From an uncultured Eubacteriaceae bacterium (GTDB lineage: Bacteria > Bacillota > Clostridia > Lachnospirales > CAG-274): a stretch of DNA of 64,000 nucleotides. How positions within the stretch are numbered: the first letter of the stretch is position 1; each line of letters opens with the position of its first letter. Below the pieces are notes generated by a model. It was not told the origin of the DNA. It ran no database searches and worked only from the letters and a program-made list of their open reading frames with translations. Position numbers and translations under genes: made by a program. The stretch lies in the NCBI GenBank assembly GCA_947086655.1, contig CAMTZM010000005.1:1-64000 (forward strand), read 5' to 3'. This document shows positions 1-64,000 of the stretch, piece after piece.

Positions 1-54
1 TAGAGCATTCGGCTGTTAACCGAAGGGTCGTAGGTTCGAATCCTACTCGGGGAG
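1..54 (+). tRNA. tRNA-Asn (GTT), 5' end outside the window
   Basis: The anticodon stem-loop around ctGTTaa gives anticodon GTT. A complete T arm (GTAGG/TTCGAAT/CCTAC) and the 3' half of the acceptor stem (TCGGGGA plus discriminator G) follow. The 5' acceptor strand and part of the D arm precede position 1. No CCA is encoded. The next tRNA begins 5 nt downstream, so the two are probably processed from one transcript. Confidence 0.9.
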
Positions 55-59
55 TTTGT

Positions 60-130
60 AGGGGTGTGGTCAAATGGTATGACAGAGGTCTCCAAAACCT
101 TTAGCGAGGGTTCGATTCCTTCCACCCCTG
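60..130 (+). tRNA. tRNA-Trp (CCA)
   Basis: This is a complete cloverleaf. The acceptor stem AGGGGTG pairs fully with CACCCCT, followed by discriminator G130. The anticodon loop ctCCAaa reads UGG codons. The T loop is TTCGATT. No CCA is encoded. A rho-independent terminator follows 10 nt later. Confidence 0.95.
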
Positions 131-140
131 TTATAAAGAG

Positions 141-172
141 ACTATAATGTGAAATTTGCATTATAGTTTTTT
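141..172 (+). terminator. Terminator of the tRNA operon
   Basis: A perfect 9-bp stem, ACTATAATG (141-149) with CATTATAGT (159-167), is followed by a T run. It closes the tRNA unit before the methyltransferase gene. Confidence 0.8.
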
Positions 173-206
173 AATTTAGTTTAAACTAAAGGGGGATATT
201 ATTAAA

Positions 207-1478
207 ATGTATAAAGATTTTATTGAAGCGCTGAATAAAAAATATAATTGTTCGGGAGAAAATGATTTATCAGGTATGGACTTACAGCATTATAAATTTG
301 CATCGACTACAAGACAAAGAGCATTAAATGCCATAGAAACCCTTGAAACATGTGGTTTTATGTTAGATGGGGGGGGTATTAGGATACTTGATATTGGATG
401 CGCATACGGGGGATTTTCTATTGAAACAGCCAAAAGAGGCGCTGTAAGTTATGGTATAGAAATAAATCAAAAATTGTATGATTATGCTAATTTGAATAAT
501 AAAGATGAAGTATACGAAAATGGAAACTGTATATTTATATTAGCTGATGCTACTTCACCTAAGTTTCTTGAAAAACTTCCACATAATTATTTTGATTTGA
601 TTATTGTAAACGATGTTTTTGAACACGTATATGATACAGTGCAGCTACTGAAAAATATTTCTAAAGTAGCAAGTGATAAATGTGTTATTTATTATCAAAT
701 ACCTAATGGAAATTGTTTGCGCTTTGTAGCTAAAGAAGGACATACAGGTCTTTGTGGTCTTAGTATTATACCTCCGCTTTTTTGGTGTGCTCTTACAAAG
801 GACAAGTATAGCAGTATATATTATCGACAGTATGAGTATTATCTTGCTTTATTCTCTTACTTTGGTTTTGATAATGTTGCTCCTTTTAATTTTTCTGATT
901 GGTCTAATTACATAAGCAAGGATAAGGTTATTGAAAGAATTTCCCATGAATATGAAGTTGTAAAACAAACTATATCTGATAATAAAAGCAGTTTTTCAAA
1001 TGCTTATTCCTCTAAACTTAATAAAGAATTGTTTTTGTTTGAAAGTCAGCTTAATTACGATTTTAATGAACTTACCCCTTTAGATTTGACATGGAAATAT
1101 TTGACTACATTTTGGACCGGACTTGCTATGAAAAAGGATTTTAAATTTAATTTTATGAAAAGTACATCAAAACGTAGTTTTCGTTCTGATGATATTGAAG
1201 GAATTGAATTTTTGTTGAAATGCGATGATAATAAAATGTTAATAGATATTATCTGTGATTCGAAATATGAAAATTGTAAGTTTGATATTTATTTGAAATC
1301 AATGATTGAAAGTATAAGCTGTTATAGTCATGTAAATTATAGCGAGCAAATGCATTGTGAATGGAATCTGACATATTCAGGAATATACTTTGTTTTAATC
1401 CGTGTAATAGAGAATGAAGAAAAGAAAAATAACATATTTACATACCCTCTTTATTATTGTAAAGAAAACAGTTTTTAA
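207..1478 (+). CDS. Class I SAM-dependent methyltransferase with a C-terminal beta-sandwich-like tail
   Basis: This 423-residue protein probably transfers a methyl group from S-adenosylmethionine. The substrate is not evident. Motif I of the Rossmann-type methyltransferase fold is seen as DIGCAYGGFS (about residues 62-71), followed by an acidic strand end (GIEIN) and a post-motif NDVFEHV near residue 134, as in Methyltransf_11/23-type enzymes. The last 80 residues or so are not part of that fold. Their alternating hydrophobic pattern and the W-x-L-x-x-SGIYFVLIRV segment resemble a small beta-sandwich accessory domain. The ATG follows a GGGGGAT ribosome binding site by about 10 nt. It lies alone between two terminators, so it is probably monocistronic. 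Enzyme class is confident and specificity unknown. Confidence 0.75.
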   Translation: MYKDFIEALNKKYNCSGENDLSGMDLQHYKFASTTRQRALNAIETLETCGFMLDGGGIRILDIGCAYGGFSIETAKRGAVSYGIEINQKLYDYANLNNKDEVYENGNCIFILADATSPKFLEKLPHNYFDLIIVNDVFEHVYDTVQLLKNISKVASDKCVIYYQIPNGNCLRFVAKEGHTGLCGLSIIPPLFWCALTKDKYSSIYYRQYEYYLALFSYFGFDNVAPFNFSDWSNYISKDKVIERISHEYEVVKQTISDNKSSFSNAYSSKLNKELFLFESQLNYDFNELTPLDLTWKYLTTFWTGLAMKKDFKFNFMKSTSKRSFRSDDIEGIEFLLKCDDNKMLIDIICDSKYENCKFDIYLKSMIESISCYSHVNYSEQMHCEWNLTYSGIYFVLIRVIENEEKKNNIFTYPLYYCKENSF

Positions 1479-1512
1479 TTTTAATGGGGATTTGTTTTTT
1501 TCCGCTTATGTT

Positions 1513-1556
1513 AAAAAAAGTTTCAAAAGTCATCAATTTTTGAAACTTTTTTTATT
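1513..1556 (+). terminator. Terminator after the methyltransferase gene
   Basis: A 12-bp stem, AAAGTTTCAAAA (1517-1528) with TTTTGAAACTTT (1538-1549), is followed by more T residues. This is a rho-independent terminator 40 nt past the stop codon. Confidence 0.85.
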
Positions 1557-1622
1557 TTAAATTTGTTTAAAAAAACTTTAATTATGAAAAAATATAATTA
1601 GTATTTAATAGGAGGTATTAAT

Positions 1623-2606
1623 ATGTGTACGGCAATAACTTATAAAACAAAGAATTTTTATTTTGGAAGAACATTAGATTATGAATTTTCTTATGGTGAT
1701 GAGATAGTAATAACACCTCGTAATTTTCCATTACATTTTTTAATGGAGAATAATATGGAAAATCATTATTCCATGATTGGTATGGGACATGTTGAAGACA
1801 ATTATCCTTTGTATTATGATGCGGTTAATGAAAAAGGTCTTTGTATGGCTGGTTTGAATTTTGTTGGAAACGCAGATTATAAACATAAAAAAGAAAATAT
1901 GTGTAATATAGCTGTATTTGAATTTATTCCATGGATTTTAGGACAATGTTCTTCTGTAAAAGAAACAAAAAATATTTTAAAAAATATTAATCTTATAGGA
2001 ATAAAGTTTAATGATAATTTGCCGATTCCTGAACTTCATTGGATAATTGCGGATAAAGATGAAACTATTACAGTGGAATCTGTTAAAGATGGAATTAAAG
2101 TTTATAATAATATTGTTGGCGTTTTAACTAATAATCCTACATTTAGTGAACAGATGTTTAATTTGAATAATTATATTGGCTTATCGGCTAAAGAACCAAA
2201 GAATTATTTTTCTGAAAAATTACCTTTACACACATATAGCCGTGGAATGGGAGCATTAGGTTTACCCGGAGACTTGTCTTCTCAATCCCGTTTTGTTAGA
2301 GCAGCTTTTATAAAAATGAATTCAGTTTCAGATGATTCAGAATTAGAAAGCGTTGGTCAGTTCTTTCATATACTTGCATCTGTGGCTCAGCAAAGAGGTT
2401 GTTGTGATTTAGGAAATGGAAAGTATGAAATTACTATTTATACGTCATGTTGTAATGCGGATAAAGGAATTTATTATTATACAACTTATGAAAATCATCA
2501 AATTACAGCTGTTGATATGTATAAAGAAAATATAGATTCTACATCTTTAATAAGATATAATCCAATTCAAAATGAACAGATTAAAATACAAAACGATAGT
2601 GTTTAA
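1623..2606 (+). CDS. Choloylglycine hydrolase family enzyme (probable bile salt hydrolase)
   Basis: This 327-residue N-terminal-nucleophile hydrolase is likely to cleave the amide bond of glycine- or taurine-conjugated bile acids; penicillin V acylase is the sister activity. After removal of Met, Cys2 is the nucleophile (MCTAITYKT). Arg16 and Asp19 (FGRTLDYEFS), the Asn of AGLNFVG, GVLTNNPTF and the late Arg of SQSRFVRAAF match the conserved active-site positions of clostridial bile salt hydrolases. Length is typical and there is no signal peptide, so it is cytoplasmic. A GGAGG site lies 7 nt before the ATG. It stands alone after a terminator. The family is secure, and bile salt rather than penicillin V is inferred from similarity to gut clostridial enzymes. 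Confidence 0.88.
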   Translation: MCTAITYKTKNFYFGRTLDYEFSYGDEIVITPRNFPLHFLMENNMENHYSMIGMGHVEDNYPLYYDAVNEKGLCMAGLNFVGNADYKHKKENMCNIAVFEFIPWILGQCSSVKETKNILKNINLIGIKFNDNLPIPELHWIIADKDETITVESVKDGIKVYNNIVGVLTNNPTFSEQMFNLNNYIGLSAKEPKNYFSEKLPLHTYSRGMGALGLPGDLSSQSRFVRAAFIKMNSVSDDSELESVGQFFHILASVAQQRGCCDLGNGKYEITIYTSCCNADKGIYYYTTYENHQITAVDMYKENIDSTSLIRYNPIQNEQIKIQNDSV

Positions 2607-2620
2607 TAAAATTTAGAAAT

Positions 2621-2649
2621 AAGTCCCCCGCCTCTAAGGCGGTGGACTT
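2621..2649 (+). repeat. 12-bp hairpin resembling an IS200/IS605 terminal hairpin
   Basis: AAGTCCCCCGCC (2621-2632) pairs with GGCGGTGGACTT (2638-2649) around a TCTAA loop, with one C/T mismatch. No T run follows, so it is a weak terminator. The G+C-rich stem is unlike the surroundings and resembles the subterminal hairpins of IS200/IS605 elements. No transposase is nearby, so it may be a solitary end or a hairpin between convergent genes. Confidence 0.4.
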
Positions 2650-2712
2650 TCCTCCGTTGGTTAAATTACACTGTGATTTACATTGATTCATTAATAATTG
2701 GTTTAGTCATTA

Positions 2713-3630
2713 TTATTTCTCCTTTCGGAAAGATTTTTGTGCTCCTTGTATAATTGTGTCGTTTGAATTTATTACACCAAGAAGCAGTGGAGAAGTTTTG
2801 TTATGATATTTATAGTTTTCAAATGCTTTTTGTGGGTTCTTGTTGGCATAGCAGTATTTACAACCATTCATACATGTATCATAAGCCCCTATATCTCGGC
2901 TTTCAATACAATTACAGCCCTTTCTTGTGCCTTTATGCTTTAAGTTTTTAAATATTATACCATTGGCATTTCCTAAAATATCAAGTGTCATACAGCCGGA
3001 AGAATGGATGTGATATTGGGAAAAATCACCGTTTGTTCCACAGGTTTGAATAAAAATATTGTTTCTTTCTGCAATTGTTCCAAGTCCCTGTGCAAGTATT
3101 TCCATATCTTGAGTTGAAAGTGGAATAAGCTCCGGCATATTGTTTTTTAATTTTTTATACATTTCAATAAAACTGAAAATGCAGCGGTCAATATAAGGAG
3201 AAAGTACCTTTGACATATATTCAAAGGTATCCAAATGCTTTTTTATTGTATATTCTTTTGTCAGTAAAATAGGGTCATATCTCCATGCAATACGCTGTTT
3301 TCCAACTAATTCAGACAGTTTTATCAAAGTTTCCATACTTTCTTCTATATTTGGAACACCTGGTTCAACATCTTTGCCGTAAGCGGTAATTGTATAATGG
3401 AAGTAAGTATTAAAACGGTCTGTAATTTCGTGCAAGTGTGGTAGTATAGGATTGTAATTCTTAGAACAAAATACAATGCAGTCTACCGTCTCTGGTGTCA
3501 GTTCATAACGTGTAACTTTGTTTGGAAACAATGGATTGCGTGAGAGTACATATCCCTCTGAAAAGCGGTTTAAGAGCCATTCTGTGTAATATTGTACGGT
3601 ATCTGTACGTCCTCCTGTATTAATAATCAT
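2713..3630 (-). CDS. DUF1848 family protein with a C-terminal cysteine cluster
   Basis: This 305-residue protein of unknown function matches the DUF1848 family by its N-terminal IINTGGRTD motif, a central TIM-barrel-like region (ITAYGKDVEPGVPN, RYDPILLT) and the C-terminal cysteine-rich motif YDTCMNGCKYCYA. The CxxxCxxC spacing is like that of radical-SAM iron-sulfur sites, but here it is at the C-terminal end, after further cysteines (CNCIESRD). It probably binds an iron-sulfur cluster; the reaction is not known. The gene is convergent with the bile-salt-hydrolase-type gene. A ribosome binding site (GGAGGTAG) lies just before the ATG. The MarR gene lies upstream on the same strand, with a short coding remnant between. 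Confidence 0.75.
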   Translation of the reverse strand: MIINTGGRTDTVQYYTEWLLNRFSEGYVLSRNPLFPNKVTRYELTPETVDCIVFCSKNYNPILPHLHEITDRFNTYFHYTITAYGKDVEPGVPNIEESMETLIKLSELVGKQRIAWRYDPILLTKEYTIKKHLDTFEYMSKVLSPYIDRCIFSFIEMYKKLKNNMPELIPLSTQDMEILAQGLGTIAERNNIFIQTCGTNGDFSQYHIHSSGCMTLDILGNANGIIFKNLKHKGTRKGCNCIESRDIGAYDTCMNGCKYCYANKNPQKAFENYKYHNKTSPLLLGVINSNDTIIQGAQKSFRKEK

Positions 3631-3662
3631 TTTTCTACCTCCATTTTACCATTTACAAAAAT

Positions 3663-3788
3663 TTAATGTGTTTTTTTACTGTGTGCTCTGTCTGCTCTAA
3701 AACGACAGCATACAGCATCTTCGGTAGGATAACTAAGACCGATATAAACGGTTTTTGCTGCCTGTAAGCCCTCGTTTTTATAAAGCAA
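3663..3788 (-). pseudogene. Short open frame, probable gene remnant
   Basis: Read on the minus strand, a frame with coding-like composition ends at TAA (3663-3665). It contains GLQAAKTVYIGLSYPTEDAV, then CCRFRAD and a basic tail, and an in-frame stop lies at 3798-3800. There is no ATG; a TTG at 3786-3788 has no clear ribosome binding site. It looks like the 3' end of a lost gene between the MarR regulator and the DUF1848 gene. I do not recognise the family. Confidence 0.35.
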
Positions 3789-3910
3789 TAATAAATGTTA
3801 TTATTGTGTCATTATGTTTTTGACTGTTATAAGAGATATGATTTTTTATATATAATAATTTTGAAGTTGTCAATTGTAAAAAAACACTATAAATATCTTT
3901 ATTTTTTATT

Positions 3911-4372
3911 TTAAAAATCTATATCATTAATTTTATTAAATTTTTCTTTCATGCAGTTTGAAAATATTGTAGTAAGACGTATCAGTTCAATAATATCTTT
4001 CTCTTTTAATTCAGCCATAGCATCAATTTCAGCATTTGCGGCAGATGGAATAATATTTTTTGCATATTCCTTACCTGTGTTTGTGAAACGGACAATTTTA
4101 TTTCGGCGATCAGTTTCCGATTCTGTAAGAGACAGATACCCTAATTTCCAAAACTTTTTAATAATAGCACTTATGGTTTGCTTTGTTGCAGACAGCCGCT
4201 CGCATATTTCTGATTGCAGGCAGCCGTCCTCGGCAAACCAAATTAAATCCAAAACAAACAATTCTTTTGATGTCAGATTATACTTTCTTGCGTGAAGTTC
4301 ATAAGCACAATATTGTATATCACGAAGTTTACAATACTGATTTACGTAAGCTCTTACTTTTTCTCTGTTCAT
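3911..4372 (-). CDS. MarR family transcriptional regulator
   Basis: This 153-residue protein is of typical MarR length. The winged-helix core is visible: LTSKELFVLDLIWFAEDGCL leads into the recognition helix (SEICERLSATKQTISAIIKKF), and the wing contains the family signature LTESETDRRNKIVRFT (about residues 80-95). Flanking helices form the dimer interface. An inverted repeat of 9-bp arms sits upstream at 4394-4427, so autorepression is likely. The neighbouring coding remnant and the DUF1848 gene may be, or may have been, its targets. The ligand is unknown. Confidence 0.88.
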   Translation of the reverse strand: MNREKVRAYVNQYCKLRDIQYCAYELHARKYNLTSKELFVLDLIWFAEDGCLQSEICERLSATKQTISAIIKKFWKLGYLSLTESETDRRNKIVRFTNTGKEYAKNIIPSAANAEIDAMAELKEKDIIELIRLTTIFSNCMKEKFNKINDIDF

Positions 4373-4393
4373 ATAGTTCCTCTCTTTCTAAAA

Positions 4394-4427
4394 ATATTAG
4401 ACTTTAAAATAACATACTGTCTAATAT
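4394..4427 (-). promoter_or_regulatory. Inverted repeat upstream of the MarR gene, operator candidate
   Basis: ATATTAGAC (4394-4402) and GTCTAATAT (4419-4427) are perfect 9-bp inverted arms with a 16-nt spacer, starting 22 nt upstream of the MarR start codon. MarR dimers commonly bind such dyads in their own promoters. The rest of 4373-4637 is A+T-rich with no other gene seen. Confidence 0.55.
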
Positions 4428-4637
4428 CAGACTATATAATATCAAAAATTTTTCCTTATGTCAATATAGTTAGATAAAAAAATATTTATAAACTTTTTGA
4501 ATTTCAAAAATAAGAAAAGAAAAACTCAATTTTAATTATATTATACAAAAGAAACAATAACAAAAATTCAAAATGCTGTTAGTATAGAAAACATTTAAAA
4601 AATTATAATAAAAACAGTATTATTATGTTTTGTAAGA

Positions 4638-4677
4638 AAAACTCTATAAGAAACATGTACATTTCTTATAGAGTTTT
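4638..4677 (-). terminator. Terminator after ftsH
   Basis: A perfect 16-bp stem (4638-4653 with 4662-4677; core AACTCTATAAGAAA) has an 8-nt loop and A/T tracts on both sides. It ends 4 nt beyond the ftsH stop codon on the minus strand. Confidence 0.85.
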
Positions 4678-4681
4678 AATT

Positions 4682-6553
4682 TTATTTATTTTTAACTTCA
4701 TCTAATATTTTCATAAATTGCTCGCCTGTAATATTTTCTTCTTTATATAAAAATTCAGATATTTTTTCTAATGCTTCCTTGTTTTCTAAAAGTATACTTT
4801 CAGCTTTTTTATGACAGCGTTTAATTATATCCAAAACTTCTTCATCTATTTTTGCGGCTGTAAGTTCTCCGCAGTTTAAAACAGCTTTTCCATCTAAATA
4901 CCTATTTTCCATATCAGAAAGTCCCATCATATCAAAATGTTCACTCATACCATATTGTAAAACCATATTTCGAGCCATTTCTGTGGCACGCTGTATATCG
5001 TTTGCTGCACCAGTTGTAGCTGTTGAGAATATAATTTCCTCTGCAGACCTTCCTGCTAAAAGCACTGTAATTTGTTCAAGCATTTCATCTTTTGTCATTA
5101 AATAATGTTCTTCTTCAGGCATTTGCATAGTATATCCTAATGAACCCATAGTACGTGGAACAATAGTAATTTTTTGCACTGGCTGTGTGTTTTTTTGCAA
5201 AGCTGTTGCAAGTGCGTGTCCTACTTCGTGATATGATACAATTTTCTTTTCCTTATCGGATAATATTCTGTCTTTTTTTTCTTTTCCAGCTATTATAATT
5301 TCAACAGCTTCCATTAAATCAGCTTGACAAACTTCAGTTCTTTTCATTCTAACAGCCATTAATGCCGCTTCATTAACCATATTGGCTAAATCTGCACCAG
5401 TAGCGCCGCTTGTAGCAAGTGCAATAGTGTTGAAATTAACATCATCGTTAAGTTTTACATTTTTAGCATGTACTTTTAATATGTCTTCACGTCCCTTTAA
5501 GTCAGGTTTTTCAACAATTATACGTCTGTCAAAACGTCCAGGTCTTAATAAAGCTTTATCTAAGACTTCAGGTCTGTTTGTTGCGGCAAGAATTACTATT
5601 GCTTTTGAGGAATCAAATCCATCCATTTCAGACAAAAGCTGATTTAAAGTCTGTTCCCTTTCATCATTTCCATTAAGTGAACTGTCACGTTTTTTTCCAA
5701 TAGCATCAATTTCATCAATAAAGATAATACACGGAGAATTTGAGCTGGCTTGTTTAAATAAATCTCTAACACGTGAAGCACCTACTCCGACAAACATTTC
5801 AACAAAATCTGAACCGGAAATAGATAAAAATGTAACATTTGCTTCGCCGGCAACAGCTTTTGCTAAAAGTGTTTTTCCTGTACCCGGAGGACCTACTAAA
5901 AGTGCACCTTTAGGCTGTTTTGCACCTATTTCTCTGTATTTCTCGGGATTATGAAGAAAGTCTATAATTTCTTGTAATGATTCTTTTGCTTCTTCTTGTC
6001 CTGCAACATCTTTAAATGAAACACCTGTTTCTTTTTGCATATAAACTTTGGCATTACTTTTTCCAACGCCCATTATTCCTCCGCCCATTTTTTTGCCGGC
6101 AAAGTGCATAAACAGCATAAATATAAGGTATATAAATAATACAGGTATTATCCAAGACATTATAAAATCAAAAAAAGGTGAGTTATATTCAATAGGTCTG
6201 TAAAATATAATGTTATTTTCCTTTAAAGTTTCATAAAGTTCAGGGTCTCCAACATTTCCGGTATAAAGTGTAATTTCATCTGAATTACTTATTTTGGATA
6301 TGTTTTCATTGTTTTCAATTTTTTGAGGGTCAGCATAAATTACAAGTTTGTCTGACAATATTTCTACCTTTTTTACGGCTTTGCTTTCAATCATTTCAAG
6401 AAATTTTGAATATTCTACCTCACGCATACTTCTTATAGCATAAGAAGCTGTAAGCAAATTCATTAAAAATGTAGAAATTAAAGCAAACACAAGAATACTT
6501 ATAAATATTTTTTTGTTGTTTCCGCCTTTGTTATCTTTATTGTTTTCCTGCAT
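4682..6553 (-). CDS. ftsH: ATP-dependent zinc metalloprotease FtsH
   Basis: FtsH is a membrane-anchored AAA+ protease that degrades misassembled membrane proteins and some short-lived cytosolic proteins. Two membrane segments (about residues 16-34 and 132-152) flank an extracytoplasmic domain. The Walker A motif GPPGTGKT, Walker B IIFIDEID and the second region of homology ([18 protein letters not shown]) follow. The zinc site HEVGH lies near residue 442. I place the start at ATG 6553, preceded by AGGTGA and 5 nt, giving 623 residues. A GTG 9 nt further upstream (6562) overlaps that ribosome binding site and is less likely. The gene is single, followed by a strong terminator, with an imperfect dyad upstream. 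Confidence 0.93.
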
Positions 6554-6578
6554 AAGAATCACCTGCCAATTTTTATTG

Positions 6579-6628
6579 ATACTAAATGTTGTTTAAATTT
6601 TATATATGGGATAAACAATGTTTAGTAT
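6579..6628 (-). promoter_or_regulatory. Imperfect 17-bp dyad between ftsH and the LytTR operon
   Basis: Arms 6579-6595 (starting ATACTAAATGTTG) and 6612-6628 (ending ATGTTTAGTAT) match at 15 of 17 positions around a 16-nt spacer. The dyad lies about 25 nt upstream of the ftsH start. It could be an operator or an RNA hairpin in the ftsH leader. The remainder of the 315-nt gap is A+T-rich and holds the promoter at 6739-6766. Confidence 0.4.
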
Positions 6629-6738
6629 GAGTAATAACAAAAAAATATATAATTATAATACATAATAATTTTTAATTTGTCTATAATTGTTTTTACATTA
6701 CTCAAAACATATATAAAATTTGACTTTTAAAAATATTA

Positions 6739-6766
6739 TTTACAAAAAATATTTTTATGATATAAT
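6739..6766 (+). promoter_or_regulatory. Sigma-A type promoter of the LytTR/surface protein/kinase operon
   Basis: A -35 box TTTACA (6739-6744), a 16-nt spacer and a perfect -10 box TATAAT (6761-6766) lie about 100 nt upstream of the LytTR start codon. The -35 region is embedded in a short A/T inverted repeat. Confidence 0.5.
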
Positions 6767-6868
6767 TAAACTGTAAATAATAGCGTTAATGTTATACAAT
6801 AATGGCTGTTATTTTTTTATTTTATATGTATATTATAAAAAGTTTGTGTTTTAAGGAAGTGCTTTTTA

Positions 6869-7573
6869 ATGAATATTGCTGTTATAGATGATTGTAAAGA
6901 TGATTTATATAAATTAAAAAATTACATATTAGAGTATTTTTTAGATGATTATATTAATATTGATATATATATAAATGGTGAAGAATTTATAGAAACATTT
7001 AAGTCTAAAAAATATGATATTGTTTTCCTTGATATTTATATGACCCAATTAACAGGTATTGAAATATCAAAAATTATATTTAAAGCTGATAAAAACTGTA
7101 AAATTGTGTTTATAACAATGAGTAATTCATTTGCATCTGAAAGTTATGACGTGGAAGCGGCAGGTTATATTGTTAAGCCTGTTGATAAAGTGCGAATAAA
7201 AAATTTACTTGATAAATGCTTGTCTGATTTAGAAAAGAATAATAAATATATTAATTTTATTTCAGCAAAAAATGTATATCATATAGCTTATAGAGATATT
7301 GTTTATGTTGATAATATTATGAGAAAAATAAGAATACATCTTTGTAATAATTTAATTGAAATTAATGATAGTTTTTATAAAAATGTAGATGTATTGCTTG
7401 AAGATAAGCGCTTTATTGAGTGCTGCCGATGTGTAGTTGTGAATATGGACCATATAATTAAAATAAAAGGTGACGATTTTATTATGGATAATAATGAAAC
7501 AGTGCCTATACGAAAAAGAAATAGAAAAGAAATACATAAAAAGTATATGAGATATAAAATAGGTGAAATGTAA
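6869..7573 (+). CDS. LytTR-family response regulator
   Basis: This is a 234-residue AgrA/LytR-type regulator. The N-terminal receiver shows the acidic pair (IDDCKDD), the phosphoacceptor Asp in VFLDIYM near residue 54 and the conserved Lys in VKPVDK. The C-terminal LytTR DNA-binding domain (about residues 130-230) has the typical IVYVDNIMRKIRIH and FIECCRCVVVNMDHI motifs. It begins an operon: the next gene starts 4 nt after the stop, and a sensor kinase overlaps that gene. The GHKL kinase at 9253-11133 is therefore its likely partner. Confidence 0.9.
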   Translation: MNIAVIDDCKDDLYKLKNYILEYFLDDYINIDIYINGEEFIETFKSKKYDIVFLDIYMTQLTGIEISKIIFKADKNCKIVFITMSNSFASESYDVEAAGYIVKPVDKVRIKNLLDKCLSDLEKNNKYINFISAKNVYHIAYRDIVYVDNIMRKIRIHLCNNLIEINDSFYKNVDVLLEDKRFIECCRCVVVNMDHIIKIKGDDFIMDNNETVPIRKRNRKEIHKKYMRYKIGEM

Positions 7574-7576
7574 GAT

Positions 7577-9274
7577 ATGAAAAATTTAATTTTATTAATA
7601 TTAATTTCTTCTATAATGAATAATATAGTTGTTTTTGCTGAAGAAGAAATATCTAAATCAGATAATAAGGCGATTTTAGGCAGCATTGATATAATAGATG
7701 ATACTTCATTATCTGATTCTTCTTTAGAAATTGAAAATAAATCTAAAATTAATGTTGAAATTCTTGATATTATTAATATAACAGACGATTATTCTATTAA
7801 ATTCTATCCAGTTAACAGCTCTATTAAAGATTATTTACTTCCGGAAAATATTTATGTTCAAATTGCTCCAAATACAGTTTTTAAATGTAATATAATATGG
7901 GATGATTTTAGTAAAATAGATACGACATCACTTGGAAAAAAAGTGTTAATAGGTAATATAATTCCTCCTAATGGATATGAATTTGAAGGTAATATAAAAC
8001 CTTTAGTAAAGATGCCGTTTTTTATATATGAAGAAGGTATGAAGCCTTTGGAAACAGCGGAAATTGATAGTAACCATACAGATAATTCATTTGTTTTTAT
8101 AATGCCTTTAGGCGGTAATATTTTAGATTACTTGGATATAGATAATAATTATTTGTTTTACACGGAAGAAGGGGAATCTTTTTACTGTAAAGTTGATTGG
8201 GGAGAAACTGGTGTAGCTGATAAACAAGGAAAAATGACTGTAAAAGGAAAGTATATTTTGCCTTATGGGATTAAGGTTAATAATGAAAATAGCAAATACA
8301 GAGAACAAACATTTTATGTAATAAATACTGATGATATTTATCTTGATTATATTTATATGGTTGATAATATTATAACAGCCGAATGGATAAAATCAATTTC
8401 TGATTTTGAAAATATAAAGCCATATTACAGAAAAAACAATGGTAATTGGATAAAAGCAGATAAAGAAATGTATTTTTTAGATAACGTTAGTTTTTCTATA
8501 TATAAAAATAAATTAGAACTTGATACGGAATATGATTTTAAGCTTAATTATAACGGAAAAGATTATGGAAATATAAATATTAAAGTTAGTAAAGATGAAA
8601 TAAAATCAGAATTTATTAACGGAGATAAAGATGGAGGTGATAATAAAGAACAAGAACTTCCTGATTATGTATATAATGGAGGAGGTTCGCCTATTAGAAA
8701 AGAAAAAAATAAACAAAATAGTGATATTAAAGAGGAGAAAGTATATAAAAGCTTTAATGAGCATATTATTGAAACTGATTCTAAAAATAGTAATAATGAG
8801 TATTATGAAAAAATAACGCCAAATAAGACAATTACTTTCGGTGATAAAATTATTGCGGCTGAAAAAACTCAAGGGGATTATGTTACTTTTGAAAAGGAAG
8901 GAATAGCTCTTGAAGTTCCCTCTGATTTTATCAAAAAAAATATTAGCGAATCTGATTGTATAGATGTTGAAATAAAAAGAGAAAAGGAAAATATAAATAT
9001 TGAATTTGAAATAAATGATAAATCTATAAGAAGTATAGATGGCGCTAAGCTGCGTATTTCTGAAAAAACAGATAAAATAAAAAAGGAAAGTGACTCTATA
9101 AAAGATATATCTAATGATGATACTTATTCTGAATTTCCTATTAAAACATTAGGTACATATACAATAGATATAAAAGAAAATAAAAATAAGGGAGATTATA
9201 AATTTTTAATAATTATAGCTTTAATGTCAATAGCTGGGGCGGTGTTTATTAAATGTATAAATATAAAAAAATAA
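7577..9274 (+). CDS. Secreted, C-terminally membrane-anchored protein in a two-component operon, function unknown
   Basis: I do not recognise this 565-residue protein. A signal peptide is clear (about residues 1-21, ending VVFAEEE), and a hydrophobic segment with a short basic tail closes the C-terminus (FLIIIALMSIAGAVFIKC), so most of the protein should face outward while tethered to the membrane. The ectodomain is rich in Asp, Lys, Asn and Ile. Two related segments near residues 60-150 and 160-250 share patterns such as FKCNIIWDD/FYCKVDWGE and NGYEF/YGIKV, hinting at tandem beta-domains. A glycine-rich break (YNGGGSP) and a Lys/Glu-rich linker follow. It sits between its regulator (4-nt gap) and kinase (22-nt overlap), so it may be a ligand-binding partner of the kinase. 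That role is inference. Confidence 0.6.
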   Translation: MKNLILLILISSIMNNIVVFAEEEISKSDNKAILGSIDIIDDTSLSDSSLEIENKSKINVEILDIINITDDYSIKFYPVNSSIKDYLLPENIYVQIAPNTVFKCNIIWDDFSKIDTTSLGKKVLIGNIIPPNGYEFEGNIKPLVKMPFFIYEEGMKPLETAEIDSNHTDNSFVFIMPLGGNILDYLDIDNNYLFYTEEGESFYCKVDWGETGVADKQGKMTVKGKYILPYGIKVNNENSKYREQTFYVINTDDIYLDYIYMVDNIITAEWIKSISDFENIKPYYRKNNGNWIKADKEMYFLDNVSFSIYKNKLELDTEYDFKLNYNGKDYGNINIKVSKDEIKSEFINGDKDGGDNKEQELPDYVYNGGGSPIRKEKNKQNSDIKEEKVYKSFNEHIIETDSKNSNNEYYEKITPNKTITFGDKIIAAEKTQGDYVTFEKEGIALEVPSDFIKKNISESDCIDVEIKREKENINIEFEINDKSIRSIDGAKLRISEKTDKIKKESDSIKDISNDDTYSEFPIKTLGTYTIDIKENKNKGDYKFLIIIALMSIAGAVFIKCINIKK

Positions 9275-11133
9275 TTATAACTATATTGATATCCACCATA
9301 TGTGCGTCAGTTTTGTTTGTATTTCTTTATCATTTTGACAATAAATATACTTATGATTCTAAGCAGCCTGTAAATGGTATAATTAAAATTCAAAAATATG
9401 ATATTGAAAAATATATGTTTTTAATATATGATTGGGAATTTTATTCCAATAAATTATATACTCCTTATGATTTTAAAAATGGAAAGCCAGATACATTTAT
9501 GGAATATGTGTCAATAGGTGAGAAAACACATATGTCGTCTAATGAATCCTCTTTTGAAAGCGGTACTTACAGGCTTAACTTATTTTTACCAGAGAAAGAG
9601 GAAACTTATGCTATTTTACTGCCTGAAATATATAATTCATATAACCTATATATAAATGATGATTTAGAACTTAAAATGGGGGATATATATAGAAATAAGT
9701 CTGAAATACAAAGCAGAATGGTTATATTTAAAGCATCTGGGCAAACACAAATTTTATTAAGTGTAAAAAATAACAGTCATTATTACAGCGGTATTGTTTA
9801 CCCTCCTGCTTTTGGAACTCCAAAAACTTTAAATACAATGAGAGGTATTAATATTTTAATATTGGTAATTGTATTTATGTGTACTTTTATATGTTTTATT
9901 GTTTCAATTTATATGAACTTAATACTTAAACAGACAAAATTAAATATTTTTACTATTATTACATTTACTTTTAGTATTTATGTGGGACAAGATATACTGC
10001 GTTATTTTTTTTCTTTTTCTTCTGAGTTTATATACATTGCTTTATTGCTTACATGGTATATGCTTTATACGTTTATTATTATAATTCATAATAAAATGTG
10101 TTTAGTAAACAAAATTATAAATGCAATAACAATTTTATTTTCAGTATTTATATGTTTTATAGCAGTTTTACTTGTAATATTTTCGGCTGATATGTCTGTT
10201 TTATTACGTGAATTAATTTCAAATATTTTAGGGTTTTATAAATGGTTTTTAGGAATATATTTTATTATTACGTCTGTGATTTTTTTAAAATACAACCAGC
10301 GCAATTATTTTTCTCTTTTATTTGGGAACGTATTTTTTGCTGTTTCACTTATTTTTGATAGAATTTATACTATATATGAACCTATATACGGAAATTGGTT
10401 TATAGAAATAAGTTCTTTTGTTCTTATAATATGTATTGGCATAATACAATGCAGCAAAATTGCCGATGCTATTATTTTTAAGCTTACATTTTATGAGGAA
10501 CAAAGACAAATGAAAAAACAAATTGAAATTCATAAAAATCATTATGAAGAACTTAGTAAAAATATTGAAAATACAAGAAGGTCTTATCATGATATGAGAC
10601 ATTATTTAAAAATAATGAGAAATTTTATTGAAAATAAAAATTACAGCGCTTTATCGGATTATATAAATACTTTTGAGAAAAATATTTATATAGCTGCACC
10701 TATTTCATATTGTAAAAATATAACTATTGATGCTTTGTTTAATTATTATTCCCAGCTTTGTGCTAAAAATAATATATTATTTTATGTCAAATTTGAAACT
10801 GAGCCAATAATAAGTTTTTCAGATACTGATATTACTATTCTTTTTGGAAATCTTCTTGAAAACGCATTTGAGGCTTGTAAAAGGCAGAAAGACGAAAATA
10901 AATTTATTAATATAAAAGGAAGTTGTATTAATGATAATTTATTTATTAATATTTCAAATAGTTTTGACACAAAAATTAAAATGACAAATAATAAATTTTT
11001 TTCAAGCAAGAGACAAGAAGAAGGAATAGGAATTAAATCTATTAATTCAATAGTTGAAAAATATGACGGTGTTATAGATTTTGAAATAAATAATATATTT
11101 TCTGTTTTTATAAATATTGTTGTAAATACATAA
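9253..11133 (+). CDS. GHKL-domain sensor histidine kinase with extracytoplasmic and multi-membrane sensor region
   Basis: This 626-residue kinase has an N-terminal membrane segment (residues 8-26), an extracytoplasmic domain of about 160 residues that resembles 7TMR-DISM sensor ectodomains, then about seven membrane segments (about residues 195-400). A coiled helix carries the His-box motif RRSYHDMRHYLK near residue 452. The C-terminal ATPase has the N-box LLENAFEAC and a G-box EEGIGIKSINSIV, as in AgrC-type GHKL kinases. The start overlaps the upstream gene by 22 nt, indicating translational coupling. The signal is unknown. A MITE-like element starts 10 nt after the stop. Confidence 0.85.
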   Translation: MYKYKKIIITILISTICASVLFVFLYHFDNKYTYDSKQPVNGIIKIQKYDIEKYMFLIYDWEFYSNKLYTPYDFKNGKPDTFMEYVSIGEKTHMSSNESSFESGTYRLNLFLPEKEETYAILLPEIYNSYNLYINDDLELKMGDIYRNKSEIQSRMVIFKASGQTQILLSVKNNSHYYSGIVYPPAFGTPKTLNTMRGINILILVIVFMCTFICFIVSIYMNLILKQTKLNIFTIITFTFSIYVGQDILRYFFSFSSEFIYIALLLTWYMLYTFIIIIHNKMCLVNKIINAITILFSVFICFIAVLLVIFSADMSVLLRELISNILGFYKWFLGIYFIITSVIFLKYNQRNYFSLLFGNVFFAVSLIFDRIYTIYEPIYGNWFIEISSFVLIICIGIIQCSKIADAIIFKLTFYEEQRQMKKQIEIHKNHYEELSKNIENTRRSYHDMRHYLKIMRNFIENKNYSALSDYINTFEKNIYIAAPISYCKNITIDALFNYYSQLCAKNNILFYVKFETEPIISFSDTDITILFGNLLENAFEACKRQKDENKFINIKGSCINDNLFINISNSFDTKIKMTNNKFFSSKRQEEGIGIKSINSIVEKYDGVIDFEINNIFSVFINIVVNT

Positions 11134-11142
11134 ATATATATT

Positions 11143-11357
11143 CAGCGTGTCGACAAAGTCGACAACGCTGTCATCGAAAAAAAAGTTTTCGATGATTTTA
11201 AGCAGAAGAATAAAGAGACGTTTCTTCGTACAAGGCTTGAAAGCCCTTGAAACGTCTCTTTTCCTCAAACGGGCAAAGCCCGTTTTGCACTTTAAAGTCT
11301 GCGACGCTTTTTCCATAAATTAAAGTTTAAAAAAATTTTGATTTTTTCGACAGTCTG
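11143..11357 (+). mobile_element. 215-bp MITE-like foldback element
   Basis: The ends are inverted: CAGCGTGTCGA at the left, and the complement of CAGACTGTCGA at the right. A 7-bp direct repeat ATATATT flanks them (11136-11142 and 11358-11364), as expected for a target duplication. Inside are four hairpins: CAGCGT/ACGCTG enclosing GTCGAC/GTCGAC (11143-11170), TCATCGAAAA/TTTTCGATGA (11171-11195), AAAGAGACGTTTC/GAAACGTCTCTTT (11212-11261) and AAACGGGC/GCCCGTTT (11267-11285). No reading frame is convincing. It fills most of the gap between the kinase gene and murA and may also act as the kinase operon's terminator. Confidence 0.6.
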
Positions 11358-11491
11358 ATATATTTTTTGTATTTTATTTATTAAATAATTTTTGTATGTT
11401 TAAAATTTCCTATTAATTCGTTATATTAATGTTTTTAATTTGCTCATAAAGGGACATAATAAAATATTATATTTTCAAAGGGGCGAATAAA

Positions 11492-12745
11492 ATGGGAAAA
11501 TTTATAATAGAAAAAAGTTCTCCGTTAAGAGGAAGAATTAAGATAAGTGGTGCTAAAAACTCTGTTCTTCCTATTTTAGCGGCTACAATATTAACGGATA
11601 AAAGTTGTGATATAAATGAAGTTCCTTTTTTAAAGGACGTTGAAACGATGCTTGAATTATTAAATAGCTTAGGTGCAGAAATTATAAAAAATAAAGATTC
11701 AGTTATAGTATCATGCAATAAAATATCAAATAAAGAATTGCCTTATGACCTTGTAAAAAAAATAAGGGCATCTTTTTTAATTGCCGGACCGGTATTAGCT
11801 CGTTTTGGAATAGTAAGAATACAAATGCCGGGAGGATGTCCAATTGGAGTAAGACCGGTTGATTTGCACTTAAAAGGATTTTCTTTAATGGGGGCTAAAA
11901 TAAAACAAGAGCATGGAGTTATTGAGATAAGTACAAAAGGTCTTAAAGGAGCAGATATATACTTAGATTTTCCCAGCGTAGGAGCAACTGAGAATATTAT
12001 GATGGCGGCGGTTATGGCAAAAGGAGTTACAAATATATCAAATTGTGCCGTTGAACCTGAAATTGTTGATTTGGCTCAGTTTTTAAACCAAATGGGAGCA
12101 AAAATAACAGGAGCCGGAAGTGATAATATAAAAATTATAGGCACTGATATTTTAAATGGATGTAAACATACAATAATTCCTGATAGAATAGAGGCTGGAA
12201 CATATATGATTGCGGCTGGAATTACAAAAGGGGATATTATCATGCAAAATGTTATACCGGAACATTTAAAACCTGTAACGGCAAAGCTAAAGGAAATGAA
12301 TGTTATGACTGAAGAGACAAGCGATGGTATAAGAGTATATTGCGGAGGAAATTTAAAAAATGTAGATGTAAAAACTATGCCTTTTCCGGGGTTTCCCACA
12401 GATATGCAGGCACAGTTTATGAGCCTTATGACTGTTTCAAAAGGGACAGGTATTGTAAATGAAACGGTTTTTGAAAATAGATTTATGCACGTAGGTGAAT
12501 TAAATAGAATGGGAGCTGATATAAAGCTTGAGTCAAATAGCGCTATTGTTACAGGTGTAAAAAAGACAATGGGAACGAAAGTAAAAGCAACTGATTTAAG
12601 AGCCGGAGCAGCGTTAATTATTTCAGCCCTTGCTGCTGAGGGAGAAACTGAAATATCAGATATATACCATATTGAACGAGGATATTATAAAATAGAAGAA
12701 AAGTTGTCAAAAATAGGAGCTAATATTAAAAAAATAGAGGATTAA
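11492..12745 (+). CDS. murA: UDP-N-acetylglucosamine 1-carboxyvinyltransferase
   Basis: MurA catalyses the first committed step of peptidoglycan synthesis, adding enolpyruvate from phosphoenolpyruvate to UDP-GlcNAc in the cytoplasm. The 417-residue length is normal. The substrate-binding KNS motif (ISGAKNSVLP, Lys22) and the catalytic, fosfomycin-target Cys116 in PGGCPIGVRP are present. The late motifs FPTDMQAQFM and LRAGAALIISAL are those of the EPSP-synthase fold. The ribosome binding site is AAAGGGGCG, 9 nt before the ATG. It stands alone: the MITE lies upstream and an IS605-type element downstream. Low-G+C bacteria often have two MurA paralogues; which this is cannot be told. Confidence 0.95.
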   Translation: MGKFIIEKSSPLRGRIKISGAKNSVLPILAATILTDKSCDINEVPFLKDVETMLELLNSLGAEIIKNKDSVIVSCNKISNKELPYDLVKKIRASFLIAGPVLARFGIVRIQMPGGCPIGVRPVDLHLKGFSLMGAKIKQEHGVIEISTKGLKGADIYLDFPSVGATENIMMAAVMAKGVTNISNCAVEPEIVDLAQFLNQMGAKITGAGSDNIKIIGTDILNGCKHTIIPDRIEAGTYMIAAGITKGDIIMQNVIPEHLKPVTAKLKEMNVMTEETSDGIRVYCGGNLKNVDVKTMPFPGFPTDMQAQFMSLMTVSKGTGIVNETVFENRFMHVGELNRMGADIKLESNSAIVTGVKKTMGTKVKATDLRAGAALIISALAAEGETEISDIYHIERGYYKIEEKLSKIGANIKKIED

Positions 12746-12794
12746 ATTTAAAAATACAAAAAAATTAGTGTAAATAAAATCATTTTAACTGACA

Positions 12795-12832
12795 GAGTAA
12801 GTTACCCGATTAAAAAGCGGGGATACTTACTC
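12795..12832 (+). repeat. Left-end hairpin of the IS605-type element
   Basis: GAGTAAGT (12795-12802) pairs with ACTTACTC (12825-12832), and inside it CCCG (12805-12808) pairs with CGGG (12818-12821). No T run follows, so it is not a good terminator for murA. Its position fits an IS605 left-end recognition hairpin. Confidence 0.5.
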
Positions 12833-13094
12833 TTGTATTTAGTAATAGTTAAAGCTCTCACTGAATAAAAAGGCTAATACTTTCTCCGTCAGTTATGAAA
12901 ATTTATTACAAGAATAGGGCATAAAGCCCATTAATTTAGTTGATATAGTGTATAAAACATTCGACAGAATACACAAAATATATTATACTAAAAATAAGAA
13001 AAAAGATGAAAATAAATACAGACATACAAAAACAACGGTATAAATCAAAAAAAGAGATATAATTGAGAAAGAGAGGAAAGAGAGGTGAATACTT

Positions 13095-14630
13095 ATGAAA
13101 AAACAAAATAACAAGTCAAATTATATACTTAATTTAAAGCTTTTTCCTGAAAAATATCAAAAAGATATTATAGATAAAATATTTGAAATAGGAAGAAAAA
13201 TATATAATTCTGTATTAAATGTATCTTTAAAGAGATATAAAAAAATGATTAATTCAAAAGAATGGAAGGTTAATCAAAATAAAACGGCAAAAATTTATAA
13301 AACAATAAAAGATGAAAAAGAGAGAAAAAAACTTGCTAATCCTTTTTTTGAAAAAAGAAAAGAACTTCTTAATAAATTTGGGCTGAATGAGTATTCACTT
13401 CATAATGACGTCAAGGTATTTCAGAAAAACTATAAGAAAAATATTAATTCTCATATAGCGCAAAAAACAGCAGACCAAGTATGGCAGTCATATGAAAAAA
13501 TATTTTTTGGAAACGACAAAAAGATATATTTTAAATCATATAATAAACCTCTTAATTCTCTAGAAAATAAAAATAATAAAACAGGAATTATTTATGATGT
13601 TAAAAACAATATATTTAAATTCCAAGGTTTGAACATTAAAGTACAATCTGAATTAAATGATTATGAAACAAAAGCATTAGAGAATAAAATTTGTTATTGC
13701 AGGATTGTAAGAAAGTTTATAAGAGGAAAATATAAATACATACTTCAGCTAATATTAGAGGGAGTTCCGCCTTTAAAATATAATAAAGACGGAAGTATAA
13801 AAAATGATATAGGAAAAGGAGAGTGTGGTATAGATAATGGAACACAAACAATGGCATATACAGCAGATACAGAATGTAAGTTAATAGAATTGTGTCCAAG
13901 AATACAAAATATAGAAAATGAGAAAAGAAAAATACAAAGATATATGGATAGAAGCAGACGTATTAATAATCCTAAAAATTTCAATGAAGACGATACTGTT
14001 AAACGAGACATAAAACTTATATGGAAAACTTCAAAAAAATATTTAAAAGCAAAAAATAAACTGAAAGGCATACAAAGAAAACAAGCCGATATAAGGAAAT
14101 TAGAACATAATATTTTAGCAAATAAAATAATATCCAAATGCAGTATAATAAAAACTGAAAAAATAAGTTATAAAGGTTTGCAGAGAAAATCTAAAGAAAC
14201 AACAACAAATGAAAAAACAAAAAAATTTAATAAGAAAAAGCGTTTTGGAAAATCAATAGCAAACAAAGCGCCAGCTATGTTTTTAAATATAATAAAAAAT
14301 AAAATAACAGCAAAAGGCGGAGTATATATAGAAATTAATACTCAAAAAACAAAATGCAGTCAATACAATCATCTGACAAATGAATATATAAAAAAAGAAT
14401 TAAAAGAAAGATGGAATATTTTTAATTATAAAAATAAAGAGATACATATTCAAAGAGATTTATATTCAAGCTTTTTGATAAAAAATACAGATTCAAAAGG
14501 AGAAAAAATAAACAGAAACAGATGTAATGAACAATTTGATGATTTTTTAGAAATACACAATAAAGAAATAGAAAGATTAAAACAATTAAAAAGCAAACAT
14601 ATAAAAATCCCAGCAAGTATAGGAATTTGA
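13095..14630 (+). CDS. TnpB-like RuvC nuclease (IS605/IS1341 OrfB family) without zinc-ribbon cysteines
   Basis: TnpB proteins are RNA-guided DNA nucleases encoded by IS200/IS605-type elements. This one is long at 511 residues. RuvC-I is CGIDNGTQTMAYT (Asp247), RuvC-II is IIKTEKISYKGLQ (Glu355) and RuvC-III is HIQRDLYSSFLI (Asp455), so the catalytic triad looks intact. Between RuvC-II and RuvC-III, where most TnpB proteins have a four-cysteine zinc ribbon, only Cys421 remains (TKCSQYNHL ... ERWNIFNYKN). This pattern occurs in a clade of clostridial long OrfB proteins as I remember them. The start follows an AGAGGTGAATACTT site. The strongly A-rich codon use fits a mobile gene. Confidence 0.8.
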   Translation: MKKQNNKSNYILNLKLFPEKYQKDIIDKIFEIGRKIYNSVLNVSLKRYKKMINSKEWKVNQNKTAKIYKTIKDEKERKKLANPFFEKRKELLNKFGLNEYSLHNDVKVFQKNYKKNINSHIAQKTADQVWQSYEKIFFGNDKKIYFKSYNKPLNSLENKNNKTGIIYDVKNNIFKFQGLNIKVQSELNDYETKALENKICYCRIVRKFIRGKYKYILQLILEGVPPLKYNKDGSIKNDIGKGECGIDNGTQTMAYTADTECKLIELCPRIQNIENEKRKIQRYMDRSRRINNPKNFNEDDTVKRDIKLIWKTSKKYLKAKNKLKGIQRKQADIRKLEHNILANKIISKCSIIKTEKISYKGLQRKSKETTTNEKTKKFNKKKRFGKSIANKAPAMFLNIIKNKITAKGGVYIEINTQKTKCSQYNHLTNEYIKKELKERWNIFNYKNKEIHIQRDLYSSFLIKNTDSKGEKINRNRCNEQFDDFLEIHNKEIERLKQLKSKHIKIPASIGI

Positions 14631-14826
14631 AAATATAAATAAAAAGGTTTTGAAACGAGCCTTATACTATCGATAATGGATATGAAGGTATTCTTGATAG
14701 TGAAAGTCTTATGGAAATGAATTTAATATATATCCCAAGCATCTTTATTTAAAAAGAAAGTGTAAGATATATAAACCGTTCATCAGTACACAAGAACCCC
14801 ACGCTTTTAAGCGTGGGAGTTTCAGA
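14631..14826 (+). ncRNA. Putative right-end guide RNA (omegaRNA) region of the TnpB element
   Basis: In TnpB systems the noncoding RNA arises from the end of the tnpB gene and the element's right end. Here the 3' flank contains a possible stem ACTATC/GATAGT around 14668-14703 and ends in a strong hairpin. The boundaries and expression are inferred, not seen. The remaining 14827-15136 is A+T-rich with no gene recognised. Confidence 0.3.
14798..14817 (+). repeat. Right-end hairpin of the IS605-type element
   Basis: CCCACGCTT and AAGCGTGGG form a perfect 9-bp stem separated by TT. It is preceded by ACAAGAAC and followed by AGTTTCAG, a context familiar from right ends of clostridial IS605/IS1341 elements. 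Confidence 0.6.
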
Positions 14827-15136
14827 TATTAAATGAAGTATACAAGTCTACTTGTAATTTTAAGTTTATATGGTATAATATATTAATTAAAAGCTGTCTT
14901 AAAACTAAAATATATATAAAAAATTATAAAAAAAGTAAAACAAAATTGATTTGTGTTCGTTTTATTTTTCGTAATTTTTTAACAATTAAAAATTTATGAA
15001 GTTTTGGTAGTTTATATAGAATTTTTATACAACATTTAACATATATAAAAAAATAATTTTAGTAAGCAAAAAGGTCATTTTTATATTACTATTATATAAA
15101 TATTTCTTGAAATTAATGGAAGGAGTTTTATAACAT

Positions 15137-16078
15137 ATGAAATATTTAATTATAGGTGCCGGCGGTACAGGCGGAAGTATTGGCGGTTTCCTTGCAAATG
15201 CCGGTAAAGACGTTACATTTATTGCAAGGGGAAAACACTTAGAGGCAATTGAACAACGTGGGCTTTTGGTATTGTCCCCAAAAGGAAAACTTCATATAAA
15301 AAACGCAAAAGCTGTTAAAGGTGATTTTTACGATGATAAAGCTGATGTTATATTTGTTTGTGTTAAATGTTATTCTATTGACGATATATTGCCATATATT
15401 GAAAAGGCAGCACATAAAGATACTGTTGTCATACCTATTATGAACGCATTTGGGTGGGCAACACGTATTGCTGAGAAAATTAAAGCTGAGATTATTTCTT
15501 TGGGAAGTTGTATATATATAGCTTCTGATATTTCTAACTATGGAGAAATTACTCAAAGAAGTGATTTATTTAAAATTGTGTATGGTATAAGAGAAAACGA
15601 TTTAAAAAACAGAGAAAGGAAAGAATTGTTACCTCTTTTAAAAGAAATTAAATATGACCTTCTTGAAAGTGGAATAGAAACAAAAATTTCAAAGAACATA
15701 AATGAAGATGTTTTTAAAAAGTTTTCTTTTGTATCTCCAATGTCGGCGGTAGGTGCTTATTTCGATGTTAACGCTGGACAGCTTCAGTTAAAAGGAGAGC
15801 CTCGGGATACTTTTATTGAACTTATTAAAGAAGTTGAAAAAGTAGCAAAAGCAGAAGGTATAAATCTTAAAGATGATATTGTAAAGAAAAATTTAGATAT
15901 ACTTTCTACTTTACTTCCTAATATGACATCTGCTTTTCAAAAAGATTTAAAAAAAGGAGAACGCACAGAAATGGACGGCTTAATTTTAGATGTTTTATTT
16001 AAGGCAGAAAAGTTTGGAATTGATTTGCCTGTTTATAGAAAAATTGCTGATGAACTTATAAAAAGATACGAAATATAA
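15137..16078 (+). CDS. panE: Ketopantoate reductase family protein (2-dehydropantoate 2-reductase)
   Basis: This 313-residue NADPH-dependent reductase family member is likely to convert ketopantoate to pantoate for coenzyme A synthesis. The N-terminal dinucleotide-binding motif is IIGAGGTGGSIGGFLANAG, followed by an Arg in the NADPH-phosphate region (FIARGKHLE) and VCVKCYSIDD. The C-terminal helical domain has the family's catalytic Lys region (EDVFKKFSFVSPMSAV) and the substrate-loop Ser (MTSAFQKDLKKGERTEMDGL). Other members of the family act on related 2-keto acids, so the exact substrate is open without panB or panC nearby. A GGAAGGAG site precedes the ATG, and the gene is followed by its own terminator. 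Confidence 0.75.
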   Translation: MKYLIIGAGGTGGSIGGFLANAGKDVTFIARGKHLEAIEQRGLLVLSPKGKLHIKNAKAVKGDFYDDKADVIFVCVKCYSIDDILPYIEKAAHKDTVVIPIMNAFGWATRIAEKIKAEIISLGSCIYIASDISNYGEITQRSDLFKIVYGIRENDLKNRERKELLPLLKEIKYDLLESGIETKISKNINEDVFKKFSFVSPMSAVGAYFDVNAGQLQLKGEPRDTFIELIKEVEKVAKAEGINLKDDIVKKNLDILSTLLPNMTSAFQKDLKKGERTEMDGLILDVLFKAEKFGIDLPVYRKIADELIKRYEI

Positions 16079-16079
16079 A

Positions 16080-16125
16080 AAGGCACGGCAAACTGCTTTT
16101 AAATAGCAGAATTGCTGTGCTTTTA
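16080..16125 (+). terminator. Terminator after the PanE-like gene
   Basis: AAAGGCACGGCAA pairs with TTGCTGTGCTTTT (one G/T pair) around an inner CTGCT/AGCAG stem, with a following T-rich run. It starts within a few bases of the stop codon. Confidence 0.85.
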
Positions 16126-16323
16126 TTATTATAAGTTTTAAATATTATTTGTATTGTAATTTTTTAATAAAAGTTATGTATAAAAATTGATTTACATAAT
16201 CTATATGTTTGAAAAGTTGACAAAACAAGATATTAGAGATATACTCAAAAAAAGGCAGAAAATGTATATATTATAATATAGCATTTACTGTATTGAATAA
16301 AATTTATTGGAGGTTGTAAAAAA

Positions 16324-18387
16324 TTGAAAAAGCAAATCCTTTCGACTGTTTTAGCATTATGTTTATGTATTTCTGCCATATCAAGTGTACACGCATGGCA
16401 GAAAAACTCTGCACAGCAAGAGAATTTTTTTGCAGAAAAATTTGTAGATGAACCGATTCTCTACAATGAAGTAAATATTCCTACATATCAAGAAGCCTAT
16501 GAGCGTATGACTGCTTTGCAAACAAAGTATCAAGAAGGAATGACTTGGACTAACTCTACACCTTATTCACTCAGCAATTCATATACTTGGAAAGGCGGAA
16601 AAATTGAAGGAGTAAATTCTGGTGTGGGATGTGTAGCTTTTGCTTTTCTTCTTAGTGATGCAGCATTCGACAATTTGCCGGCAAGGATGATTACAAATTT
16701 TAAACTTTCGGATGTAAAAGTCGGAGATATTTTACGAGTAGACAATTATTCCCATACTGTAATTGTGCTTCAGGTAAGTGATACAGGTGTAATTATTGCT
16801 GAAGGAAACTATAACAGTTCTGTACATTGGGGACGTTCAATGTCAAAAGATGCAGTTGAATCAGCAAATTGTCTTATTACTCGTTATCCGGAAGGATATA
16901 TCCCTTCAGATGACCCTACTGCCAACGACCCAATTGAAGGAGGAGAAGGAATTCTTAACCAAACTCTTAACTGGAAACTTACAAAATCGGGTACGCTTAC
17001 TATTTCCGGAAACGGTGATATGCCTAATTTCAGCGAATTTACAGAGCGCCCTTGGAATGATTATATAGACAAAATACTTAAAATTGTTATTGAGGATGGA
17101 GTTACCAGTATAGGCGATAATGCTTTTTATAACAGCAAGGCTCTTAGTTTGACTATTCCAGACAGTGTAAAAACAATAGGTGTTAATGCGTTTCGCAATT
17201 CTCAGATTATTTCAACAACAATTCCAAATAATGTGGAAACTATAAATAACAGTGCTTTTCGTGAATGTTCGAATCTTAGTTCAGTTACTATTTTAAATGG
17301 TGTAAAGACCATTGGCGAATCTACATTTCGTGGCTGCAGAGAACTTACATCTATTTATCTGCCTGTTAGTGTTGAATCGGTTGGCGCTGGAACATTTATG
17401 GGCTGCGATAATATGAAAAGTGCAATATTTGCTCATGGCGATGATGATAAAACAGTAATATTGGGTGATAATATGTTCTCTCAATGTTACAGGCTTTTTA
17501 ATGTAACTTTGCCAAAGAAAATTGACCGTATTGGTGAAGGCATGTTTCAAATTTGTGGAACGCTTTATAGTTTAAATATTCCACAAGGTGCAGAAAGCAT
17601 TGGAAATCAAGCATTTGCATCTTGTTCTAATCTAACTAAACTTAGTATTCCAGATAGTATAACGGAAATAGGGATGGCTGCATTTTCGTCTTGTCCTCAA
17701 TTAAAAGATATATATTTTAGCGGAGATGAAGAACAGTGGAACAAAATAAGAAAAATGGGTGATGTTAATGCAGCACTTCAAAAAATAACGATACATTATA
17801 ACGAATATGGCACTGAAACAGAAACAAGTACTGAAACTACCACAGAAACAATAACAGAAACTACTACTAAAACTGAAAGTAATATCAATAAACCTGAAAT
17901 AATAGCAAGTGAACTTGAACCTAAAAACGATGAAAAAGTAAGTGTTTCAATTAAAACAAACGAAGAAAACGCAAAAATCTATTATACTACAAATGGCTCT
18001 GAACCTACATTAAATTCTAACGAATATACTAAACCATTTGAAATAAGCGGAGCAAATGAAACTATTACAATTAAAGCAATAATTTTTGTTAATAATAAAG
18101 TTTCAGAAGTTGCTGTTAAAGAAATAAAATTTAGTAAGTATGATTTATCTGATATTAAATTTGGTGATGTTGATGATAAAAAAGGAATAACTGTTAATGA
18201 TGCTGCTTTGGTACTTCAAAAGGTATTAAATAGCAGTTATGAATTGCCAATAGAAAAAAGAATAACTGATTATATGAAATATGCTGATGTTAATGGTGAT
18301 AGAAAATTAACTGCTTTAGATGCTGCAATAATTTTAAAAAAATCGCTTGACTCTAATTTTGTAATGCCTGTTGAGTCTGAAAATTAG
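16324..18387 (+). CDS. Secreted cysteine-peptidase-like, BspA leucine-rich repeat, dockerin protein
   Basis: This 687-residue protein has a signal peptide (residues 1-24, ending VHAWQ). The first domain (about residues 55-200) resembles NlpC/CHAP peptidases: Cys in GVGCVAFAF, His in YSHTVIVL and a polar residue in AEGNYN. Next are about eight BspA-type (LRR_5) repeats, each with a TSIGDNAFYN-like unit (about residues 250-480), then a Thr/Glu-rich linker, a chitobiase/CHB_HEX_C-like beta domain (IYYTTNGSEPTLNS) and a dockerin with two calcium-loop motifs (FGDVDDKKGITVNDAALVL and YADVNGDRKLTALDAAIIL). It may be a surface or complex-associated adhesin or hydrolase. The start is TTG, 9 nt after GGAGG. 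No scaffoldin is visible here. Confidence 0.78.
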   Translation: MKKQILSTVLALCLCISAISSVHAWQKNSAQQENFFAEKFVDEPILYNEVNIPTYQEAYERMTALQTKYQEGMTWTNSTPYSLSNSYTWKGGKIEGVNSGVGCVAFAFLLSDAAFDNLPARMITNFKLSDVKVGDILRVDNYSHTVIVLQVSDTGVIIAEGNYNSSVHWGRSMSKDAVESANCLITRYPEGYIPSDDPTANDPIEGGEGILNQTLNWKLTKSGTLTISGNGDMPNFSEFTERPWNDYIDKILKIVIEDGVTSIGDNAFYNSKALSLTIPDSVKTIGVNAFRNSQIISTTIPNNVETINNSAFRECSNLSSVTILNGVKTIGESTFRGCRELTSIYLPVSVESVGAGTFMGCDNMKSAIFAHGDDDKTVILGDNMFSQCYRLFNVTLPKKIDRIGEGMFQICGTLYSLNIPQGAESIGNQAFASCSNLTKLSIPDSITEIGMAAFSSCPQLKDIYFSGDEEQWNKIRKMGDVNAALQKITIHYNEYGTETETSTETTTETITETTTKTESNINKPEIIASELEPKNDEKVSVSIKTNEENAKIYYTTNGSEPTLNSNEYTKPFEISGANETITIKAIIFVNNKVSEVAVKEIKFSKYDLSDIKFGDVDDKKGITVNDAALVLQKVLNSSYELPIEKRITDYMKYADVNGDRKLTALDAAIILKKSLDSNFVMPVESEN

Positions 18388-18535
18388 TTTTATAAATGCT
18401 GTTTAATTTGTTAGTATTTAGGAATAAAGAATTACACATTTGTCAAAGGAAATGCAAAAAGAGAGTATTATCTTGTTATTATATTTTTTTAGAAATTGAA
18501 ATATATGAAAAAGTAGCGAAAATAAAATCAGTTTA

Positions 18536-18566
18536 AAAAATAACGATTTTGTTTTCGTTATTTTTG
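18536..18566 (+). terminator. Terminator downstream of the dockerin protein gene
   Basis: AAAATAACGA (18537-18546) pairs with TCGTTATTTT (18555-18564) and a T-rich tract follows. The preceding 18388-18535 is A+T-rich without recognisable features. Confidence 0.75.
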
Positions 18567-18644
18567 TGTATTTTTTTGAGTATTACTTATTTATATATAA
18601 GCAATAATGTATTTGACTAAAATTAGCCGTCACTTTTTAATTGC

Positions 18645-18674
18645 CAATTTTGACAATTTATATGGCAATTTTGA
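18645..18674 (+). promoter_or_regulatory. Direct repeats with 21-bp period, LytTR binding-site candidate
   Basis: CAATTTTGA occurs at 18645-18653 and again at 18666-18674, exactly two helical turns apart. LytTR regulators typically bind two direct repeats on the same face of DNA just upstream of a weak -35 box. These lie just upstream of the LytTR operon's likely promoter, so autoactivation is plausible. TTGCCA/TGGCAA also forms an inverted repeat here. Confidence 0.5.
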
Positions 18675-18681
18675 AACAAAA

Positions 18682-18710
18682 TAGCTATTTTTAAAAAAAT
18701 ATGTTATAAT
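18682..18710 (+). promoter_or_regulatory. Promoter of the second LytTR operon, poor -35 box
   Basis: A perfect -10 box TATAAT is at 18705-18710, about 30 nt before the start codon. At the proper 17-nt spacing the -35 position reads TAGCTA, far from consensus, which suggests activator dependence. Confidence 0.45.
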
Positions 18711-18740
18711 TTGTATATAAATTTTAATTAGAGGTGGGTT

Positions 18741-19448
18741 ATGAATATTGTAATATGTGATGATGATTATACTCAGTTGACTTTGATAAAAAGTTGTATT
18801 GATTATTTATTTAAAGAACATAACGAGGTTTATATTTTTCAAGATGAATCTGCTTTAATTGAATTTATATTAAGTAATTCTGTCGATATTGTTATTCTTG
18901 ATATAAAATTAAAAAAGGGAAATGGAATAGAAGTTGCAAAAGAAATTAATAAGAAACTTCCAAAAGTATCAATCATATTTATGTCAGGTTATGCTGAATA
19001 TCATGAGTATGTATATGAAGCAGAGCATATTTATTTTATTACCAAACCTATTAAAATGAATATTTTAAAAAACGCTGTTATTAAAGCTGCAAAAAAAAAG
19101 CAGTTTGACAATATGACTATTGAGTTTAGAAATACTTTTGTTACAATAGATTTAAGTAAGGTTTTATATTTTGAGAGTAAAGGTAGAAATATAAATATAT
19201 ATATGGATGAGGGAGAAACTAAGATTTTAAAATATTTTAAACTTTCGGATATTGAAAATATGCTGACAGAAAGACAGAAAGACATATTTATAAGATGTCA
19301 TCAAAGTTTTATTGTTAATATAACAAAAATGGTGAAATTCAAATCAAGATGTATATATTTGAATAACAATGAAAGTATAAATGTAAGCAGAAGATATTTA
19401 AAAAATGTAAATAATAAAATTTCAATGATTTTATGGAGAGAAATATGA
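18741..19448 (+). CDS. LytTR-family response regulator (second system)
   Basis: This 235-residue regulator has a receiver domain with ICDDDYTQ, the phosphoacceptor Asp in VILDIKLKKGNG near residue 55 and Lys in FITKPIK. The C-terminal LytTR domain carries LYFESKGRNINIYM and FIRCHQSFIVNI. An AGAGGTGGG ribosome binding site precedes the ATG. The stop codon overlaps the start of the kinase gene (ATGA), so the two are translated together. A direct-repeat site upstream suggests autoregulation. The operon may extend into the subtilase gene 70 nt past the kinase. Confidence 0.9.
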   Translation: MNIVICDDDYTQLTLIKSCIDYLFKEHNEVYIFQDESALIEFILSNSVDIVILDIKLKKGNGIEVAKEINKKLPKVSIIFMSGYAEYHEYVYEAEHIYFITKPIKMNILKNAVIKAAKKKQFDNMTIEFRNTFVTIDLSKVLYFESKGRNINIYMDEGETKILKYFKLSDIENMLTERQKDIFIRCHQSFIVNITKMVKFKSRCIYLNNNESINVSRRYLKNVNNKISMILWREI

Positions 19449-20494
19449 ATGCTGATTTATATGTCTCAAGTTTTATAAATTATATTCTGATTTATTGTTT
19501 TTTAGCGAATTTGTTTAGGAGTAATTATAATTTTAAGATAGCAGTTACAATATTGACTGTTTTTTTTGTATTTAATATTTTTGTTATATATTTAATAGAT
19601 TTATTTGAAAACATTTATATTTTTATTATTTTACTGTTTATATATTTATTTTTTTATATACATATAATTGTTATGTTAAAAAATTTAAGTAATACAACTT
19701 TAAATTATTTTTTAATAATTATTATTTGTCATTTAATGATTTTATTTTGTTTTTTTATTGTATCAATTATATTCAGACAGAATTTAGATTTTAATTATAT
19801 AATTTATATTATTATGATTGCAATGTCGTTAGGCTTGTTATCAATTTTAGTTTTGGATTGTTTAAATAATAAAAAAAAGACGGACTTTTTAACACAGCAA
19901 ATAAAATCTCAGCAAAAACAGATTAGGAAGTATCAAAAAGAATATTTTGAACTGAGAAAATTTAAACATGATTATAATAATAATATTAATATTATAAAAA
20001 CAATGTTTAATCTTGGGTATTATGATAAATTACAAGATTATATTAAAAGTTATCAAACAGGTTTTTATAAAGTGGAAAATATTACTTTTTGTGATAATAT
20101 AGTTGTAGATGCTTTATTATTTGAAAAAAAGGAGTATGCTGAAAATAATGGTATAAAAATTGAATATTCTATTATAAAGCAATTAGATGTAAAAATAGAT
20201 GATGTAGATTTATGCAGTGTTATATTTAATTTAATTGATAATGCTGTGGAAGCGTGTATTAGGGAAAAGGTCGACTTTATAATTTTTAAAATGTATAAAA
20301 AACATGGTTATTTGATTATAATGACAGAAAACGAATGCAGTTGTTTTTCTGAGACAACTATGAAAAACAATAAAAAATCACATGGTATTGGTATGAAAAT
20401 AATAGATAATATAGCAAAAAAATATAATGGAAATAACTTTTGTGATTTTTCAGACGGTAAATTTGTACATATTGTAAGTTTGTTATTAGAATAA
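19445..20494 (+). CDS. GHKL-domain sensor histidine kinase (AgrC-like)
   Basis: This is a membrane sensor kinase with five or six N-terminal membrane helices (about residues 5-145) and no large ectodomain, followed by a coiled linker and the His-box LRKFKHDYNNNINIIK (His near residue 176). The ATPase has the N-box FNLIDNAVEAC and the G-box HGIGMKIIDNIAKKY. It resembles peptide-sensing AgrC-type kinases. I start at ATG 19445, overlapping the regulator's stop as ATGA and preceded by GGAGAG at good spacing, giving 349 residues. An in-frame ATG 12 nt upstream lacks that spacing. No AgrB-like peptide processor is nearby. Confidence 0.87.
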   Translation: MNADLYVSSFINYILIYCFLANLFRSNYNFKIAVTILTVFFVFNIFVIYLIDLFENIYIFIILLFIYLFFYIHIIVMLKNLSNTTLNYFLIIIICHLMILFCFFIVSIIFRQNLDFNYIIYIIMIAMSLGLLSILVLDCLNNKKKTDFLTQQIKSQQKQIRKYQKEYFELRKFKHDYNNNINIIKTMFNLGYYDKLQDYIKSYQTGFYKVENITFCDNIVVDALLFEKKEYAENNGIKIEYSIIKQLDVKIDDVDLCSVIFNLIDNAVEACIREKVDFIIFKMYKKHGYLIIMTENECSCFSETTMKNNKKSHGIGMKIIDNIAKKYNGNNFCDFSDGKFVHIVSLLLE

Positions 20495-20564
20495 ATGACA
20501 AGCACAAAATAAAAAAAATATTCATATTATTAATATAGCAGTATAATTAAAGAGGTGTTTTAAT

Positions 20565-23500
20565 TTGGCATCCGACATTCCTAAAACCGATAGCAGTTTA
20601 AATGCAGCAGTAAATATGAGTAATTCAGAACTTATGGAAAGTAATATTTCTACTGGTTTTAATCCTGTAACAAATACATGGGAAGTAATTGTGAAATATA
20701 ATGGAGATTTAGAAAAAATAGCAGAAGATTTAAATGTTCAAGTTGAATTTTTATCTTCAGGCTACGCTATTATTACTTTAGAAGAATATAAAATAAGGCT
20801 TCTTGCTGGCTTTAGTCAAATTGAGTATATTGAAAGGCCGAGGAAGCTTTTTTTTATGCTTAATAATTCGTTGCGTCAATCATGTATAAGAAGTGTAAAA
20901 GATAAAAATGAAGAAGGATTAACAGGAAAAGGAGTTATAGTTGCTGTAATAGATTCTGGAATTGATTATACACATCCTGATTTTAGAAATGCTGACGGAA
21001 CAACAAGAATTATTTATATGTGGGATCAAAGAGGTAATGGAACACCGCCGGAAGGCTTTTATGAGGGAGTTCAATATGACAAAAAACAAATTGACGAAGC
21101 ATTGCAAAACAGCAATCCTTTTTCATTAGTTCCTGTTACAGACCCTTCAAATCATGGTACGCATGTAGCCGGAATTGCGGCAGGAAACGGCAGGGCAAGC
21201 CGTGGAAATTATGAGGGAATAGCAAGTGAAAGTGATATAATAGTAGTAGCTTTAGGAAATACAGGCAGAGAATCTTTTGCAAGAACAACTGAGATAATGA
21301 GAGCAATAAAATATGTTATTGATAAATCCATACAGCTTAATATGCCAGTAGCAATAAATATAAGTTATGGTACAAATGATGGCTCTCATAGCGGGGATTC
21401 ATTATTTGAAACATATATTAACCAAATAAGCGATACATGGAAATGTGCTATATGTGTCGCAAGCGGAAATGAAGGAAGTGCCGGTCATCATTACAGAAAC
21501 AGGGTAGAGAATGGGGGAATAAATGAGGCTGAATTTGCGACACCTGGCAATGTTAGAACAATTACAAGTTATTTATGGAAAAATTCCGCTGATAGGATGA
21601 ACATAGAAATTATAACACCTTCTGGTGAAACAAGTGGAATAATACAGTTTAATTATAATAATATAAGGCACTCTTTTGGAAATGTGCAATTATTTATTAA
21701 TTTTGGCAGACCAACGCCATATAGTTTAGATGAGGAGATATTTGTTGAGATATCAAGTACGAACCGTAATTTAAGCCAAGGAGTTTGGATATTTAAAGTT
21801 TATGGAGTTGAAATTGTAGACGGTGAATTTGATATATGGCTGCCTGTAAATGAAGCTGTAACAAGTGAAACGGCGTTTTTGCGTCCAGATGTAAATACTA
21901 CGCTTACAATTCCGTCAACAGCGCAAAATGTAATTACGGTAGGAGGTTATAACTCTCTTACAAATTCTGTGGCTGATTTTTCAGGAAGAGGATTTACAAG
22001 AATGTATGAAATGGTTAAACCGGATATTGTAGCGCCGGCAGTTGAAATTACAGCACCGGTTTCTGGCGGAGGATATTCTTCAATGTCAGGAACAAGTATG
22101 GCAGCTCCTCATGTAACAGGTTCATGCGCTCTTTTAATGGAATGGGGAATTGTAAGAGGCAACTCTCCTTTTTTATATGGACAAAAGTTAAAAGCTTATT
22201 TAAGAATGGGAGCAAAAAGAGAAAATTATATTATTTATCCAAATAAAGAATGGGGGTATGGAGCTTTGTGTGTTCAAAACAGTATAAACAATATAATACA
22301 AAGAGAACCTAATTACGCAGCAATTATGCAATATAATGATGATGGCAATAATGAAGATATTAACGAAAATAATTCTAATGATATTGAAGAAGCAATATTT
22401 TCAAATGATTACTATGATTTTTTAGTTCGTTATAGTTTATACAAAGAGGATATATTTTCAGTTAGTTCTTATATTAAATATTGCAGAATAATAAATAGTA
22501 ATTATGCTGTTATATATGTTCATAAAGATGACTATTACAGATTTTATAATGCGATAGGTTCAAAAATTGTTATTGAAATACCATCTCTTTGCGGATTAAT
22601 GGATATAAGTGCATTTGAAGCTACAAAAATACTTGATGTAAGAAATCAGCCGTATTTAGCGCTTAGAGGACAAGGAGTTTTAATAGGAATTATTGATACT
22701 GGAATAGATTACAGAAAAAAACCTTTTCTATATGAAGATGGAACAACAAAAATTTACAGTATATGGGATCAGAGCATAAGCGGACAAAGCCCAAATGGTT
22801 ATTGTTATGGAACAGAGTATACTAAGGAGCAGATAAACGAAGCTCTTAAAAGTGATAATCCATTTTCAATTGTTCCTTCAAATGATGAGAATGGACATGG
22901 GACTTATATGGCATCTCTTGCAGCAGGAAGGCAAAATGATGAAGGAGAGATAGTTGGAGCAGCTCCGGATTCCGAATTGGTTATTGTAAAGCTTAAACCG
23001 GCAAAACAATATTTAAGAGAAAGCAAAGCGATTTTTAATTCTGCAGACGCATACCAATCAAATGATATATTACAGGCTTTAAGCTATATATATTCAAAAT
23101 CAAGTGAGTCAAAGCGTCCTGTTTCTATATGTATCGGACTTGGAACAAATGAGGGAGGACATAGCGGAAGGTCTATATTTGAAACATGTATTTCAGATTT
23201 TGCAAATAATTCAGGAACGGTTATATCAATTGCGGTTGGAAATGAAGCAAATGCCGGACATCATTTCTCCTCTGAAATTTCTTCATTAGAAAGTGAACCA
23301 AAGGATATAGAAATAAAAGTCGGAGAAAATGAAAAAGGATTTGATTTAGGAATATACGCATATATTCCGGATAGAATTTCTGTTTCTATTATAACGCCTT
23401 TAGGAGAAGAAATAAGACGTATACAGCCTATAATTAATTATAATCAAGAAATAAGTTTGAATTTTGGAAATTCAAAAATAATTGTAAACTACTCAAAAAT

Positions 23501-24062
23501 AGGAATTGATTTTAGAGTAGGCATTACATTTATAGCGCCTATTTCGGGGATTTGGATTATAAGAGTTTGGGGGGATTATGTTACTACCGGAATAATGCAT
23601 GCATGGCTTCCTATTTCTCAATTTATTAACAATGATACGGTTTTTTTAACTCCTGACCCGTTTTATACAGTAACTATACCGTCTACAAGTTTTAATATAG
23701 TAGCAATAGGAGCTTATAATGATATGGATAATGCTATTTATATAGGTTCGGGACGAGGACCCGGACGTTATTTGTACTCACGTCCTACCATATGTGTTCC
23801 GGGTGTTTCAGTGGAAAGCGAAGGTATATATGGTATGGAGGAAAGGACAGGAACAAGTGTAGCATGTTCAATTAACACAGGAGCGTCGGCATTACTTCTT
23901 GAGTGGGCTATTGTTAAAGGAAACGACCCGAGTTTAAATTCAACTACGGCAACAACATATTTTATACAAGGAGCTGATAGAAGACAGGGAGAAACTTATC
24001 CTAATTATATTTGGGGGTATGGAACACTTAATTTATATAATTCATTTAGGGCTATATTGTGA
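20565..24062 (+). CDS. Tandem subtilisin-like protease (Csp/CspBA-like, two S8 domains)
   Basis: This 1165-residue protein contains two complete peptidase S8 domains. Domain 1 has a prodomain-like N-terminus of about 95 residues, Asp130 (AVIDSGIDYTHP), His197 (NHGTHVAG), oxyanion Asn302 and Ser511 (SGTSMAAPHV). Domain 2 has its own prodomain-like stretch (about residues 610-690), Asp711 (IIDTGIDY), His778 (GHGTYMAS), an Asn in VGNEANAG and Ser1098 (TGTSVACS). There is no signal peptide. The arrangement recalls clostridial Csp germination proteases, notably the CspB-CspA fusion of Clostridioides difficile, whose CspA half has lost its triad; here both triads look intact. The start is TTG after AGAGGTG. 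A role in spore germination is inferred from family resemblance. Confidence 0.82.
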   Translation: MASDIPKTDSSLNAAVNMSNSELMESNISTGFNPVTNTWEVIVKYNGDLEKIAEDLNVQVEFLSSGYAIITLEEYKIRLLAGFSQIEYIERPRKLFFMLNNSLRQSCIRSVKDKNEEGLTGKGVIVAVIDSGIDYTHPDFRNADGTTRIIYMWDQRGNGTPPEGFYEGVQYDKKQIDEALQNSNPFSLVPVTDPSNHGTHVAGIAAGNGRASRGNYEGIASESDIIVVALGNTGRESFARTTEIMRAIKYVIDKSIQLNMPVAINISYGTNDGSHSGDSLFETYINQISDTWKCAICVASGNEGSAGHHYRNRVENGGINEAEFATPGNVRTITSYLWKNSADRMNIEIITPSGETSGIIQFNYNNIRHSFGNVQLFINFGRPTPYSLDEEIFVEISSTNRNLSQGVWIFKVYGVEIVDGEFDIWLPVNEAVTSETAFLRPDVNTTLTIPSTAQNVITVGGYNSLTNSVADFSGRGFTRMYEMVKPDIVAPAVEITAPVSGGGYSSMSGTSMAAPHVTGSCALLMEWGIVRGNSPFLYGQKLKAYLRMGAKRENYIIYPNKEWGYGALCVQNSINNIIQREPNYAAIMQYNDDGNNEDINENNSNDIEEAIFSNDYYDFLVRYSLYKEDIFSVSSYIKYCRIINSNYAVIYVHKDDYYRFYNAIGSKIVIEIPSLCGLMDISAFEATKILDVRNQPYLALRGQGVLIGIIDTGIDYRKKPFLYEDGTTKIYSIWDQSISGQSPNGYCYGTEYTKEQINEALKSDNPFSIVPSNDENGHGTYMASLAAGRQNDEGEIVGAAPDSELVIVKLKPAKQYLRESKAIFNSADAYQSNDILQALSYIYSKSSESKRPVSICIGLGTNEGGHSGRSIFETCISDFANNSGTVISIAVGNEANAGHHFSSEISSLESEPKDIEIKVGENEKGFDLGIYAYIPDRISVSIITPLGEEIRRIQPIINYNQEISLNFGNSKIIVNYSKIGIDFRVGITFIAPISGIWIIRVWGDYVTTGIMHAWLPISQFINNDTVFLTPDPFYTVTIPSTSFNIVAIGAYNDMDNAIYIGSGRGPGRYLYSRPTICVPGVSVESEGIYGMEERTGTSVACSINTGASALLLEWAIVKGNDPSLNSTTATTYFIQGADRRQGETYPNYIWGYGTLNLYNSFRAIL

Positions 24063-24256
24063 TTAAAGGGTTTTTTAGTTCATTTTTGAAATATAATGAA
24101 ATAATTTTACCTATAAAAAAACTTGTATACACTCTCTTATTAAAATAAAATTTTTATAGAGAATCCATAATTATAAGTTTTCAGATAGTTAGAGCATATA
24201 TAAAGTTCTTAGATACACTACTCTAATATATGTAAATAATTTTAAGAGGTGTTTTT

Positions 24257-24385
24257 ATGAGTTTAAAGGCTAAAATTATTTTGATTTTTATAATTGTTAT
24301 TTTTTTATTTCCATTTAAAATTAAAGCGGAAAACTTATATTATTCTAAATATGACATTTGCGCTGTATCAAAAACTTTGTTATAA
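24257..24385 (+). CDS. Small secreted peptide, 42 residues
   Basis: A strong AAGAGGTG site 5 nt before an ATG starts a frame beginning MSLKAKIILIF, with a classic hydrophobic signal-peptide core that ends FKIKAEN. It is followed by only about 17 residues (one Cys, in YDICAVSK) and a stop. It is either a real small exported peptide or the leftover 5' end of a secreted protein gene. Nothing downstream continues it in another frame that I can see. TTAGAG/CTCTAA arms (24189-24194 and 24221-24226) lie upstream. It follows the subtilase and the AgrC-like kinase operon, so a signalling role is imaginable but unproven. Confidence 0.45.
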   Translation: MSLKAKIILIFIIVIFLFPFKIKAENLYYSKYDICAVSKTLL

Positions 24386-24561
24386 AAGGCTTATTTTAAA
24401 TTTTTATTTACAGATTAAACGGTTTTAGTATAAGTTTATAAAAATTTAAAAAAATATTTATTTTGTTTAAAAATATTTTCAATAATAAAAATTTTGTGTT
24501 AAACTATATAATAAAGTTTATAATACAATTTATTACTATTTTAAACAAAAGAGGTATTAAT

Positions 24562-25170
24562 ATGAAAAATACAAAGATAATATTTGCTACAAAAAACAAA
24601 GGTAAACTTAAAGAAATAAAAAAAATAATGTCTGACAAATATGAAATTTTATCAATAGAAGATGCTGGAATTGATATTGAAATTATTGAGGATGGAAAAA
24701 CATTTGAAGAAAACGCTTTGAAAAAGGCATGTTCTGTAATGAGACAATGTAATGAAATTGTATTAGCTGATGATTCAGGATTAGAGATAGATTATCTTGA
24801 TAAAGCTCCGGGAATATATTCAGCAAGATATATGGGTGAAAACACACCTTATGAAGTGAAGAATAAAAAAATATTAGAACTTTTAGAAGGAGTTGAAGAA
24901 GATAAAAGAACAGCAAGGTTTGTATGTGTTATTGCGGCATCAATTCCCGATTATGGAACAGTTACTGTTAGAGAGACAATAGAAGGTATTATAGGGTATG
25001 ATATTAAAGGTGTAAATGGATTTGGTTATGACCCTATATTTTATTTGCCGGAAAGAAAAAAGACAACAGCAGAGCTTTCTATGGATGAAAAAAATGAAAT
25101 AAGTCATAGAGGAAAAGCATTAAGGAAAATGAAAAAAAAGCTTAATGATATTATGGAGAAAAGCCTATGA
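24562..25170 (+). CDS. rdgB: XTP/dITP diphosphatase (RdgB/HAM1 family)
   Basis: This enzyme hydrolyses non-canonical purine nucleotides such as XTP and dITP to monophosphates, keeping them out of DNA and RNA. The N-terminal signature IIFATKNKGKLKEI, DDSGLEID near residue 70, GIYSARYMG, and the late GFGYDPIFYLPE and SHRGKAL are all family hallmarks. I place the start at ATG 24562 after AAGAGGT, giving 202 residues. An earlier in-frame ATG at 24463 would add a Phe/Ile/Asn-rich stretch absent from the family. It overlaps the next gene by 4 nt (ATGA), forming an operon with the phosphoesterase and probably tex. Confidence 0.93.
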   Translation: MKNTKIIFATKNKGKLKEIKKIMSDKYEILSIEDAGIDIEIIEDGKTFEENALKKACSVMRQCNEIVLADDSGLEIDYLDKAPGIYSARYMGENTPYEVKNKKILELLEGVEEDKRTARFVCVIAASIPDYGTVTVRETIEGIIGYDIKGVNGFGYDPIFYLPERKKTTAELSMDEKNEISHRGKALRKMKKKLNDIMEKSL

Positions 25171-25685
25171 AAGCACTTGTTATAAGCGATTCTCACGGAA
25201 AAATTGAAAACGCATGTTATATAATTGAGCTTTTAAGTGAAAAAATTGATATGGTTATACATTTAGGGGATTATTATGAAGATGCCTATTGTCTAAGTGA
25301 AAAATATAAAACTATACCTTTTATAAATGTAAGAGGAAACTGTGATTATGCTTGTACAATTCCGGATGAAAAATTGGTTTGTTTAGAAGGAAAAAATATT
25401 TTTTTAACGCATGGACATAAATATAATGTTAAAAGCAGTTATGTAAAACTTTCCTATGCCGCTGAAGAAAAAAAGGCTGATATTTGTTTATGTGGGCACA
25501 CTCATACTCCTATATGTATTAAGTTTTCAAATACTGTTATAATGAATCCCGGAAGTATTTCATTTCCAAGAAATTGTGATTGTTGCAGTTATGGAATAAT
25601 TGATATAACAGAAAAAGAAACTTCTGTTTCTGTTGTTGGAATATACAAAGATAATTTAAAAATTATAGCGTTTAAAAAACTTTAA
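25167..25685 (+). CDS. YfcE/MJ0936-type metallophosphoesterase
   Basis: This 172-residue calcineurin-like phosphoesterase of the YfcE family is probably a cytosolic phosphodiesterase with a two-metal centre. Metal ligands are visible in order: SDSHGK (Asp and His), HLGDYYED (Asp), VRGNCDY (Asn), LTHGHKYN (His) and CGHTHTP (His pair). In many Firmicutes this gene lies directly after rdgB, as here, with ATGA overlap. The physiological substrate is unknown. Confidence 0.88.
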   Translation: MKALVISDSHGKIENACYIIELLSEKIDMVIHLGDYYEDAYCLSEKYKTIPFINVRGNCDYACTIPDEKLVCLEGKNIFLTHGHKYNVKSSYVKLSYAAEEKKADICLCGHTHTPICIKFSNTVIMNPGSISFPRNCDCCSYGIIDITEKETSVSVVGIYKDNLKIIAFKKL

Positions 25686-25702
25686 GAAGAGGTAAATAAA
25701 AA

Positions 25703-27841
25703 ATGAATATATTTAATAAAATGAAAGAGGAGTTTAAGCTTAAAGATTTTCAGGTTGAAAATACAATAAAGCTTATAGATGATGGAAATACTATTCCTTT
25801 TATAGCAAGATATAGAAAAGAAATGACAGGGTCTTTAGATGACCAAATATTAAGAGAATTTTACGATAGATTAGTTTATTTAAGAAATCTTGAAGAAAAA
25901 AGAGAACAAGTTAAAGGGCTTATTTCAGAACTTGAAAAGCTGACGCCAGAAATTGAGAAAAAGCTTGAATTAGCTGAAACAATTACGGAAATTGACGATA
26001 TATACAGACCATTTAGACCAAAGAGAAAAACAAGGGCAACAGTAGCTAAACAAAGAGGACTTGAGCCTTTGGCTGACATAATTTTTAAACAGGAAGTTAA
26101 AGAAGATATAATAAATATAGCATCAGAGTATGTAAATGAAGAAAATGAAGTTCCTACGGCTGAAGATGCGTTAAAAGGAGCAATGGATATAATTGCCGAA
26201 ATAATATCAGATAATGCCGATTATAGAAATATGATAAGAAAGGAAACTTTTAAAAATGGTATTATTGTTTCAAAATGCTCAAAAGAAAATGTTGAATCGG
26301 TTTATGAAATGTACTATGATTTTAAAGAACCTGTAAAACGTATTGCCGGACATAGGGTATTAGCTTTAAACAGAGGAGAGAAAGAAGGATTTTTAAACGT
26401 AAAAATTGACTCTCCTATTGATGATATTTATAAAAAGCTTAATAAGTTAATTTCTAAAAACAATAAATATACTGAAAATATTATTTGTAATATAATTGAT
26501 GACAGTTATAAAAGATTAATAGAACCGTCAATAGAACGTGAGATAAGAAATGATATTACACAAAAAGCTGAAGAAGGTGCTATTAAAGTTTTTGGGCAAA
26601 ATTTAAAGCAGCTTCTTTTACAGCCTCCTATTAAGAATAAAGTTGTTCTTGCATTAGATCCCGGATTTAGAACAGGCTGTAAAGTGGCTGTTATTGACGG
26701 AACTGGAAAAGTTCTTACGACAGATGTAGTTTACCCTACACCTCCAAAAAATAAAATTGAAGAATCAAAAGAAAAGCTTATACCTTTAATAAAGAAATTT
26801 AATGTTGAACTTATAGCAATTGGAAACGGAACAGCTTCAAGAGAAACAGAGATGTTTACAGTTGATATGATAAAAGAGATTGATAGAAAGATTTATTATG
26901 TAATAGTAAATGAAGCGGGAGCTTCTGTGTATTCGGCGTCAAAACTTGGAGCAGATGAGTTTCCGGAATATGATGTAGCATTAAGAAGCGCTGTTAGTAT
27001 AGGAAGAAGACTTCAAGACCCGCTTGCCGAACTTGTTAAAATAGAGCCAAAAAGTATTGGTGTAGGACAATATCAACATGATATGAATCAAAAACGTCTT
27101 GGAATGGTTTTAAGCGATGTTGTTGAAGATTGTGTAAATAGTGTTGGAGTAGACTTAAATACGGCGTCTGCGTCATTATTATCATATGTATCAGGCGTAA
27201 CAAGTTCCATAGCCAAAAGTATAATTAGTTACAGGGAAGAAAACGGAAAGTTTGAAAACAGAAGACAGCTTTTAAAAGTCAAAAAACTTGGACCTAAAGC
27301 TTTTGAGCAAAGCGCCGGATTTTTAAGGATTACAGATGGAGACAATACACTTGATAAAACTGGAGTTCATCCTGAATCTTACGATGCTGTTGATAAACTT
27401 ATAAATAAACTTGGGTATACATATGAAGATGTAAAAAATAATAAAATTAAAGGTATATCATCTAAAATAGAAAATATAAATTCTTTAGCTGAAGAAATAG
27501 GAATAGGTACTCCAACGCTAATTGATATTATTAAAGAACTTGAAAAACCTGGTCGTGATCCTCGTGATGAAATGCCTAAACCTATTTTAAGAAATGATAT
27601 ATTATCTATTGATGATTTAGAAGAAGGTATGATTTTAAAGGGAACTGTAAGAAATGTTATTGATTTTGGGTTATTTGTTGATATTGGCGTACATCAGGAT
27701 GGGCTTATTCATATTTCACAGCTTACCGATAAATTTATAAAGCATCCTCTTGAGGTTGTAAGCGTAGGAGATATAATAGATGTAAAAGTATTAAGTATTG
27801 ATAAAAATAAAAATAGAATTTCACTGTCTATGAAAATATAA
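25703..27841 (+). CDS. tex: Tex-family RNA-binding transcriptional accessory protein
   Basis: This 712-residue protein has the order expected for Tex: an N-terminal helical region with FIARYRKEMTGSLDD, the YqgF/RuvC-like domain (VLALDPGFRTGCKVAV), a helix-hairpin-helix region (NTASASLLSYVSGVTSSIAKSI) and a C-terminal S1 RNA-binding domain (LEEGMILKGTVRNVIDFGLFVDIGVHQDGLIHIS). Tex binds nucleic acid and affects transcription in several bacteria; its exact role is unsettled. It starts 17 nt after the phosphoesterase gene with AGAGGT. A strong terminator follows. Confidence 0.94.
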   Translation: MNIFNKMKEEFKLKDFQVENTIKLIDDGNTIPFIARYRKEMTGSLDDQILREFYDRLVYLRNLEEKREQVKGLISELEKLTPEIEKKLELAETITEIDDIYRPFRPKRKTRATVAKQRGLEPLADIIFKQEVKEDIINIASEYVNEENEVPTAEDALKGAMDIIAEIISDNADYRNMIRKETFKNGIIVSKCSKENVESVYEMYYDFKEPVKRIAGHRVLALNRGEKEGFLNVKIDSPIDDIYKKLNKLISKNNKYTENIICNIIDDSYKRLIEPSIEREIRNDITQKAEEGAIKVFGQNLKQLLLQPPIKNKVVLALDPGFRTGCKVAVIDGTGKVLTTDVVYPTPPKNKIEESKEKLIPLIKKFNVELIAIGNGTASRETEMFTVDMIKEIDRKIYYVIVNEAGASVYSASKLGADEFPEYDVALRSAVSIGRRLQDPLAELVKIEPKSIGVGQYQHDMNQKRLGMVLSDVVEDCVNSVGVDLNTASASLLSYVSGVTSSIAKSIISYREENGKFENRRQLLKVKKLGPKAFEQSAGFLRITDGDNTLDKTGVHPESYDAVDKLINKLGYTYEDVKNNKIKGISSKIENINSLAEEIGIGTPTLIDIIKELEKPGRDPRDEMPKPILRNDILSIDDLEEGMILKGTVRNVIDFGLFVDIGVHQDGLIHISQLTDKFIKHPLEVVSVGDIIDVKVLSIDKNKNRISLSMKI

Positions 27842-27910
27842 AAAAAATAAATTTTTTTGTTGAAATTTAAGTTAAAATATTGTATAATATGTTTAATATT
27901 TATTTTGGTT

Positions 27911-27953
27911 AGCCTGTAACTGTTTTTTTATTAGCGGTTACAGGCTTTTTTTT
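27911..27953 (+). terminator. Terminator after tex
   Basis: AGCCTGTAAC (27911-27920) pairs perfectly with GTTACAGGCT (27937-27946), then eight T. From here to 28122 the sequence is A+T-rich and featureless. Confidence 0.9.
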
Positions 27954-28122
27954 AATTTGATATTTGTTTTTATTTTATAAAGCTATAATCAAATAAAATT
28001 AATATAAATTTTTGAAATAATAGAATTTTTATATATGCTGTAATAAATTTTTAATATTAAAAATGTGTCATAAAATTAAATTAAATGATATAAAATTGTA
28101 ATAACTTTACTTAAAAAATGTG

Positions 28123-28150
28123 TTGTTTATATTTTATAAAATGTTATAAT
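28123..28150 (+). promoter_or_regulatory. Promoter of the L,D-transpeptidase gene
   Basis: TTGTTT (28123-28128), a 16-nt spacer and TATAAT (28145-28150) lie about 90 nt upstream of the start codon. Confidence 0.5.
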
Positions 28151-28240
28151 TATTTTAGTTTGATAAAATAAAACGACAATTGTTAATACTATTAGTTTTA
28201 TATAATAAATAGTTAACAGATGAAAGGATTGTAATGAAAA

Positions 28241-29689
28241 ATGACAAATTATGAAAGACAAATATCAGAAGACGTGATTACAGAAAAATCAAAATTATTT
28301 TATTTTAAAGCTTTTATTTTAATTTTAATAATATTTTTATTGACAGTATTTATAGTCTATTCAGTTATGTCTTTATTTTTTAAGGATAAGTTTTGTTTTG
28401 GAACTTTTATAAATAATATTGACTGCTCAGGTAAAACAGTTGAGCAAACTAAAGAGCTTTTTTTGAAAAACATTAATAATTATACATTAACAATAAGTCA
28501 AAGAAATGATAAAGAAGAAATTATAAAGTCACAAGAAATTGATATAAAAACAGATATAGGCGATAGTATAGAGAAAATAAAAAATGAACAAAACCCTTAT
28601 AAATGGGGTTTATATATTTTAAAACATGATGATAATAGTGTAGATTTTAATATCTCATATGATGAGGAAAAACTAAATGAAAAACTGAACACACTTGAAT
28701 GTTTTAATAAAGAAATGATGATATCTCCTATAAATGCATCTGTAGAATACAATGAAAATAATAAAAAATTTGAGATAGTAAAAGAAAATAATGGTACAAC
28801 AGTTGATATTGATAAAGCAAAATCGGAGATTATAAATTCTATTAAAAATCTCACTCCAAATATTGATCTTGATGAAAAAAATCTTTATATAAATGCTGAA
28901 GTTAAAGCCGATAGTGAAGAACTTAAAAAATCTGAAGAAGTTATGAATAACTATGCGTTAGTTAAAATTACATATAATTTTGGAGATAAAGTAGAAGTTG
29001 TTGACCATGAAAAGATAAAGGATTGGATTATTATAAATGATACTGGTGAGGTTAGTTTTGATAAAAAGAAGGTTGATGATTTTGTTCAATATCTTGCAAA
29101 AACTTATAACACTTTTGGAATAAAAAGAAATTTTAAAACAAGTTATGATTCTCATATTGTAACAGTTTCGGGAGGGGATTATGGCTGGTGGCTAAATAAA
29201 GCTGCTGAAAGCGATTCTCTTATTGCAGCTATTAAAGATGGAAAAGATATTGTAAAAGAGCCTGTTTATTTTCAAAAAGCTTTTGGTTATGGAATTGATG
29301 ATATAGGAAACACATATGCAGAAGTTAATTTAGGCATGCAGCATATGTTTTTTTATAAAGACGGAAAGAAAGTTTTAGAGTCTGATTTTGTATCAGGGAA
29401 ACCTTCAACAAATCACGCTACACCAACAGGAACTTATTCAATTACATATAAAGAAACAGATGCCGTTTTGAGAGGGGAAAATTATCAAACTCCTGTTAAA
29501 TATTGGATGCCGTTTAATATGGATATAGGTTTTCATGACGCTTCATGGCAAACGTCTTTTGGGGAAAAAAGGTATCTTACACATGGTTCGCATGGCTGTA
29601 TAAATCTTCCTCCCGATGTTGCAAAAGAACTTTATTCTTATATATCAAAAGGAGACCCTGTTATTGTATATAATTATGTCAGCGAGTAG
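28241..29689 (+). CDS. L,D-transpeptidase (YkuD) with peptidoglycan-binding region
   Basis: This 482-residue membrane-anchored enzyme is predicted to form 3-3 peptidoglycan cross-links or attach partners outside the membrane. A single N-terminal membrane helix (about residues 23-48) is followed by a duplicated extracytoplasmic PG_binding_4-like region (about residues 60-330). The C-terminal YkuD domain ends in the catalytic motif HGSHGCINLPP (Cys453, with His448 and His451). These enzymes usually make walls tolerant to beta-lactams that target D,D-transpeptidases. The ATG sits after GAAAGGA. It is monocistronic. Confidence 0.9.
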   Translation: MTNYERQISEDVITEKSKLFYFKAFILILIIFLLTVFIVYSVMSLFFKDKFCFGTFINNIDCSGKTVEQTKELFLKNINNYTLTISQRNDKEEIIKSQEIDIKTDIGDSIEKIKNEQNPYKWGLYILKHDDNSVDFNISYDEEKLNEKLNTLECFNKEMMISPINASVEYNENNKKFEIVKENNGTTVDIDKAKSEIINSIKNLTPNIDLDEKNLYINAEVKADSEELKKSEEVMNNYALVKITYNFGDKVEVVDHEKIKDWIIINDTGEVSFDKKKVDDFVQYLAKTYNTFGIKRNFKTSYDSHIVTVSGGDYGWWLNKAAESDSLIAAIKDGKDIVKEPVYFQKAFGYGIDDIGNTYAEVNLGMQHMFFYKDGKKVLESDFVSGKPSTNHATPTGTYSITYKETDAVLRGENYQTPVKYWMPFNMDIGFHDASWQTSFGEKRYLTHGSHGCINLPPDVAKELYSYISKGDPVIVYNYVSE

Positions 29690-29720
29690 AATAAATATTT
29701 ATATTAAACACAAGTAAAAG

Positions 29721-29757
29721 GCTATTCGCATTTTTGCAAAGCAAAAATACGAATAGC
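29721..29757 (+). repeat. Hairpin repeat, copy 1
   Basis: GCTATTCGCATTTTTGC (29721-29737) pairs with GCAAAAATACGAATAGC (29741-29757) around an AAA loop, with one mismatch. A related sequence is at 35044-35072, and both lie next to a TCCATTGGTTA string, suggesting a dispersed repeat family. Confidence 0.5.
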
Positions 29758-29801
29758 TTATGATTTCCATTGGTTAAAATAAGTTTTAAATAAAAATATA
29801 T

Positions 29802-29836
29802 AAAGGCTGTATAAAAAATTCTTTTATACAGCCTTT
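29802..29836 (+). terminator. Bidirectional terminator between the L,D-transpeptidase and crh-like genes
   Basis: AAAGGCTGTATAAAA (29802-29816) pairs with TTTTATACAGCCTTT (29822-29836). The genes on both sides are convergent, so it can serve both. Confidence 0.8.
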
Positions 29837-29902
29837 AAAAATATCTTTAAAAAACTATTAAAGATTTGATATGTAACATAATTTTACATACAATAAATAT
29901 GT

Positions 29903-30154
29903 TTAATATTGAGTTAAAAATTCCTTTAATTCTTCAGCAGCGTCATTTTCATCGTCACCATCTGTTATAATAATAACGTCGTGACTATTAAATGAGCCAA
30001 GTGAGATTATTCCCATAAGGCTTTTTGCGTTAATAATCTTATTATCCATTTTAATTCTTACGTTACTTGAAAATTTGTTTGCTGTCTGAACAAATAAAGC
30101 AGCTTGCCTTGACACATCATTTCCGGAAACAACCTTCACTTTTTTTTCTACCAT
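29903..30154 (-). CDS. Crh-like HPr homologue lacking the phosphocarrier histidine
   Basis: This 83-residue HPr-fold protein begins MVEKKVKVVSG and aligns with Bacillus subtilis Crh throughout. At the position of the PTS-active His15 of HPr (Gln in Crh) it has Val14 (NDVSRQAALFVQ), so it cannot carry phosphate for sugar uptake. The regulatory Ser is kept (NAKSLMG, Ser45), the residue modified by HPr kinase. It follows whiA with only 5 nt between, its ribosome binding site AGGAGG lying inside the end of whiA. HprK is encoded in the same cluster. A regulatory role in carbon catabolite control, as for Crh, is inferred. Confidence 0.8.
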   Translation of the reverse strand: MVEKKVKVVSGNDVSRQAALFVQTANKFSSNVRIKMDNKIINAKSLMGIISLGSFNSHDVIIITDGDDENDAAEELKEFLTQY

Positions 30155-30159
30155 TTTTT

Positions 30160-31098
30160 TTAAATCCTCCTCAATTTCTCTGCTATATTACTAATTTTTT
30201 TTAACCTATGATTAATGCCAGATTTGCCCACAGGCGGGTTTAATGTTTCTCCAAGTTCTTTTAAACTCAAATCAGGATAATTAAGTCTAAGTTCAGCTAC
30301 TTCTCTCAAAGGATTAGATAAATATGAAAGACCAACAGTGTCTTTTATATATTTAATATCCTTTTGCTGTTTAATTGAAGCTGATACTATTTTATTTAAG
30401 TTAGCTGTTTCACAATTTACAATTCTGTTTATGTTATTCCTTACACCTTTAATTATCCTAACATTTTCCAAATCTAAAAGCGACTTGTGAGCTGACATAA
30501 CATTAAGAAGGTCAACTATCTGTTCGCCTTCTTTAATATAAACTACAAAGTGCTTTTTTCTTTTTATTACCTTTGAATCAATCTCAAAGCTGTTTATAAT
30601 ATTTTTGAGCTGATTTGCATAATTTAAGTTTCCAGTTACAAACTCAAGATGATAAGTCTTTTCAGGATTGCATAATGAACCAATACATAAAAATGCACCT
30701 CTTATATAAGCACGCTTACAGCATACGGCACTTACAACAATATTATTGATTTTTGGTTCAAATAATCCATAATTGTTAAAAAGTCCGGCTGATATAAGAA
30801 TATCTTTAACACTATTATAATTATATAAATATATTGAATATATTCTTAATCTTTTTTTACTTAAAAAAAGAGTTTTGACTCCAAATTCCATATTTACGTC
30901 AAATACAAATTTTAAAAGTTTTGCGCATTTAATCATTAGATTATAATTTTCTGAGGCAATCCTTAAAATATATCCTTTGTTAAGCTTTTTTACGCAGCCA
31001 TTTAAACTCAGGTAAGCAGAAAGTTCCGCCAAACTGCAATGCCTGTTATTTTCATAAAAATTAAAAAGCTCGTTTTTGACATCGGCAGAAAATGACAT
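30160..31098 (-). CDS. whiA: DNA-binding protein WhiA
   Basis: This 312-residue protein starts MSFSADVKNELF, the WhiA signature. It has the LAGLIDADG-like homing-endonuclease-derived fold in the first two thirds (RAYIRGAFLCIGSLCNPEKTYHLEF) and a C-terminal helix-turn-helix (LREVAELRLNYPDLSLKELGETLNPPVGKSGINHRLKKI). WhiA controls sporulation in actinomycetes and affects cell division and chromosome segregation in Bacillus. The order rapZ, whiA, crh is the classical Firmicutes arrangement, although the usual yvcK (glmR) between rapZ and whiA is missing here. GGTGGAG precedes the ATG. Confidence 0.92.
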   Translation of the reverse strand: MSFSADVKNELFNFYENNRHCSLAELSAYLSLNGCVKKLNKGYILRIASENYNLMIKCAKLLKFVFDVNMEFGVKTLFLSKKRLRIYSIYLYNYNSVKDILISAGLFNNYGLFEPKINNIVVSAVCCKRAYIRGAFLCIGSLCNPEKTYHLEFVTGNLNYANQLKNIINSFEIDSKVIKRKKHFVVYIKEGEQIVDLLNVMSAHKSLLDLENVRIIKGVRNNINRIVNCETANLNKIVSASIKQQKDIKYIKDTVGLSYLSNPLREVAELRLNYPDLSLKELGETLNPPVGKSGINHRLKKISNIAEKLRRI

Positions 31099-31152
31099 AA
31101 CTCCACCCCGCTTTTAACGGTAGAAAAATTAAAACCATACTTTCATATATTA

Positions 31153-32022
31153 CTACCTTTTTGCGTCCTTGTCAATATCTCTATGGTTTATTACAACGCT
31201 ATGTCCATATTTTTTAAGTTTCATATAAAGTTCATTAGCAAGTGTTACCGACCTATGTTTTCCGCCTGTACATCCAATTGAAATAACAAGCTGATTTTTT
31301 CCTTCTTTTATATAATTTGGAATTAAAAATAATATCATGTCTTCAAGTTTATCTAAAAACATTTGACTTTCTTCCCAGCTTAAAACATAGTCTCTTACTT
31401 CCATATCATTTCCGGTAAGTTTTTTAAGGTCGTCTATATAAAATGGGTTAGGTATAAATCTTACATCAAAAACTAAATCTGAGTCACTTGGTATTCCATA
31501 TTTAAAACCAAAAGACAGTACTGTAACCATGAGACTTTCAAAATCTTTGTTATCAATAAAAATATCATTTATTTTTTCTTTAAGCTGCCTTGAAAGTATA
31601 TAGCTTGTATCGATAATATAATCAGCTTTTTCCTTTACTTCGCTTAAAAGTTCTCTTTCACGCATTATTCCAGCAATTAATCTTTCTCCTCCTTTTGAAA
31701 GAGGGTGATTTCTTCTTGATTCTTTAAATCTTTTTACAAGCACGTCGTTGGATGCGTCAAGAAATAAAATACTGAATTTATTATTTTCATTTTGTATTTC
31801 AGAAATACAGCTAAATAAATCATCAAAAAGCTTTCCGCCTCTTATATCTATTCCCAAAGCAATTTTATTTATATCCATTTCAGACTTGCTGCAAAGTTCA
31901 ATAAACTTAGGTATTAATGATGGCGGTAAATTATCTACACAAAAAAAACCTATGTCTTCAAGAAATTTTAATACTGTACTTTTTCCAGCTCCCGACATAC
32001 CTGTTAATACAACGCATTGCAT
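31153..32022 (-). CDS. rapZ: RNase adapter RapZ (YvcJ family nucleotide-binding protein)
   Basis: This 289-residue P-loop protein has the Walker A motif [10 protein letters not shown] at the N-terminus, CVDNLPPSL, a Walker-B-like strand and the C-terminal domain with [18 protein letters not shown] and the basic CTGGKHRSV motif. In Escherichia coli RapZ controls glucosamine-6-phosphate synthase through small RNAs; in Bacillus YvcJ binds and hydrolyses GTP. I start at ATG 32022, which has AAGGTGG at good spacing. A GTG 9 nt upstream overlaps that site. It starts 18 nt after the murB stop. Confidence 0.92.
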
Positions 32023-32040
32023 AATTGCCACCTTCTTTAA

Positions 32041-32943
32041 TTATTCGCCTATTATTCTAACTTCTGTTTCAAGCATAACATTAAATTTGCTGTATACATT
32101 ATTTTTTACATACTCAATTAATTCCTCTATATCTTTTGAACTTGCTCCACCCTTATTTACAATAAAGCCGCAGTGTTTTTCACTAACTTGAGCTCCTCCT
32201 ATTGAAAATCCTTTCAATCCTGAGTCCATTATAAGTTTTCCGGCAAAATAACCCTCTGGTCTTTTAAATGTACTTCCGGCACTTGGAAGATTTAAAGGCT
32301 GTTTTTCAATTCGTCTGTTCATAAGGTCCTTCATTTTTTTCTCAATTTCTTTATATATACCTTTTTTAAGCTTTATATTTGCCTTTAGCAATACATATTT
32401 GCCTTTTAAAAACAAACTCGTCCTATATCCAAAAAGACAATCTTTATTTTTTAATTCAATTACATTTCCGTCTTTATAAGCAGTTACGGTTTCCACAATA
32501 TCTTTCATTTCACCACCGTAAGCTCCGGCATTCATTGTCAATGCTCCTCCCAATGTTCCCGGTATTCCAGAAGCAAACTCAAATCCTTCTAATGAATTTT
32601 CAAGAGCATAATTTCCTATTTTCGATAACATAGCGCCGCTTTGCACGGTAATTATTTCATCATTTTTCATTATATTTCCGTAATTATTTCCTATCTGAAT
32701 TACAGCGCCCCTTATTCCTTTATCCCTTACAAGTAAATTACTTCCGTTTCCAATTATAGTATATGGTATTTTTTCTTCTATACATTTTTCAATACAAAAA
32801 ACAATTTCCTCTTTAGTAGCCGGCGTTAAGAAAATATCCGCATTTCCTCCGGTTTTAAATGATGTATGATTGCTCATAGGTTCGTTGAATTTAATTCTTT
32901 CCTTTTTTATGCCATCAATAAAAACTTTTTCTATATGCCGCAA
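32041..32943 (-). CDS. murB: UDP-N-acetylenolpyruvoylglucosamine reductase
   Basis: MurB reduces the MurA product to UDP-MurNAc using NADPH and FAD. At 300 residues it is of the shorter, Gram-positive type. The FAD-binding segments are NHTSFKTGGNADIF, YTIIGNGSNLLV and GIPGTLGGALTMNAGAYGGEM. The proton-donor Ser is in LPSAGSTFKRP, and the late catalytic Glu is probably in LETEVRI. The start appears to be TTG (32941-32943), since the first Met is residue 23 inside the conserved region. An AAAAGGAG site lies about 11 nt upstream. It follows the glucokinase gene by 6 nt. Confidence 0.92.
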   Translation of the reverse strand: MRHIEKVFIDGIKKERIKFNEPMSNHTSFKTGGNADIFLTPATKEEIVFCIEKCIEEKIPYTIIGNGSNLLVRDKGIRGAVIQIGNNYGNIMKNDEIITVQSGAMLSKIGNYALENSLEGFEFASGIPGTLGGALTMNAGAYGGEMKDIVETVTAYKDGNVIELKNKDCLFGYRTSLFLKGKYVLLKANIKLKKGIYKEIEKKMKDLMNRRIEKQPLNLPSAGSTFKRPEGYFAGKLIMDSGLKGFSIGGAQVSEKHCGFIVNKGGASSKDIEELIEYVKNNVYSKFNVMLETEVRIIGE

Positions 32944-32949
32944 TATTAT

Positions 32950-33897
32950 CTACACTCCTTTTCCAAGCATTGCTGCGCCAACTATTCCGGCGTCGTTTCC
33001 AAGAGACGCCTGTACAATTAATGTTTTAAGTTCTCCGCCATATACAATCTTACTTGCTATTTTTCTTATTGGAGCTAAAAGTTTTTCACCTTGAGCGCTT
33101 ACTCCGCCGCCTATAACAACAGCTCCCGGCTGAAATATATTAATTATATTTGTAAGTCCCTCTGCAAAATTAATTATATATTCGTCAATAACTTTTTTTG
33201 CTGTTTCATCACCCTCTAATAAAGCGTCAAAAGGTGTTTTAGCTGTTATTTTACTTAAATCCCCATTTACAAGTCTATATATTGCGCTTTCATTATTTTT
33301 TTCGGCGGCTTGTTTTGTGTCATTTATAAGTGCAGTAGCTGAAGAATATGTTTCCCAGCAGCCATTTCTTCCACATTGGCATTTTCTTCCGCCGGTTTTT
33401 ATAACCATATGCCCTATTTCAGCGCCTCCAAAATAAGTTCCCCCAAATATTTTATTGTTAATTATTATTCCTCCTCCAATACCTGTACCTATTGTAACAG
33501 TTACGGAATCTGAAAATTTTGCGGCTGCACCTGAAACGCTTTCACCTAAAGCAGCGCAATTCGCATCATTATCAATGAAAATTGGCAAATCAATATATTT
33601 ATTCATTTCTTTTTTTATATTAACATTTCTAAAACCTAAATTACATGAGTATAAAATTATTCCGTTAGCTACATCTGGCTGTCCCGGAGAGCCTATTCCA
33701 ATTGATTTTATATCTTTTATATTTTTTTCTGATTTTTCAATAATATCTTTACATAATAAAGCTATATCTTTTATTATATACTCATTTTCACGTTCTTTTC
33801 CTGTTGGAATACTTTTTTTATACAAAATTTTACCATCTTCCGATACAAGTCCAGCAGCGATATTAGTTCCCCCTAAATCCACGCCAATATAGCACAT
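32950..33897 (-). CDS. glcK: ROK-family glucokinase
   Basis: This 315-residue sugar kinase probably phosphorylates glucose with ATP at the start of glycolysis. The phosphate-binding motif is GVDLGGTNIAAGLV, the catalytic Asp is in FIDNDANCAALGE, and the ROK zinc site is GHMVIKTGGRKCQCGRNGCWE (His plus CxCGxxGC). GAVVIGGGVS closes the fold. It lies 12 nt after hprK in an operon that couples sugar status (HprK, Crh-like) with wall synthesis (MurB). Specificity for glucose is by family majority. Confidence 0.88.
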   Translation of the reverse strand: MCYIGVDLGGTNIAAGLVSEDGKILYKKSIPTGKERENEYIIKDIALLCKDIIEKSEKNIKDIKSIGIGSPGQPDVANGIILYSCNLGFRNVNIKKEMNKYIDLPIFIDNDANCAALGESVSGAAAKFSDSVTVTIGTGIGGGIIINNKIFGGTYFGGAEIGHMVIKTGGRKCQCGRNGCWETYSSATALINDTKQAAEKNNESAIYRLVNGDLSKITAKTPFDALLEGDETAKKVIDEYIINFAEGLTNIINIFQPGAVVIGGGVSAQGEKLLAPIRKIASKIVYGGELKTLIVQASLGNDAGIVGAAMLGKGV

Positions 33898-33909
33898 AAA
33901 AAAACCTCC

Positions 33910-34833
33910 TTATATTCCATTCATATTTCCCATTATACGGTCATTTAAAGCCTGAGCGGCATTATAACCCATTTTCTTCTGACGTCTGTTTACAGCCGCT
34001 GCTTCGCATATCATAGCTAAATTTCTTCCGGGTCTTACAGGTATTGTATGGCAAACAACATCGTTTCCGAGTATATCAATATATTCCTCTTTTAATCCAA
34101 GACGGTCGTATACTTTACCTTTTTCCCAATTTTCAAATTTAATTATAAGGTCTATCCCCTGAGTTTCCATAACCGATTGTACACCAAACATTTGCTTTAC
34201 ATTAATTATACCTATTCCTCTAACTTCAATAAAATACCTTATAAGTTCCGGACAGCATCCCATAAGTGTCTGATGGGAAACTCTCCGTACCTCAACGGCG
34301 TCATCAGCAACAAGACGATGCCCTCTTTTTACAAGTTCAAGGGCTGTTTCGCTTTTTCCTATTCCGCTTTCCCCCATTATAAGCACGCCTTCGCCATAAA
34401 TATCAACAAGTACGCCATGTATAGTAACTCTGGGGGCAAGTTGTACTTTAAGCCACCTTATTGCTTCAGCCATAAAATCTGAAGTGGACGCTTCAGTTTG
34501 CAATATAGGTATTCCATTTTTTTCAGCATAAAAAATAAGTTCGGGATGTGGTTCAAGACTTCTGCACATAACAAAACCTGGTATTTTATAACTACATATT
34601 TTTTTAAATGTTTCATCTCTTAATTCTGGAGTCATTTTACTTAAAAATGTATACTCCACAATACCTACAATTTGAATACGTTCACAATCAAAATAGTCAA
34701 AAAATCCGGCTAATTGTAAAGCTGGTCTGTTTATCTCTGGATTTTCAACTGTAATATTTGTAATATCGACATCTTTTGTCAATATTTGCAAATTAAATTC
34801 TTCTATAACATCTTTAAGTAAAACAGAATACAT
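33910..34833 (-). CDS. hprK: HPr kinase/phosphorylase
   Basis: HprK phosphorylates the regulatory serine of HPr and Crh in response to glycolytic intermediates and can reverse the reaction, controlling carbon catabolite repression. The Walker A motif is GESGIGKSETALELVKRGHRLVADD. The HprK signature EVRGIGIINVKQMFG and the C-terminal VRPGRNLAMICEAAAVNRRQKKMG are present. I start at ATG 34833 after AAGGAG, giving 307 residues. A start 45 nt further upstream would add a Tyr/Asn-rich tail without a ribosome binding site. It is the first gene of the cluster that ends with the Crh-like substrate candidate. Confidence 0.94.
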   Translation of the reverse strand: MYSVLLKDVIEEFNLQILTKDVDITNITVENPEINRPALQLAGFFDYFDCERIQIVGIVEYTFLSKMTPELRDETFKKICSYKIPGFVMCRSLEPHPELIFYAEKNGIPILQTEASTSDFMAEAIRWLKVQLAPRVTIHGVLVDIYGEGVLIMGESGIGKSETALELVKRGHRLVADDAVEVRRVSHQTLMGCCPELIRYFIEVRGIGIINVKQMFGVQSVMETQGIDLIIKFENWEKGKVYDRLGLKEEYIDILGNDVVCHTIPVRPGRNLAMICEAAAVNRRQKKMGYNAAQALNDRIMGNMNGI

Positions 34834-34999
34834 ATTAATGCTCCTTTTATTTTTTTCATTATAATAATAATATAACATAAAAGCCTTTTTTTCAACCTAA
34901 GGAAACGCCAATTTAATAAAAATATAAAAGTAATTTTACGTAAAAACGCCTTTTTCTTCTTATGTAATAAAATTTATTTAAAATTTTTATAATTTAACT

Positions 35000-35036
35000 A
35001 ATGGAGTAAGTGGGATTTAATACCATTTACTCCATT
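35000..35036 (-). repeat. Hairpin upstream of hprK
   Basis: AATGGAGTAA (35000-35009) pairs with TTACTCCATT (35027-35036), extended inside by TGG/CCA. It may be an intergenic repeat or the hairpin of a terminator between uvrC and hprK. The rest of 34834-34999 is A+T-rich and featureless. Confidence 0.4.
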
Positions 35037-35043
35037 GGTTATG

Positions 35044-35072
35044 AGTATTTTTGCAAAGTAAAAATGCGAATA
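35044..35072 (+). repeat. Hairpin repeat, copy 2
   Basis: A TATTTTTGC-AAA-GTAAAAATGCGAATAG stretch is closely related to the hairpin at 29721-29757, and TCCATTGGTTA lies just before it. The flanking order differs between copies, so the repeat borders are unclear. Confidence 0.4.
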
Positions 35073-35134
35073 GTTTTTGACTAATATATGGAATCATAAT
35101 TTTTTTTATGCAGACCAGCTATTTAAAGTTTTAC

Positions 35135-35166
35135 AAATGGAAATAAAGTTTTTATTATTTCCATTT
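35135..35166 (-). terminator. Probable terminator hairpin after uvrC
   Basis: AAATGGAAATAA (35135-35146) pairs perfectly with TTATTTCCATTT (35155-35166) around an 8-nt loop, 13 nt beyond the uvrC stop. The T run on the minus strand is weak. Confidence 0.55.
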
Positions 35167-35178
35167 ATTTGCTTTAAA

Positions 35179-37029
35179 TTATAAATTAGAAGAAAAGAAA
35201 TCTTTTACAGCTTTTGCCGATTTGCTGTCCATTGATTCCACATTGCAAATTTCCTCAAACGATGCTTTTCTTATTGCCTCTATTGAGCCAAAATGTTTCA
35301 TAAGATTTTTTCTTCTTGTTGCGCCTATGCCTTTAATATCGTCAAGTATAGATTTTATTTGATTTTTTTCCATAAGTTTTCTATGATATTCTATTGCAAA
35401 TCTATGAACTTCATCTTGTATACGTGTAATAAGCTTAAAGCCTTCACTATGGCTGTCAAATAATATTTCATTATTATCATATATAAGACCTCTTGTTCTA
35501 TGTCTGTCATCTTTAACCATACCGCATACAGGAATATTTAAGCCTATATCATAAAGCGCTTTTTTAACAACTTTAATTTGTCCTTTTCCTCCGTCAATAA
35601 AAATTATATCAGGAAGTTTATTAAAGCCTTTTATTTTTTCTTCTCCGCTAATTTCCTTTTTATATCTTAAAAAGCGTCTTGTAATAACCTCATATATACT
35701 TGCGTAATCGTCTGGACCAAAAACTGATTTTATTTTAAACTTTCTGTAATCACTTCTCTTAGGTTTTCCTTTTTCAAAAACGACCATTGAACCTACCGAC
35801 TGTATTCCTTGTGTGTTTGATATATCATATGATTCTATTCTGCTAATATCAAAATCAACATTTATTTTTTGTTTTATTTCATTAACTGCGCCTATTGTAC
35901 GTCTTTCTTCTCTTTCCATTTGGTCTCCGAATTGTTCAAGAACGATTATAGCATTTTTTGAGGCAAGTTCAACAAGGCGGTGTTTTTCTCCTTTTTTAGG
36001 TGCTGTTATAGTTACTTTATGTCCTTTTACATCAGAAAGCCAGTTTGATATTAAATCACAATCGTGAATTTCCTCTTGAAGTACAATTTCTTTTGGAATA
36101 AATGGAGTGCCACCATAAAAGCGTTTTACAAAATCAGTCATAAACTCACTTCTTGTAACTCCGTCTGCATCATTTACAATAAAATGCTCTCTTCCAGTCA
36201 TTTTTCCGCCCCTTATAAAAAATACCTGTACTAAGGCACAACTTCCAGCACGAGCAAAAGCAATTACATCTCTGTCATCCATAGACATATTTTCAATAAC
36301 TTGTTTTTGGTCAAGTTTTTTTACTGCTGATATTTTATCCCTTATTTCAGCCGCTTTTTCAAATTCAAGATTTTCTGAGGCATTGTACATATCATTTTCT
36401 AATTCTTTGATTATAGAATTGTAATTTCCGTTTAAAAATTTTATAACTGAACTTATCATTTTATTATAGCTTTTTTCATCTATTTTTTTTACACAAGGAG
36501 CGAGACATTGTCCTATATGATGATTTAAACATGGTCTTTCCTTGTTAAAATCACGTGGAAATTTTTTCATACATCTTCTTAGAGGCCATATTTTATGTAT
36601 AAGTTCAACGGTTTCTTTTATTGCGTAAGAATTTGTGTAAGGTCCGAAATATTTTGCTCCATCTTTTTCATGCTTTCTTGTAATAAAAAGTTTTGGAAAT
36701 TTTTCATTTATTGTTACTTTTATATATGGATATGTTTTATCGTCTTTAAGCATTATATTATATTTAGGAGAATATTTTTTTATAAGATTGTTTTCAAGTA
36801 TTAAAGCCTCAATTTCTGAATCTGTTACAATATATTCAAATCTATCTATATGTTTAACCATACTTATTACTTTAGGAGAGTTGTTTGAAGAATTTTGAAA
36901 ATATTGTCTGACCCTGTTTTTAAGTATTTTTGCTTTGCCAACATATATAACTGTATCATTAATATCTCTCATTATATAAACTCCCGATTTTTCGGGAAGT
37001 TTTTTTAATTCTTCTTTAATATCAAACAA
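35179..37029 (-). CDS. uvrC: Excinuclease ABC subunit C
   Basis: UvrC makes both incisions in nucleotide excision repair. At 616 residues it is full length. The N-terminal GIY-YIG nuclease (SGVYIMRD..VIYVGKA), the UvrB-interacting UVR motif (LEFEKAAEIRDKI), the RNase H-like C-terminal nuclease (YDISNTQG..FIDGGKGQ) and the tandem helix-hairpin-helix end (IKGIGATRRKNLMKHFG) are all present. The start is TTG, 7 nt after AAGGAGG. It lies upstream of hprK on the same strand, a frequent Clostridia pairing. Confidence 0.95.
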   Translation of the reverse strand: MFDIKEELKKLPEKSGVYIMRDINDTVIYVGKAKILKNRVRQYFQNSSNNSPKVISMVKHIDRFEYIVTDSEIEALILENNLIKKYSPKYNIMLKDDKTYPYIKVTINEKFPKLFITRKHEKDGAKYFGPYTNSYAIKETVELIHKIWPLRRCMKKFPRDFNKERPCLNHHIGQCLAPCVKKIDEKSYNKMISSVIKFLNGNYNSIIKELENDMYNASENLEFEKAAEIRDKISAVKKLDQKQVIENMSMDDRDVIAFARAGSCALVQVFFIRGGKMTGREHFIVNDADGVTRSEFMTDFVKRFYGGTPFIPKEIVLQEEIHDCDLISNWLSDVKGHKVTITAPKKGEKHRLVELASKNAIIVLEQFGDQMEREERRTIGAVNEIKQKINVDFDISRIESYDISNTQGIQSVGSMVVFEKGKPKRSDYRKFKIKSVFGPDDYASIYEVITRRFLRYKKEISGEEKIKGFNKLPDIIFIDGGKGQIKVVKKALYDIGLNIPVCGMVKDDRHRTRGLIYDNNEILFDSHSEGFKLITRIQDEVHRFAIEYHRKLMEKNQIKSILDDIKGIGATRRKNLMKHFGSIEAIRKASFEEICNVESMDSKSAKAVKDFFSSNL

Positions 37030-37065
37030 TACTAAACCTCCTTAAGTAAAATATTGAAATTTTTA

Positions 37066-38340
37066 TTAATCCCTAACATTTACGTTTATATATTCGGATT
37101 TATATTTTGAATATACAATTTTTTGACTTCTATACAATCCATAATAACCTGAAACCATATAACTAACTGCAACGGCAAGTATAAAATATTTGCTTGCATC
37201 CATACCGAAAAGTTCAAATCCCAAAAGCAAAGACGATATAGGACAATTTGTAACTCCACAAAAAACGGCTATCATTCCAATAGCTGCACACAAAGAAGGC
37301 GATAATCCTGCTATATTTCCGGCAAGGCATCCAAATGATGCTCCCACAAAAAGTGCCGGAACGATTTCTCCACCTTTATAGCCTGTACCGAGAGTAAGCG
37401 CAGTAAAAATAATTTTCATTATAAAAGCATACCATACAACATTTCCTTCAACGGCTTTCTCAATAATTTCCATACCAGCGCCGTTATAGTCATTTGTACC
37501 AATTAAAAAAGTCAAAATTACAATACTTAATCCACCTATTATTATCTTTAAATAAACATTTCTTATGTATATTTTAAAAATATGTTCGCATTTATGAAGA
37601 ATTATGCAGAATAATACACTAACAGCAGCACAAAGAACAGATATGATAAAAATTTTTGTTCCGTTTATTAAATTAAATTCGGGTATAAAAGCAATATTAA
37701 ATTTTTCGACATCAGCAGAAAAAACAGAAGCTACACTTACACTTACAAGTGCCGCTATAACACAAGGAACAAGTGCCGAATAATACATAACTCCAACACT
37801 TATAACTTCCATTGAGAAAACTGCTGCTGCCATAGGAGTTTTGAATAAAGCAGCAAATGCTCCACTCATTCCGCACATAATAATTACATGTTTATCTTTA
37901 TCATCAAATTTGAATATATTTCCAAAAAAGTTTCCTATGCTTCCGCCTATTTGAAGTGCTGCTCCTTCTCTGCCGGCAGAGCCTCCAAAAAGATGAGTAA
38001 GTATAGTTGAAAAAAATATAAGAGGCATCATTTTTATAGGTACGTTTTTATCAGAATGAATTGAAGCAATAACTAAATTAGTATTTTGTTTTCCGGCTCT
38101 GTCAAATTTTTTATATATAAAAGCTATAACAACCCCAGCACACGGCAGAAATAAAATTGCATACCAATGGGAATTAAAAAATGTTTTTGAGCATGCAAGA
38201 AGAAAATAAAACAAACCTCCTATAAGTCCTGTAATTACGGCTATAAATACCGCAATTACAGACCAGCGAACAAGTATATACAATCGTTTTATTATATGTT
38301 CTGCAATTTTATAAATAATATTATCTTTATTCATTGTCAT
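37066..38340 (-). CDS. ClC family chloride channel or H+/Cl- antiporter
   Basis: This protein of about 425 residues has some ten to twelve membrane helices. The ClC selectivity motifs are visible: GGSAGREGAALQIGG (with the gating Glu of GREG) and GYKGGEIVPALFVGASFG; the helix near CGVTNCPISSLLLGFELF also fits. There is no C-terminal CBS pair. The start is uncertain: ATG at 38340 or 38334 both follow GCGGAG and overlap the upstream gene's stop, so the two genes are translationally coupled. Whether it is a channel or an exchanger cannot be told. Confidence 0.85.
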   Translation of the reverse strand: MTMNKDNIIYKIAEHIIKRLYILVRWSVIAVFIAVITGLIGGLFYFLLACSKTFFNSHWYAILFLPCAGVVIAFIYKKFDRAGKQNTNLVIASIHSDKNVPIKMMPLIFFSTILTHLFGGSAGREGAALQIGGSIGNFFGNIFKFDDKDKHVIIMCGMSGAFAALFKTPMAAAVFSMEVISVGVMYYSALVPCVIAALVSVSVASVFSADVEKFNIAFIPEFNLINGTKIFIISVLCAAVSVLFCIILHKCEHIFKIYIRNVYLKIIIGGLSIVILTFLIGTNDYNGAGMEIIEKAVEGNVVWYAFIMKIIFTALTLGTGYKGGEIVPALFVGASFGCLAGNIAGLSPSLCAAIGMIAVFCGVTNCPISSLLLGFELFGMDASKYFILAVAVSYMVSGYYGLYRSQKIVYSKYKSEYINVNVRD

Positions 38341-38575
38341 CTTGCTCCGCTGAAATTTCTTCAAATACATCTTGAGGATTGAATTTTCCTTGATTATTCT
38401 CGTTTTCTATTTCTTCAAGCAATTTATTTACGTCATCATCTTCATTGTCCTTATTAGGATATATCTTCCTTGTTTTTTCAAGAAGATTTAGTCTGTTTCT
38501 TTTTATAATACTTGATTTTTTGCCAAAGCTTCTTGTCCATGCCCTAAGTTCTTCCGGTGTTTTATCACGTTCCAT
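38327..38575 (-). CDS. Small acidic hypothetical protein upstream of the ClC gene
   Basis: I do not recognise this 82-residue protein. It has a basic first half (ARG/LYS-rich around FGKKSSIIKRNRLNLLEK) and a highly acidic second half. No membrane segment or signal is seen. An ideal AGGAGG site lies 9 nt before the ATG, so it is surely translated. Its stop overlaps the start of the ClC gene. Confidence 0.6.
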   Translation of the reverse strand: MERDKTPEELRAWTRSFGKKSSIIKRNRLNLLEKTRKIYPNKDNEDDDVNKLLEEIENENNQGKFNPQDVFEEISAEQDDNE

Positions 38576-38739
38576 TATTGTTTTCCTCCTAATAAATTTT
38601 GTTGTCAGATATATAACTTAATTTATTTTGAATAGTCTCAAGCGGGAGCTTGTACTCTCGCTGAAAATAAAAGCCTTATAAAAATAACTAATAAATTATA
38701 GACTTTTATATTAACTTAAAATATATTATAAAAGTTTAT

Positions 38740-39159
38740 TTACTTTTTGTCATCATTAAAAACAATTTCATCAATAATTTGTGCTGCATCTGAAATACAT
38801 CCTTCACATGAACGCAGTACTTTATTTGTACCAATACCTTTAAGTTCGCTGCAAATTGCAGAGCCGTTTTTTTCCTCAAAACGTTTTGCTATTTCTTTTG
38901 AAAGTTTATAGGTTTTAGCTTTTGTATTTGGATTATTCAAGTCTCCGCTTGAACTTTTAAGACCGGCAAGCATTACAGCCGCTGATATTGCTCCGCATGT
39001 ATATTTCATTCCTCCCATGCCTGAGCCAAAACCTTCAGCCATTTTAAAAACTGTTTCTTCGTCAATATTTGCCTTGTCGCTATAAGCGCATGCAACAGCT
39101 TGTGCGCAGTTATATCCTTTTTTTCGATTTTCTAAAGCTTTTTTTGCTCTCTCACTCAA
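38740..39159 (-). CDS. C_GCAxxG_C_C family putative redox protein
   Basis: This 139-residue protein matches the C_GCAxxG_C_C family (PF09719-type) by GYNCAQAVACAYSD, GFGSGMGGMKYTCGAISAAVML, CSELKG and the final CEGCISDAAQIIDEI. These spaced cysteines are thought to bind a metal or act in redox chemistry; the function is unknown. The start is TTG, preceded by AAAGGTGA and 6 nt. It is monocistronic. Confidence 0.8.
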   Translation of the reverse strand: MSERAKKALENRKKGYNCAQAVACAYSDKANIDEETVFKMAEGFGSGMGGMKYTCGAISAAVMLAGLKSSSGDLNNPNTKAKTYKLSKEIAKRFEEKNGSAICSELKGIGTNKVLRSCEGCISDAAQIIDEIVFNDDKK

Positions 39160-39339
39160 TTTGTATCACCTTTCCTTAAAATTGATATATATAATAAAAT
39201 ATGCTATTATAAAAAAAATTGCTAAAGATACGCCGGTTAATTTAAAATAAAAATAATTTATCATCTATTATATTTTGACTATAAATTTATTTTTTTAACT
39301 CAGCGTTTCTCAAAATATAATGAAAAAGGGGAATTTAAA

Positions 39340-40785
39340 ATGAAAAATACAATAATTCCATATTCAATTCCAGAAAAACAAGGACTTGATTCCCTCTATA
39401 TAAAAAACTTTATTACAAAATTAGAAAAAAATCAAGTAAATATACACAGCTTAATAATAATGTTAAATAATCACATTATAACAGAGGGTTATTATAGTCC
39501 TATAAAGCCTGATACACTTCAAAGAATGTTTTCAATAACAAAAAGTTTTGTATCTATTGCAGTAGGCATACTTGCTGATAAAGGAAAAATAGGGCTTGAT
39601 GATAAAATAGTTAATTATTTTCCGGATAAACTTCCTAAAAATCCGTCTAATGAAATAATGAAACTTACAATAAGAAATATGCTTAAAATGTCTGCTATTT
39701 ATGAAAAAACGACATTTAATGAAGAAAATGATATAGATTGGGTTAAAACATTTTTTACAACTGCTGCATCGCATAATCAAGGAACATTTTTTGCTTATGA
39801 CTCATCTGCTGCTCACATATTAGCGGCTCTTGTTGAAAAAGTTACAGGACAAAGTCTTATTGATTTTTTACGTGATTGTTTTCTTGATAAAATTGGTTTC
39901 TCAAAAGAAGCTTATATAATTAAAGACCCAAATGGATTTTCAATGGGAGGGTCTGGGCTTATGGCTTATACACTTGATATAGCGGCTTTTGCATATGCTG
40001 TTATAAACAAAGGTGTAATAAATGGAGAAACGGTTATACCTAAGTGGTATTTAGATGAAGCTACAAAAATTCAGATTGATACAAGAGTACATGCACAATC
40101 ACTTGAAGAAAGTTATGGATATGGTTATTATTTTTGGATATGCAGAGATAATTGTTTTGCCTGTTACGGACTTGCAGGGCAAATAATTTTATTTGCTCCT
40201 AATAAAAAGCTTGTGCTTATTACAACCGCTGATACGCAGCTTTATAAAGAAGAAACACAAAAGATATATGATATATTTTTTGATGAAATATATGATAACA
40301 TATCATCTTTACCATTAATGGAAAATGAAAAAAGATACATGGAATTAAATAAAAAAATAAAAAATTTAGAACTTATAACAGTTAAAGGAAACAAAAGTTC
40401 AGAAATTCTTTCATTTATGAATGATAAATTTTATGTACTTTCAGAAAACATATTGCAAATTGAAAAAATTAAATTGTTAATAGATAATGATGAAGGCAAA
40501 TTTTTATTTATTCAAAATAATAAAATACATACTATATATTTTGGAATAAACAAAAATAAAACAGAAACATTACCTTTAATTAAATATAAATATGCGGCAT
40601 CAGGAGCATGGATAGATAAAAATATATTTTTTATAAAGCTTAATATAATTGATGAGGAAATTTGCATAAAACAAATACAGCTTTGTTTTAATGAATTGAA
40701 TGTAACATTTATTTTAAAAAGCAAAGGCGGAAAAAAGAAATTTAATATAAATACAATAATAAACGGAGAAAGAGAATTTAATTAA
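39340..40785 (+). CDS. Serine hydrolase of the beta-lactamase class C/penicillin-binding fold
   Basis: This 481-residue cytoplasmic-looking protein (no signal peptide) has the SxxK motif SITKS at Ser66/Lys69 and a YxS-like YDSSAAH at Tyr153. The domain covers about residues 1-320, as in Beta-lactamase (PF00144) esterases. The remaining 160 residues are beta-rich, with repeated K/I/F patterns, and resemble the lipocalin-like tail of such esterases. The reaction is probably hydrolysis of an ester or D-amino-acid peptide; the substrate is unknown. AAAAGGGG precedes the ATG. The CYTH gene follows 29 nt later. Confidence 0.78.
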   Translation: MKNTIIPYSIPEKQGLDSLYIKNFITKLEKNQVNIHSLIIMLNNHIITEGYYSPIKPDTLQRMFSITKSFVSIAVGILADKGKIGLDDKIVNYFPDKLPKNPSNEIMKLTIRNMLKMSAIYEKTTFNEENDIDWVKTFFTTAASHNQGTFFAYDSSAAHILAALVEKVTGQSLIDFLRDCFLDKIGFSKEAYIIKDPNGFSMGGSGLMAYTLDIAAFAYAVINKGVINGETVIPKWYLDEATKIQIDTRVHAQSLEESYGYGYYFWICRDNCFACYGLAGQIILFAPNKKLVLITTADTQLYKEETQKIYDIFFDEIYDNISSLPLMENEKRYMELNKKIKNLELITVKGNKSSEILSFMNDKFYVLSENILQIEKIKLLIDNDEGKFLFIQNNKIHTIYFGINKNKTETLPLIKYKYAASGAWIDKNIFFIKLNIIDEEICIKQIQLCFNELNVTFILKSKGGKKKFNINTIINGEREFN

Positions 40786-40814
40786 TTTTTGATTTATAAA
40801 AAAGGTGATAATAA

Positions 40815-41291
40815 ATGAATAATGATTATATTGAAATAGAAAGAAAGTTTTTTGTAAATAAAATACCACAAGATTTAGAAAAATATGAAAGTTATAAAAT
40901 AACACAGGCGTATATTTCAAAAAGTCCGGCGATAAGATTAAGAAAAATTGACGATTTATTTTTTATAACATTTAAGTACGGAAAAGGTATAAAAAAAAAG
41001 GAATTTGAATGTGAAATAACAAAAGATGAATTTAATGCTTTATTAAATAAAGCGGAGTCAAAATTAATTGAAAAAACAAGATATTTAATACCACTTTATG
41101 GAAAATATGTAGCAGAACTTGATATTTACGATGGTTTTTTAAAAGGATTTGTAAATGTAGAAGTTGAGTTTAGCACTTTAATTGAGGCTGAAAATTTTAT
41201 TTTGCCTGACTGGTTTGGGAAAGATATAACTAATGATGTCAAATATAGCAACAGTTATATGTCATTTTATGGTTTAACTGACAAAAAATAA
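40815..41291 (+). CDS. CYTH domain protein
   Basis: This 158-residue protein starts with the CYTH signature EIERKFFV and shows the alternating charged strands of the triphosphate tunnel fold (AIRLRKIDD, FITFKYGKG, KKEFECEIT, KTRYLIPLYGKYVAELDIYDG, VNVEVEFST). Small bacterial CYTH proteins are usually inorganic tripolyphosphatases or adenylate-cyclase-like enzymes. The metal-binding acidic residues are present, so activity on a triphosphate substrate is likely. It ends about 10 nt before the spo0A promoter. Confidence 0.88.
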   Translation: MNNDYIEIERKFFVNKIPQDLEKYESYKITQAYISKSPAIRLRKIDDLFFITFKYGKGIKKKEFECEITKDEFNALLNKAESKLIEKTRYLIPLYGKYVAELDIYDGFLKGFVNVEVEFSTLIEAENFILPDWFGKDITNDVKYSNSYMSFYGLTDKK

Positions 41292-41300
41292 TTTTTCCTC

Positions 41301-41329
41301 TTGATTTTTTTAGAATGATGTATTATAAT
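41301..41329 (+). promoter_or_regulatory. Sigma-A type promoter of spo0A
   Basis: TTGATT (41301-41306), a 17-nt spacer and TATAAT (41324-41329) lie 70 nt before the spo0A start. No clear 0A box (TTTGTCGAA type) was seen. Confidence 0.6.
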
Positions 41330-41399
41330 AAATTCACTGGTACTTTTTACCATAATATGTAATTTACTTTTACTTATAAAAAAAATCGGAGGGATTATT

Positions 41400-42191
41400 T
41401 TGAATCAAAACAAATTAAAGGTTTTAATAGCAGATGATAACAAGGATTTTTGTGATGTTGTGAGCAATTATCTCGAAAAACAAGATGATATGGAAATAGT
41501 CGGAATAGCACATGATGGTGTAGAGGCTTATGACCAGATAATGCTTATTAAACCTGATGTTGCGTTATTAGATGGTATTATGCCTCGGCTTGATGGAATA
41601 GGCGTTTTGGAAAAGCTGAACGAATCCCCTGCTTCTGTTTCGACAATGTGTATAATGCTTACAGCTATGACACAAGAGAGGATAACGCAGAAAGCTTTTA
41701 ATCTTGGGGTTCAGTATTATATTGCTAAGCCTTTTGATATGGAACTTCTTGTTTCAAGAATACGCCAGCTTCGTGAAAAAATATCTTCCCCTAATAATAA
41801 AAACGGCTCTTTCAATTCCTTCGGAAAACATTCAGAGGTAGACCTTGAGACAAGAGTAACAAATATATTGCATGAAATAGGTGTGCCGGCTCATATAAGG
41901 GGTTATCATTATATGAGAGAGGCTATTTTAATGGCGATTAATGACATAGATGTTTTAAATTATATAACAAAGGAACTTTATCCATCAATAGCAAAAAAAT
42001 GCAATACAACTCCAAGCCGTGTTGAAAGAGCAATTAGACATGCCATAGAAGTAGCATGGAGCAGAGGTAAGGTTGATGCCATTGATAATCTTTTTGGATA
42101 TACAGTAAGTAATAATAAGGGAAAACCTACAAATTCAGAATTTATTGCACTTATAGCAGACAGATTACGTTTAGAGTTAAAAGCTGGCTGA
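41400..42191 (+). CDS. spo0A: Sporulation master regulator Spo0A
   Basis: This 263-residue response regulator starts sporulation. The receiver has ADDNKDF, the phosphoacceptor Asp in [13 protein letters not shown] (about residue 57) and Lys in YIAKPFD. The C-terminal DNA-binding domain is highly conserved, with the Spo0A signature helices [19 protein letters not shown] and [20 protein letters not shown] and the end [10 protein letters not shown]. The start is TTG, 6 nt after GGAGGG. Its presence makes this a spore former, or a close descendant of one. The split sporulation gene spoVB is one gene away. Confidence 0.97.
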
Positions 42192-42302
42192 AATTTGTAA
42201 AATTTATGGTGTCATATTGACATCATTTACAACATTTTAAAACAAAAATACCGTATAATAGTTTTTATAATCAATTTAGAATTATTATAGGGGGTGCAAA
42301 AT

Positions 42303-43076
42303 ATGAAAAAAACATTAAAAGTACTGTTAGTTTTATTTATTACAATACTATCTATAAGTGTTGTATTTGCTCATTCAGGCAGAACTGATTCAAACGGCGG
42401 ACATAAAGATAAAAATAATGTGAGCGGTTTAGGACCTTATCATTATCACTGTGGAGGATATCCGGCTCATTTACATCCAAACGGGGTATGTCCTTATAAA
42501 ACAAATTCAAATTCAGCATCTGGACAAGCTGTATCTGAACCAATAGATGTTAAAACATCTAATCCAGAACCTCCAAAGGTTGAAGAACCGGTAATTCAAA
42601 AACAATATTGTTCTTATACTACGGATAAGGCTTTTGTAAACGGAGAAGGTATACAGCTTTATATATTTAATGGAGAACTTTATGTTAAATGTTCAGATTT
42701 GAATGATTATGGTTTTGATGTTTCATATGATAGTGATATATCAAAAGTAGTAATAAAACGCAATACTGTTAAAGCTATGAACCCGCATGAGGTAATATCA
42801 TATCCAGATGGAAAAGGCGCATATGAAGTTATTAATACGAACATAAAGGTGTATGTTTCAGTAAATGGAGTTATTGAGGAAATACCGAGTTTTAATGGAT
42901 ATGGAAATATGTTTGCTGAATTTAAGTCTATTTTTAAAACAGAGGAATCAGAAGGCATGATTCAATATAAAACTGGTGTTGATATTCATATACTTGGACC
43001 AAATAAAGCAGAAACGATGAATTATTTTAAAGAACACGTTCAAAGTTTAATAGAGAAAGATGTTATTAATTTATAA
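42303..43076 (+). CDS. Secreted YHYH-motif protein
   Basis: This 257-residue protein has a signal peptide (ending VVFAHSG) followed at once by a small His/Cys-rich module: HSGRTDSNGGH, then GPYHYHCGGYPAHLHPNGVCPY. That module occurs in phage and Firmicutes surface proteins and probably binds metal. A Pro/Glu linker follows. The rest (about residues 100-257) resembles a copper-amine-oxidase-N or stalk-like beta domain (AFVNGEGIQLYIFNGELYVKCSDL). I start at ATG 42303 after AGGGGGTG rather than at the GTG within that site. A TGTCATATTGACA palindrome lies at 42211-42223. The function is unknown. Confidence 0.72.
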   Translation: MKKTLKVLLVLFITILSISVVFAHSGRTDSNGGHKDKNNVSGLGPYHYHCGGYPAHLHPNGVCPYKTNSNSASGQAVSEPIDVKTSNPEPPKVEEPVIQKQYCSYTTDKAFVNGEGIQLYIFNGELYVKCSDLNDYGFDVSYDSDISKVVIKRNTVKAMNPHEVISYPDGKGAYEVINTNIKVYVSVNGVIEEIPSFNGYGNMFAEFKSIFKTEESEGMIQYKTGVDIHILGPNKAETMNYFKEHVQSLIEKDVINL

Positions 43077-43125
43077 TTATATAAATAAGTGACGATACAA
43101 AAACTATATATATTATTATAATTTT

Positions 43126-43167
43126 AAAGCTTCTTACATATATCTAATATATGGAAGGAGCTTTTTT
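43126..43167 (+). terminator. Terminator-like hairpin that contains the spoVB ribosome binding site
   Basis: A 15-bp stem with two mismatches (43126-43142 with 43148-43164) is followed by TTTTTT and then, 2 nt later, the spoVB ATG. The GGAAGGAG ribosome binding site lies in the 3' arm. It can end transcription of the upstream gene and hide the start of spoVB translation. Confidence 0.6.
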
Positions 43168-43169
43168 AT

Positions 43170-43607
43170 ATGAAATCACAAAGTATAATAAAAGGTGCGC
43201 TTATACTTACTACGGCAAATATAATTACAAGAGTGTTAGGCTTTGTATATCGTGTTTATATGTCAAATGTAATAGGTGCAGAAGGCATGGGTCTTTATCA
43301 GCTTATTGTTCCTATATACATGCTTGTATGGAGCATTTCGTCTTCCGGTTTTACTACAACAATATCAAAATTAACGGCTCAGGAAAACGCTAAAAAAGAA
43401 TATGGAAATATAGGACGAATTTTAAAGCAATCAATGGCAGCGTCATTTTTAATTTCAATTTTTCTTGCGGTAATTGTATACATATTTTCAAATTATATAG
43501 CTGTTTCTATACTTAAAGACAACAGAGCAGAAATACCTTTAAAAGTAATTTCATTGTGTTTTCCTTTTATGGCAGCCGGTACATACATTACTATTTTGGT
43601 AATCTAA
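43170..43607 (+). CDS. spoVB: spoVB, 5' part (gene split by a mobile element)
   Basis: SpoVB is a MurJ-like member of the MOP flippase superfamily needed for spore cortex synthesis. This fragment holds the N-terminal four membrane helices (IIKGALILTTANIITRVLGF, VYMSNVIGAEGMGLYQLI and on). The genuine spoVB sequence runs to Gly137, codon GGT 43578-43580. The last eight codons before the stop (TYITILVI) belong to the inserted element. The remainder of the gene is at 51493-52623. Joined at GGT, the two parts give one continuous 512-residue protein with PFMAAGSCIRGCFLGM across the joint, of normal SpoVB length. In the present arrangement the gene is non-functional. Confidence 0.88.
   Translation: MKSQSIIKGALILTTANIITRVLGFVYRVYMSNVIGAEGMGLYQLIVPIYMLVWSISSSGFTTTISKLTAQENAKKEYGNIGRILKQSMAASFLISIFLAVIVYIFSNYIAVSILKDNRAEIPLKVISLCFPFMAAGTYITILVI
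43578..43602. other. Left junction attL of the spoVB element
   Basis: The core GGT is followed by A and a 21-nt arm (43582-43602, starting CATACATTACTA). Bases to the left are spoVB. The arm contains the last four codons of the recombinase gene, read from the other strand. Confidence 0.85.
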
Positions 43608-45093
43608 ACTTAAAAAAAATAAAGAATTCATTATTAGTCATATCAACCTCAATATTTTCTATAATTTTTTTCATCATTTCATTTGTCCATTGTTCCACAC
43701 TTACATTTAACAATTGTTTAATAGTTGATATTATTTCTTTTTCCTCATCTATATCAACAACTACTTTGTTTAAATCAGACAATGCTTTTTCTCTTTTAAC
43801 GACTAATTTCTTTAAACTTTGTTCTATAGCTTCATTTTGAAGTTTATATTGAATTTCCCCAACTAACCCTTTATTAAAGTTATCTAACAAGGAAATGGAT
43901 AAATTTGTTTTATTCTCTATTTCTTTATCAATTTTTTTAAGAGATAAATTTTCATTTGATTTTTTTATTAATCCTTTTTTTCTTTTATAAAATTCTTTAA
44001 TTTCTGAAAATTTATTTTCACTTACTGTTTTTAATTCCTCTTGTACAGCAGCAATTAGCATAGCTTCCGTAATACTGTTTCTTTTATGTCCACTGCCAGA
44101 TACCCCTTTTTGTTCATAATTAATACAAGAATAACGTGGAGTAAAATTTTCAATCTTTTTTCTTTTAAATGTAAACGCAGCACCACATATTTTACATTTA
44201 ACAATATTTGAAAACAAGTGAATATTGCTATGTCGTGATTTTCTGTTTTCCTTTACATAATTTGAACGCTTTGCAAACATTTCCTGAACAATATGAAAAT
44301 CTTTTTTGTCAATTATTGCTTCGTGGTGATTTTTATGTATCTGCCAATCTTTTTTATCTATATTTTCAAGTTTTTTTATTGTAACGTCTATTGTTTTTCT
44401 TTTCCCTTGTATTAAACTGCCTATGTAAAATTCGTTTGTTAATATATTTCTGATAAGAAATAACGACCATTCACAATTATTTTTTGTCTTGTATCCATTA
44501 TCATTTAAATAATTTGCTATTTTCCTTATTCCGTTGCCTTTCAAATACATATTGTAAATTAATTTAACAATTTTCGCTTCTTCTTCATTAATAATAAAAT
44601 TTTTTATATCTTTTGAATACTCATAGCCGTGCGGAGCGTTTGTACAATGTATCTTTCCCTCTTTATTATAGTATTGCCACGTCATTTTAATACGTTCTGA
44701 TATTTTCCTTGCCTCTTGTTCTGCAAGCCACGCAAATAAGCCGAATTGTCCCTTATCACGTTCACTGTCTAAACCGTCCTCAACAAAAATAATTCTTATA
44801 CCGCTTTCAAATAATTCAGATAAAGCGGTTAATGTTTCCCGCTGATTACGTCCAAAGCGTGAGTAAGATTTAGCAAGAAGCACATCATATCTTTTATTTT
44901 TGCCATCGTCTAAAAGCCTCTGAAACGATAACCTTTTTGTTGTTTCCGTTCCCGAAAAAGCTTCATCACTGTAAATATCATATATTTCATAGTTATATCG
45001 TTTTATGTAATCCTTGAAATATTCTTGTTGATTAATTATGCTTGTTCCCTGTTCATCGGTTGAAACTCGTGCATAAATAGCACATTTTTTCAT
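43591..45093 (-). CDS. Large serine recombinase (integrase/excisionase of the spoVB element)
   Basis: This 500-residue site-specific recombinase has the resolvase catalytic domain with the nucleophile Ser11 in YARVSTDEQ, the arginine motif YSRFGRNQRE and the long helix (LFAWLAEQEARKISERI). The recombinase domain (HGYEY..IVKLIYNMYLKGNGIRKIANYLN) follows, then a zinc-ribbon region (CKICGAAF ... YSCINYEQ) and a C-terminal coiled coil (about residues 360-460). This is the standard architecture of phage and skin-element integrases. It ends TAG at 43591-43593, inside the att arm. AGGAGG precedes its ATG. It is probably co-transcribed with the small gene 24 nt upstream. Confidence 0.95.
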   Translation of the reverse strand: MKKCAIYARVSTDEQGTSIINQQEYFKDYIKRYNYEIYDIYSDEAFSGTETTKRLSFQRLLDDGKNKRYDVLLAKSYSRFGRNQRETLTALSELFESGIRIIFVEDGLDSERDKGQFGLFAWLAEQEARKISERIKMTWQYYNKEGKIHCTNAPHGYEYSKDIKNFIINEEEAKIVKLIYNMYLKGNGIRKIANYLNDNGYKTKNNCEWSLFLIRNILTNEFYIGSLIQGKRKTIDVTIKKLENIDKKDWQIHKNHHEAIIDKKDFHIVQEMFAKRSNYVKENRKSRHSNIHLFSNIVKCKICGAAFTFKRKKIENFTPRYSCINYEQKGVSGSGHKRNSITEAMLIAAVQEELKTVSENKFSEIKEFYKRKKGLIKKSNENLSLKKIDKEIENKTNLSISLLDNFNKGLVGEIQYKLQNEAIEQSLKKLVVKREKALSDLNKVVVDIDEEKEIISTIKQLLNVSVEQWTNEMMKKIIENIEVDMTNNEFFIFFKFRLPK

Positions 45094-45117
45094 TTTTTTG
45101 CCTCCTAATTATGATAA

Positions 45118-45339
45118 TTAAATCAATTTTAAATCTATCATTTCCTTGAAAATATCAATAATTTCTTTATTTCCATATTTGTTAAAAAATTTGATTATCT
45201 TTTTTCCCTCTCTCATTACATTAATTTTTATATCATCACTTTTGTATATTGTTTTAATTTCCATATTCTCTAATTGTGACAATAAAAATTTTTCATTTTT
45301 ATTTATATATTTAATTGCGTCCTGTTCATTATCAAACAC
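45118..45339 (-). CDS. Small protein preceding the recombinase, accessory-factor candidate
   Basis: I do not recognise this protein of about 73 residues. It is charged, Lys/Glu/Ile-rich and largely helical (NEQDAIKYINKNEKFLLSQLENMEIKTIY). The likely start is GTG 45339, 6 nt after AGGTG; a GTG 9 nt upstream is an alternative. Its position just ahead of the large serine recombinase is one where a recombination directionality factor could be encoded, but no motif supports this. A perfect 9-bp inverted repeat covers the leader. Confidence 0.5.
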   Translation of the reverse strand: MFDNEQDAIKYINKNEKFLLSQLENMEIKTIYKSDDIKINVMREGKKIIKFFNKYGNKEIIDIFKEMIDLKLI

Positions 45340-45348
45340 AGAAAACAC

Positions 45349-45370
45349 CTACTATAAACAGTTATAGTAG
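45349..45370 (-). promoter_or_regulatory. Perfect inverted repeat in the leader of the small gene
   Basis: CTACTATAA (45349-45357) and TTATAGTAG (45362-45370) are separated by 4 nt and abut the ribosome binding site of the small gene. It may be an operator or a translation-blocking hairpin governing recombinase expression. Confidence 0.5.
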
Positions 45371-45428
45371 ATGTATATTTGTGACTGCTTGTCTAATATT
45401 CTATTTATTGTATATAGAATTATAAACT

Positions 45429-47516
45429 TTAATTAATAACTTTACTTTTAATACGGCGCTTAATAACAAAATAAGCAAGTATAGTAGTTATTGCGGTTAT
45501 TATCCAACTAATTGGATAGACTGCTAACAGTGTTTCAAGTGTAGGGTTATTTTGATAAATTGAATATATCCATAAAAGTCTTATTCCGCATATACCAAAA
45601 ACTGAGATTACAGCGGGAATAAATGAATAGCCATATCCATACATACTGCTTGAAAAAACTGCTATAACTAAATTAAATACTTCAAATAAAATAATAGTAA
45701 TCAGCCAATTATTATCAATATATCTATAATTTGAAAAAACAAAAAACAGCATACTTAATAAAACGGTAAAAAGTCCGCCTAATATTAAACAATATTTTAT
45801 AATTTTTGAACATCTTTCAAGTTTATTAGCGCCGTAATTTTGACTTATAAACGTTACACTTGCTATGGAAAAAGCACTAATAGCAATGTTTGCGAAAATT
45901 CCAATTTGTTGTATGGAATATAGAGTATACTCTATTGAATCTGAACGATATATTGAATCTGAATATAAATACATGCCCTTTACAATATAAATATCTGAAA
46001 ACCATAAAATAATATTTTGTAATGCTATTGGTATGCCGATTTTAAATATTTTTGATAAAACTTCTTTGTCAACATTAATCAAAATCTTTTTATCAAAACT
46101 AAAATTTCTTAAATTCAGTCTTAAGACTCCCTTTTCATTAACTAAAAAGTATATTATAAGTCCCGCACTGATTATTTGAGAAATTAAGATTGCAAAAGCT
46201 AATCCATAAAATTCCATTTCTAAATCTTCTACAAAAACCCTACCTAAAAGAATATTTATTATTCCCGAAATAAGAATACAAATTAAAGGTTTTTTCGTAT
46301 CACCTTTAATAAACATAATAGCAGCTCCACAATAGTAAAATGCCTGAAAAGGTATAGATAAAAAACAAATATTAAAAAAACTGCCGGCAGATTCAAAATC
46401 TTTATATAATGTTTCTGCTATTTGATTTGAAAAAATCAAACTAATAAAAGTAACAATTATACTGATAATTATTACTAACAAAATAGATGTATGTACCGCT
46501 TTTTTTACTTTTTCTATATTATTCTTACCAATATAATATGAAATTGTTGCATTAGTACCAATGGACAAACCTATAAATAAAGTAACAATTAATCTTATAA
46601 CATTATGATAACCAATTTTGTAAACTAAAAGGGTTGTTCTTAGATAACCATAACCTGCATAATTAAACAGTTGCTGTAATATATCTATTGCTAAAAGCGG
46701 CAATACAAAAATAAGTATTATATTTAATAAAGAACTACTTGTAATTGGATTAAAATAATCTTTATTATGTTTTAATATATTTCCTGTAATATCCAAACCA
46801 CCTGTTTTAGTAATTCTTATAAATACTTTTTCACGTCCTTTAGTTGCGATTAAAATACATATACCTATTATAAACAATGAAACTGCAACAAAAACACTCA
46901 TTTGACTACCCATCATAAATTTCCCAATAATTTTTAATGAAGCATATTCAAACCTATCATTAGCATAAGCAGAAAAATCGTAAGGGTGTTTACTGCCAAT
47001 ATAATACGCAATAAGACTGCCAATATTAGGTATAATGAGTAACCAAAATATATATTTGAAAATACTGGCTTTCTTTAATTCTGTATGCTCATTTGATTGT
47101 GATACTATTTTATAACCATTGTTTATATATTCAGAAATTGTATTTTCGTATTCCTCATCAATACTTAACGATTTAGAAGAAAAAATACCATCATTATTAT
47201 CATTAATATTTTTGTTTATAGTATCTTTTATATACACCCTGTTTGAAGCAGAAAGATTCTTTTTATAAACTTTATCACTAATATTATTATCAATAGAATT
47301 ATTTGCAGTTTGTTGCAATTTATTTAAAAAATCTATACCAATTTTAGTTTTAAATTTTCCAGTAGCTTTACATCTATCAAATAGTTGTTTGGCAATAATG
47401 GGATTATTAATATCAGTTTTAGCCTTTAAGTTTTCAATTAGCTGTAATTCTTGTTTTGCCCTTTTTGCTTCTGATTCACTATCAAATGTAAAACCGCCTA
47501 CATTATAAGTAGCCAT
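45429..47516 (-). CDS. MATE family transporter with an unusual N-terminal extension
   Basis: This 695-residue fusion has three parts. Residues 1-70 form a soluble module (YNVGGFTFDSESEAKRAKQELQL) seen in other Firmicutes proteins. Residues about 119-250 contain EEYENTISEYINNGYKIVSQSN, two membrane helices and FIRITKTGGLDITGN, paralogous to the whole of the next protein (47645-48037). Residues about 265-695 are a twelve-helix MATE antiporter (MOP superfamily) with both repeats. I start at MATYNV (47516) after AGAGGTGA. MATE proteins usually export drugs or metabolites with Na+ or H+. The cargo transporter and the interrupted SpoVB belong to the same superfamily. The function of the fused module is unknown. 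Confidence 0.82.
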   Translation of the reverse strand: MATYNVGGFTFDSESEAKRAKQELQLIENLKAKTDINNPIIAKQLFDRCKATGKFKTKIGIDFLNKLQQTANNSIDNNISDKVYKKNLSASNRVYIKDTINKNINDNNDGIFSSKSLSIDEEYENTISEYINNGYKIVSQSNEHTELKKASIFKYIFWLLIIPNIGSLIAYYIGSKHPYDFSAYANDRFEYASLKIIGKFMMGSQMSVFVAVSLFIIGICILIATKGREKVFIRITKTGGLDITGNILKHNKDYFNPITSSSLLNIILIFVLPLLAIDILQQLFNYAGYGYLRTTLLVYKIGYHNVIRLIVTLFIGLSIGTNATISYYIGKNNIEKVKKAVHTSILLVIIISIIVTFISLIFSNQIAETLYKDFESAGSFFNICFLSIPFQAFYYCGAAIMFIKGDTKKPLICILISGIINILLGRVFVEDLEMEFYGLAFAILISQIISAGLIIYFLVNEKGVLRLNLRNFSFDKKILINVDKEVLSKIFKIGIPIALQNIILWFSDIYIVKGMYLYSDSIYRSDSIEYTLYSIQQIGIFANIAISAFSIASVTFISQNYGANKLERCSKIIKYCLILGGLFTVLLSMLFFVFSNYRYIDNNWLITIILFEVFNLVIAVFSSSMYGYGYSFIPAVISVFGICGIRLLWIYSIYQNNPTLETLLAVYPISWIITAITTILAYFVIKRRIKSKVIN

Positions 47517-47644
47517 ATTTTTTATCACCTCTGCATAAAAAAACATTTTTATGTAACACCAATTTCAAAGAAAAATAATAGAAACAACTTAATTATTTAA
47601 TTCAATATCTTAAAATCAAGTTATTTCTAACTTAAAAAAATTTC

Positions 47645-48037
47645 TTAGAGCCTAGCAAATATAGCAAAAACGATAATAAGTGCAACTACAACAATTATTA
47701 TAGTAACTATAATAGAAATTTGCATTTGCTCTTTGTGCTTTTTGCATTTATCTAGAGTATATCCTGTTATTTGAAGCTGTCCAGTTTTAGTAATGCGTAT
47801 AGTTACCTGATATTCATTTTGTCTTGTATTTACAGCAGTCACCATTGTAGCTACAGTTGTTGGGCTGCCTGCTATTGCTCCGCCTATACCAGAAGCAAGC
47901 CTATCACCTTTTATAGCATCAGACTGTAATATAGTGGCATTTTCCGATTGAGCTACAATTTGGTAACCATTTTCTAAATATAAATTTATTGCTTTTTCAT
48001 ATTCTTCTTCAATATCAAAGTCATCATCTATTTTCAT
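47645..48037 (-). CDS. Small membrane protein, stand-alone version of the module fused to the MATE transporter
   Basis: This 130-residue protein has an N-terminal acidic helix (DIEEEYEKAINLYLENGYQIVAQ), a Gly-rich middle (ASGIGGAIAGSPTT), the strand VTIRITKTGQLQITGYTL and a strongly hydrophobic C-terminal helix. The first and third segments match residues about 119-250 of the neighbouring MATE fusion, so the genes share a duplicated domain. I start at ATG 48037 after AGAGGG. It overlaps the end of a 26-codon frame and is probably coupled to it. The function is unknown. Confidence 0.65.
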   Translation of the reverse strand: MKIDDDFDIEEEYEKAINLYLENGYQIVAQSENATILQSDAIKGDRLASGIGGAIAGSPTTVATMVTAVNTRQNEYQVTIRITKTGQLQITGYTLDKCKKHKEQMQISIIVTIIIVVVALIIVFAIFARL

Positions 48038-48104
48038 TTTTAACCCTCTTTTCATATTTATTAAGAATATTTAATGGTATAGAAGAAAGATTTTCAGCAT
48101 CCAT
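48024..48104 (-). CDS. 26-codon leader or small protein frame
   Basis: A near-ideal GGAGGTGATAAA-ATG begins a frame MDAENLSSIPLN..., ending at TGA 48024-48026, 13 nt inside the next gene. The ribosome binding site is stronger than that of the following gene, whose own AGAGGG lies within this frame. It is a likely translational-coupling leader or a microprotein. It is too short to assign further. Confidence 0.45.
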   Translation of the reverse strand: MDAENLSSIPLNILNKYEKRVKNENR

Positions 48105-48134
48105 TTTATCACCTCCGTATTAAAAAATATTTTT

Positions 48135-48158
48135 TTGTAATAATAAATTTTATTACAA
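48135..48158 (-). promoter_or_regulatory. Inverted repeat upstream of the membrane-module operon
   Basis: TTGTAATAA (48135-48143) and TTATTACAA (48150-48158) are perfect inverted arms 30 nt upstream of the 26-codon frame. This is an operator or hairpin candidate, possibly bound by the divergent Xre regulator. Confidence 0.45.
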
Positions 48159-48434
48159 ATTCTTATCTTTGCAGTATATTGTCAGCAAAATTTTATTTGA
48201 TTTTACAGTATTCAAAGAAAAATTGTAATGTACTATTCGGGATTAATATATAATATTTGGGAATATAAATTTTCTTAAAATCAATACTACAATATCAAAA
48301 AATAAGGATTTTCCGCCATTTCTTAAATAGATTTTATAACACCAAGTATGTAAAACATAATAACATTTTACTGCAAATTTTTAGCTTTGTAGTCTGCTGT
48401 CAACAGAATTCTATTTAATTTTATCATATTCAAA
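48150..48434. repeat. Degenerate direct repeat of about 68 bp, two copies
   Basis: Copy A (48150-48216) and copy B (48366-48434) share strings such as CAAATT-TTA-CTTTG-AGT, TGTCA-CA-AATT-TATTT and ATTTTA-CA-TATTCAAA with scattered substitutions. They lie in the 430-nt gap between divergent genes. They could be ancient duplicates, regulatory sites or recombinase accessory sites. Confidence 0.5.
48289..48342 (+). repeat. Internal copy of the element's right-end sequence
   Basis: The stretch beginning CAATATCAAAAAATAAGGA is closely similar over about 54 nt to 51421-51474, which leads directly into the right att arm. It contains the same TTTC-GCC-TTTCTTAAA core and ends in ACACC versus TTACC. 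Confidence 0.5.
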
Positions 48435-48463
48435 TTATATCGTCAATAAAAATTATACTTTTT

Positions 48464-48480
48464 ATTCATATAATATGAAT
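48464..48480 (+). promoter_or_regulatory. Palindrome overlapping the Xre gene promoter
   Basis: ATTCATA-TAA-TATGAAT is a perfect 7+3+7 palindrome that includes a TATAAT box (48469-48474) about 65 nt upstream of the regulator start. It is a candidate autorepression operator. Confidence 0.5.
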
Positions 48481-48538
48481 TATTATCAATTCAAATAATA
48501 AAAATTTTACGCTATTATTGAATAAAGAGGTGTTTATA

Positions 48539-48907
48539 ATGAATAAAAAGGATAAATTTATTTTTGACAAAGATTTAGTAAAAGACCGTATACGTGAACT
48601 TAGAAAACTTAGAAATTTAACACAGGAACAAGCAAGCGAATTAATAGGTATGAAAGACAGTAATTCGTGGGCGAAGCTGGAAAGTCATAAAGGAACATTA
48701 GCATTATCATTTGATAATTTAATACGTATTGTAAATTTATTTGATATTGATGTAAATTACATTTTTAGAAACAATGAAACAGAGGAACAAGAGAGGGAGC
48801 GGCATACGGAAACTCTTGTTGTTTCTATGATGAAAGATCTTAGTGAAAAAGATAAACAATTAATCTTATCAATGATAAGTCTTTTCAGACAAAATAGAGA
48901 TATATAA
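48539..48907 (+). CDS. Xre-family HTH transcriptional regulator of the element
   Basis: This 122-residue protein has a Cro/CI-type helix-turn-helix at residues about 10-70 (RIRELRKLRNLTQEQASELIGMKDSNSWAKLESHKGTL, then FDNLIRIVNLFDIDVNYIF) and a C-terminal helical tail (LSEKDKQLILSMISLF). I start at ATG 48539 after AAAGAGGTG; a TTG 21 nt upstream is not supported. It is divergent from the membrane-module genes, and palindromes lie on both sides of the gap. It probably represses element functions until induced. Confidence 0.85.
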   Translation: MNKKDKFIFDKDLVKDRIRELRKLRNLTQEQASELIGMKDSNSWAKLESHKGTLALSFDNLIRIVNLFDIDVNYIFRNNETEEQERERHTETLVVSMMKDLSEKDKQLILSMISLFRQNRDI

Positions 48908-49000
48908 AAATTTACCTTCATTTCAGAATTATTAAATAAATGCCTACAAATCTTTTTTGAAATTAAAAAAACTTCTTAATAATTTCCCTAAATTCAAAAT

Positions 49001-49097
49001 TTGAAAAATCAAAAATATAATGTTATAATAAAATGTAAAAACCACAAAAGCCAAAATTTCCTTTTTTACAAATAATAGGAAAATTGGCTTTTTTTAT
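49001..49097 (+). promoter_or_regulatory. Promoter followed by a leader terminator (attenuator candidate) before the helicase-like gene
   Basis: TTGAAA (49001-49006), a 17-nt spacer and TATAAT (49024-49029) form a near-consensus promoter. About 10 nt past the expected start of transcription, a hairpin (AGCCAAAATTTCC ... GGAAAATTGGCT) with a run of seven T ends near 49097, before the AGGAGG of the next gene. Transcription would have to read through it. Confidence 0.6.
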
Positions 49098-49125
49098 TTC
49101 AAAAACAGGAGGAAATATATAAAAA

Positions 49126-50364
49126 ATGAAAGGAATTAAATTTGTAAGTGACATAGTAGATATAACAAAATTTAAAAGCGGTTGTTTAAATCTTATAAAT
49201 TGTCCGACAGGTTCGGGAAAAAGTTATTTTATTGAAAGTAAATTAAGAAAAACTGCAAAACATCAAAATGGAATTTTATATATAATAGATACAAGTATGG
49301 GAAAATCTCAAATTATATCAACTTTTAAAAATGTAAAAAATTACAGTAAATCGTGGAGAGAGGACAAAAATGGAAGCACCACCATATATAATACAGGATG
49401 GGGAAATCAAGAAGACAGTATGACAATAATGACGTATGCACAAGTAGGAGCGGTTTTATATTACGGACACCTTTTTGACTGGAGTAAATTTGAGTATATT
49501 GTTCTTGATGAAATTCATAATTTAATAAATTATCAGAATATACCGTCTTTTGACGAAAACGGCAAAAGTATTAATATTTTAAAGTACGCAAAAGATAAAA
49601 TTGACGATACAGTTAAAAATTATCCTAATGTTAAAATAATCGCTTTAACTGCAACACCAGAAAAAGTATATCAGCACTTCAATAACGTTTTTGATGTAAT
49701 AAGTAAACAAGAATATCTTTCTTTAAGAAATTATGAAAGTTTTAAAGTGGATTATTACAGAGATTATATGAAGGTTATTCAGCAAATACCAAAAGGACAG
49801 AAAGGTATTATTTATTTTACAACAATTTCTAAAATTAAAGAAGTTGAGAAATTTTTATCAAGCCATAATTATAAAACAGGAAGTTTTTGGAGTATTAGTA
49901 ATGAAAAATACCAAATGAGTGATGAACAAAAGTTAGTCAGAAAATATATAATAGAAAATCAGAAAATGCCGAAAGATATTGATATATTATTGATTAACGC
50001 TTCTTGTGAAACAGGTGTAAATATCAAGAATAATGATATAGATTTTATTATAATACATTCAGAAAACAATGACACAATAACACAAGTAAGAGGACGATTA
50101 AGAAATGATTTAAAACAATTATATCTGTATTCAAAATATTTTGTTGATATTCCGAATGAAGTACCTCAGGAATACTTGAATATTAAATTAACTAAGGACG
50201 ATTTAGATATATTATGTGAGGAAAAAATAAGGTTATTAAATAAAAAAGATAAACCTTTAAAATGGAACTCTGTAAGTAAATTTTTATTATATAATGGATA
50301 TGAAATAGAAGAAACAACTTTAAAAGGGCGAAAAGCGAAAGTTATTAGAAAAAGCAATAATTAA
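49126..50364 (+). CDS. SF2 helicase-like ATPase of the element
   Basis: This 412-residue protein has the superfamily 2 helicase motifs: Walker A CPTGSGKSYF (about residues 26-35), motif II DEIH, motif III LTATP, a second RecA-like lobe with IIYFTTIS, motif V INASCETGVNI and motif VI QVRGRLRND. There is no nuclease, primase or zinc domain. Such short DEAD/DEAH-like proteins occur on small integrative elements and phages, where the job is usually unknown. AGGAGG is well placed before the ATG. A possible attenuator precedes it. Confidence 0.78.
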   Translation: MKGIKFVSDIVDITKFKSGCLNLINCPTGSGKSYFIESKLRKTAKHQNGILYIIDTSMGKSQIISTFKNVKNYSKSWREDKNGSTTIYNTGWGNQEDSMTIMTYAQVGAVLYYGHLFDWSKFEYIVLDEIHNLINYQNIPSFDENGKSINILKYAKDKIDDTVKNYPNVKIIALTATPEKVYQHFNNVFDVISKQEYLSLRNYESFKVDYYRDYMKVIQQIPKGQKGIIYFTTISKIKEVEKFLSSHNYKTGSFWSISNEKYQMSDEQKLVRKYIIENQKMPKDIDILLINASCETGVNIKNNDIDFIIIHSENNDTITQVRGRLRNDLKQLYLYSKYFVDIPNEVPQEYLNIKLTKDDLDILCEEKIRLLNKKDKPLKWNSVSKFLLYNGYEIEETTLKGRKAKVIRKSNN

Positions 50365-50629
50365 TATAAAATTCTGCTTTTATAGGAAAAACCTTTAATA
50401 GTATTTTCTTGTAAAAGTAGAATTTTTATTATAGGGGGCGAATAGTTATGTGGAAATTTTTAATTTTATATCTAAAAAAATAGCAATCTGAATAATAATC
50501 GTTCAATTATAGTGTATTTGTCGCAGGCAAGATAACATAATTGTTTAAGTTTTCAATAATCAATAAAATTTATATATTTATGTTATTATGAAATGGCATA
50601 TATTTTTATTGTTCATAAAGGTATACTTA

Positions 50630-50745
50630 TACGAATAACTCAAAAAGCTAAAAATAAATTAATATTATGTATTCGTAAAACTTAAATTTTATTTTACGAA
50701 TATGTTCGTTTTTATATTGATGTTTACGAATATATCTGATATAAT
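50630..50745 (+). promoter_or_regulatory. Four TACGAATA boxes and promoter upstream of the small serine recombinase
   Basis: TACGAATA occurs at 50630-50637, inverted at 50670-50677, and direct at 50695-50702 and 50725-50732. The last lies between -35 TTGATG (50717-50722) and -10 TATAAT (50740-50745). Serine resolvases often bind repeated sites beside their own gene (res) and repress themselves. The rest of 50365-50629 shows only an 11-codon ATG frame at 50448 with a GGGGG upstream, not called as a gene. Confidence 0.5.
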
Positions 50746-50778
50746 TTATTTAGTTAAATTATAAAGGAGTGTTCGCAA

Positions 50779-51387
50779 ATGAATAATAGAATATATGGAT
50801 ATATCAGAGTGTCCGCTAAAGACCAGAACGAGGCAAGACAGATAGAAGCCTTAAAATCAGCGGGAGTTGATGAAAGATTTATATTTCTTGACAAATCAAG
50901 CGGAAAAAATTTTAACCGTAATGAATATCAAGTATTAAAACGAGCGTTGCGTGAACAAGATACATTAATTATAAAATCAATAGACAGGTTAGGCAGAAAT
51001 TACACTGAAATTATTCAAGAATGGAAAGAAATAACAAAGGATATTAAAGCAAATATAAAAGTGCTTGATATGCCATTATTAGATACGTCTGTAAACACTA
51101 AAGATTTAATAGGAACATTCATTGCTGATTTAGTTTTACAAATACTTTCTTATGTGGCAGAGACGGAGAGGCTGAATATAAGACAAAGGCAAGCTGAAGG
51201 AATAAAAATTGCAAAAGAAAACGGAAAACATTTAGGCAGACCTAAAGCGAAATTTCCTTCCGATTTTAATAATGTATATCAATCGTGGAAAGACGGAAAA
51301 TTAACCGCCAAAATTGCTATGGAACAATTAAATTTAAAAAGAACTACTTTTTATAAATTAGTCAATGAATATGAATCTAACAAATAA
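50779..51387 (+). CDS. Small serine recombinase (resolvase/invertase family)
   Basis: This 202-residue recombinase has the catalytic Ser in GYIRVSAKDQNEARQ, the arginine motif SIDRLGRNYTEI, the E-helix (LQILSYVAETERLNIRQRQAEGI) and a C-terminal helix-turn-helix (GRPKAKFP ... TAKIAMEQLNLKRTTFYKLVNEY). These are features of resolvases and DNA invertases rather than integrases. AAGGAG lies before the ATG. Its gene is at the right end of the element, opposite the large recombinase, and repeated boxes upstream may be its binding sites. It may resolve dimers or be a passenger. Confidence 0.9.
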   Translation: MNNRIYGYIRVSAKDQNEARQIEALKSAGVDERFIFLDKSSGKNFNRNEYQVLKRALREQDTLIIKSIDRLGRNYTEIIQEWKEITKDIKANIKVLDMPLLDTSVNTKDLIGTFIADLVLQILSYVAETERLNIRQRQAEGIKIAKENGKHLGRPKAKFPSDFNNVYQSWKDGKLTAKIAMEQLNLKRTTFYKLVNEYESNK

Positions 51388-51420
51388 AAAATATAATATC
51401 AAAAAAATTGTATTTTAATA

Positions 51421-51474
51421 CAATATCAAAAAAGACGGTTTTTCTGCCCTTTCTTAAACAAATCTAATTTTACC
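51421..51474 (+). repeat. Right-end copy of the element's internal repeat
   Basis: This is similar over about 54 nt to 48289-48342 and runs into the right att arm. It may be an accessory binding region for recombination. Confidence 0.45.
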
Positions 51475-51495
51475 AATTTAGTAATGTATGCAGGT
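51470..51495. other. Right junction attR of the spoVB element
   Basis: A 21-nt arm (51470-51490, ending AGTAATGTATG) is followed by CA and the core GGT. Bases to the right are spoVB. The arm is the reverse complement of the left arm (43582-43602) at 19 of 21 positions. Confidence 0.85.
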
Positions 51496-52623
51496 TCATG
51501 TATAAGAGGCTGTTTTTTAGGAATGAGACAGTCCAATGTTCCGGCAGCAAGTCAAGTAATTGAACAGCTTGCAAGAATGAGTGTTATTTTTCTTCTTGCA
51601 AAAAATTTTATTCCCCGTGGAATTGAGGCGGCTGCAACAGCCGCTATATTGGGAACATGTGCCGGAGAAATTATATCGTTTTTATATGTTCTTTTTTCTT
51701 ACAGATTGTTTAAAACAAAAAATCGTTTAAACAAGAAACCTGTAATTTCTCCTATTAAATCTTTAATAATGATAATGACTATGGCATTACCTCTTACAGC
51801 AAACAGAGTTACAGGTTCACTTTTATCAACAGTTGAAAATATAATGATTCCAGAAAAACTTAAAGCTTATGGAATGACATCTGTTGAGGCAATAAGCTCT
51901 TATGGACAGCTTACAGGAATGGCGATGCCGCTTCTTATGTTTCCATCGTCGCTTCTTACGGCTATTTCAGTATCACTTGTTCCGGCTGTATCAGAGGCGA
52001 TAGCTAAACGCAATACGTCTTCAATTTCAGAGACACTTACAAAATCAATGCTTTTTACTCTTATAACAGGTATTGGAACAGCCGGACTTTTTGTAACTTT
52101 TTCTGATGAAATTGGGCTTATGATTTATAATGAAGCTGAAATAGGACCTCTCCTTTTTCAAATGGGTTTTATATGTCCATTTTTATATTGTCAGGTAACG
52201 CTTTCTGGAATATTAAATGGTTTGGGAGAACAAATGTTTATTTTTAGAAATAGTCTTATATCATCTGCTATAAATATATTTTTTATATTTTTTCTTATTC
52301 CCGTTTATGGAATATATGCTTTTACAGTAGGTATGTTTGTAAGTATGATGACAGTTAGTTTACTTGCAATAAGTAAAATTATAACGAAAACAGAACTTAT
52401 GATTGACATAGTTAATTCTGTAATTAAACCAATTATATGTATAAGTGCAAGCTGTCTTACTGCAAGACTTATTTATAATCATCTATCAGTAGGTATACCA
52501 AACAAAATTCAAACAATATTGTCGGTTATACTAACAGGAGTATTTTATTGTATATTATTAATAGAAACAGGCTGTATAACAAAAAAAGATATAAATATGA
52601 TAATAAAAAGAATACCAAAATAA
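51493..52623 (+). CDS. spoVB: spoVB, 3' part (gene split by a mobile element)
   Basis: This is the remaining 376 codons of spoVB, starting with the shared GGT codon. It gives GSCIRGCFLGMRQSNVPAASQVIEQ, then about ten further membrane helices typical of the SpoVB/MurJ-like MOP family. The nearest ATG in frame (51484) is encoded by the element's att arm and has no ribosome binding site, so this part is probably not translated alone. The frame and conserved sequence continue exactly from Gly137 of the 5' part. No internal stops or frameshifts have accumulated, which argues that the gene is still used after excision. Confidence 0.88.
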   Translation, partial: GSCIRGCFLGMRQSNVPAASQVIEQLARMSVIFLLAKNFIPRGIEAAATAAILGTCAGEIISFLYVLFSYRLFKTKNRLNKKPVISPIKSLIMIMTMALPLTANRVTGSLLSTVENIMIPEKLKAYGMTSVEAISSYGQLTGMAMPLLMFPSSLLTAISVSLVPAVSEAIAKRNTSSISETLTKSMLFTLITGIGTAGLFVTFSDEIGLMIYNEAEIGPLLFQMGFICPFLYCQVTLSGILNGLGEQMFIFRNSLISSAINIFFIFFLIPVYGIYAFTVGMFVSMMTVSLLAISKIITKTELMIDIVNSVIKPIICISASCLTARLIYNHLSVGIPNKIQTILSVILTGVFYCILLIETGCITKKDINMIIKRIPK

Positions 52624-52630
52624 TAAAAAT

Positions 52631-52668
52631 TTACCCTTGTTTTAGGTTTTATAAAAAAACAAGGGTAA
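52631..52668 (+). terminator. Terminator between spoVB and rnhA
   Basis: TTACCCTTGTTTT (52631-52643) pairs with AAAACAAGGGTAA (52656-52668). It lies between convergent genes. Confidence 0.75.
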
Positions 52669-52705
52669 TTATATGTTTAATAAGTTATAAAACAAAAAAT
52701 GTATT

Positions 52706-53173
52706 TTATTTATTATAACCGTCATCATCATAAAGTTTTCCGTTTTCAATAGCGGTTCTTGCTAAATAATCGCATCTTTCATTTTCTTTATTGTCAGCGT
52801 GTCCTTTAACCCATATAAAATTAACTTTATGTTTTTTAAGTAATTCAAGTAATTTAATCCATAAATCAACATTTGAGGCATTTTCGGTCTTATTTCTTTT
52901 CCAGTTGTTTTTTTGCCATTTAACTGCCCAGCCTTTTGTTACAGAGTCAACGACATATTTTGAATCGCTGTATAAATTTACTATGCAATTTTCTTTTAAA
53001 GCGTTTAATCCATCTATAACAGCAAGCATTTCCATTCTATTATTAGTTGTTAATTTATAACCTTTAGATATTTCCTTTCTTTTTCCATTATATAATAATA
53101 CAATGCCATATCCTCCGTTTCCGGGGTTTCCAGAACATGCACCGTCTGTATATATATCAACTTCTTTCAACAT
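52706..53173 (-). CDS. rnhA: Ribonuclease HI
   Basis: This 155-residue enzyme cuts the RNA of RNA-DNA hybrids. The four acidic active-site residues are visible: DIYTDGACSGNPG (Asp), NNRMEMLAVI (Glu), YSDSKYVVDS (Asp) and the late Asp in ERCDYLA, with the assisting His in VKGHADN. The basic protrusion (WQKNNWKRNKTE) is present. The start may be ATG 53173 or the adjacent TTG 53170, which has better spacing from AGGTGG. Confidence 0.95.
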   Translation of the reverse strand: MLKEVDIYTDGACSGNPGNGGYGIVLLYNGKRKEISKGYKLTTNNRMEMLAVIDGLNALKENCIVNLYSDSKYVVDSVTKGWAVKWQKNNWKRNKTENASNVDLWIKLLELLKKHKVNFIWVKGHADNKENERCDYLARTAIENGKLYDDDGYNK

Positions 53174-53217
53174 ACCACCTCAGTTTTTATTATAAAAAAA
53201 TGATAAATTAGTATTTT

Positions 53218-53949
53218 TTATTTTACTATTTCTTGTATTTCTTCATATGCTTTATGTGTTCCTATATCATAACATTCTCCATTCATTCTATAAGCGTAAA
53301 CATCTTTTCTGCTGTAAAGCCACTGAACAAAATAACCCGGAGCATCAGGCTTGTTGCCTTCATCAAGATATTTTTTAAATAATGGTATAGTTTCCTTTTT
53401 ATAAATATAGGTTGCAAATACGGCCGTATCTGATTTAGGGTTTTGAGGTTTTTCTTCAATATTTATAACCTTGTCATTTTCATCTAAAAGTGCTACGCCA
53501 AGTTGTTTTATCATTTCTCTGTCATCAAACTTTTTAACACATACGCAATCATGTCCAATATTTTTATAAAACTCATAATATTCTAAAAGGCTATATGTAA
53601 AAAAGTTATCTCCGGCTATTATAATTACTTCATCGTCAATATTTTCTTTTTCAACAGCATAATAAATATCTCCAACAGCTCCCCTTCTTGTATCTTCATC
53701 TTCTGTACCGTCATCAATAACCTTTATTTCAACAGGATTATTTTTTTTAGACTGCCATGCGTAAAATTGTTCAGCAAATTTATGATTTGAAACAACATAT
53801 ATACAATCTATTGATTTAATAGTATTTACTTGTTCAACAATGTAATCAATAATAGGTTTTCCGTTTATAGGTAACAAAGCTTTTGGTGTATTAAGTGTAA
53901 GGGGATAAAGCCTTGTAGCATATCCGGCAACTAAAATAATAGCTTTCAT
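53218..53949 (-). CDS. Sugar-1-phosphate nucleotidyltransferase family protein
   Basis: This 243-residue protein has the nucleotidyltransferase signature AIILVAGYATRLYPLTLNTPKALLPINGKPI. It has the metal-binding Asp in AGDNFF, and a probable second one in YDIGTHKAYEE at the C-terminus. It lacks the C-terminal helix repeat of GlmU-type enzymes. The Gly-to-Ala/Val changes near the start are like those of glucose-1-phosphate thymidylyl- or choline-phosphate cytidylyltransferases. The product is an NDP-sugar or CDP-alcohol for envelope polymers; which one cannot be decided. AAGGAG precedes the ATG. The 208-nt gap upstream is A+T-rich with nothing recognised. Confidence 0.82.
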   Translation of the reverse strand: MKAIILVAGYATRLYPLTLNTPKALLPINGKPIIDYIVEQVNTIKSIDCIYVVSNHKFAEQFYAWQSKKNNPVEIKVIDDGTEDEDTRRGAVGDIYYAVEKENIDDEVIIIAGDNFFTYSLLEYYEFYKNIGHDCVCVKKFDDREMIKQLGVALLDENDKVINIEEKPQNPKSDTAVFATYIYKKETIPLFKKYLDEGNKPDAPGYFVQWLYSRKDVYAYRMNGECYDIGTHKAYEEIQEIVK

Positions 53950-54157
53950 AATAAAATAATCTCCTTAATTTATTTTTTAAAAAACATTAAAATAGTAATT
54001 TTTATATAAAATACAGCAATATTATACAATAAAATTTAATTATAATCTATATAAATATAATAAAAACTTTTTTTTATTACAGTAATTAGCTTATAATTTT
54101 TTTAAAAATAAAGTTTATATAGTGTGTATATGAAAACTCTTTATAAAAATATTTATT

Positions 54158-55129
54158 TTATATATTTCCAAAAATATCTTTTTCAATTTTTTTAAACATA
54201 TTATCTGTATCAGCTATGAACTTTCTTGAGTTAAGGTATGAGAGTTTAGAGGGCATATTATTAAATACAACACACTCAGCATGGAGAAGTTGATTTGAAA
54301 GTCCGTATTTTTCTTTAAATTTATTATTAATAAGTTTATTTCCGTATTTTACATCTCCAACAATAGGAAACCCTTCTTTCATTAATCCGGCTCTTATTTG
54401 ATGAGACTTTCCGGTTATAAGTTTTATTTGCAAAAGTGTAAATTCTTTTGAAAATTTTAGAGGTTTGTATTTTGTAAAAACTTCTTTTGAACCTTCAATA
54501 AAGTTTTCATAAATAACTACTTTATTTAAGTCATTTTTTATATGGTAACCTTTCATTATTCCTTTTTTATTTACATTACCATATACAATAGTTTTATAAT
54601 ACTTATTAATCAAATTATTTTTAATAGCAAAATTCAAAGCTTGACTTGCTCCTAATGTTTTTGCAAATAATACTATACCGCTTGTATTTGTGTCAAGTCT
54701 GTTGCATATTGAGGGAGTGAATGCTGATTCATCTTTTGGGTTGTACTCATCTTTTTTATATATATAATAAATAAGCTGGTCATTTAGAGTATTGCTCTTT
54801 TTTGTATTATCAGGATGTACAATTAATCCTTTAGGTTTATTGCAAATTATTATATTTTCGTCTTCGTATACAATAGAAAAATCCATATCAGATTTTTCTA
54901 TTGTAATGTTTTTTCTTAATATATTAATAGTTTCATCAGAAATATACATATTTATACAATCGTTTTTTATTAATATTTCATTTCCTTCAGCTTTTTTTCC
55001 ATTTAATTTTATTCTCTTTTTTCTAAGCATTTTATATACAAATGATTTTCCGGCGTTATTAAAATATTTTATCAAAAATTTATCAAATCTTTGTCCGGCT
55101 TGTTCTTCCAAAATATTTATAGTTTTCAT
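54158..55129 (-). CDS. RluA-family pseudouridine synthase with S4 domain
   Basis: This 323-residue enzyme isomerises uridine in RNA, probably 23S rRNA (RluC/RluD-like). An N-terminal S4 RNA-binding domain (AGQRFDKFLIKYFNNAGKSFVYKMLRKKRIKLNG) precedes the catalytic domain with CNRLDTNTSGIVLFAK, which carries the catalytic Asp. I start at ATG 55129 after GAGGTG; the GTG inside that site is unlikely. A terminator separates it from prfB. Confidence 0.9.
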   Translation of the reverse strand: MKTINILEEQAGQRFDKFLIKYFNNAGKSFVYKMLRKKRIKLNGKKAEGNEILIKNDCINMYISDETINILRKNITIEKSDMDFSIVYEDENIIICNKPKGLIVHPDNTKKSNTLNDQLIYYIYKKDEYNPKDESAFTPSICNRLDTNTSGIVLFAKTLGASQALNFAIKNNLINKYYKTIVYGNVNKKGIMKGYHIKNDLNKVVIYENFIEGSKEVFTKYKPLKFSKEFTLLQIKLITGKSHQIRAGLMKEGFPIVGDVKYGNKLINNKFKEKYGLSNQLLHAECVVFNNMPSKLSYLNSRKFIADTDNMFKKIEKDIFGNI

Positions 55130-55148
55130 ATTAAGCACCTCAAAACAA

Positions 55149-55190
55149 CAAAAAGGGGAATAATGTTCTGTAACACTATTCCCCTTTATT
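55149..55190 (-). terminator. Terminator between prfB and the pseudouridine synthase gene
   Basis: AAAGGGGAATA (55152-55162) pairs with TATTCCCCTTT (55177-55187), extended by TGTT/AACA inside. T runs follow on both strands. Confidence 0.85.
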
Positions 55191-55277
55191 TTTTATTGAA
55201 ACACAGAATGTGTTTGAAAATTATTATTTTAGTTATAAAAATTGTATAGAATTTATACTTTAGTTTTTATATAAATA

Positions 55278-56379
55278 TTAATTATTCCATTTTAAATATG
55301 CGTTTATAAACAAGTCAATTTCTCCGTCCATTACAGATTGTACATTTCCTGTTTCAGCATTAGTTCTATGGTCTTTAACCATGTTATAAGGATGAAAAAC
55401 ATAAGAACGAATCTGACTGCCCCAGCCAATGTCTTTAACTTCTCCTCTTATATCTTTTAATTCCTGTGTTTGTTTTTGAAGTTCAAGCTCATAAAGCTTT
55501 GATTTTAAAACTTTCATAGCATGCTCTTTATTTTTATGCTGAGACCTTTCATTTTGACACTGAACGACAATATTAGTTGGTATATGAGTAATTCTTATAG
55601 CGGATTCGGTTTTATTTACATGCTGTCCTCCGGCGCCGCTTGAACGATATGTGTCAATTCTTAGGTCGTCAGGATTTATTTCAAAATCAATATTATCATC
55701 AAGTTCCGGCATTATATCACATGATGCGAAAGAAGTATGTCTTCTTCCGGAAGAATCAAAAGGAGAAATTCTCACAAGACGATGAACGCCTTTTTCAGCT
55801 TTTAAATATCCGAATGCGTTTTCGCCGTTTATTTGTATTGTTACTGATTTTATCCCAGCCTCATCTCCCGGAAGAAAATCAAGTTCTTCAACTTTATAAT
55901 CATGTTTTTCAGCCCATCTTATATACATTCTTAAAAGCATAGATACCCAGTCGCATGCTTCTGTACCTCCGGCTCCCGAATGAAGTGTCAAAATAGCGTT
56001 ATTTTTATCATAAGGTCCGGACAATAATGTTTCAATTCTAAGTTTTTCATAGCTTTCAATAAATTCAGCTGAAAGTTTTTTTGTCTCATCAATAATACTT
56101 TCGTCGTTTTCCTCATTTCCTATTTCAATTAATGTCATTAAATCATCAAAACTTGCTCTTATTGAATTAAATCCATCAATTTTAGATTTTAACTGCTTAA
56201 TTTTCTGTAAAATAGACTGAGCATTATCCATATCGTTCCAAAAGTCAGGGTCTGCTGAAATTTCCTCAAGTTCAGAAACATCATTTATCGCTTTTGCAAC
56301 GTCAAAGTGAATCCCTCAGTTCATTTAATTTTTTGTCGTATATCTGCATATCAACTGCAAGCTGTTCCAATTCAAGCAT
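55278..56379 (-). CDS. prfB: Peptide chain release factor 2, programmed +1 frameshift
   Basis: RF2 ends translation at UGA and UAA. The gene starts at ATG 56379. After 25 codons ([11 protein letters not shown] ... LRDSL) the frame meets CTT TGA (56307-56302). A +1 slip over T56304 continues with [15 protein letters not shown] and gives a 366-residue protein. The peptidyl-hydrolysis motif is [20 protein letters not shown], and the stop-codon recognition region includes HTSFASCDI. Reading only from the later ATG at 56231 would lose the conserved N-terminus. It lies 88 nt downstream of secA, the usual Firmicutes order. Confidence 0.95.
56301..56319 (-). promoter_or_regulatory. prfB recoding site (SD-like element plus CTT TGA C)
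   Basis: On the minus strand CTGAGGGATTCACTTTGAC contains an internal Shine-Dalgarno-like AGGG just before the slippery CTT and the in-frame TGA followed by C, a poor termination context. High RF2 ends translation here and low RF2 allows the slip. Confidence 0.92.
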
Positions 56380-56467
56380 AGTAATTCACATCCTTAAAAT
56401 ATAAATATAACTGTTACAGCGCTTTTTTTAAAATTTTATAAATTCTAAAAGCATTTTTTAACAAAGG

Positions 56468-59047
56468 TTAATTATTAGCTCCGCAGCACTGTTTATATTT
56501 TTTACCGCTGCCGCATGGACAAGGTTCATTACGTCCAATTTTTGATTCCTGACGTTTTACTGGTTTTTTACCGGCGCTGTCGTCTCTGTTTGTAAACATT
56601 ACTTTAACAACTTGTTCTCTTTCTGGAGGGTCTTGTACCACTCTTATATTGAATAAGCCTTTTACAGTATCTTCTTGTATATTTGCCGTAAGTTCATCAA
56701 ACATATCAAAGCTTACAAATTTATATTCTACAATAGGGTCTCTTTGAGCATAAGCTCTTAAAGAAATACCTTGGCGCATTTGATCCATATCATCAATATG
56801 ATTCATCCACTTTTGGTCAATCATTTTAAGAAGTATAACTCTCTCAAGTTCACGCATTCTTTCCGGCTGGACTTCTTCTTCTTTCTTTTGATATACTTCT
56901 TTTGCGTCATTAAAAATACGTTCTACAAGCTCTTCTTTTTTTAGGTTTTCTTTGTCGGTATCTGTAAGTTCTATTGGTTTAACATTAAGCATAGGACATA
57001 AAGTCTCATTAATTCCGGAAATATTCCATTCTTCGGGAAATTCTCCATCATGTGCATATTTATCAACAGTTCTTTGTATTACGTCTTTACACATAGCAAG
57101 AATACTTTCTTTTAAATCCTCTCCAAAAAGAACTTTTCTTCTTTCAGCGTAAATTATTTCTCTTTGTTCATTCATTACTTGGTCGTATTCTAAAAGTCTT
57201 TTTCTTACAGCAAAGTTATTTCCCTCTACTTTCTTTTGAGCATTTTCAATTGCTTTTGTAAGCATTTTATGCTCGATAGGGTCATCTTCGTCAATACCTA
57301 AAGCATCTATCACTCTTGCTACTCTTTCAGAGCCGAAAAGTCTCATAAGGTCATCTTCAAGAGATATAAAAAATCTTGATTCTCCGGGGTCTCCCTGACG
57401 TCCTGAACGTCCTCTTAGCTGATTATCAATACGTCTTGACTCATGACGCTCTGTACCTATTATTTTAAGTCCGCCTAATTCTTTTATTTCATCATCTATT
57501 TTAATATCTGTACCACGTCCTGCCATATTTGTAGCTATTGTAATAGTGCCTTTTTCGCCGGCATGTGATACAATTTCAGCCTCTTTTTCATGATATTTTG
57601 CATTAAGAACCTGATGTTTTATACCTTCTTTTTTAAGCATTGAACTTAACAACTCAGATTTCTCAATTGTTACAGTACCTACAAGAACAGGCTGTCCTAT
57701 TTCATAAGCTTTTTTAATTTCATTAACAACTGCCCGGAATTTAGCGGCTTCTGTTTTATAAACAACATCTGTTAAGTCTTTTCTTATTACAGGTTTATTA
57801 GTAGGTATTGAAACAACATCCATTCCGTAAATATGTCTAAACTCACTTTCTTCTGTCATTGCTGTACCAGTCATACCTGATTTTTTGCCATATTTGTTAA
57901 AGAAATTTTGAAATGTTATTGTAGCAAGGGTTTTGCTTTCTTTGTTTACAGCAACGCCCTCTTTTGCTTCAATGGCTTGATGAAGTCCATCAGAATAACG
58001 TCTTCCAGTCATCATACGTCCAGTAAATTCATCTACAATTACAACTTCATTATCTTTAACAACATAATCTTTATCAATATGCATTGTATTATGCGCTTTT
58101 AATGCGTTGTTAATATAATGCTGTATTTCCATATTTTCTGAATCGGCAAGATTTTCAATATTAAAATATCTTTCGGCTTTTTTTACGCCCTCTTGCGTAA
58201 GCGTAACTGATTTTGCCTTTTCGTCAACTACAAAATCGCCTTCTTCCTCAAGTTCAGACCTTGTAAGAGGATTAAGAGCTTCGTCTTCATTTAAAAGACG
58301 TCCTTTTGTAAGTGTTCTTACAAAAGAATCGGCAACTTTATAAAGCTGAGTTGATTTTCCTCCGCTGCCTGAAATTATGAGAGGAGTTCTTGCCTCATCA
58401 ATAAGAACAGAGTCAACCTCGTCGATTATAGCGTAGTTTAATTCTCTTAAAACCAAATCTTTATCATAAACAACCATATTATCACGAAGATAGTCAAATC
58501 CCAATTCATTATTTGTAGCATAGGTAATATCACATGCATATGCTTCCTGCCTTTCGGATTTTTCCATATCATGCAAAATTACTCCAACAGAAAGACCTAA
58601 AAAACGATGTATCTGTCCCATCCATTCGGCATCACGTTTAGCAAGGTAATCATTTACTGTTACAATATGAACTCCATTTCCTGTAAGTGCATTCAAATAA
58701 GCCGGAAGTGTTGAAACAAGAGTTTTACCTTCACCTGTTTTCATTTCAGCTATACGCCCTTGATGAAGGACAATACCGCCTATAAGCTGAACTTTAAAAT
58801 GTTTCATGCCTAATACTCTTTTTCCGGCTTCTCTTACAACTGCAAATGCTTCCGGCAAAATAGAGTCAAGACTTTCACCGTCAGAATATCTTTTCTTAAA
58901 TTCATCGGTTTTTCCCTTCAACTCGTCATCAGAAAGTTTTGACATTTCATCGTCAAGACTTTCTATTTTCTCAACAATAGGCATAATTCTTTTTATTTCT
59001 TTTGCACTGTAATCACCAAATAAAATTTTTTTAACTGAATCTAACAT
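56468..59047 (-). CDS. secA: Protein translocase ATPase SecA
   Basis: SecA drives export of preproteins through SecYEG. At 859 residues it is full length. Walker A is [10 protein letters not shown], the DEAD-like motif is [20 protein letters not shown], motif VI is [18 protein letters not shown], and the C-terminal zinc motif is [21 protein letters not shown] precedes the ATG. It is upstream of prfB. The 200-nt gap to hpf is A+T-rich and holds the hpf terminator. Confidence 0.97.
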
Positions 59048-59191
59048 TGTTACACCTCTTAATTAAAAATTAATAAATAACATTAATAACATATTTATAC
59101 TTGTAAAAACTAATTATATTAAATTTTATACATACTTTATAGTTTATCAGAAATATATACCTATATGCAACCATTAATTTTTATTTTTAAT

Positions 59192-59238
59192 AAAAAAGAC
59201 CGCCGCATCGCATAAAATACAATACGACGGCCTTTTTT
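59192..59238 (-). terminator. Terminator after hpf
   Basis: A G+C-rich hairpin (GGCCGTCGTATTG with a largely complementary GCGATGCGGCGGTC on the minus strand, a few mismatches) is followed by a T run on the minus strand, about 12 nt past the hpf stop. Confidence 0.75.
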
Positions 59239-59249
59239 ATTATTTTAAA

Positions 59250-59792
59250 TTAATTTTCAGGGTCAATTAAGCCATAAGTACCGTTTTTCCTCTTGTAAAT
59301 AACATTAAAAGTATCGTTTCCGGCGTTTCTGAAGACAAAAAAGTTATGTCCAAGCATTTCCATTTCCATAACAGCTTCTTCTGCATCCATTGGCTTAATA
59401 GGAAATTTTTTGATTCTTGCAATTTTGATTCCTTCGTCTTCATCATTATAATCATCATCTTCTTTAAATGCTTTCAACTCTTCTATGAAAGAAGTATCTC
59501 TTCTTGATTTATCTCTTAAACGGTTTTTATATTTAACCATTTGTTTTTCAAGCACGTCAACAACTTCATCAATAGCTGAATACATATCGTCGGAAGTGAC
59601 CTCGGCCCGCAGTATTCTTTTTGGAAGATTTACTGTAACTTCTATTGTGTGGTCAAGCTTTACTACGCTTAAAGTAACTGTAATACTTATGTCTTCTGGA
59701 AAAAGCTTTTCAAGCCTTCCAAGCTTTGCTGTAATTTTGTCTTTTAAAGCTTCTGTAACCGTGGTGTTTTTTCCTGTAAATGAATAACGCAT
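59250..59792 (-). CDS. hpf: Ribosome hibernation promoting factor, long form
   Basis: Long HPF dimerises 70S ribosomes into inactive 100S particles in stationary phase. The N-terminal ribosome-binding domain (YSFTGKNTTVTEALKDKITAKLGRLEKLF, MYSAIDEVVDVLEKQMVKYKNR) and the C-terminal dimerisation domain (KKFPIKPMDAEEAVMEMEMLGHNFFVFRNAGNDTFNVIYKRKNGTYGLI) are both complete. I start at ATG 59792 after AAGGAG, giving 180 residues; an upstream in-frame ATG adds 16 residues absent from the family. Confidence 0.94.
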   Translation of the reverse strand: MRYSFTGKNTTVTEALKDKITAKLGRLEKLFPEDISITVTLSVVKLDHTIEVTVNLPKRILRAEVTSDDMYSAIDEVVDVLEKQMVKYKNRLRDKSRRDTSFIEELKAFKEDDDYNDEDEGIKIARIKKFPIKPMDAEEAVMEMEMLGHNFFVFRNAGNDTFNVIYKRKNGTYGLIDPEN

Positions 59793-59954
59793 AACAATCA
59801 ACTCCTTATGGATTGACTTAAAAGCATGGCCTAAAGTCAAAAGTAATTTAATTAAACATAATAGGACTTATAAATATAGCTTATCCATTATATTTATTAT
59901 AAATACATATTCTATAAAAATTATCTGTTTCCTTTTTTTATATTCAATAATATT

Positions 59955-62900
59955 CTAATTATTTTTGTTTTCTACCTCAAATTTAAAATTATCGCCATTA
60001 AGTGCTTTCATAAGAACACTTGCGGCATCTGCAGCAGTAATTTTTCCGCTGTTTGTTACATTTGAGGATTCAAGTCCTTTTTCACCGAAGTTTTTTTCAT
60101 CTCCGTCAAGAACGTATTGAAGTATTATAGCGGCGTCGTCAAAATCAACAATTCCGTTTCCATCAGCGTCTCCATAAAGCAATCCATCAGTTGTTATATT
60201 AAGTTTGCATTGAGCTTTATAGTTTCCGGATTCGCTTTTTGCTGTTACTGTGGCTGTTCCGGCTGAAAGAGCTGTAACAACTCCATTTTCAACCTTTGCA
60301 ATTTCAGGCTTGTCAATTGACCATATTACGTTTTTGTTAGGAGTATTTTCAGGAGATACAGTTGCTGTTAATGTATAACTTTCTCCTACTTTCATATTTA
60401 ATTCGGTTTTATTTAAAGTAATTCCGCCGGCAGAGATACTTGTGTCTTCTTTTATTGATATATTATCAAAATATACATTAGAACCGGCTGTTCTAACAAG
60501 ACGTATCTGTTTAAGTTCAAGAGGAGATTTAGAGATAAATTCCTGTTCAACTGTGCCAACGGCTGTATCTGATATATTGTCAGGATTATATTTTCCGTCG
60601 TTTCCGTGCATATAAATACTTGTTTTTGATATGCCTGTATCAATATCAGCTATTATTTTAATTCTGTACCATTTTCCACCGTCCATAGTACATACTTCTG
60701 TGCCGTTTGCGCTGTTTGTTTCGCTGCTGTTGTCTGTTTTTATAATATGTGCTTTATCTCCTATATCAGCTATATGATAAAATATACTGCTGTTATCAAA
60801 TACAGCTGTTGCCATTCCGTCTTTAGTTTCTGTTCCGGCACTTTCAAGGAATATTCTAAATTGTCTTCCTTCTTTTACTGGAACGCTTGTTTTATCAATA
60901 TAAACATCAGCGTTAAATTCAACTTTTCCCTCATAAACAGGACTTTCTAAAGTTCTAAATACAGCTTTATTTTTAAGTTCTATTTTAGTAGAATTATTTC
61001 CGCCTATATCAGCTGTATGGGCTTTATTTATATAACTTGCCTGATTATATTCAATGTTCCATTTACTAAAGTCGTCAATATCATTAAAGAATTTTTCAGG
61101 AACTTCAGGATTACTATTTCCTGTGCCGGTTATATTAAGTGTTATTACATTTGTTAAAGCTGATGCTTTTGCTCCTTTATTTTCCGTTGAGTAAGTTACA
61201 TTTCCAACAACTTTTACAACTGCCTCTTTGCATTTACTGTAATTTATAGTTCCATCTTTATTTACAAGTTCAGATGAACCGTCTTTTACGCTCCATGTAA
61301 CATTTGATACATGTGCGCCATATTTAGGAAGACTGTCACCGTTAGACATGTTTAAAACAGTTTTCTCTGACAAAACGTCAGCATCACTTTGAGCAATTTG
61401 TGTATAATCTTTAAACAAAATATTGTCTATATAGAATTTACATTTGTCAAAATTTCTGTTAGGTCTAAATTCAAGTCTGTTTGGAATAAATTTTTCATAT
61501 TCGGCAGCATTATAAGCTGTGCTTGAATCAGAACCAGTCTGCGATTTTAATAAATTTCCGTCTTCATCATAAATAAAATAATCTACTTTTGGAGCTGTAC
61601 CTGTTGTTATTCCAATAGTATTTACAAGTATCTTAATTCTTACCCATCTTCCTCCGGCAGAACCTAAATTATTTCTTTTTGAGCCGTTATAAGCCTCTAA
61701 AGAGTCAATTGTATGTCTAATTTGCCCAACTGTGCTTCCTCCTCTTACATATGTCTCAAAATATCCGCCTTCAGTAATATCTGACGTATATACATCAAAA
61801 CTTACTTCAAATACCTTTTCTGACTGAGGTTCTTTAAAATTGTATGCAAAACTGTATGTATCAGGAGTTGTAGCGGTTTGTTCAATACCGTAGAAATTTC
61901 CATGGTTTTCAAATTTTGTTCCGTCAATATTGTCAGTTACGCCCCATTTAAAAGTAGCGCTTTGTTCTTTTCCGATAGAAATATAATTAGATGGTTTTCC
62001 TATTTCTTCGTCGGTAAATGTAACTGTATTTACAGAATCCTCTGTAATTGAACCTACATAAACAGTAAATTCCTTAATAATGTCTTTTAATCCGGCTTTT
62101 GATATAGTTGCTTTTAATTTAACCTCTGCAACGCCCTGACCTATTTCTCCTACAATAAGTGTATTGTTTGAAAATCTGTCATTATTGTTTGCTTCCCATT
62201 TTATTGAAGAATCTTCAACACCGTCAAGTGACGTAGGCAATTTAAGATTTTCAGTAATTACATTATTTGTTACAGTCAATTTATTGGCTTCAACTTCGAA
62301 TCTCTGCTTGGGTGTAATAGTATCATAGCCGCCAGGATTCCAATCGTCTGCTGCCGCATTAAATTTTGCGTTCAAATGATTATAAGGCAAATATTTTTCT
62401 AAAAGGTCGGTTTCGGATATATATGTACCTTCCATAGCTATGGAGTTTAAGTCAGTTATATCTTTTGTGGCTGATTCTAAAAATCTTATATTTTCTGAAA
62501 CAGCGCTTGCCCATCTATTTTCTTTTGTTCCAACAGATGAGTCTATGGAACATTTATAATAAATTATACTTGATGTTTTGTTTCCTTTTCCAAGTTTAAC
62601 ATTTGAAACACCAGAATCTCCAATTATATTAGAGTTTATAAACATCAAGCCATAGCCATTTCCATCTGAAAGATTAACCTCTGAAATAATAGGTTCGTTT
62701 CCGCCTGATGAAGATTTTAATGTACAACTGTCAAATATTGCTCTTGCTTTTGACTGTACTATTGTTTCGGCTGAGCTTATATTACAGTTTTTAAAAAATG
62801 CTCTTGTGTCATTAGGCATAGATATAGCTGTTTTAGATGAAACAACTTTGCAATTTGTGAATATAGTTTTATCAGCTAAAATTGAAAGTGGTACACCTGA

Positions 62901-64000
62901 AGCATCGCTTTTTCCAAATGTAATACCATCAGCCAAAAAGTTTTCAGCGTTTTCTCCTAAATTAAGACTTTTTATAACTACATCTCCTGTTGTATTCTTT
63001 TTAGGCATTATAATAACGTTATCATTATTAATAGTTATGTCTTCGTCATAGTTTCCCGGAGCAATATAAATGTTTTGGCTGCCCTTAAGATTATCGGAAT
63101 CATTTGCTTCAATATATTCAATAGCTTTTGCGATAGTTTTAAAGCTTATATTTCCGTTTTCGACAACTTCATCAGCAGATGGGTCAACATTAATATCAAC
63201 ACTTAAAATCGGAGACATTGTAACAGTGCCTTCTGGAAAAGCATCAATAGTTAAATCATTAATATAATACTCAATATTTGTATATCCCAATCCACAGTAA
63301 TCTCCTGTTGAGTCGTTTTTATTAGGGTCTAAGCCTCTTGCTATTTCCCAATCGTCAGGCATACCGTCGTTATCGGAATCTTTAATATTATTTTCTGTTA
63401 TTTTTTCGGGATATTTATAATCAACACCACATAGAATAGAGTTCTTTTTTATTTCAGCTTGTTGGCTAACATTAGCATCGCTTTTAGGTCTTGCACCTGA
63501 TACGTATCCTGTTCCGTTTTCAGCTTCTTCCATAACCTGTGCATCAATAGGAGGACGAGACTGTGCATTAATTCCAGAACCGGCATATTTTAATACTTTT
63601 TCATATGCTTCATCTGCACTGTCAACTTTAGACATATCTTTTACAACAGATACGTCTTCTCCTTCCCAATCTTTAAGAGGCATATAGCTGTTTGTACGAT
63701 AATATGTTTCTCCTCCGAGCCCTTCAGCAGCAGAATTATAGTTGACAAGCGACCAGTCGTCATCTGTTTCGCTGTTATGAACTCTGTAATTGCCTGTATC
63801 TTTATCTTTTAAAATCATTTTATTTCCTTGAAGGAAAAACTTATATTTTTCAATATTTGAACCGCTTGAAAAATTGATATATCTGTAAGAGCCGCTTGTG
63901 GAATTTCCGCCTTTATAATAGTTATTAACATAATTCAAATGTCCCATTGTTCCATATGCGGTTTCATAGCCCCAATCGTAAATAACATTATTAACATAGT
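59955..64000 (-). CDS. Multidomain pectin-degrading enzyme with Ig-like and dockerin domains, N-terminus beyond the window
   Basis: The frame is open to the window edge; codons before the first Met at 63947 read NNVIYDWGYETAYGTMGHLNYVNNYYK, the end of a pectate-lyase beta-helix (family PL1-like). A linker with a calcium-binding-like DSDNDGMPDDWEIARGLDPN motif follows. Then comes a pectinesterase-like beta-helix domain (FKTIAKAIEYIEAND ... IYIAPGNYDEDITI), two beta-sandwich regions with lectin-like FKDYT and VYFDNISIKED ends, Big_2-type Ig domains (LNMKVGESYTLTATVSPENTPNKNVIWS) and a C-terminal dockerin (YGDADGNGIVDFDDAAIIL, SGKITAADAASVLMKAL). At least 1348 residues are in the window. It is presumably secreted and acts on homogalacturonan; the signal peptide must lie outside. 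Confidence 0.82.
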   Translation of the reverse strand, partial: YVNNVIYDWGYETAYGTMGHLNYVNNYYKGGNSTSGSYRYINFSSGSNIEKYKFFLQGNKMILKDKDTGNYRVHNSETDDDWSLVNYNSAAEGLGGETYYRTNSYMPLKDWEGEDVSVVKDMSKVDSADEAYEKVLKYAGSGINAQSRPPIDAQVMEEAENGTGYVSGARPKSDANVSQQAEIKKNSILCGVDYKYPEKITENNIKDSDNDGMPDDWEIARGLDPNKNDSTGDYCGLGYTNIEYYINDLTIDAFPEGTVTMSPILSVDINVDPSADEVVENGNISFKTIAKAIEYIEANDSDNLKGSQNIYIAPGNYDEDITINNDNVIIMPKKNTTGDVVIKSLNLGENAENFLADGITFGKSDASGVPLSILADKTIFTNCKVVSSKTAISMPNDTRAFFKNCNISSAETIVQSKARAIFDSCTLKSSSGGNEPIISEVNLSDGNGYGLMFINSNIIGDSGVSNVKLGKGNKTSSIIYYKCSIDSSVGTKENRWASAVSENIRFLESATKDITDLNSIAMEGTYISETDLLEKYLPYNHLNAKFNAAADDWNPGGYDTITPKQRFEVEANKLTVTNNVITENLKLPTSLDGVEDSSIKWEANNNDRFSNNTLIVGEIGQGVAEVKLKATISKAGLKDIIKEFTVYVGSITEDSVNTVTFTDEEIGKPSNYISIGKEQSATFKWGVTDNIDGTKFENHGNFYGIEQTATTPDTYSFAYNFKEPQSEKVFEVSFDVYTSDITEGGYFETYVRGGSTVGQIRHTIDSLEAYNGSKRNNLGSAGGRWVRIKILVNTIGITTGTAPKVDYFIYDEDGNLLKSQTGSDSSTAYNAAEYEKFIPNRLEFRPNRNFDKCKFYIDNILFKDYTQIAQSDADVLSEKTVLNMSNGDSLPKYGAHVSNVTWSVKDGSSELVNKDGTINYSKCKEAVVKVVGNVTYSTENKGAKASALTNVITLNITGTGNSNPEVPEKFFNDIDDFSKWNIEYNQASYINKAHTADIGGNNSTKIELKNKAVFRTLESPVYEGKVEFNADVYIDKTSVPVKEGRQFRIFLESAGTETKDGMATAVFDNSSIFYHIADIGDKAHIIKTDNSSETNSANGTEVCTMDGGKWYRIKIIADIDTGISKTSIYMHGNDGKYNPDNISDTAVGTVEQEFISKSPLELKQIRLVRTAGSNVYFDNISIKEDTSISAGGITLNKTELNMKVGESYTLTATVSPENTPNKNVIWSIDKPEIAKVENGVVTALSAGTATVTAKSESGNYKAQCKLNITTDGLLYGDADGNGIVDFDDAAIILQYVLDGDEKNFGEKGLESSNVTNSGKITAADAASVLMKALNGDNFKFEVENKNN

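Follow-up and report, generated by a model that had tools for sequence, protein, structure and literature searches.

An in-frame insert in spoVB as a probable sporulation-gene intervening element of the large serine recombinase type

Described intervening elements and the spoVB insert

Elements that split sporulation genes have been described in several bacteria, and our account of them is limited to those portions of the cited reports that were available. First, skin, which divides sigK in B. subtilis and C. difficile, is cut out in the mother cell by a large serine recombinase (LSR); in C. difficile the LSR is constitutively expressed and the timing is set by an RDF under sigma-E control (PMC5025042, PMC4191935). 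Second, SP-beta, an active phage and LSR element residing in spsM, restores its host gene by precise excision (PMC4191935). Third, gin, a 28.6-kb element with three recombinases in gerE of Bacillus cereus ATCC10987, reconstitutes the gene during sporulation, a rearrangement demonstrated experimentally (PMC5595907). Fourth, yin, in yabG of C. botulinum, is prophage-like and was described as unique to one strain (PMC10747680). As for the gene investigated here, spoVB is, together with cwlD, a sigma-E-controlled cortex gene in B. subtilis, according to the part of that source available (PMC517825).

On this partial record, the insert that we report in spoVB is best read as a new case of the skin, SP-beta and gin kind, and spoVB as a host gene was not found in the literature. 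Like skin, it is an LSR-linked element splitting a gene, but skin is prophage-like, occupies sigK, which is unbroken in our genome, and has an established mother-cell removal, which for the spoVB insert is inferred. Like SP-beta, it lies within a sporulation gene, whereas none of its seven proteins tested belongs to a phage structural family. With gin it has in common that a non-phage serine-recombinase element splits a sporulation gene in frame; it differs in host gene, size, number of recombinases and in that its rearrangement is inferred, the three-LSR elements found at a second spoVB site in relatives being closer to gin. Finally, as in yin, a clostridial sporulation gene is split by an LSR element whose recombinase gene adjoins the 5' fragment; in contrast with yin, a homologous LSR insert occupies the same codon in a second species.

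Anatomy of the interrupted spoVB

In the window, namely the whole stretch of 64,000 nucleotides that was analysed, spoVB is interrupted in frame by an insert of 7915 bp (Table 1). The initial annotation had proposed that two SpoVB fragments on the same strand, free of stops and frameshifts and with a common GGT at the break, join into 512 residues beside spo0A, and all of this was borne out: GGT is present at both breaks, the joined halves form a frame of 512 codons without internal stops, and spo0A, itself unbroken, adjoins at 41400-42191 (TIGR02875). The N half matches TIGR02900 at model positions 2-131 (134.4 bits) and the C half at 133-488 (238.2 bits), neither of which reaches the curated equivalog cut-off of 372.3 bits, whereas the joined protein does, with 379.1 bits. 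Among 58 columns that are otherwise invariant, this protein deviates at one, and in a midpoint-rooted tree its root-to-tip distance is the second shortest of 31; no decay was seen in the gene. A second intact spoVB elsewhere, which would have spoken against the earlier reading, was not found in this 100% complete genome, where a search recovered nothing beyond the two halves and a 27% paralogue. Assembly error was rejected, as both halves lie on one 128.7-kb contig and misjoining would not yield the symmetry described below.

Table 1. Features of the interrupted spoVB locus, in window coordinates.
Feature	Position	Strand	Remarks
Sigma-E-like promoter of spoVB	43118..43144	+	ATAAT-N14-CATATATC; 33 nt before start
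spoVB N half	43170..43577	+	Codons 1-136
spoVB-intervening element	43578..51492		7915 bp
attL side	43578..43602		Core GG and 23-nt attP arm ending TGGTAA
LSR	43591..45093	-	500 aa; Resolvase, Recombinase and Zn-ribbon domains (PF00239, PF07508, PF13408); phrog_95 integrase, 1e-109
Small ORF	45118..45348	-	24 bp upstream of LSR; candidate directionality factor (inferred)
Leader hairpin	45345..45374	-	Over likely ribosome-binding site of small ORF; z -3.76
Weak sigma-E-like site	45398..45423	-	ATAAT-N13-AATAGAAT; upstream of small ORF and LSR
MATE-family transporter (cargo)	45429..47546	-	705 aa
136-aa protein	47645..48055	-	Looks related to part of MATE cargo (by eye; DNA repeats D2, D3)
HTH (XRE-type) regulator	48518..48907	+	HTH_19
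DEAD/ResIII helicase-like protein	49126..50364	+
Small serine resolvase/invertase	50779..51387	+	202 aa
attR side	51470..51494		23-nt attP arm starting TTACCA and core GG
spoVB C half	51493..52623	+	Codons 137-512 and stop; TIGR02900

On its own, the 3-bp GGT match is weak evidence for a boundary. The boundary is instead fixed by the reconstituted attP, a palindrome in which 20 of 25 arm positions match about GG. A score of 20 was not reached by any of 20000 shuffles or 20000 random joins of the same stretch (maximum 19 in each), by which a chance origin of the symmetry was rejected. Palindromic joined ends are the form that the attP of an LSR is expected to take.

The LSR gene adjoins attL, and its last codons fall within the attP arm. 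The small ORF preceding it matched no family in any search run, and its structure model (mean pLDDT 66.8) is of low confidence and too poor for a fold search. A 51% identical ORF lies just upstream of a 53% identical LSR in a second element (L071), where the leader folds similarly, so that ORF and LSR are paired in two elements; no ORF of this kind was seen beside the LSR of G163, a genome described below, in a listing judged by eye without a search. The small ORF remains a candidate for the directionality factor, a role that is inferred and unproven. For the 136-aa protein, domain and profile searches gave no family match. Searches of seven insert proteins against PHROG found no phage structural or packaging genes: two proteins had no match, and the others fell into integrase, invertase, transposase, regulator, helicase and unknown families. 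By this test the insert does not qualify as a prophage. Membership tests are met for insertion within a sporulation gene, for one open frame after exact removal, for absence of another intact copy of spoVB in this assembly, and for an encoded LSR with att sites at the element ends.

A promoter-like site is retained ahead of the N half. Such sites were recognised by the sigma-E consensus, using a matrix of 15 hand-typed sites from 40 upstream regions, two genomes being represented twice; given this biased set, bit scores are descriptive. The spoVB site scores 10.3 bits with the window genome left out of training, a value reached by 180 of 5000 resamples, and similar sites at a comparable position were seen by eye in about 15 of the 40 regions. 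The site before the small ORF scores 10.6 bits, reached by 142 of 5000 resamples of the 81-bp gap (about 3% by chance). Matches of at least 9 bits number 11 in the element, against 5.6 (sd 2.4) in 40 shuffles, but these scattered matches mean little. Since the LSR lies beside attL, attP is palindromic, the halves rejoin in frame and the promoter-like site precedes the N half, LSR-driven and precisely reversible insertion fits the locus.

Split genes in relatives and in the same genome

Comparison with relatives, envisaged in the initial annotation, revealed splits at two sites. First, the same codon of spoVB is the point of the split in G163, a Defluviitaleaceae MAG (genus g45) from another family of the order; both halves are intact there, with a pairwise dN/dS of 0.06-0.08. 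The G163 element is reversed relative to ours, its LSR is 77% identical in the N part and 60% in the rest, and its attP arms TTACCA/TGGTAA stand at the same spacing. These outer arms and the GG core agree between both elements, whereas the 25-position symmetry is not repeated (12/25 in G163); because the LSR-side arm is coding in both, its conservation may partly reflect protein constraint.

Second, two further genera have spoVB split at another site by different elements, which encode up to three LSRs. G092 and G120 both carry a 7.5-kb element, collinear between them, with three LSRs and 82% DNA identity, and the C part of their spoVB gives a dS of 0.74 and a dN/dS of 0.069. The split genes of G014, G035 and G069 give pairwise dN/dS of 0.17-0.19, compared with 0.15-0.21 for split-to-intact pairs and 0.13 for the single intact pair (G022, unmatched, was left out). 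Judged by these ratios, the second-site split spoVB is under purifying selection. Several short shared words permit in-frame joins of these genes and the exact core is not pinned; in G069 the pieces cannot be rejoined exactly, because residues ~40-50 are in neither the located N piece nor the C part. The tally excludes G191, G153 and G128, truncated at contig ends, and the status of G124, G173, G141 and G080 is unresolved. The same-codon split in a second species and the second-site dN/dS values of 0.07 and 0.17-0.19 speak for the view that spoVB can remain functional when interrupted.

The wider surprise came from the window genome itself, where cwlD, a LysM-GH18 gene, an S8 protease gene and a small Cys/Asn-rich gene are each split in frame by an LSR insert; with spoVB counted, at least two of the simultaneously split genes are spore-cortex genes. 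The S8 peptidase and Cys/Asn-rich genes are not established sporulation genes. A manganese catalase gene is probably split likewise; an ORF motif search of G000:C19:17000-36999 and L136 did not recover its N part. We are evenly divided on the joint proposition that sporulation here depends on programmed rearrangement at all of these loci, including spoVB and probably the catalase, each LSR insert being removed in the mother cell, and that spoVB is a standing target in its order, with different LSR elements entering two sites, the first in both orientations.

Proposed excision and competing explanations

Taken together, anatomy and comparative data support the initial annotation's reading of the insert as a sporulation-gene intervening element in spoVB. 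We take it to be of a non-prophage LSR type and assign this explanation a probability of roughly 0.75; the occurrence of excision, its restriction to the mother cell and the identity of the protein that directs it are inferred. A mobile LSR element would have integrated at the GG within the Gly137 codon of SpoVB. With spoVB presumably off in growing cells, the insert would cost little. During sporulation, the LSR and a directionality factor, possibly the small ORF product, would recombine attL with attR at GG in the mother cell, releasing a 7.9-kb circle and restoring spoVB under its own sigma-E-type promoter, whereas the forespore would retain the insert, which would thus be inherited.

It may be argued instead that an ordinary LSR mobile element recently knocked out spoVB, leaving halves not yet decayed in a strain that does not complete spores. 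For spoVB alone a recent, undecayed insertion cannot be excluded, because no same-genus relative is available to date it; moreover, the directionality factor is unproven, recombinase-domain matches are plentiful in the genome (28), and a decayed spoVB piece in G216 shares the codon of the break. Decayed halves in relatives had been anticipated as a refutation, and G216 provides one only in part, since an intact copy lies beside the piece. We nevertheless consider a recent knock-out unlikely: in-frame splits affect at least four further genes of this genome, whose joined frames show no decay, insertion at the same site is seen in another family, where the halves are intact and dN/dS is low, and selection acts on the split spoVB of other genera.

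Slimmer still is the chance that excision is real but stochastic, resembling phase variation, such that the insert is missing from a small fraction of cells at any moment and good spores come from these cells alone. Assemblies G029 and G070 of genus g6 do contain an intact spoVB alongside a fragment of an interrupted form, and yin, in the portion of the report at hand, was excised at all time points (PMC10747680). However, mixed strains may underlie these assemblies, the copies in G029 differing at one of 221 shared bases, and germ-line loss would strip the element from descendants unless it were re-inserted. That another flippase replaces SpoVB and makes the split inconsequential is barely tenable, for although the MATE cargo and the 27% paralogue are related transporters, the former scores 21.8 bits against TIGR02900, far under its cut-off, and matches of the paralogue's grade also occur in most of those relatives that keep an intact spoVB.

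The intervening element proposed here adds the cortex gene spoVB to the spore genes kept in pieces, with split spoVB found in three families of one order, at least two of which show selection still acting on it. Several split genes within one genome, two of them for the cortex, would allow a direct test of why such inserts are tolerated, or used, by spore formers, for example by looking for one common release signal.

The interrupted spoVB gene and its insert

The initial annotation had described a spoVB gene split next to spo0A, with the same GGT codon at both breaks, and all of these features are present in the sequence (see table). Joining the halves at the common GGT produces a frame of 512 codons with no stop inside. 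In comparison with the TIGR02900 model (stage V sporulation protein B), scores were 134.4 bits for the N half (model positions 2-131), 238.2 bits for the C half (positions 133-488) and 379.1 bits for the fused protein (cut-off 372.3). Taken by itself, the common GGT might be a coincidence. What settles the insert's boundary is the symmetry of attP, obtained by joining the insert's own ends, which reads TTACCA-N17-GG-N17-TGGTAA. Around its GG, 20 of 25 arm positions are complementary, as compared with 11 for the best among attL, attR and attB, and this value was reached by none of 20000 shuffles and none of 20000 random joins within the same stretch (top value 19 in both cases). A palindrome of such form is the expected look of the attP of a large serine recombinase (LSR). 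Judged from sequence, an LSR-mediated insertion into spoVB, which would be precisely reversible, is close to certain.

Features of the spoVB region and of other interrupted genes of the same genome (G000)
Feature	Location	Strand	Size	Remarks
spo0A	41400-42191			upstream of spoVB
spoVB, N half	43170-43577			
Insert	43578-51492		7915 bp	between spoVB halves
LSR gene	43591-45093	minus		resolvase, recombinase and zinc-ribbon domains; terminates inside attP arm on N-half side
Small ORF	45118-45348			24 bp upstream of LSR
MATE transporter	in insert		705 aa	
Unassigned protein	in insert		136 aa	
HTH regulator	in insert			
DEAD/ResIII helicase-like protein	in insert			
Small serine resolvase	in insert			
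spoVB, C half	51493-52623			
cwlD insert	G000:C6:57870-62360 (L135, L162)		4491 bp	core GGT; LSR; CheR- and CheB-like ORFs (by eye)
LysM-GH18 gene insert	within G000:C8:38000-49000 (L141)		4927 bp	LSR; TACACATAT common to both breaks
S8 peptidase gene insert	G000:C2:103230-110225 (L146, L142)		6996 bp	LSR; DAHP-synthase-like gene (by eye); four tRNA genes
Small Cys/Asn-rich gene insert	within G000:C1:93000-104000 (L140)		1903 bp	LSR, little else
Manganese-catalase (CotJC-like), C part	L136:6651-7346 (G000:C19)			probably interrupted; begins at model position 28, shortly after LSR

Five of the seven insert proteins matched PHROGs families of integrases, invertases, transposases, regulators, helicases or unknown function, two had no match, and none matched a phage structural or packaging family, so that the insert is not prophage-like. 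PADLOC matches were limited to the HTH and helicase proteins. A 69-nt repeat (77%; 48285-48353 and 51416-51484) provides the attR-side end with a degenerate internal copy, perhaps an old end, which suggests that the element may be composite.

A second intact spoVB would have refuted the proposal. SpoVB matches in G000 (2.79 Mb, 96 contigs, 100% complete) consist only of the two halves and a single 27% paralogue. When 31 SpoVB proteins were aligned, the fused protein deviated at one of 58 otherwise invariant columns and its root-to-tip distance was the second shortest, and thus there is no sign of decay.

Candidate control of excision and other split genes

By eye, ATAWW-N13/14-CATANAAT was recognised about 33 nt before spoVB in some 15 of 40 upstream regions. 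The window's spoVB, left out of training, retains a version of this site (10.3 bits, reached by 180 of 5000 resamples), and a weak similar site precedes the small ORF and LSR (10.6 bits; 142 of 5000). An ORF with 51% identity to the small ORF lies directly upstream of an LSR of 53% identity in another stretch (L071), a region also found in an IMG/VR contig whose genes include phage-like ones (by eye), and the leaders of both ORFs (in the window, a hairpin at 45345-45374, with a similar one in L071) can be folded over the likely ribosome-binding site. In C. difficile, mother-cell specificity lies in the recombination directionality factor (RDF), not in the LSR (PMC5025042). Given that timing, the pairing in L071, the weak upstream site and the leader fold, we name the small ORF a candidate RDF, without proof.

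The window and 18 fetched stretches include all 28 recombinase-domain matches of G000, and the four located pairs of gene halves (cwlD, LysM-GH18, S8 peptidase and Cys/Asn-rich) all rejoin in frame. The LysM-GH18 halves cover GH18 positions 20-182 and 212-314, and by its domain architecture the gene is SleL/YaaH-like. A search of the 27 kb fetched did not reveal the N part of the manganese catalase, and sigK is unbroken (317 bits; cut-off 298.65). Fused CwlD falls just below the TIGR02883 cut-off (220.4 versus 221.55), and 35 of 48 family genomes have an uninterrupted cwlD, as read from result rows. In G029 (L160, G029:C14:1-7000), of genus g6, cwlD is broken near the G000 break, its C part following straight after three LSR-like ORFs; cwlD may be a repeated target too. 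Both spoVB and cwlD are cortex genes controlled by sigma-E in B. subtilis (PMC517825).

Interrupted spoVB genes in related genomes

Among 48 family genomes, read from result rows, spoVB was contiguous over both break sites in 37 (including some that a contig edge cuts at other positions), interrupted at the window's site in G000 alone, split near a second site in three (G014, G035, G069), an N fragment only in G071, and two overlapping pieces, probably a frameshift, in G065; the remaining five genomes surveyed show no orthologue.

Scanning named genomes with the window's LSR gave four loci. In one of them, L072, which belongs to a Defluviitaleaceae MAG (G163, genus g45) of a different family within the order, spoVB is broken at the window's codon. 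Its LSR is 77% identical to the window's in the N part and 60% over residues 81-499, and TTACCA and TGGTAA in its attP are spaced from GG as in the window. There the LSR adjoins the C half, so that the element is in the opposite orientation, the core in the LSR's frame is GG versus CC in the window, and the cargo is unlike the window's, with small ORFs resembling CotF-type coat proteins and a rubrerythrin (by eye). The simplest interpretation is that the two insertions were independent. This LSR family is rare: matches at E <= 1e-60 occur in five of 392 genomes of the order, two of them merely 33-34% identical.

In seven of ten g45 members, spoVB is unsplit and essentially complete (that of G210 at a contig edge); G134 shows a single frame containing an insertion, and no orthologue was found in G256. 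The split G163 gene gave pairwise dN/dS of 0.06-0.08 against six intact relatives, enclosed by the 0.05-0.13 of those intact pairs that were computable; since nearly all dS exceed 1, this is only consistent with selection. Counting against the simple picture, G216 (L120:1-600) contains a decayed piece of spoVB whose break is at the window's codon; the start of this broken gene is at the end of another contig. Relatives with decayed halves and the same insert were to speak against the initial annotation, and this piece does so in part, although an intact spoVB lies about 1.5 kb away.

At the second site, after about residue 50, elements carrying as many as three LSRs break spoVB in genus g6 (G014, G035 and, partly, G069). 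The 14-kb interval between the G014 pieces (L033, G014:C23) holds three LSRs and an arginine-biosynthesis-like set (by eye). G029 and G070 each have an intact spoVB plus a piece of an interrupted copy, the G029 copies differing at one of 221 shared bases. In G092 and G120 (genus g49, another family), a collinear 7.5-kb three-LSR element lies inside spoVB (82% DNA identity), and the scored candidates included no other spoVB at E 1e-48 for either genome. In-frame joins are possible for G014, G035, G092 and G120, and because several short shared words permit them, the core is not fixed. In G069 (L118, L119), the C part, accompanied by three LSRs, is on the same contig and strand as the N piece but about 88 kb away from it; the N piece diverges after about residue 39, and since residues ~40-50 are in neither located piece, these cannot rejoin exactly. 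The G069 result and the unfixed core lowered our confidence in the intervening-element explanation as a whole from 0.76 to 0.75, that is, about three in four.

Host genes of known intervening elements, in the portions of the literature available, are sigK, spsM, spoVFB, spoVR, gerE and yabG. In literature searches assessed by their hit lists, no open-access report, bioRxiv preprints excluded, of an insert in spoVB or cwlD came up. Of the proposed sporulation-gene intervening element, the reversible insertion stands; excision linked to sporulation is likely, given the selection acting on split spoVB genes in other genomes and the set of split genes in G000, and has not been shown.

In a gene dead since insertion, dN/dS would drift towards 1. 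Between G092 and G120, dN/dS is 0.069 for the C parts (dS 0.74, 450 codons) and 0.029 for the N pieces (50 codons). For the C parts of G014, G035 and G069, pairwise values were 0.17-0.19, and comparisons with intact genes gave 0.15-0.21; the sole intact pair gave 0.13. These low values at the second site are the strongest evidence, albeit from sequence comparison, that interrupted spoVB genes of the order remain functional, and the obvious way to such a working gene would be for the element to be removed.

Follow-up and report, generated by a model that had tools for sequence, protein, structure and literature searches.

A MATE-type domain fused to two N-terminal modules in a serine recombinase element that interrupts spoVB

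Developmentally excised elements and the insertion in spoVB

Developmentally excised elements include skin, SP-beta (spsM), gin (gerE), and yin (yabG) (PMC4191935, PMC5595907, PMC5025042, PMC10747680). The locus described here resembles all four, in that a serine recombinase element splits a sporulation gene at short matching cores and its predicted excision restores the reading frame; it is also like gin in the presence of more than one serine recombinase and in showing, among its observed genes, none for phage structural proteins. The locus differs in its target, spoVB, which has no mention in the gin paper searched, in the size of the element, just 7.9 kb, and in an excision that is predicted from sequence. 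The cargo of the element is a fusion protein that shares with the MATE family the fold family, a length of ~440 aa, and many structural Gly/Pro/Asn positions; in contrast to that family it has two extra N-terminal modules, a lost N-lobe cation site, and changed TM1 and TM7. The ion coupling of MATE proteins is itself debated, and alternative sites may serve some members (PMC7949106; PMC8113278).

The window, that is, the whole analysed stretch of 64,000 nucleotides from an uncultured Eubacteriaceae bacterium, contains spoVB in two parts on the plus strand (5' part, 43170-43579; 3' part, 51495-52623), separated by an element (43578-51494, no strand) that measures 7,915 bp between GG cores and carries the inverted arms TACATACATTACTATTTTGG on the left and CCAATTTAGTAATGTATGCA on the right. 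A large serine recombinase with Resolvase, Recombinase, and zinc ribbon domains occupies the left end (43591-45093, minus strand) and a small serine resolvase/invertase lies near the right end (50779-51387, plus strand); between them are encoded the fusion protein and its neighbour, an RstR/CapH-like HTH repressor divergent from these two genes (48518-48907, plus strand), and a superfamily 2 helicase of the ResIII/DEAD type (49126-50364, plus strand). Both the fusion gene and its neighbour thus sit, as the first-pass annotation had proposed, within the element that splits spoVB. The GC content of the element is 25.7% versus ~30% in the flanks.

When the 7,915 bp are removed at the GG cores, the two spoVB parts join as one complete open frame, and the locus therefore combines a serine recombinase, matching att cores, and a frame restored upon removal, as expected of a skin-like element. 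On this basis spoVB appears to be interrupted in the manner of skin-type genes and not to be dead. The first-pass annotation had described the element as disabling a flippase gene, a wording to be softened since the predicted excision restores spoVB, as in developmentally excised elements. The element itself is an orphan, because its helicase has no close relative in 97 genomes and the best matches of its recombinases in these 97 relatives are just 33-34% identical.

Architecture of the fusion gene and its module-B neighbour

One frame on the minus strand (45429-47516, ~695 aa from the likely ATG) encodes, in this order, module A, a linker, module B including its membrane hairpin, and a MATE-type domain of full length; no paper on such a fusion was found in the literature. 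The longest frame starts at ATG 47546 (45429-47546, minus strand) and comprises 705 aa, and the residue numbers given for the fusion follow this 705-residue frame. The true start is probably ATG 47516 rather than the first ATG, because a strong ribosome-binding site read from the sequence, AGAGGTGAT, lies 7 nt ahead of it and the protein then begins with MATYNVGGFTFD, in the same style as the beginnings of other module-A proteins.

A reading of the 40-54 kb part of the window in all frames showed both the fusion gene and the gene of the 130-aa neighbour to be intact, and the fusion frame has no frameshift or stop. The two genes are known from a single genome only; the observation holds and is a somewhat uncommon one, and its basis is this one genome. 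An assembly error, named in the first-pass annotation as a possible refutation, has left no sign, as the fusion is a single frame and MATE relatives align from ~residue 267 on. Directly downstream of the fusion gene a terminator-like hairpin of 13 pairs with a T-rich tail is found (45345-45374, minus strand), which, as the sole such site in the region, does not exceed chance (1.0 expected there); no Rfam family was detected in 43000-53000.

Module B occupies residues ~127-262 of the fusion (46761-47168, minus strand), where it consists of a helix-strand-strand part, a hydrophobic hairpin, and the IRITKTG strand; the other copy is the stand-alone protein of 130 aa encoded just upstream (47645-48037, minus strand), which has one strong C-terminal membrane helix. 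In pairwise BLASTP the 130-aa protein matched fusion residues 1-267 with 40.8 bits and an E value of 1e-9, and the local score of 94 compares with 31 on average (sd 4.7) and 58 at most over 2,000 shuffles. Taken separately, the helix-strand half (16 of 31 residues identical) and the strand half (14 of 28) each reached a score unmatched in 20,000 shuffles; the two copies are also 74% identical in DNA across 69 bp. The BLASTP and shuffle results rule out chance similarity, the other refutation that had been named, and the module common to the two proteins is real. The shared segment had been placed at residues ~119-250 and described as including membrane helices; it lies instead at ~127-262, and the membrane helices are not the homologous part, because they are placed differently in the two proteins. 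In particular, the middle of module B in the fusion is a hydrophobic hairpin, with helices at ~162-184 and ~216-234 between the two conserved parts, and the middle of the stand-alone protein is a short Gly/Ala-rich stretch, its strong membrane helix being located at C-terminal residues 109-127.

Structure prediction, suggested in the first-pass annotation, was confident for module A (pLDDT 72-88) and of low confidence for the rest; for module B the mean pLDDT values are 61 and 52, and the low-confidence model of the stand-alone protein starts with a helix and two strands and, after a loosely structured middle, continues with two more strands and the C-terminal membrane helix. Foldseek and VIA-align gave no clear structural relative, with a best E value of 0.09 for module B and a best Z of 4.5 for the N-terminal region. 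A profile search for the family of the 130-residue protein, also suggested at that stage, gave no third module-B member in 398 genomes of the phylum, 295 of the order, and 48 of the family, nor in the genome contig collection, viral contigs, phages, and plasmids, at a sensitivity limited by a profile of only two rows; likewise, the survey of transporters on mobile elements yielded no fusion to the module besides this one. Judged from these searches, module B seems to be an orphan of the spoVB element.

Several weaker candidates were rejected. Matches of the 130-aa protein in three genomes (G060, G085, and G106; E ~0.001-0.01) are sugar-binding, PQQ-repeat, or ABC proteins or stop-containing frames, and two apparent second copies of the fusion (G000:C34 and G018:C42; 695-700 aa, E ~1e-5 to 1e-6) are Hsp70-like proteins matched by composition. 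The host genome and another genome of the same family (L014 and L015) contain clusters in which several Hsp70-like genes accompany TPR proteins, and one Hsp70-like protein in these clusters has a von Willebrand-type C-terminal part.

Module A on other membrane proteins

Module A (47295-47516, minus strand) is a cytoplasmic-type N-terminal domain for which a beta hairpin and three helices are predicted. No Pfam or NCBIfam model covers fusion residues 11-85, the FTF... segment that had been regarded in the first-pass annotation as a separate module; this view was borne out, as module A recurs on other proteins. The module-A profile matches at 47298-47516 with an E value of 1e-28, the fusion itself being a row of that profile; independent support comes from the fusion N-terminal region as query against 97 genomes, which retrieved G096:C7 (2.7e-9, 41% identity), and a further locus, L038, was matched at 48% identity. 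The motif extends over the N-terminal 70-75 residues and reads Y-x-(V/I)-G-G-(F/Y)-x-F ... A-K-x-E ... F-x-T-x-x-G. In the collection scan the 7-row module-A alignment was too variable, and a 2-row version gave one more locus.

Among the matches listed in a search with a profile built from a few relatives, module A is present in another family of the order, namely in 116 of the 299 genomes; this family is probably Lachnospiraceae, since the named records with module A are Lachnospira eligens and Eubacterium sp. AF22-9. The other 47 genomes of the host family gave no match to the profile, save a weak one that covers part of the module in a frame of 1266 residues. The fusion is like the Lachnospiraceae-type proteins in its N-terminal 70-75 residues and differs in the partner, which in the proteins fetched from that group is not MATE; among the matches listed there is no second MATE partner.

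Most module-A matches are in proteins of 180-260 residues, with a single membrane helix in those that were read. Of the 20 other module-A loci fetched, 13 have a TLSTC sortase motif at the C-terminus; among the partners checked, a sortase was identified by Pfam in five proteins and assigned to class B by NCBIfam in one. Further partners are one multi-helix GGDEF protein (diguanylate cyclase) and one beta-flower repeat protein, the others among the proteins fetched being single-pass proteins and extracytoplasmic domains. With the exception of the soluble beta-flower protein, module A is N-terminal on membrane-associated proteins throughout the set examined, and its repeated use as the cytoplasmic N-terminal part of membrane proteins with unrelated functions argues for a regulatory or docking domain; this is consistent with the membrane scaffold or regulatory partner put forward in the first-pass annotation. 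A response regulator gene adjoins four of the single-pass proteins read, a pairing that suggests a signalling link. Module A is thus widespread and uncurated, and naming it would aid the annotation of cell-envelope regulation in these bacteria.

Some module-A loci deserve mention in their own right. The pairing of a single-pass module-A protein of 190-200 aa with an adjoining response regulator gene is conserved at L016, L017, L034, and L035. Many class B sortases have module A as cytoplasmic N-terminus, an uncurated combination; they are located at L036:1130-2143, L070, L072, and L075-L080, and also at L082-L084, L087, and L088. In Lachnospira (L018:5570-7191 and L038:4400-6022) a multi-helix module-A protein overlaps a truncated UvrD-like fragment, and in the second of the two strains this protein is divided between two separate frames; the L. 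eligens plasmid match, by its annotation apparently a UvrD fusion, is actually a separate 401-aa frame that overlaps the uvrD-like gene at its end.

The MATE domain and the possible role of the chimera

The MATE domain (45432-46751, minus strand; residues 266-705) is full length and in frame, with a degenerate N-lobe cation site. It matches MatE (PF01554) in Pfam at 2.7e-20, above the curated cut-off, and TIGR00797 over residues 311-661 at 8.9e-29, a score of 100.6 bits that is below the curated cut-off of 147.4; free-standing relatives of ~450 residues align over their full length, the best being L096 of the same family with 36% identity. SpoVB also matches PF01554, and, as the first-pass annotation had indicated, the two proteins have in common their membership of the MatE/MOP superfamily; unlike SpoVB, however, the fusion is much closer to MATE efflux proteins and matches the SpoVB model TIGR02900 weakly (E 7e-5), so that cargo and target are not close paralogues.

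The N-lobe cation site of MATE proteins is made up of a TM1 Asp, an Asn, an Asn/Asp, and a Thr/Ser, and in the fusion only N431 remains of it. At TM1 position 298, which corresponds to PfMATE D41 via the conserved motif LQQLFN-xxD, the Asp found in 35 of the 35 closest relatives is replaced by Gly; Tyr stands at position 405 (Asn in 33 of 35), Gly at 435 (Asn/Asp in 35 of 35), and Ile at 453 (Thr in 35 of 35), and the Asn of position 431, present in all 35, is kept. The last four columns (405, 431, 435, and 453) align without gaps with PfMATE N154, N180, D184, and T202, and four fusion columns are equivalent to the cation site of ClbM, formed by Asp53, Asn195, Asp199, and Ser217 (PMC7949106). 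Of the 59 positions with a conservation of 95% or more the fusion retains 36 (61%), the lowest value of 36 proteins, the next lowest being 73%; the sequence of TM7 is rewritten, with an insertion of six residues, and TM1 is altered too. The helix pattern and most structural Gly/Pro/Asn residues are kept, including N431, G448, and the QN.GA motif.

The loss of these residues is observed, and from it we infer a loss of transport: because three to four invariant or near-invariant cation-site positions are gone, the role of an ordinary ion-coupled exporter is doubtful, and the benefit to the host by transport that had been proposed for the cargo finds no support. The explanation preferred here, still a tentative one, is a chimeric membrane protein in which the MATE part would be repurposed for binding or structure, module A would anchor the protein to a cytoplasmic partner, and the whole would pair with the module-B neighbour. 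The divergent repressor would control the co-expression of the two genes, the two module-B copies may associate in the membrane, and the MATE part, as a ligand-binding or structural membrane domain and no ion-driven exporter, could relay its state to the cytoplasm via modules B and A; alternatively, it might block or titrate another membrane process. If the domain is indeed a pseudo-transporter, bacteria would offer an example of a secondary transporter turned into a receptor or regulator, and one in which the replaced residues are identified. The more specific scenario, that the element turned a MATE exporter into a non-transporting receptor or regulator through loss of the cation site, gain of a cytoplasmic docking module that sortases and signalling proteins of a related family also use, and hetero-oligomer formation with the paralogous mini-protein next to it, is unlikely.

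The strongest competitor is a working MATE-type exporter with altered coupling or substrate, regulated or localised by modules A and B and of benefit to the host or element, for example in the export of a toxic compound. The full-length domain with its model matches, helix pattern, and structural residues speaks for such an exporter, as do the frequency of MATE genes on gut phage and plasmid records and the consideration that a divergent MATE could move something else; nevertheless, the replaced cation-site residues that are invariant in the relatives, the rewritten TM7, and an architecture unique among the MATE genes seen make it rather doubtful, and compared with a beneficial drug transporter, a regulatory or receptor-like protein that forms a pair with the neighbouring paralogue has a somewhat higher likelihood. 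It is improbable that recombination simply fused a MATE gene to the gene of a module-A/B membrane protein and left a drifting, largely non-functional passenger: the occurrence in a single genome, the poor conservation of key residues, and the orphan helicase and distant recombinases of the element fit this account, but a 695-codon frame uninterrupted at 25% GC, with a good ribosome-binding site and normal gene spacing, counts against simple decay, as do the intact neighbouring copy of module B and a divergence that is strong at functional columns and spares many structural ones. Superinfection exclusion, in which the pair at the membrane would protect the element from phages or related elements that enter the cell, under control of the RstR/CapH-like repressor, is suggested by the divergent arrangement of a phage-type repressor and two membrane proteins in a small element devoid of structural genes, and is very unlikely given its purely positional basis, the lack of any PADLOC defence model matching either protein up to E 0.1, and the lack of phage or plasmid relatives of module B.

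Two small frames were observed beside these genes. A frame of 76 aa and 20% GC lies between the large recombinase and the fusion gene (45118-45348, minus strand), with its GTG start inside the terminator-like hairpin and no family match; it is possibly a recombination directionality factor, or not a gene. A 26-codon frame with a strong ribosome-binding site, GGAGGTGATAAAATG (48024-48104, minus strand), overlaps the start of the stand-alone module-B gene in another frame and may represent a leader peptide or a means of translational coupling.
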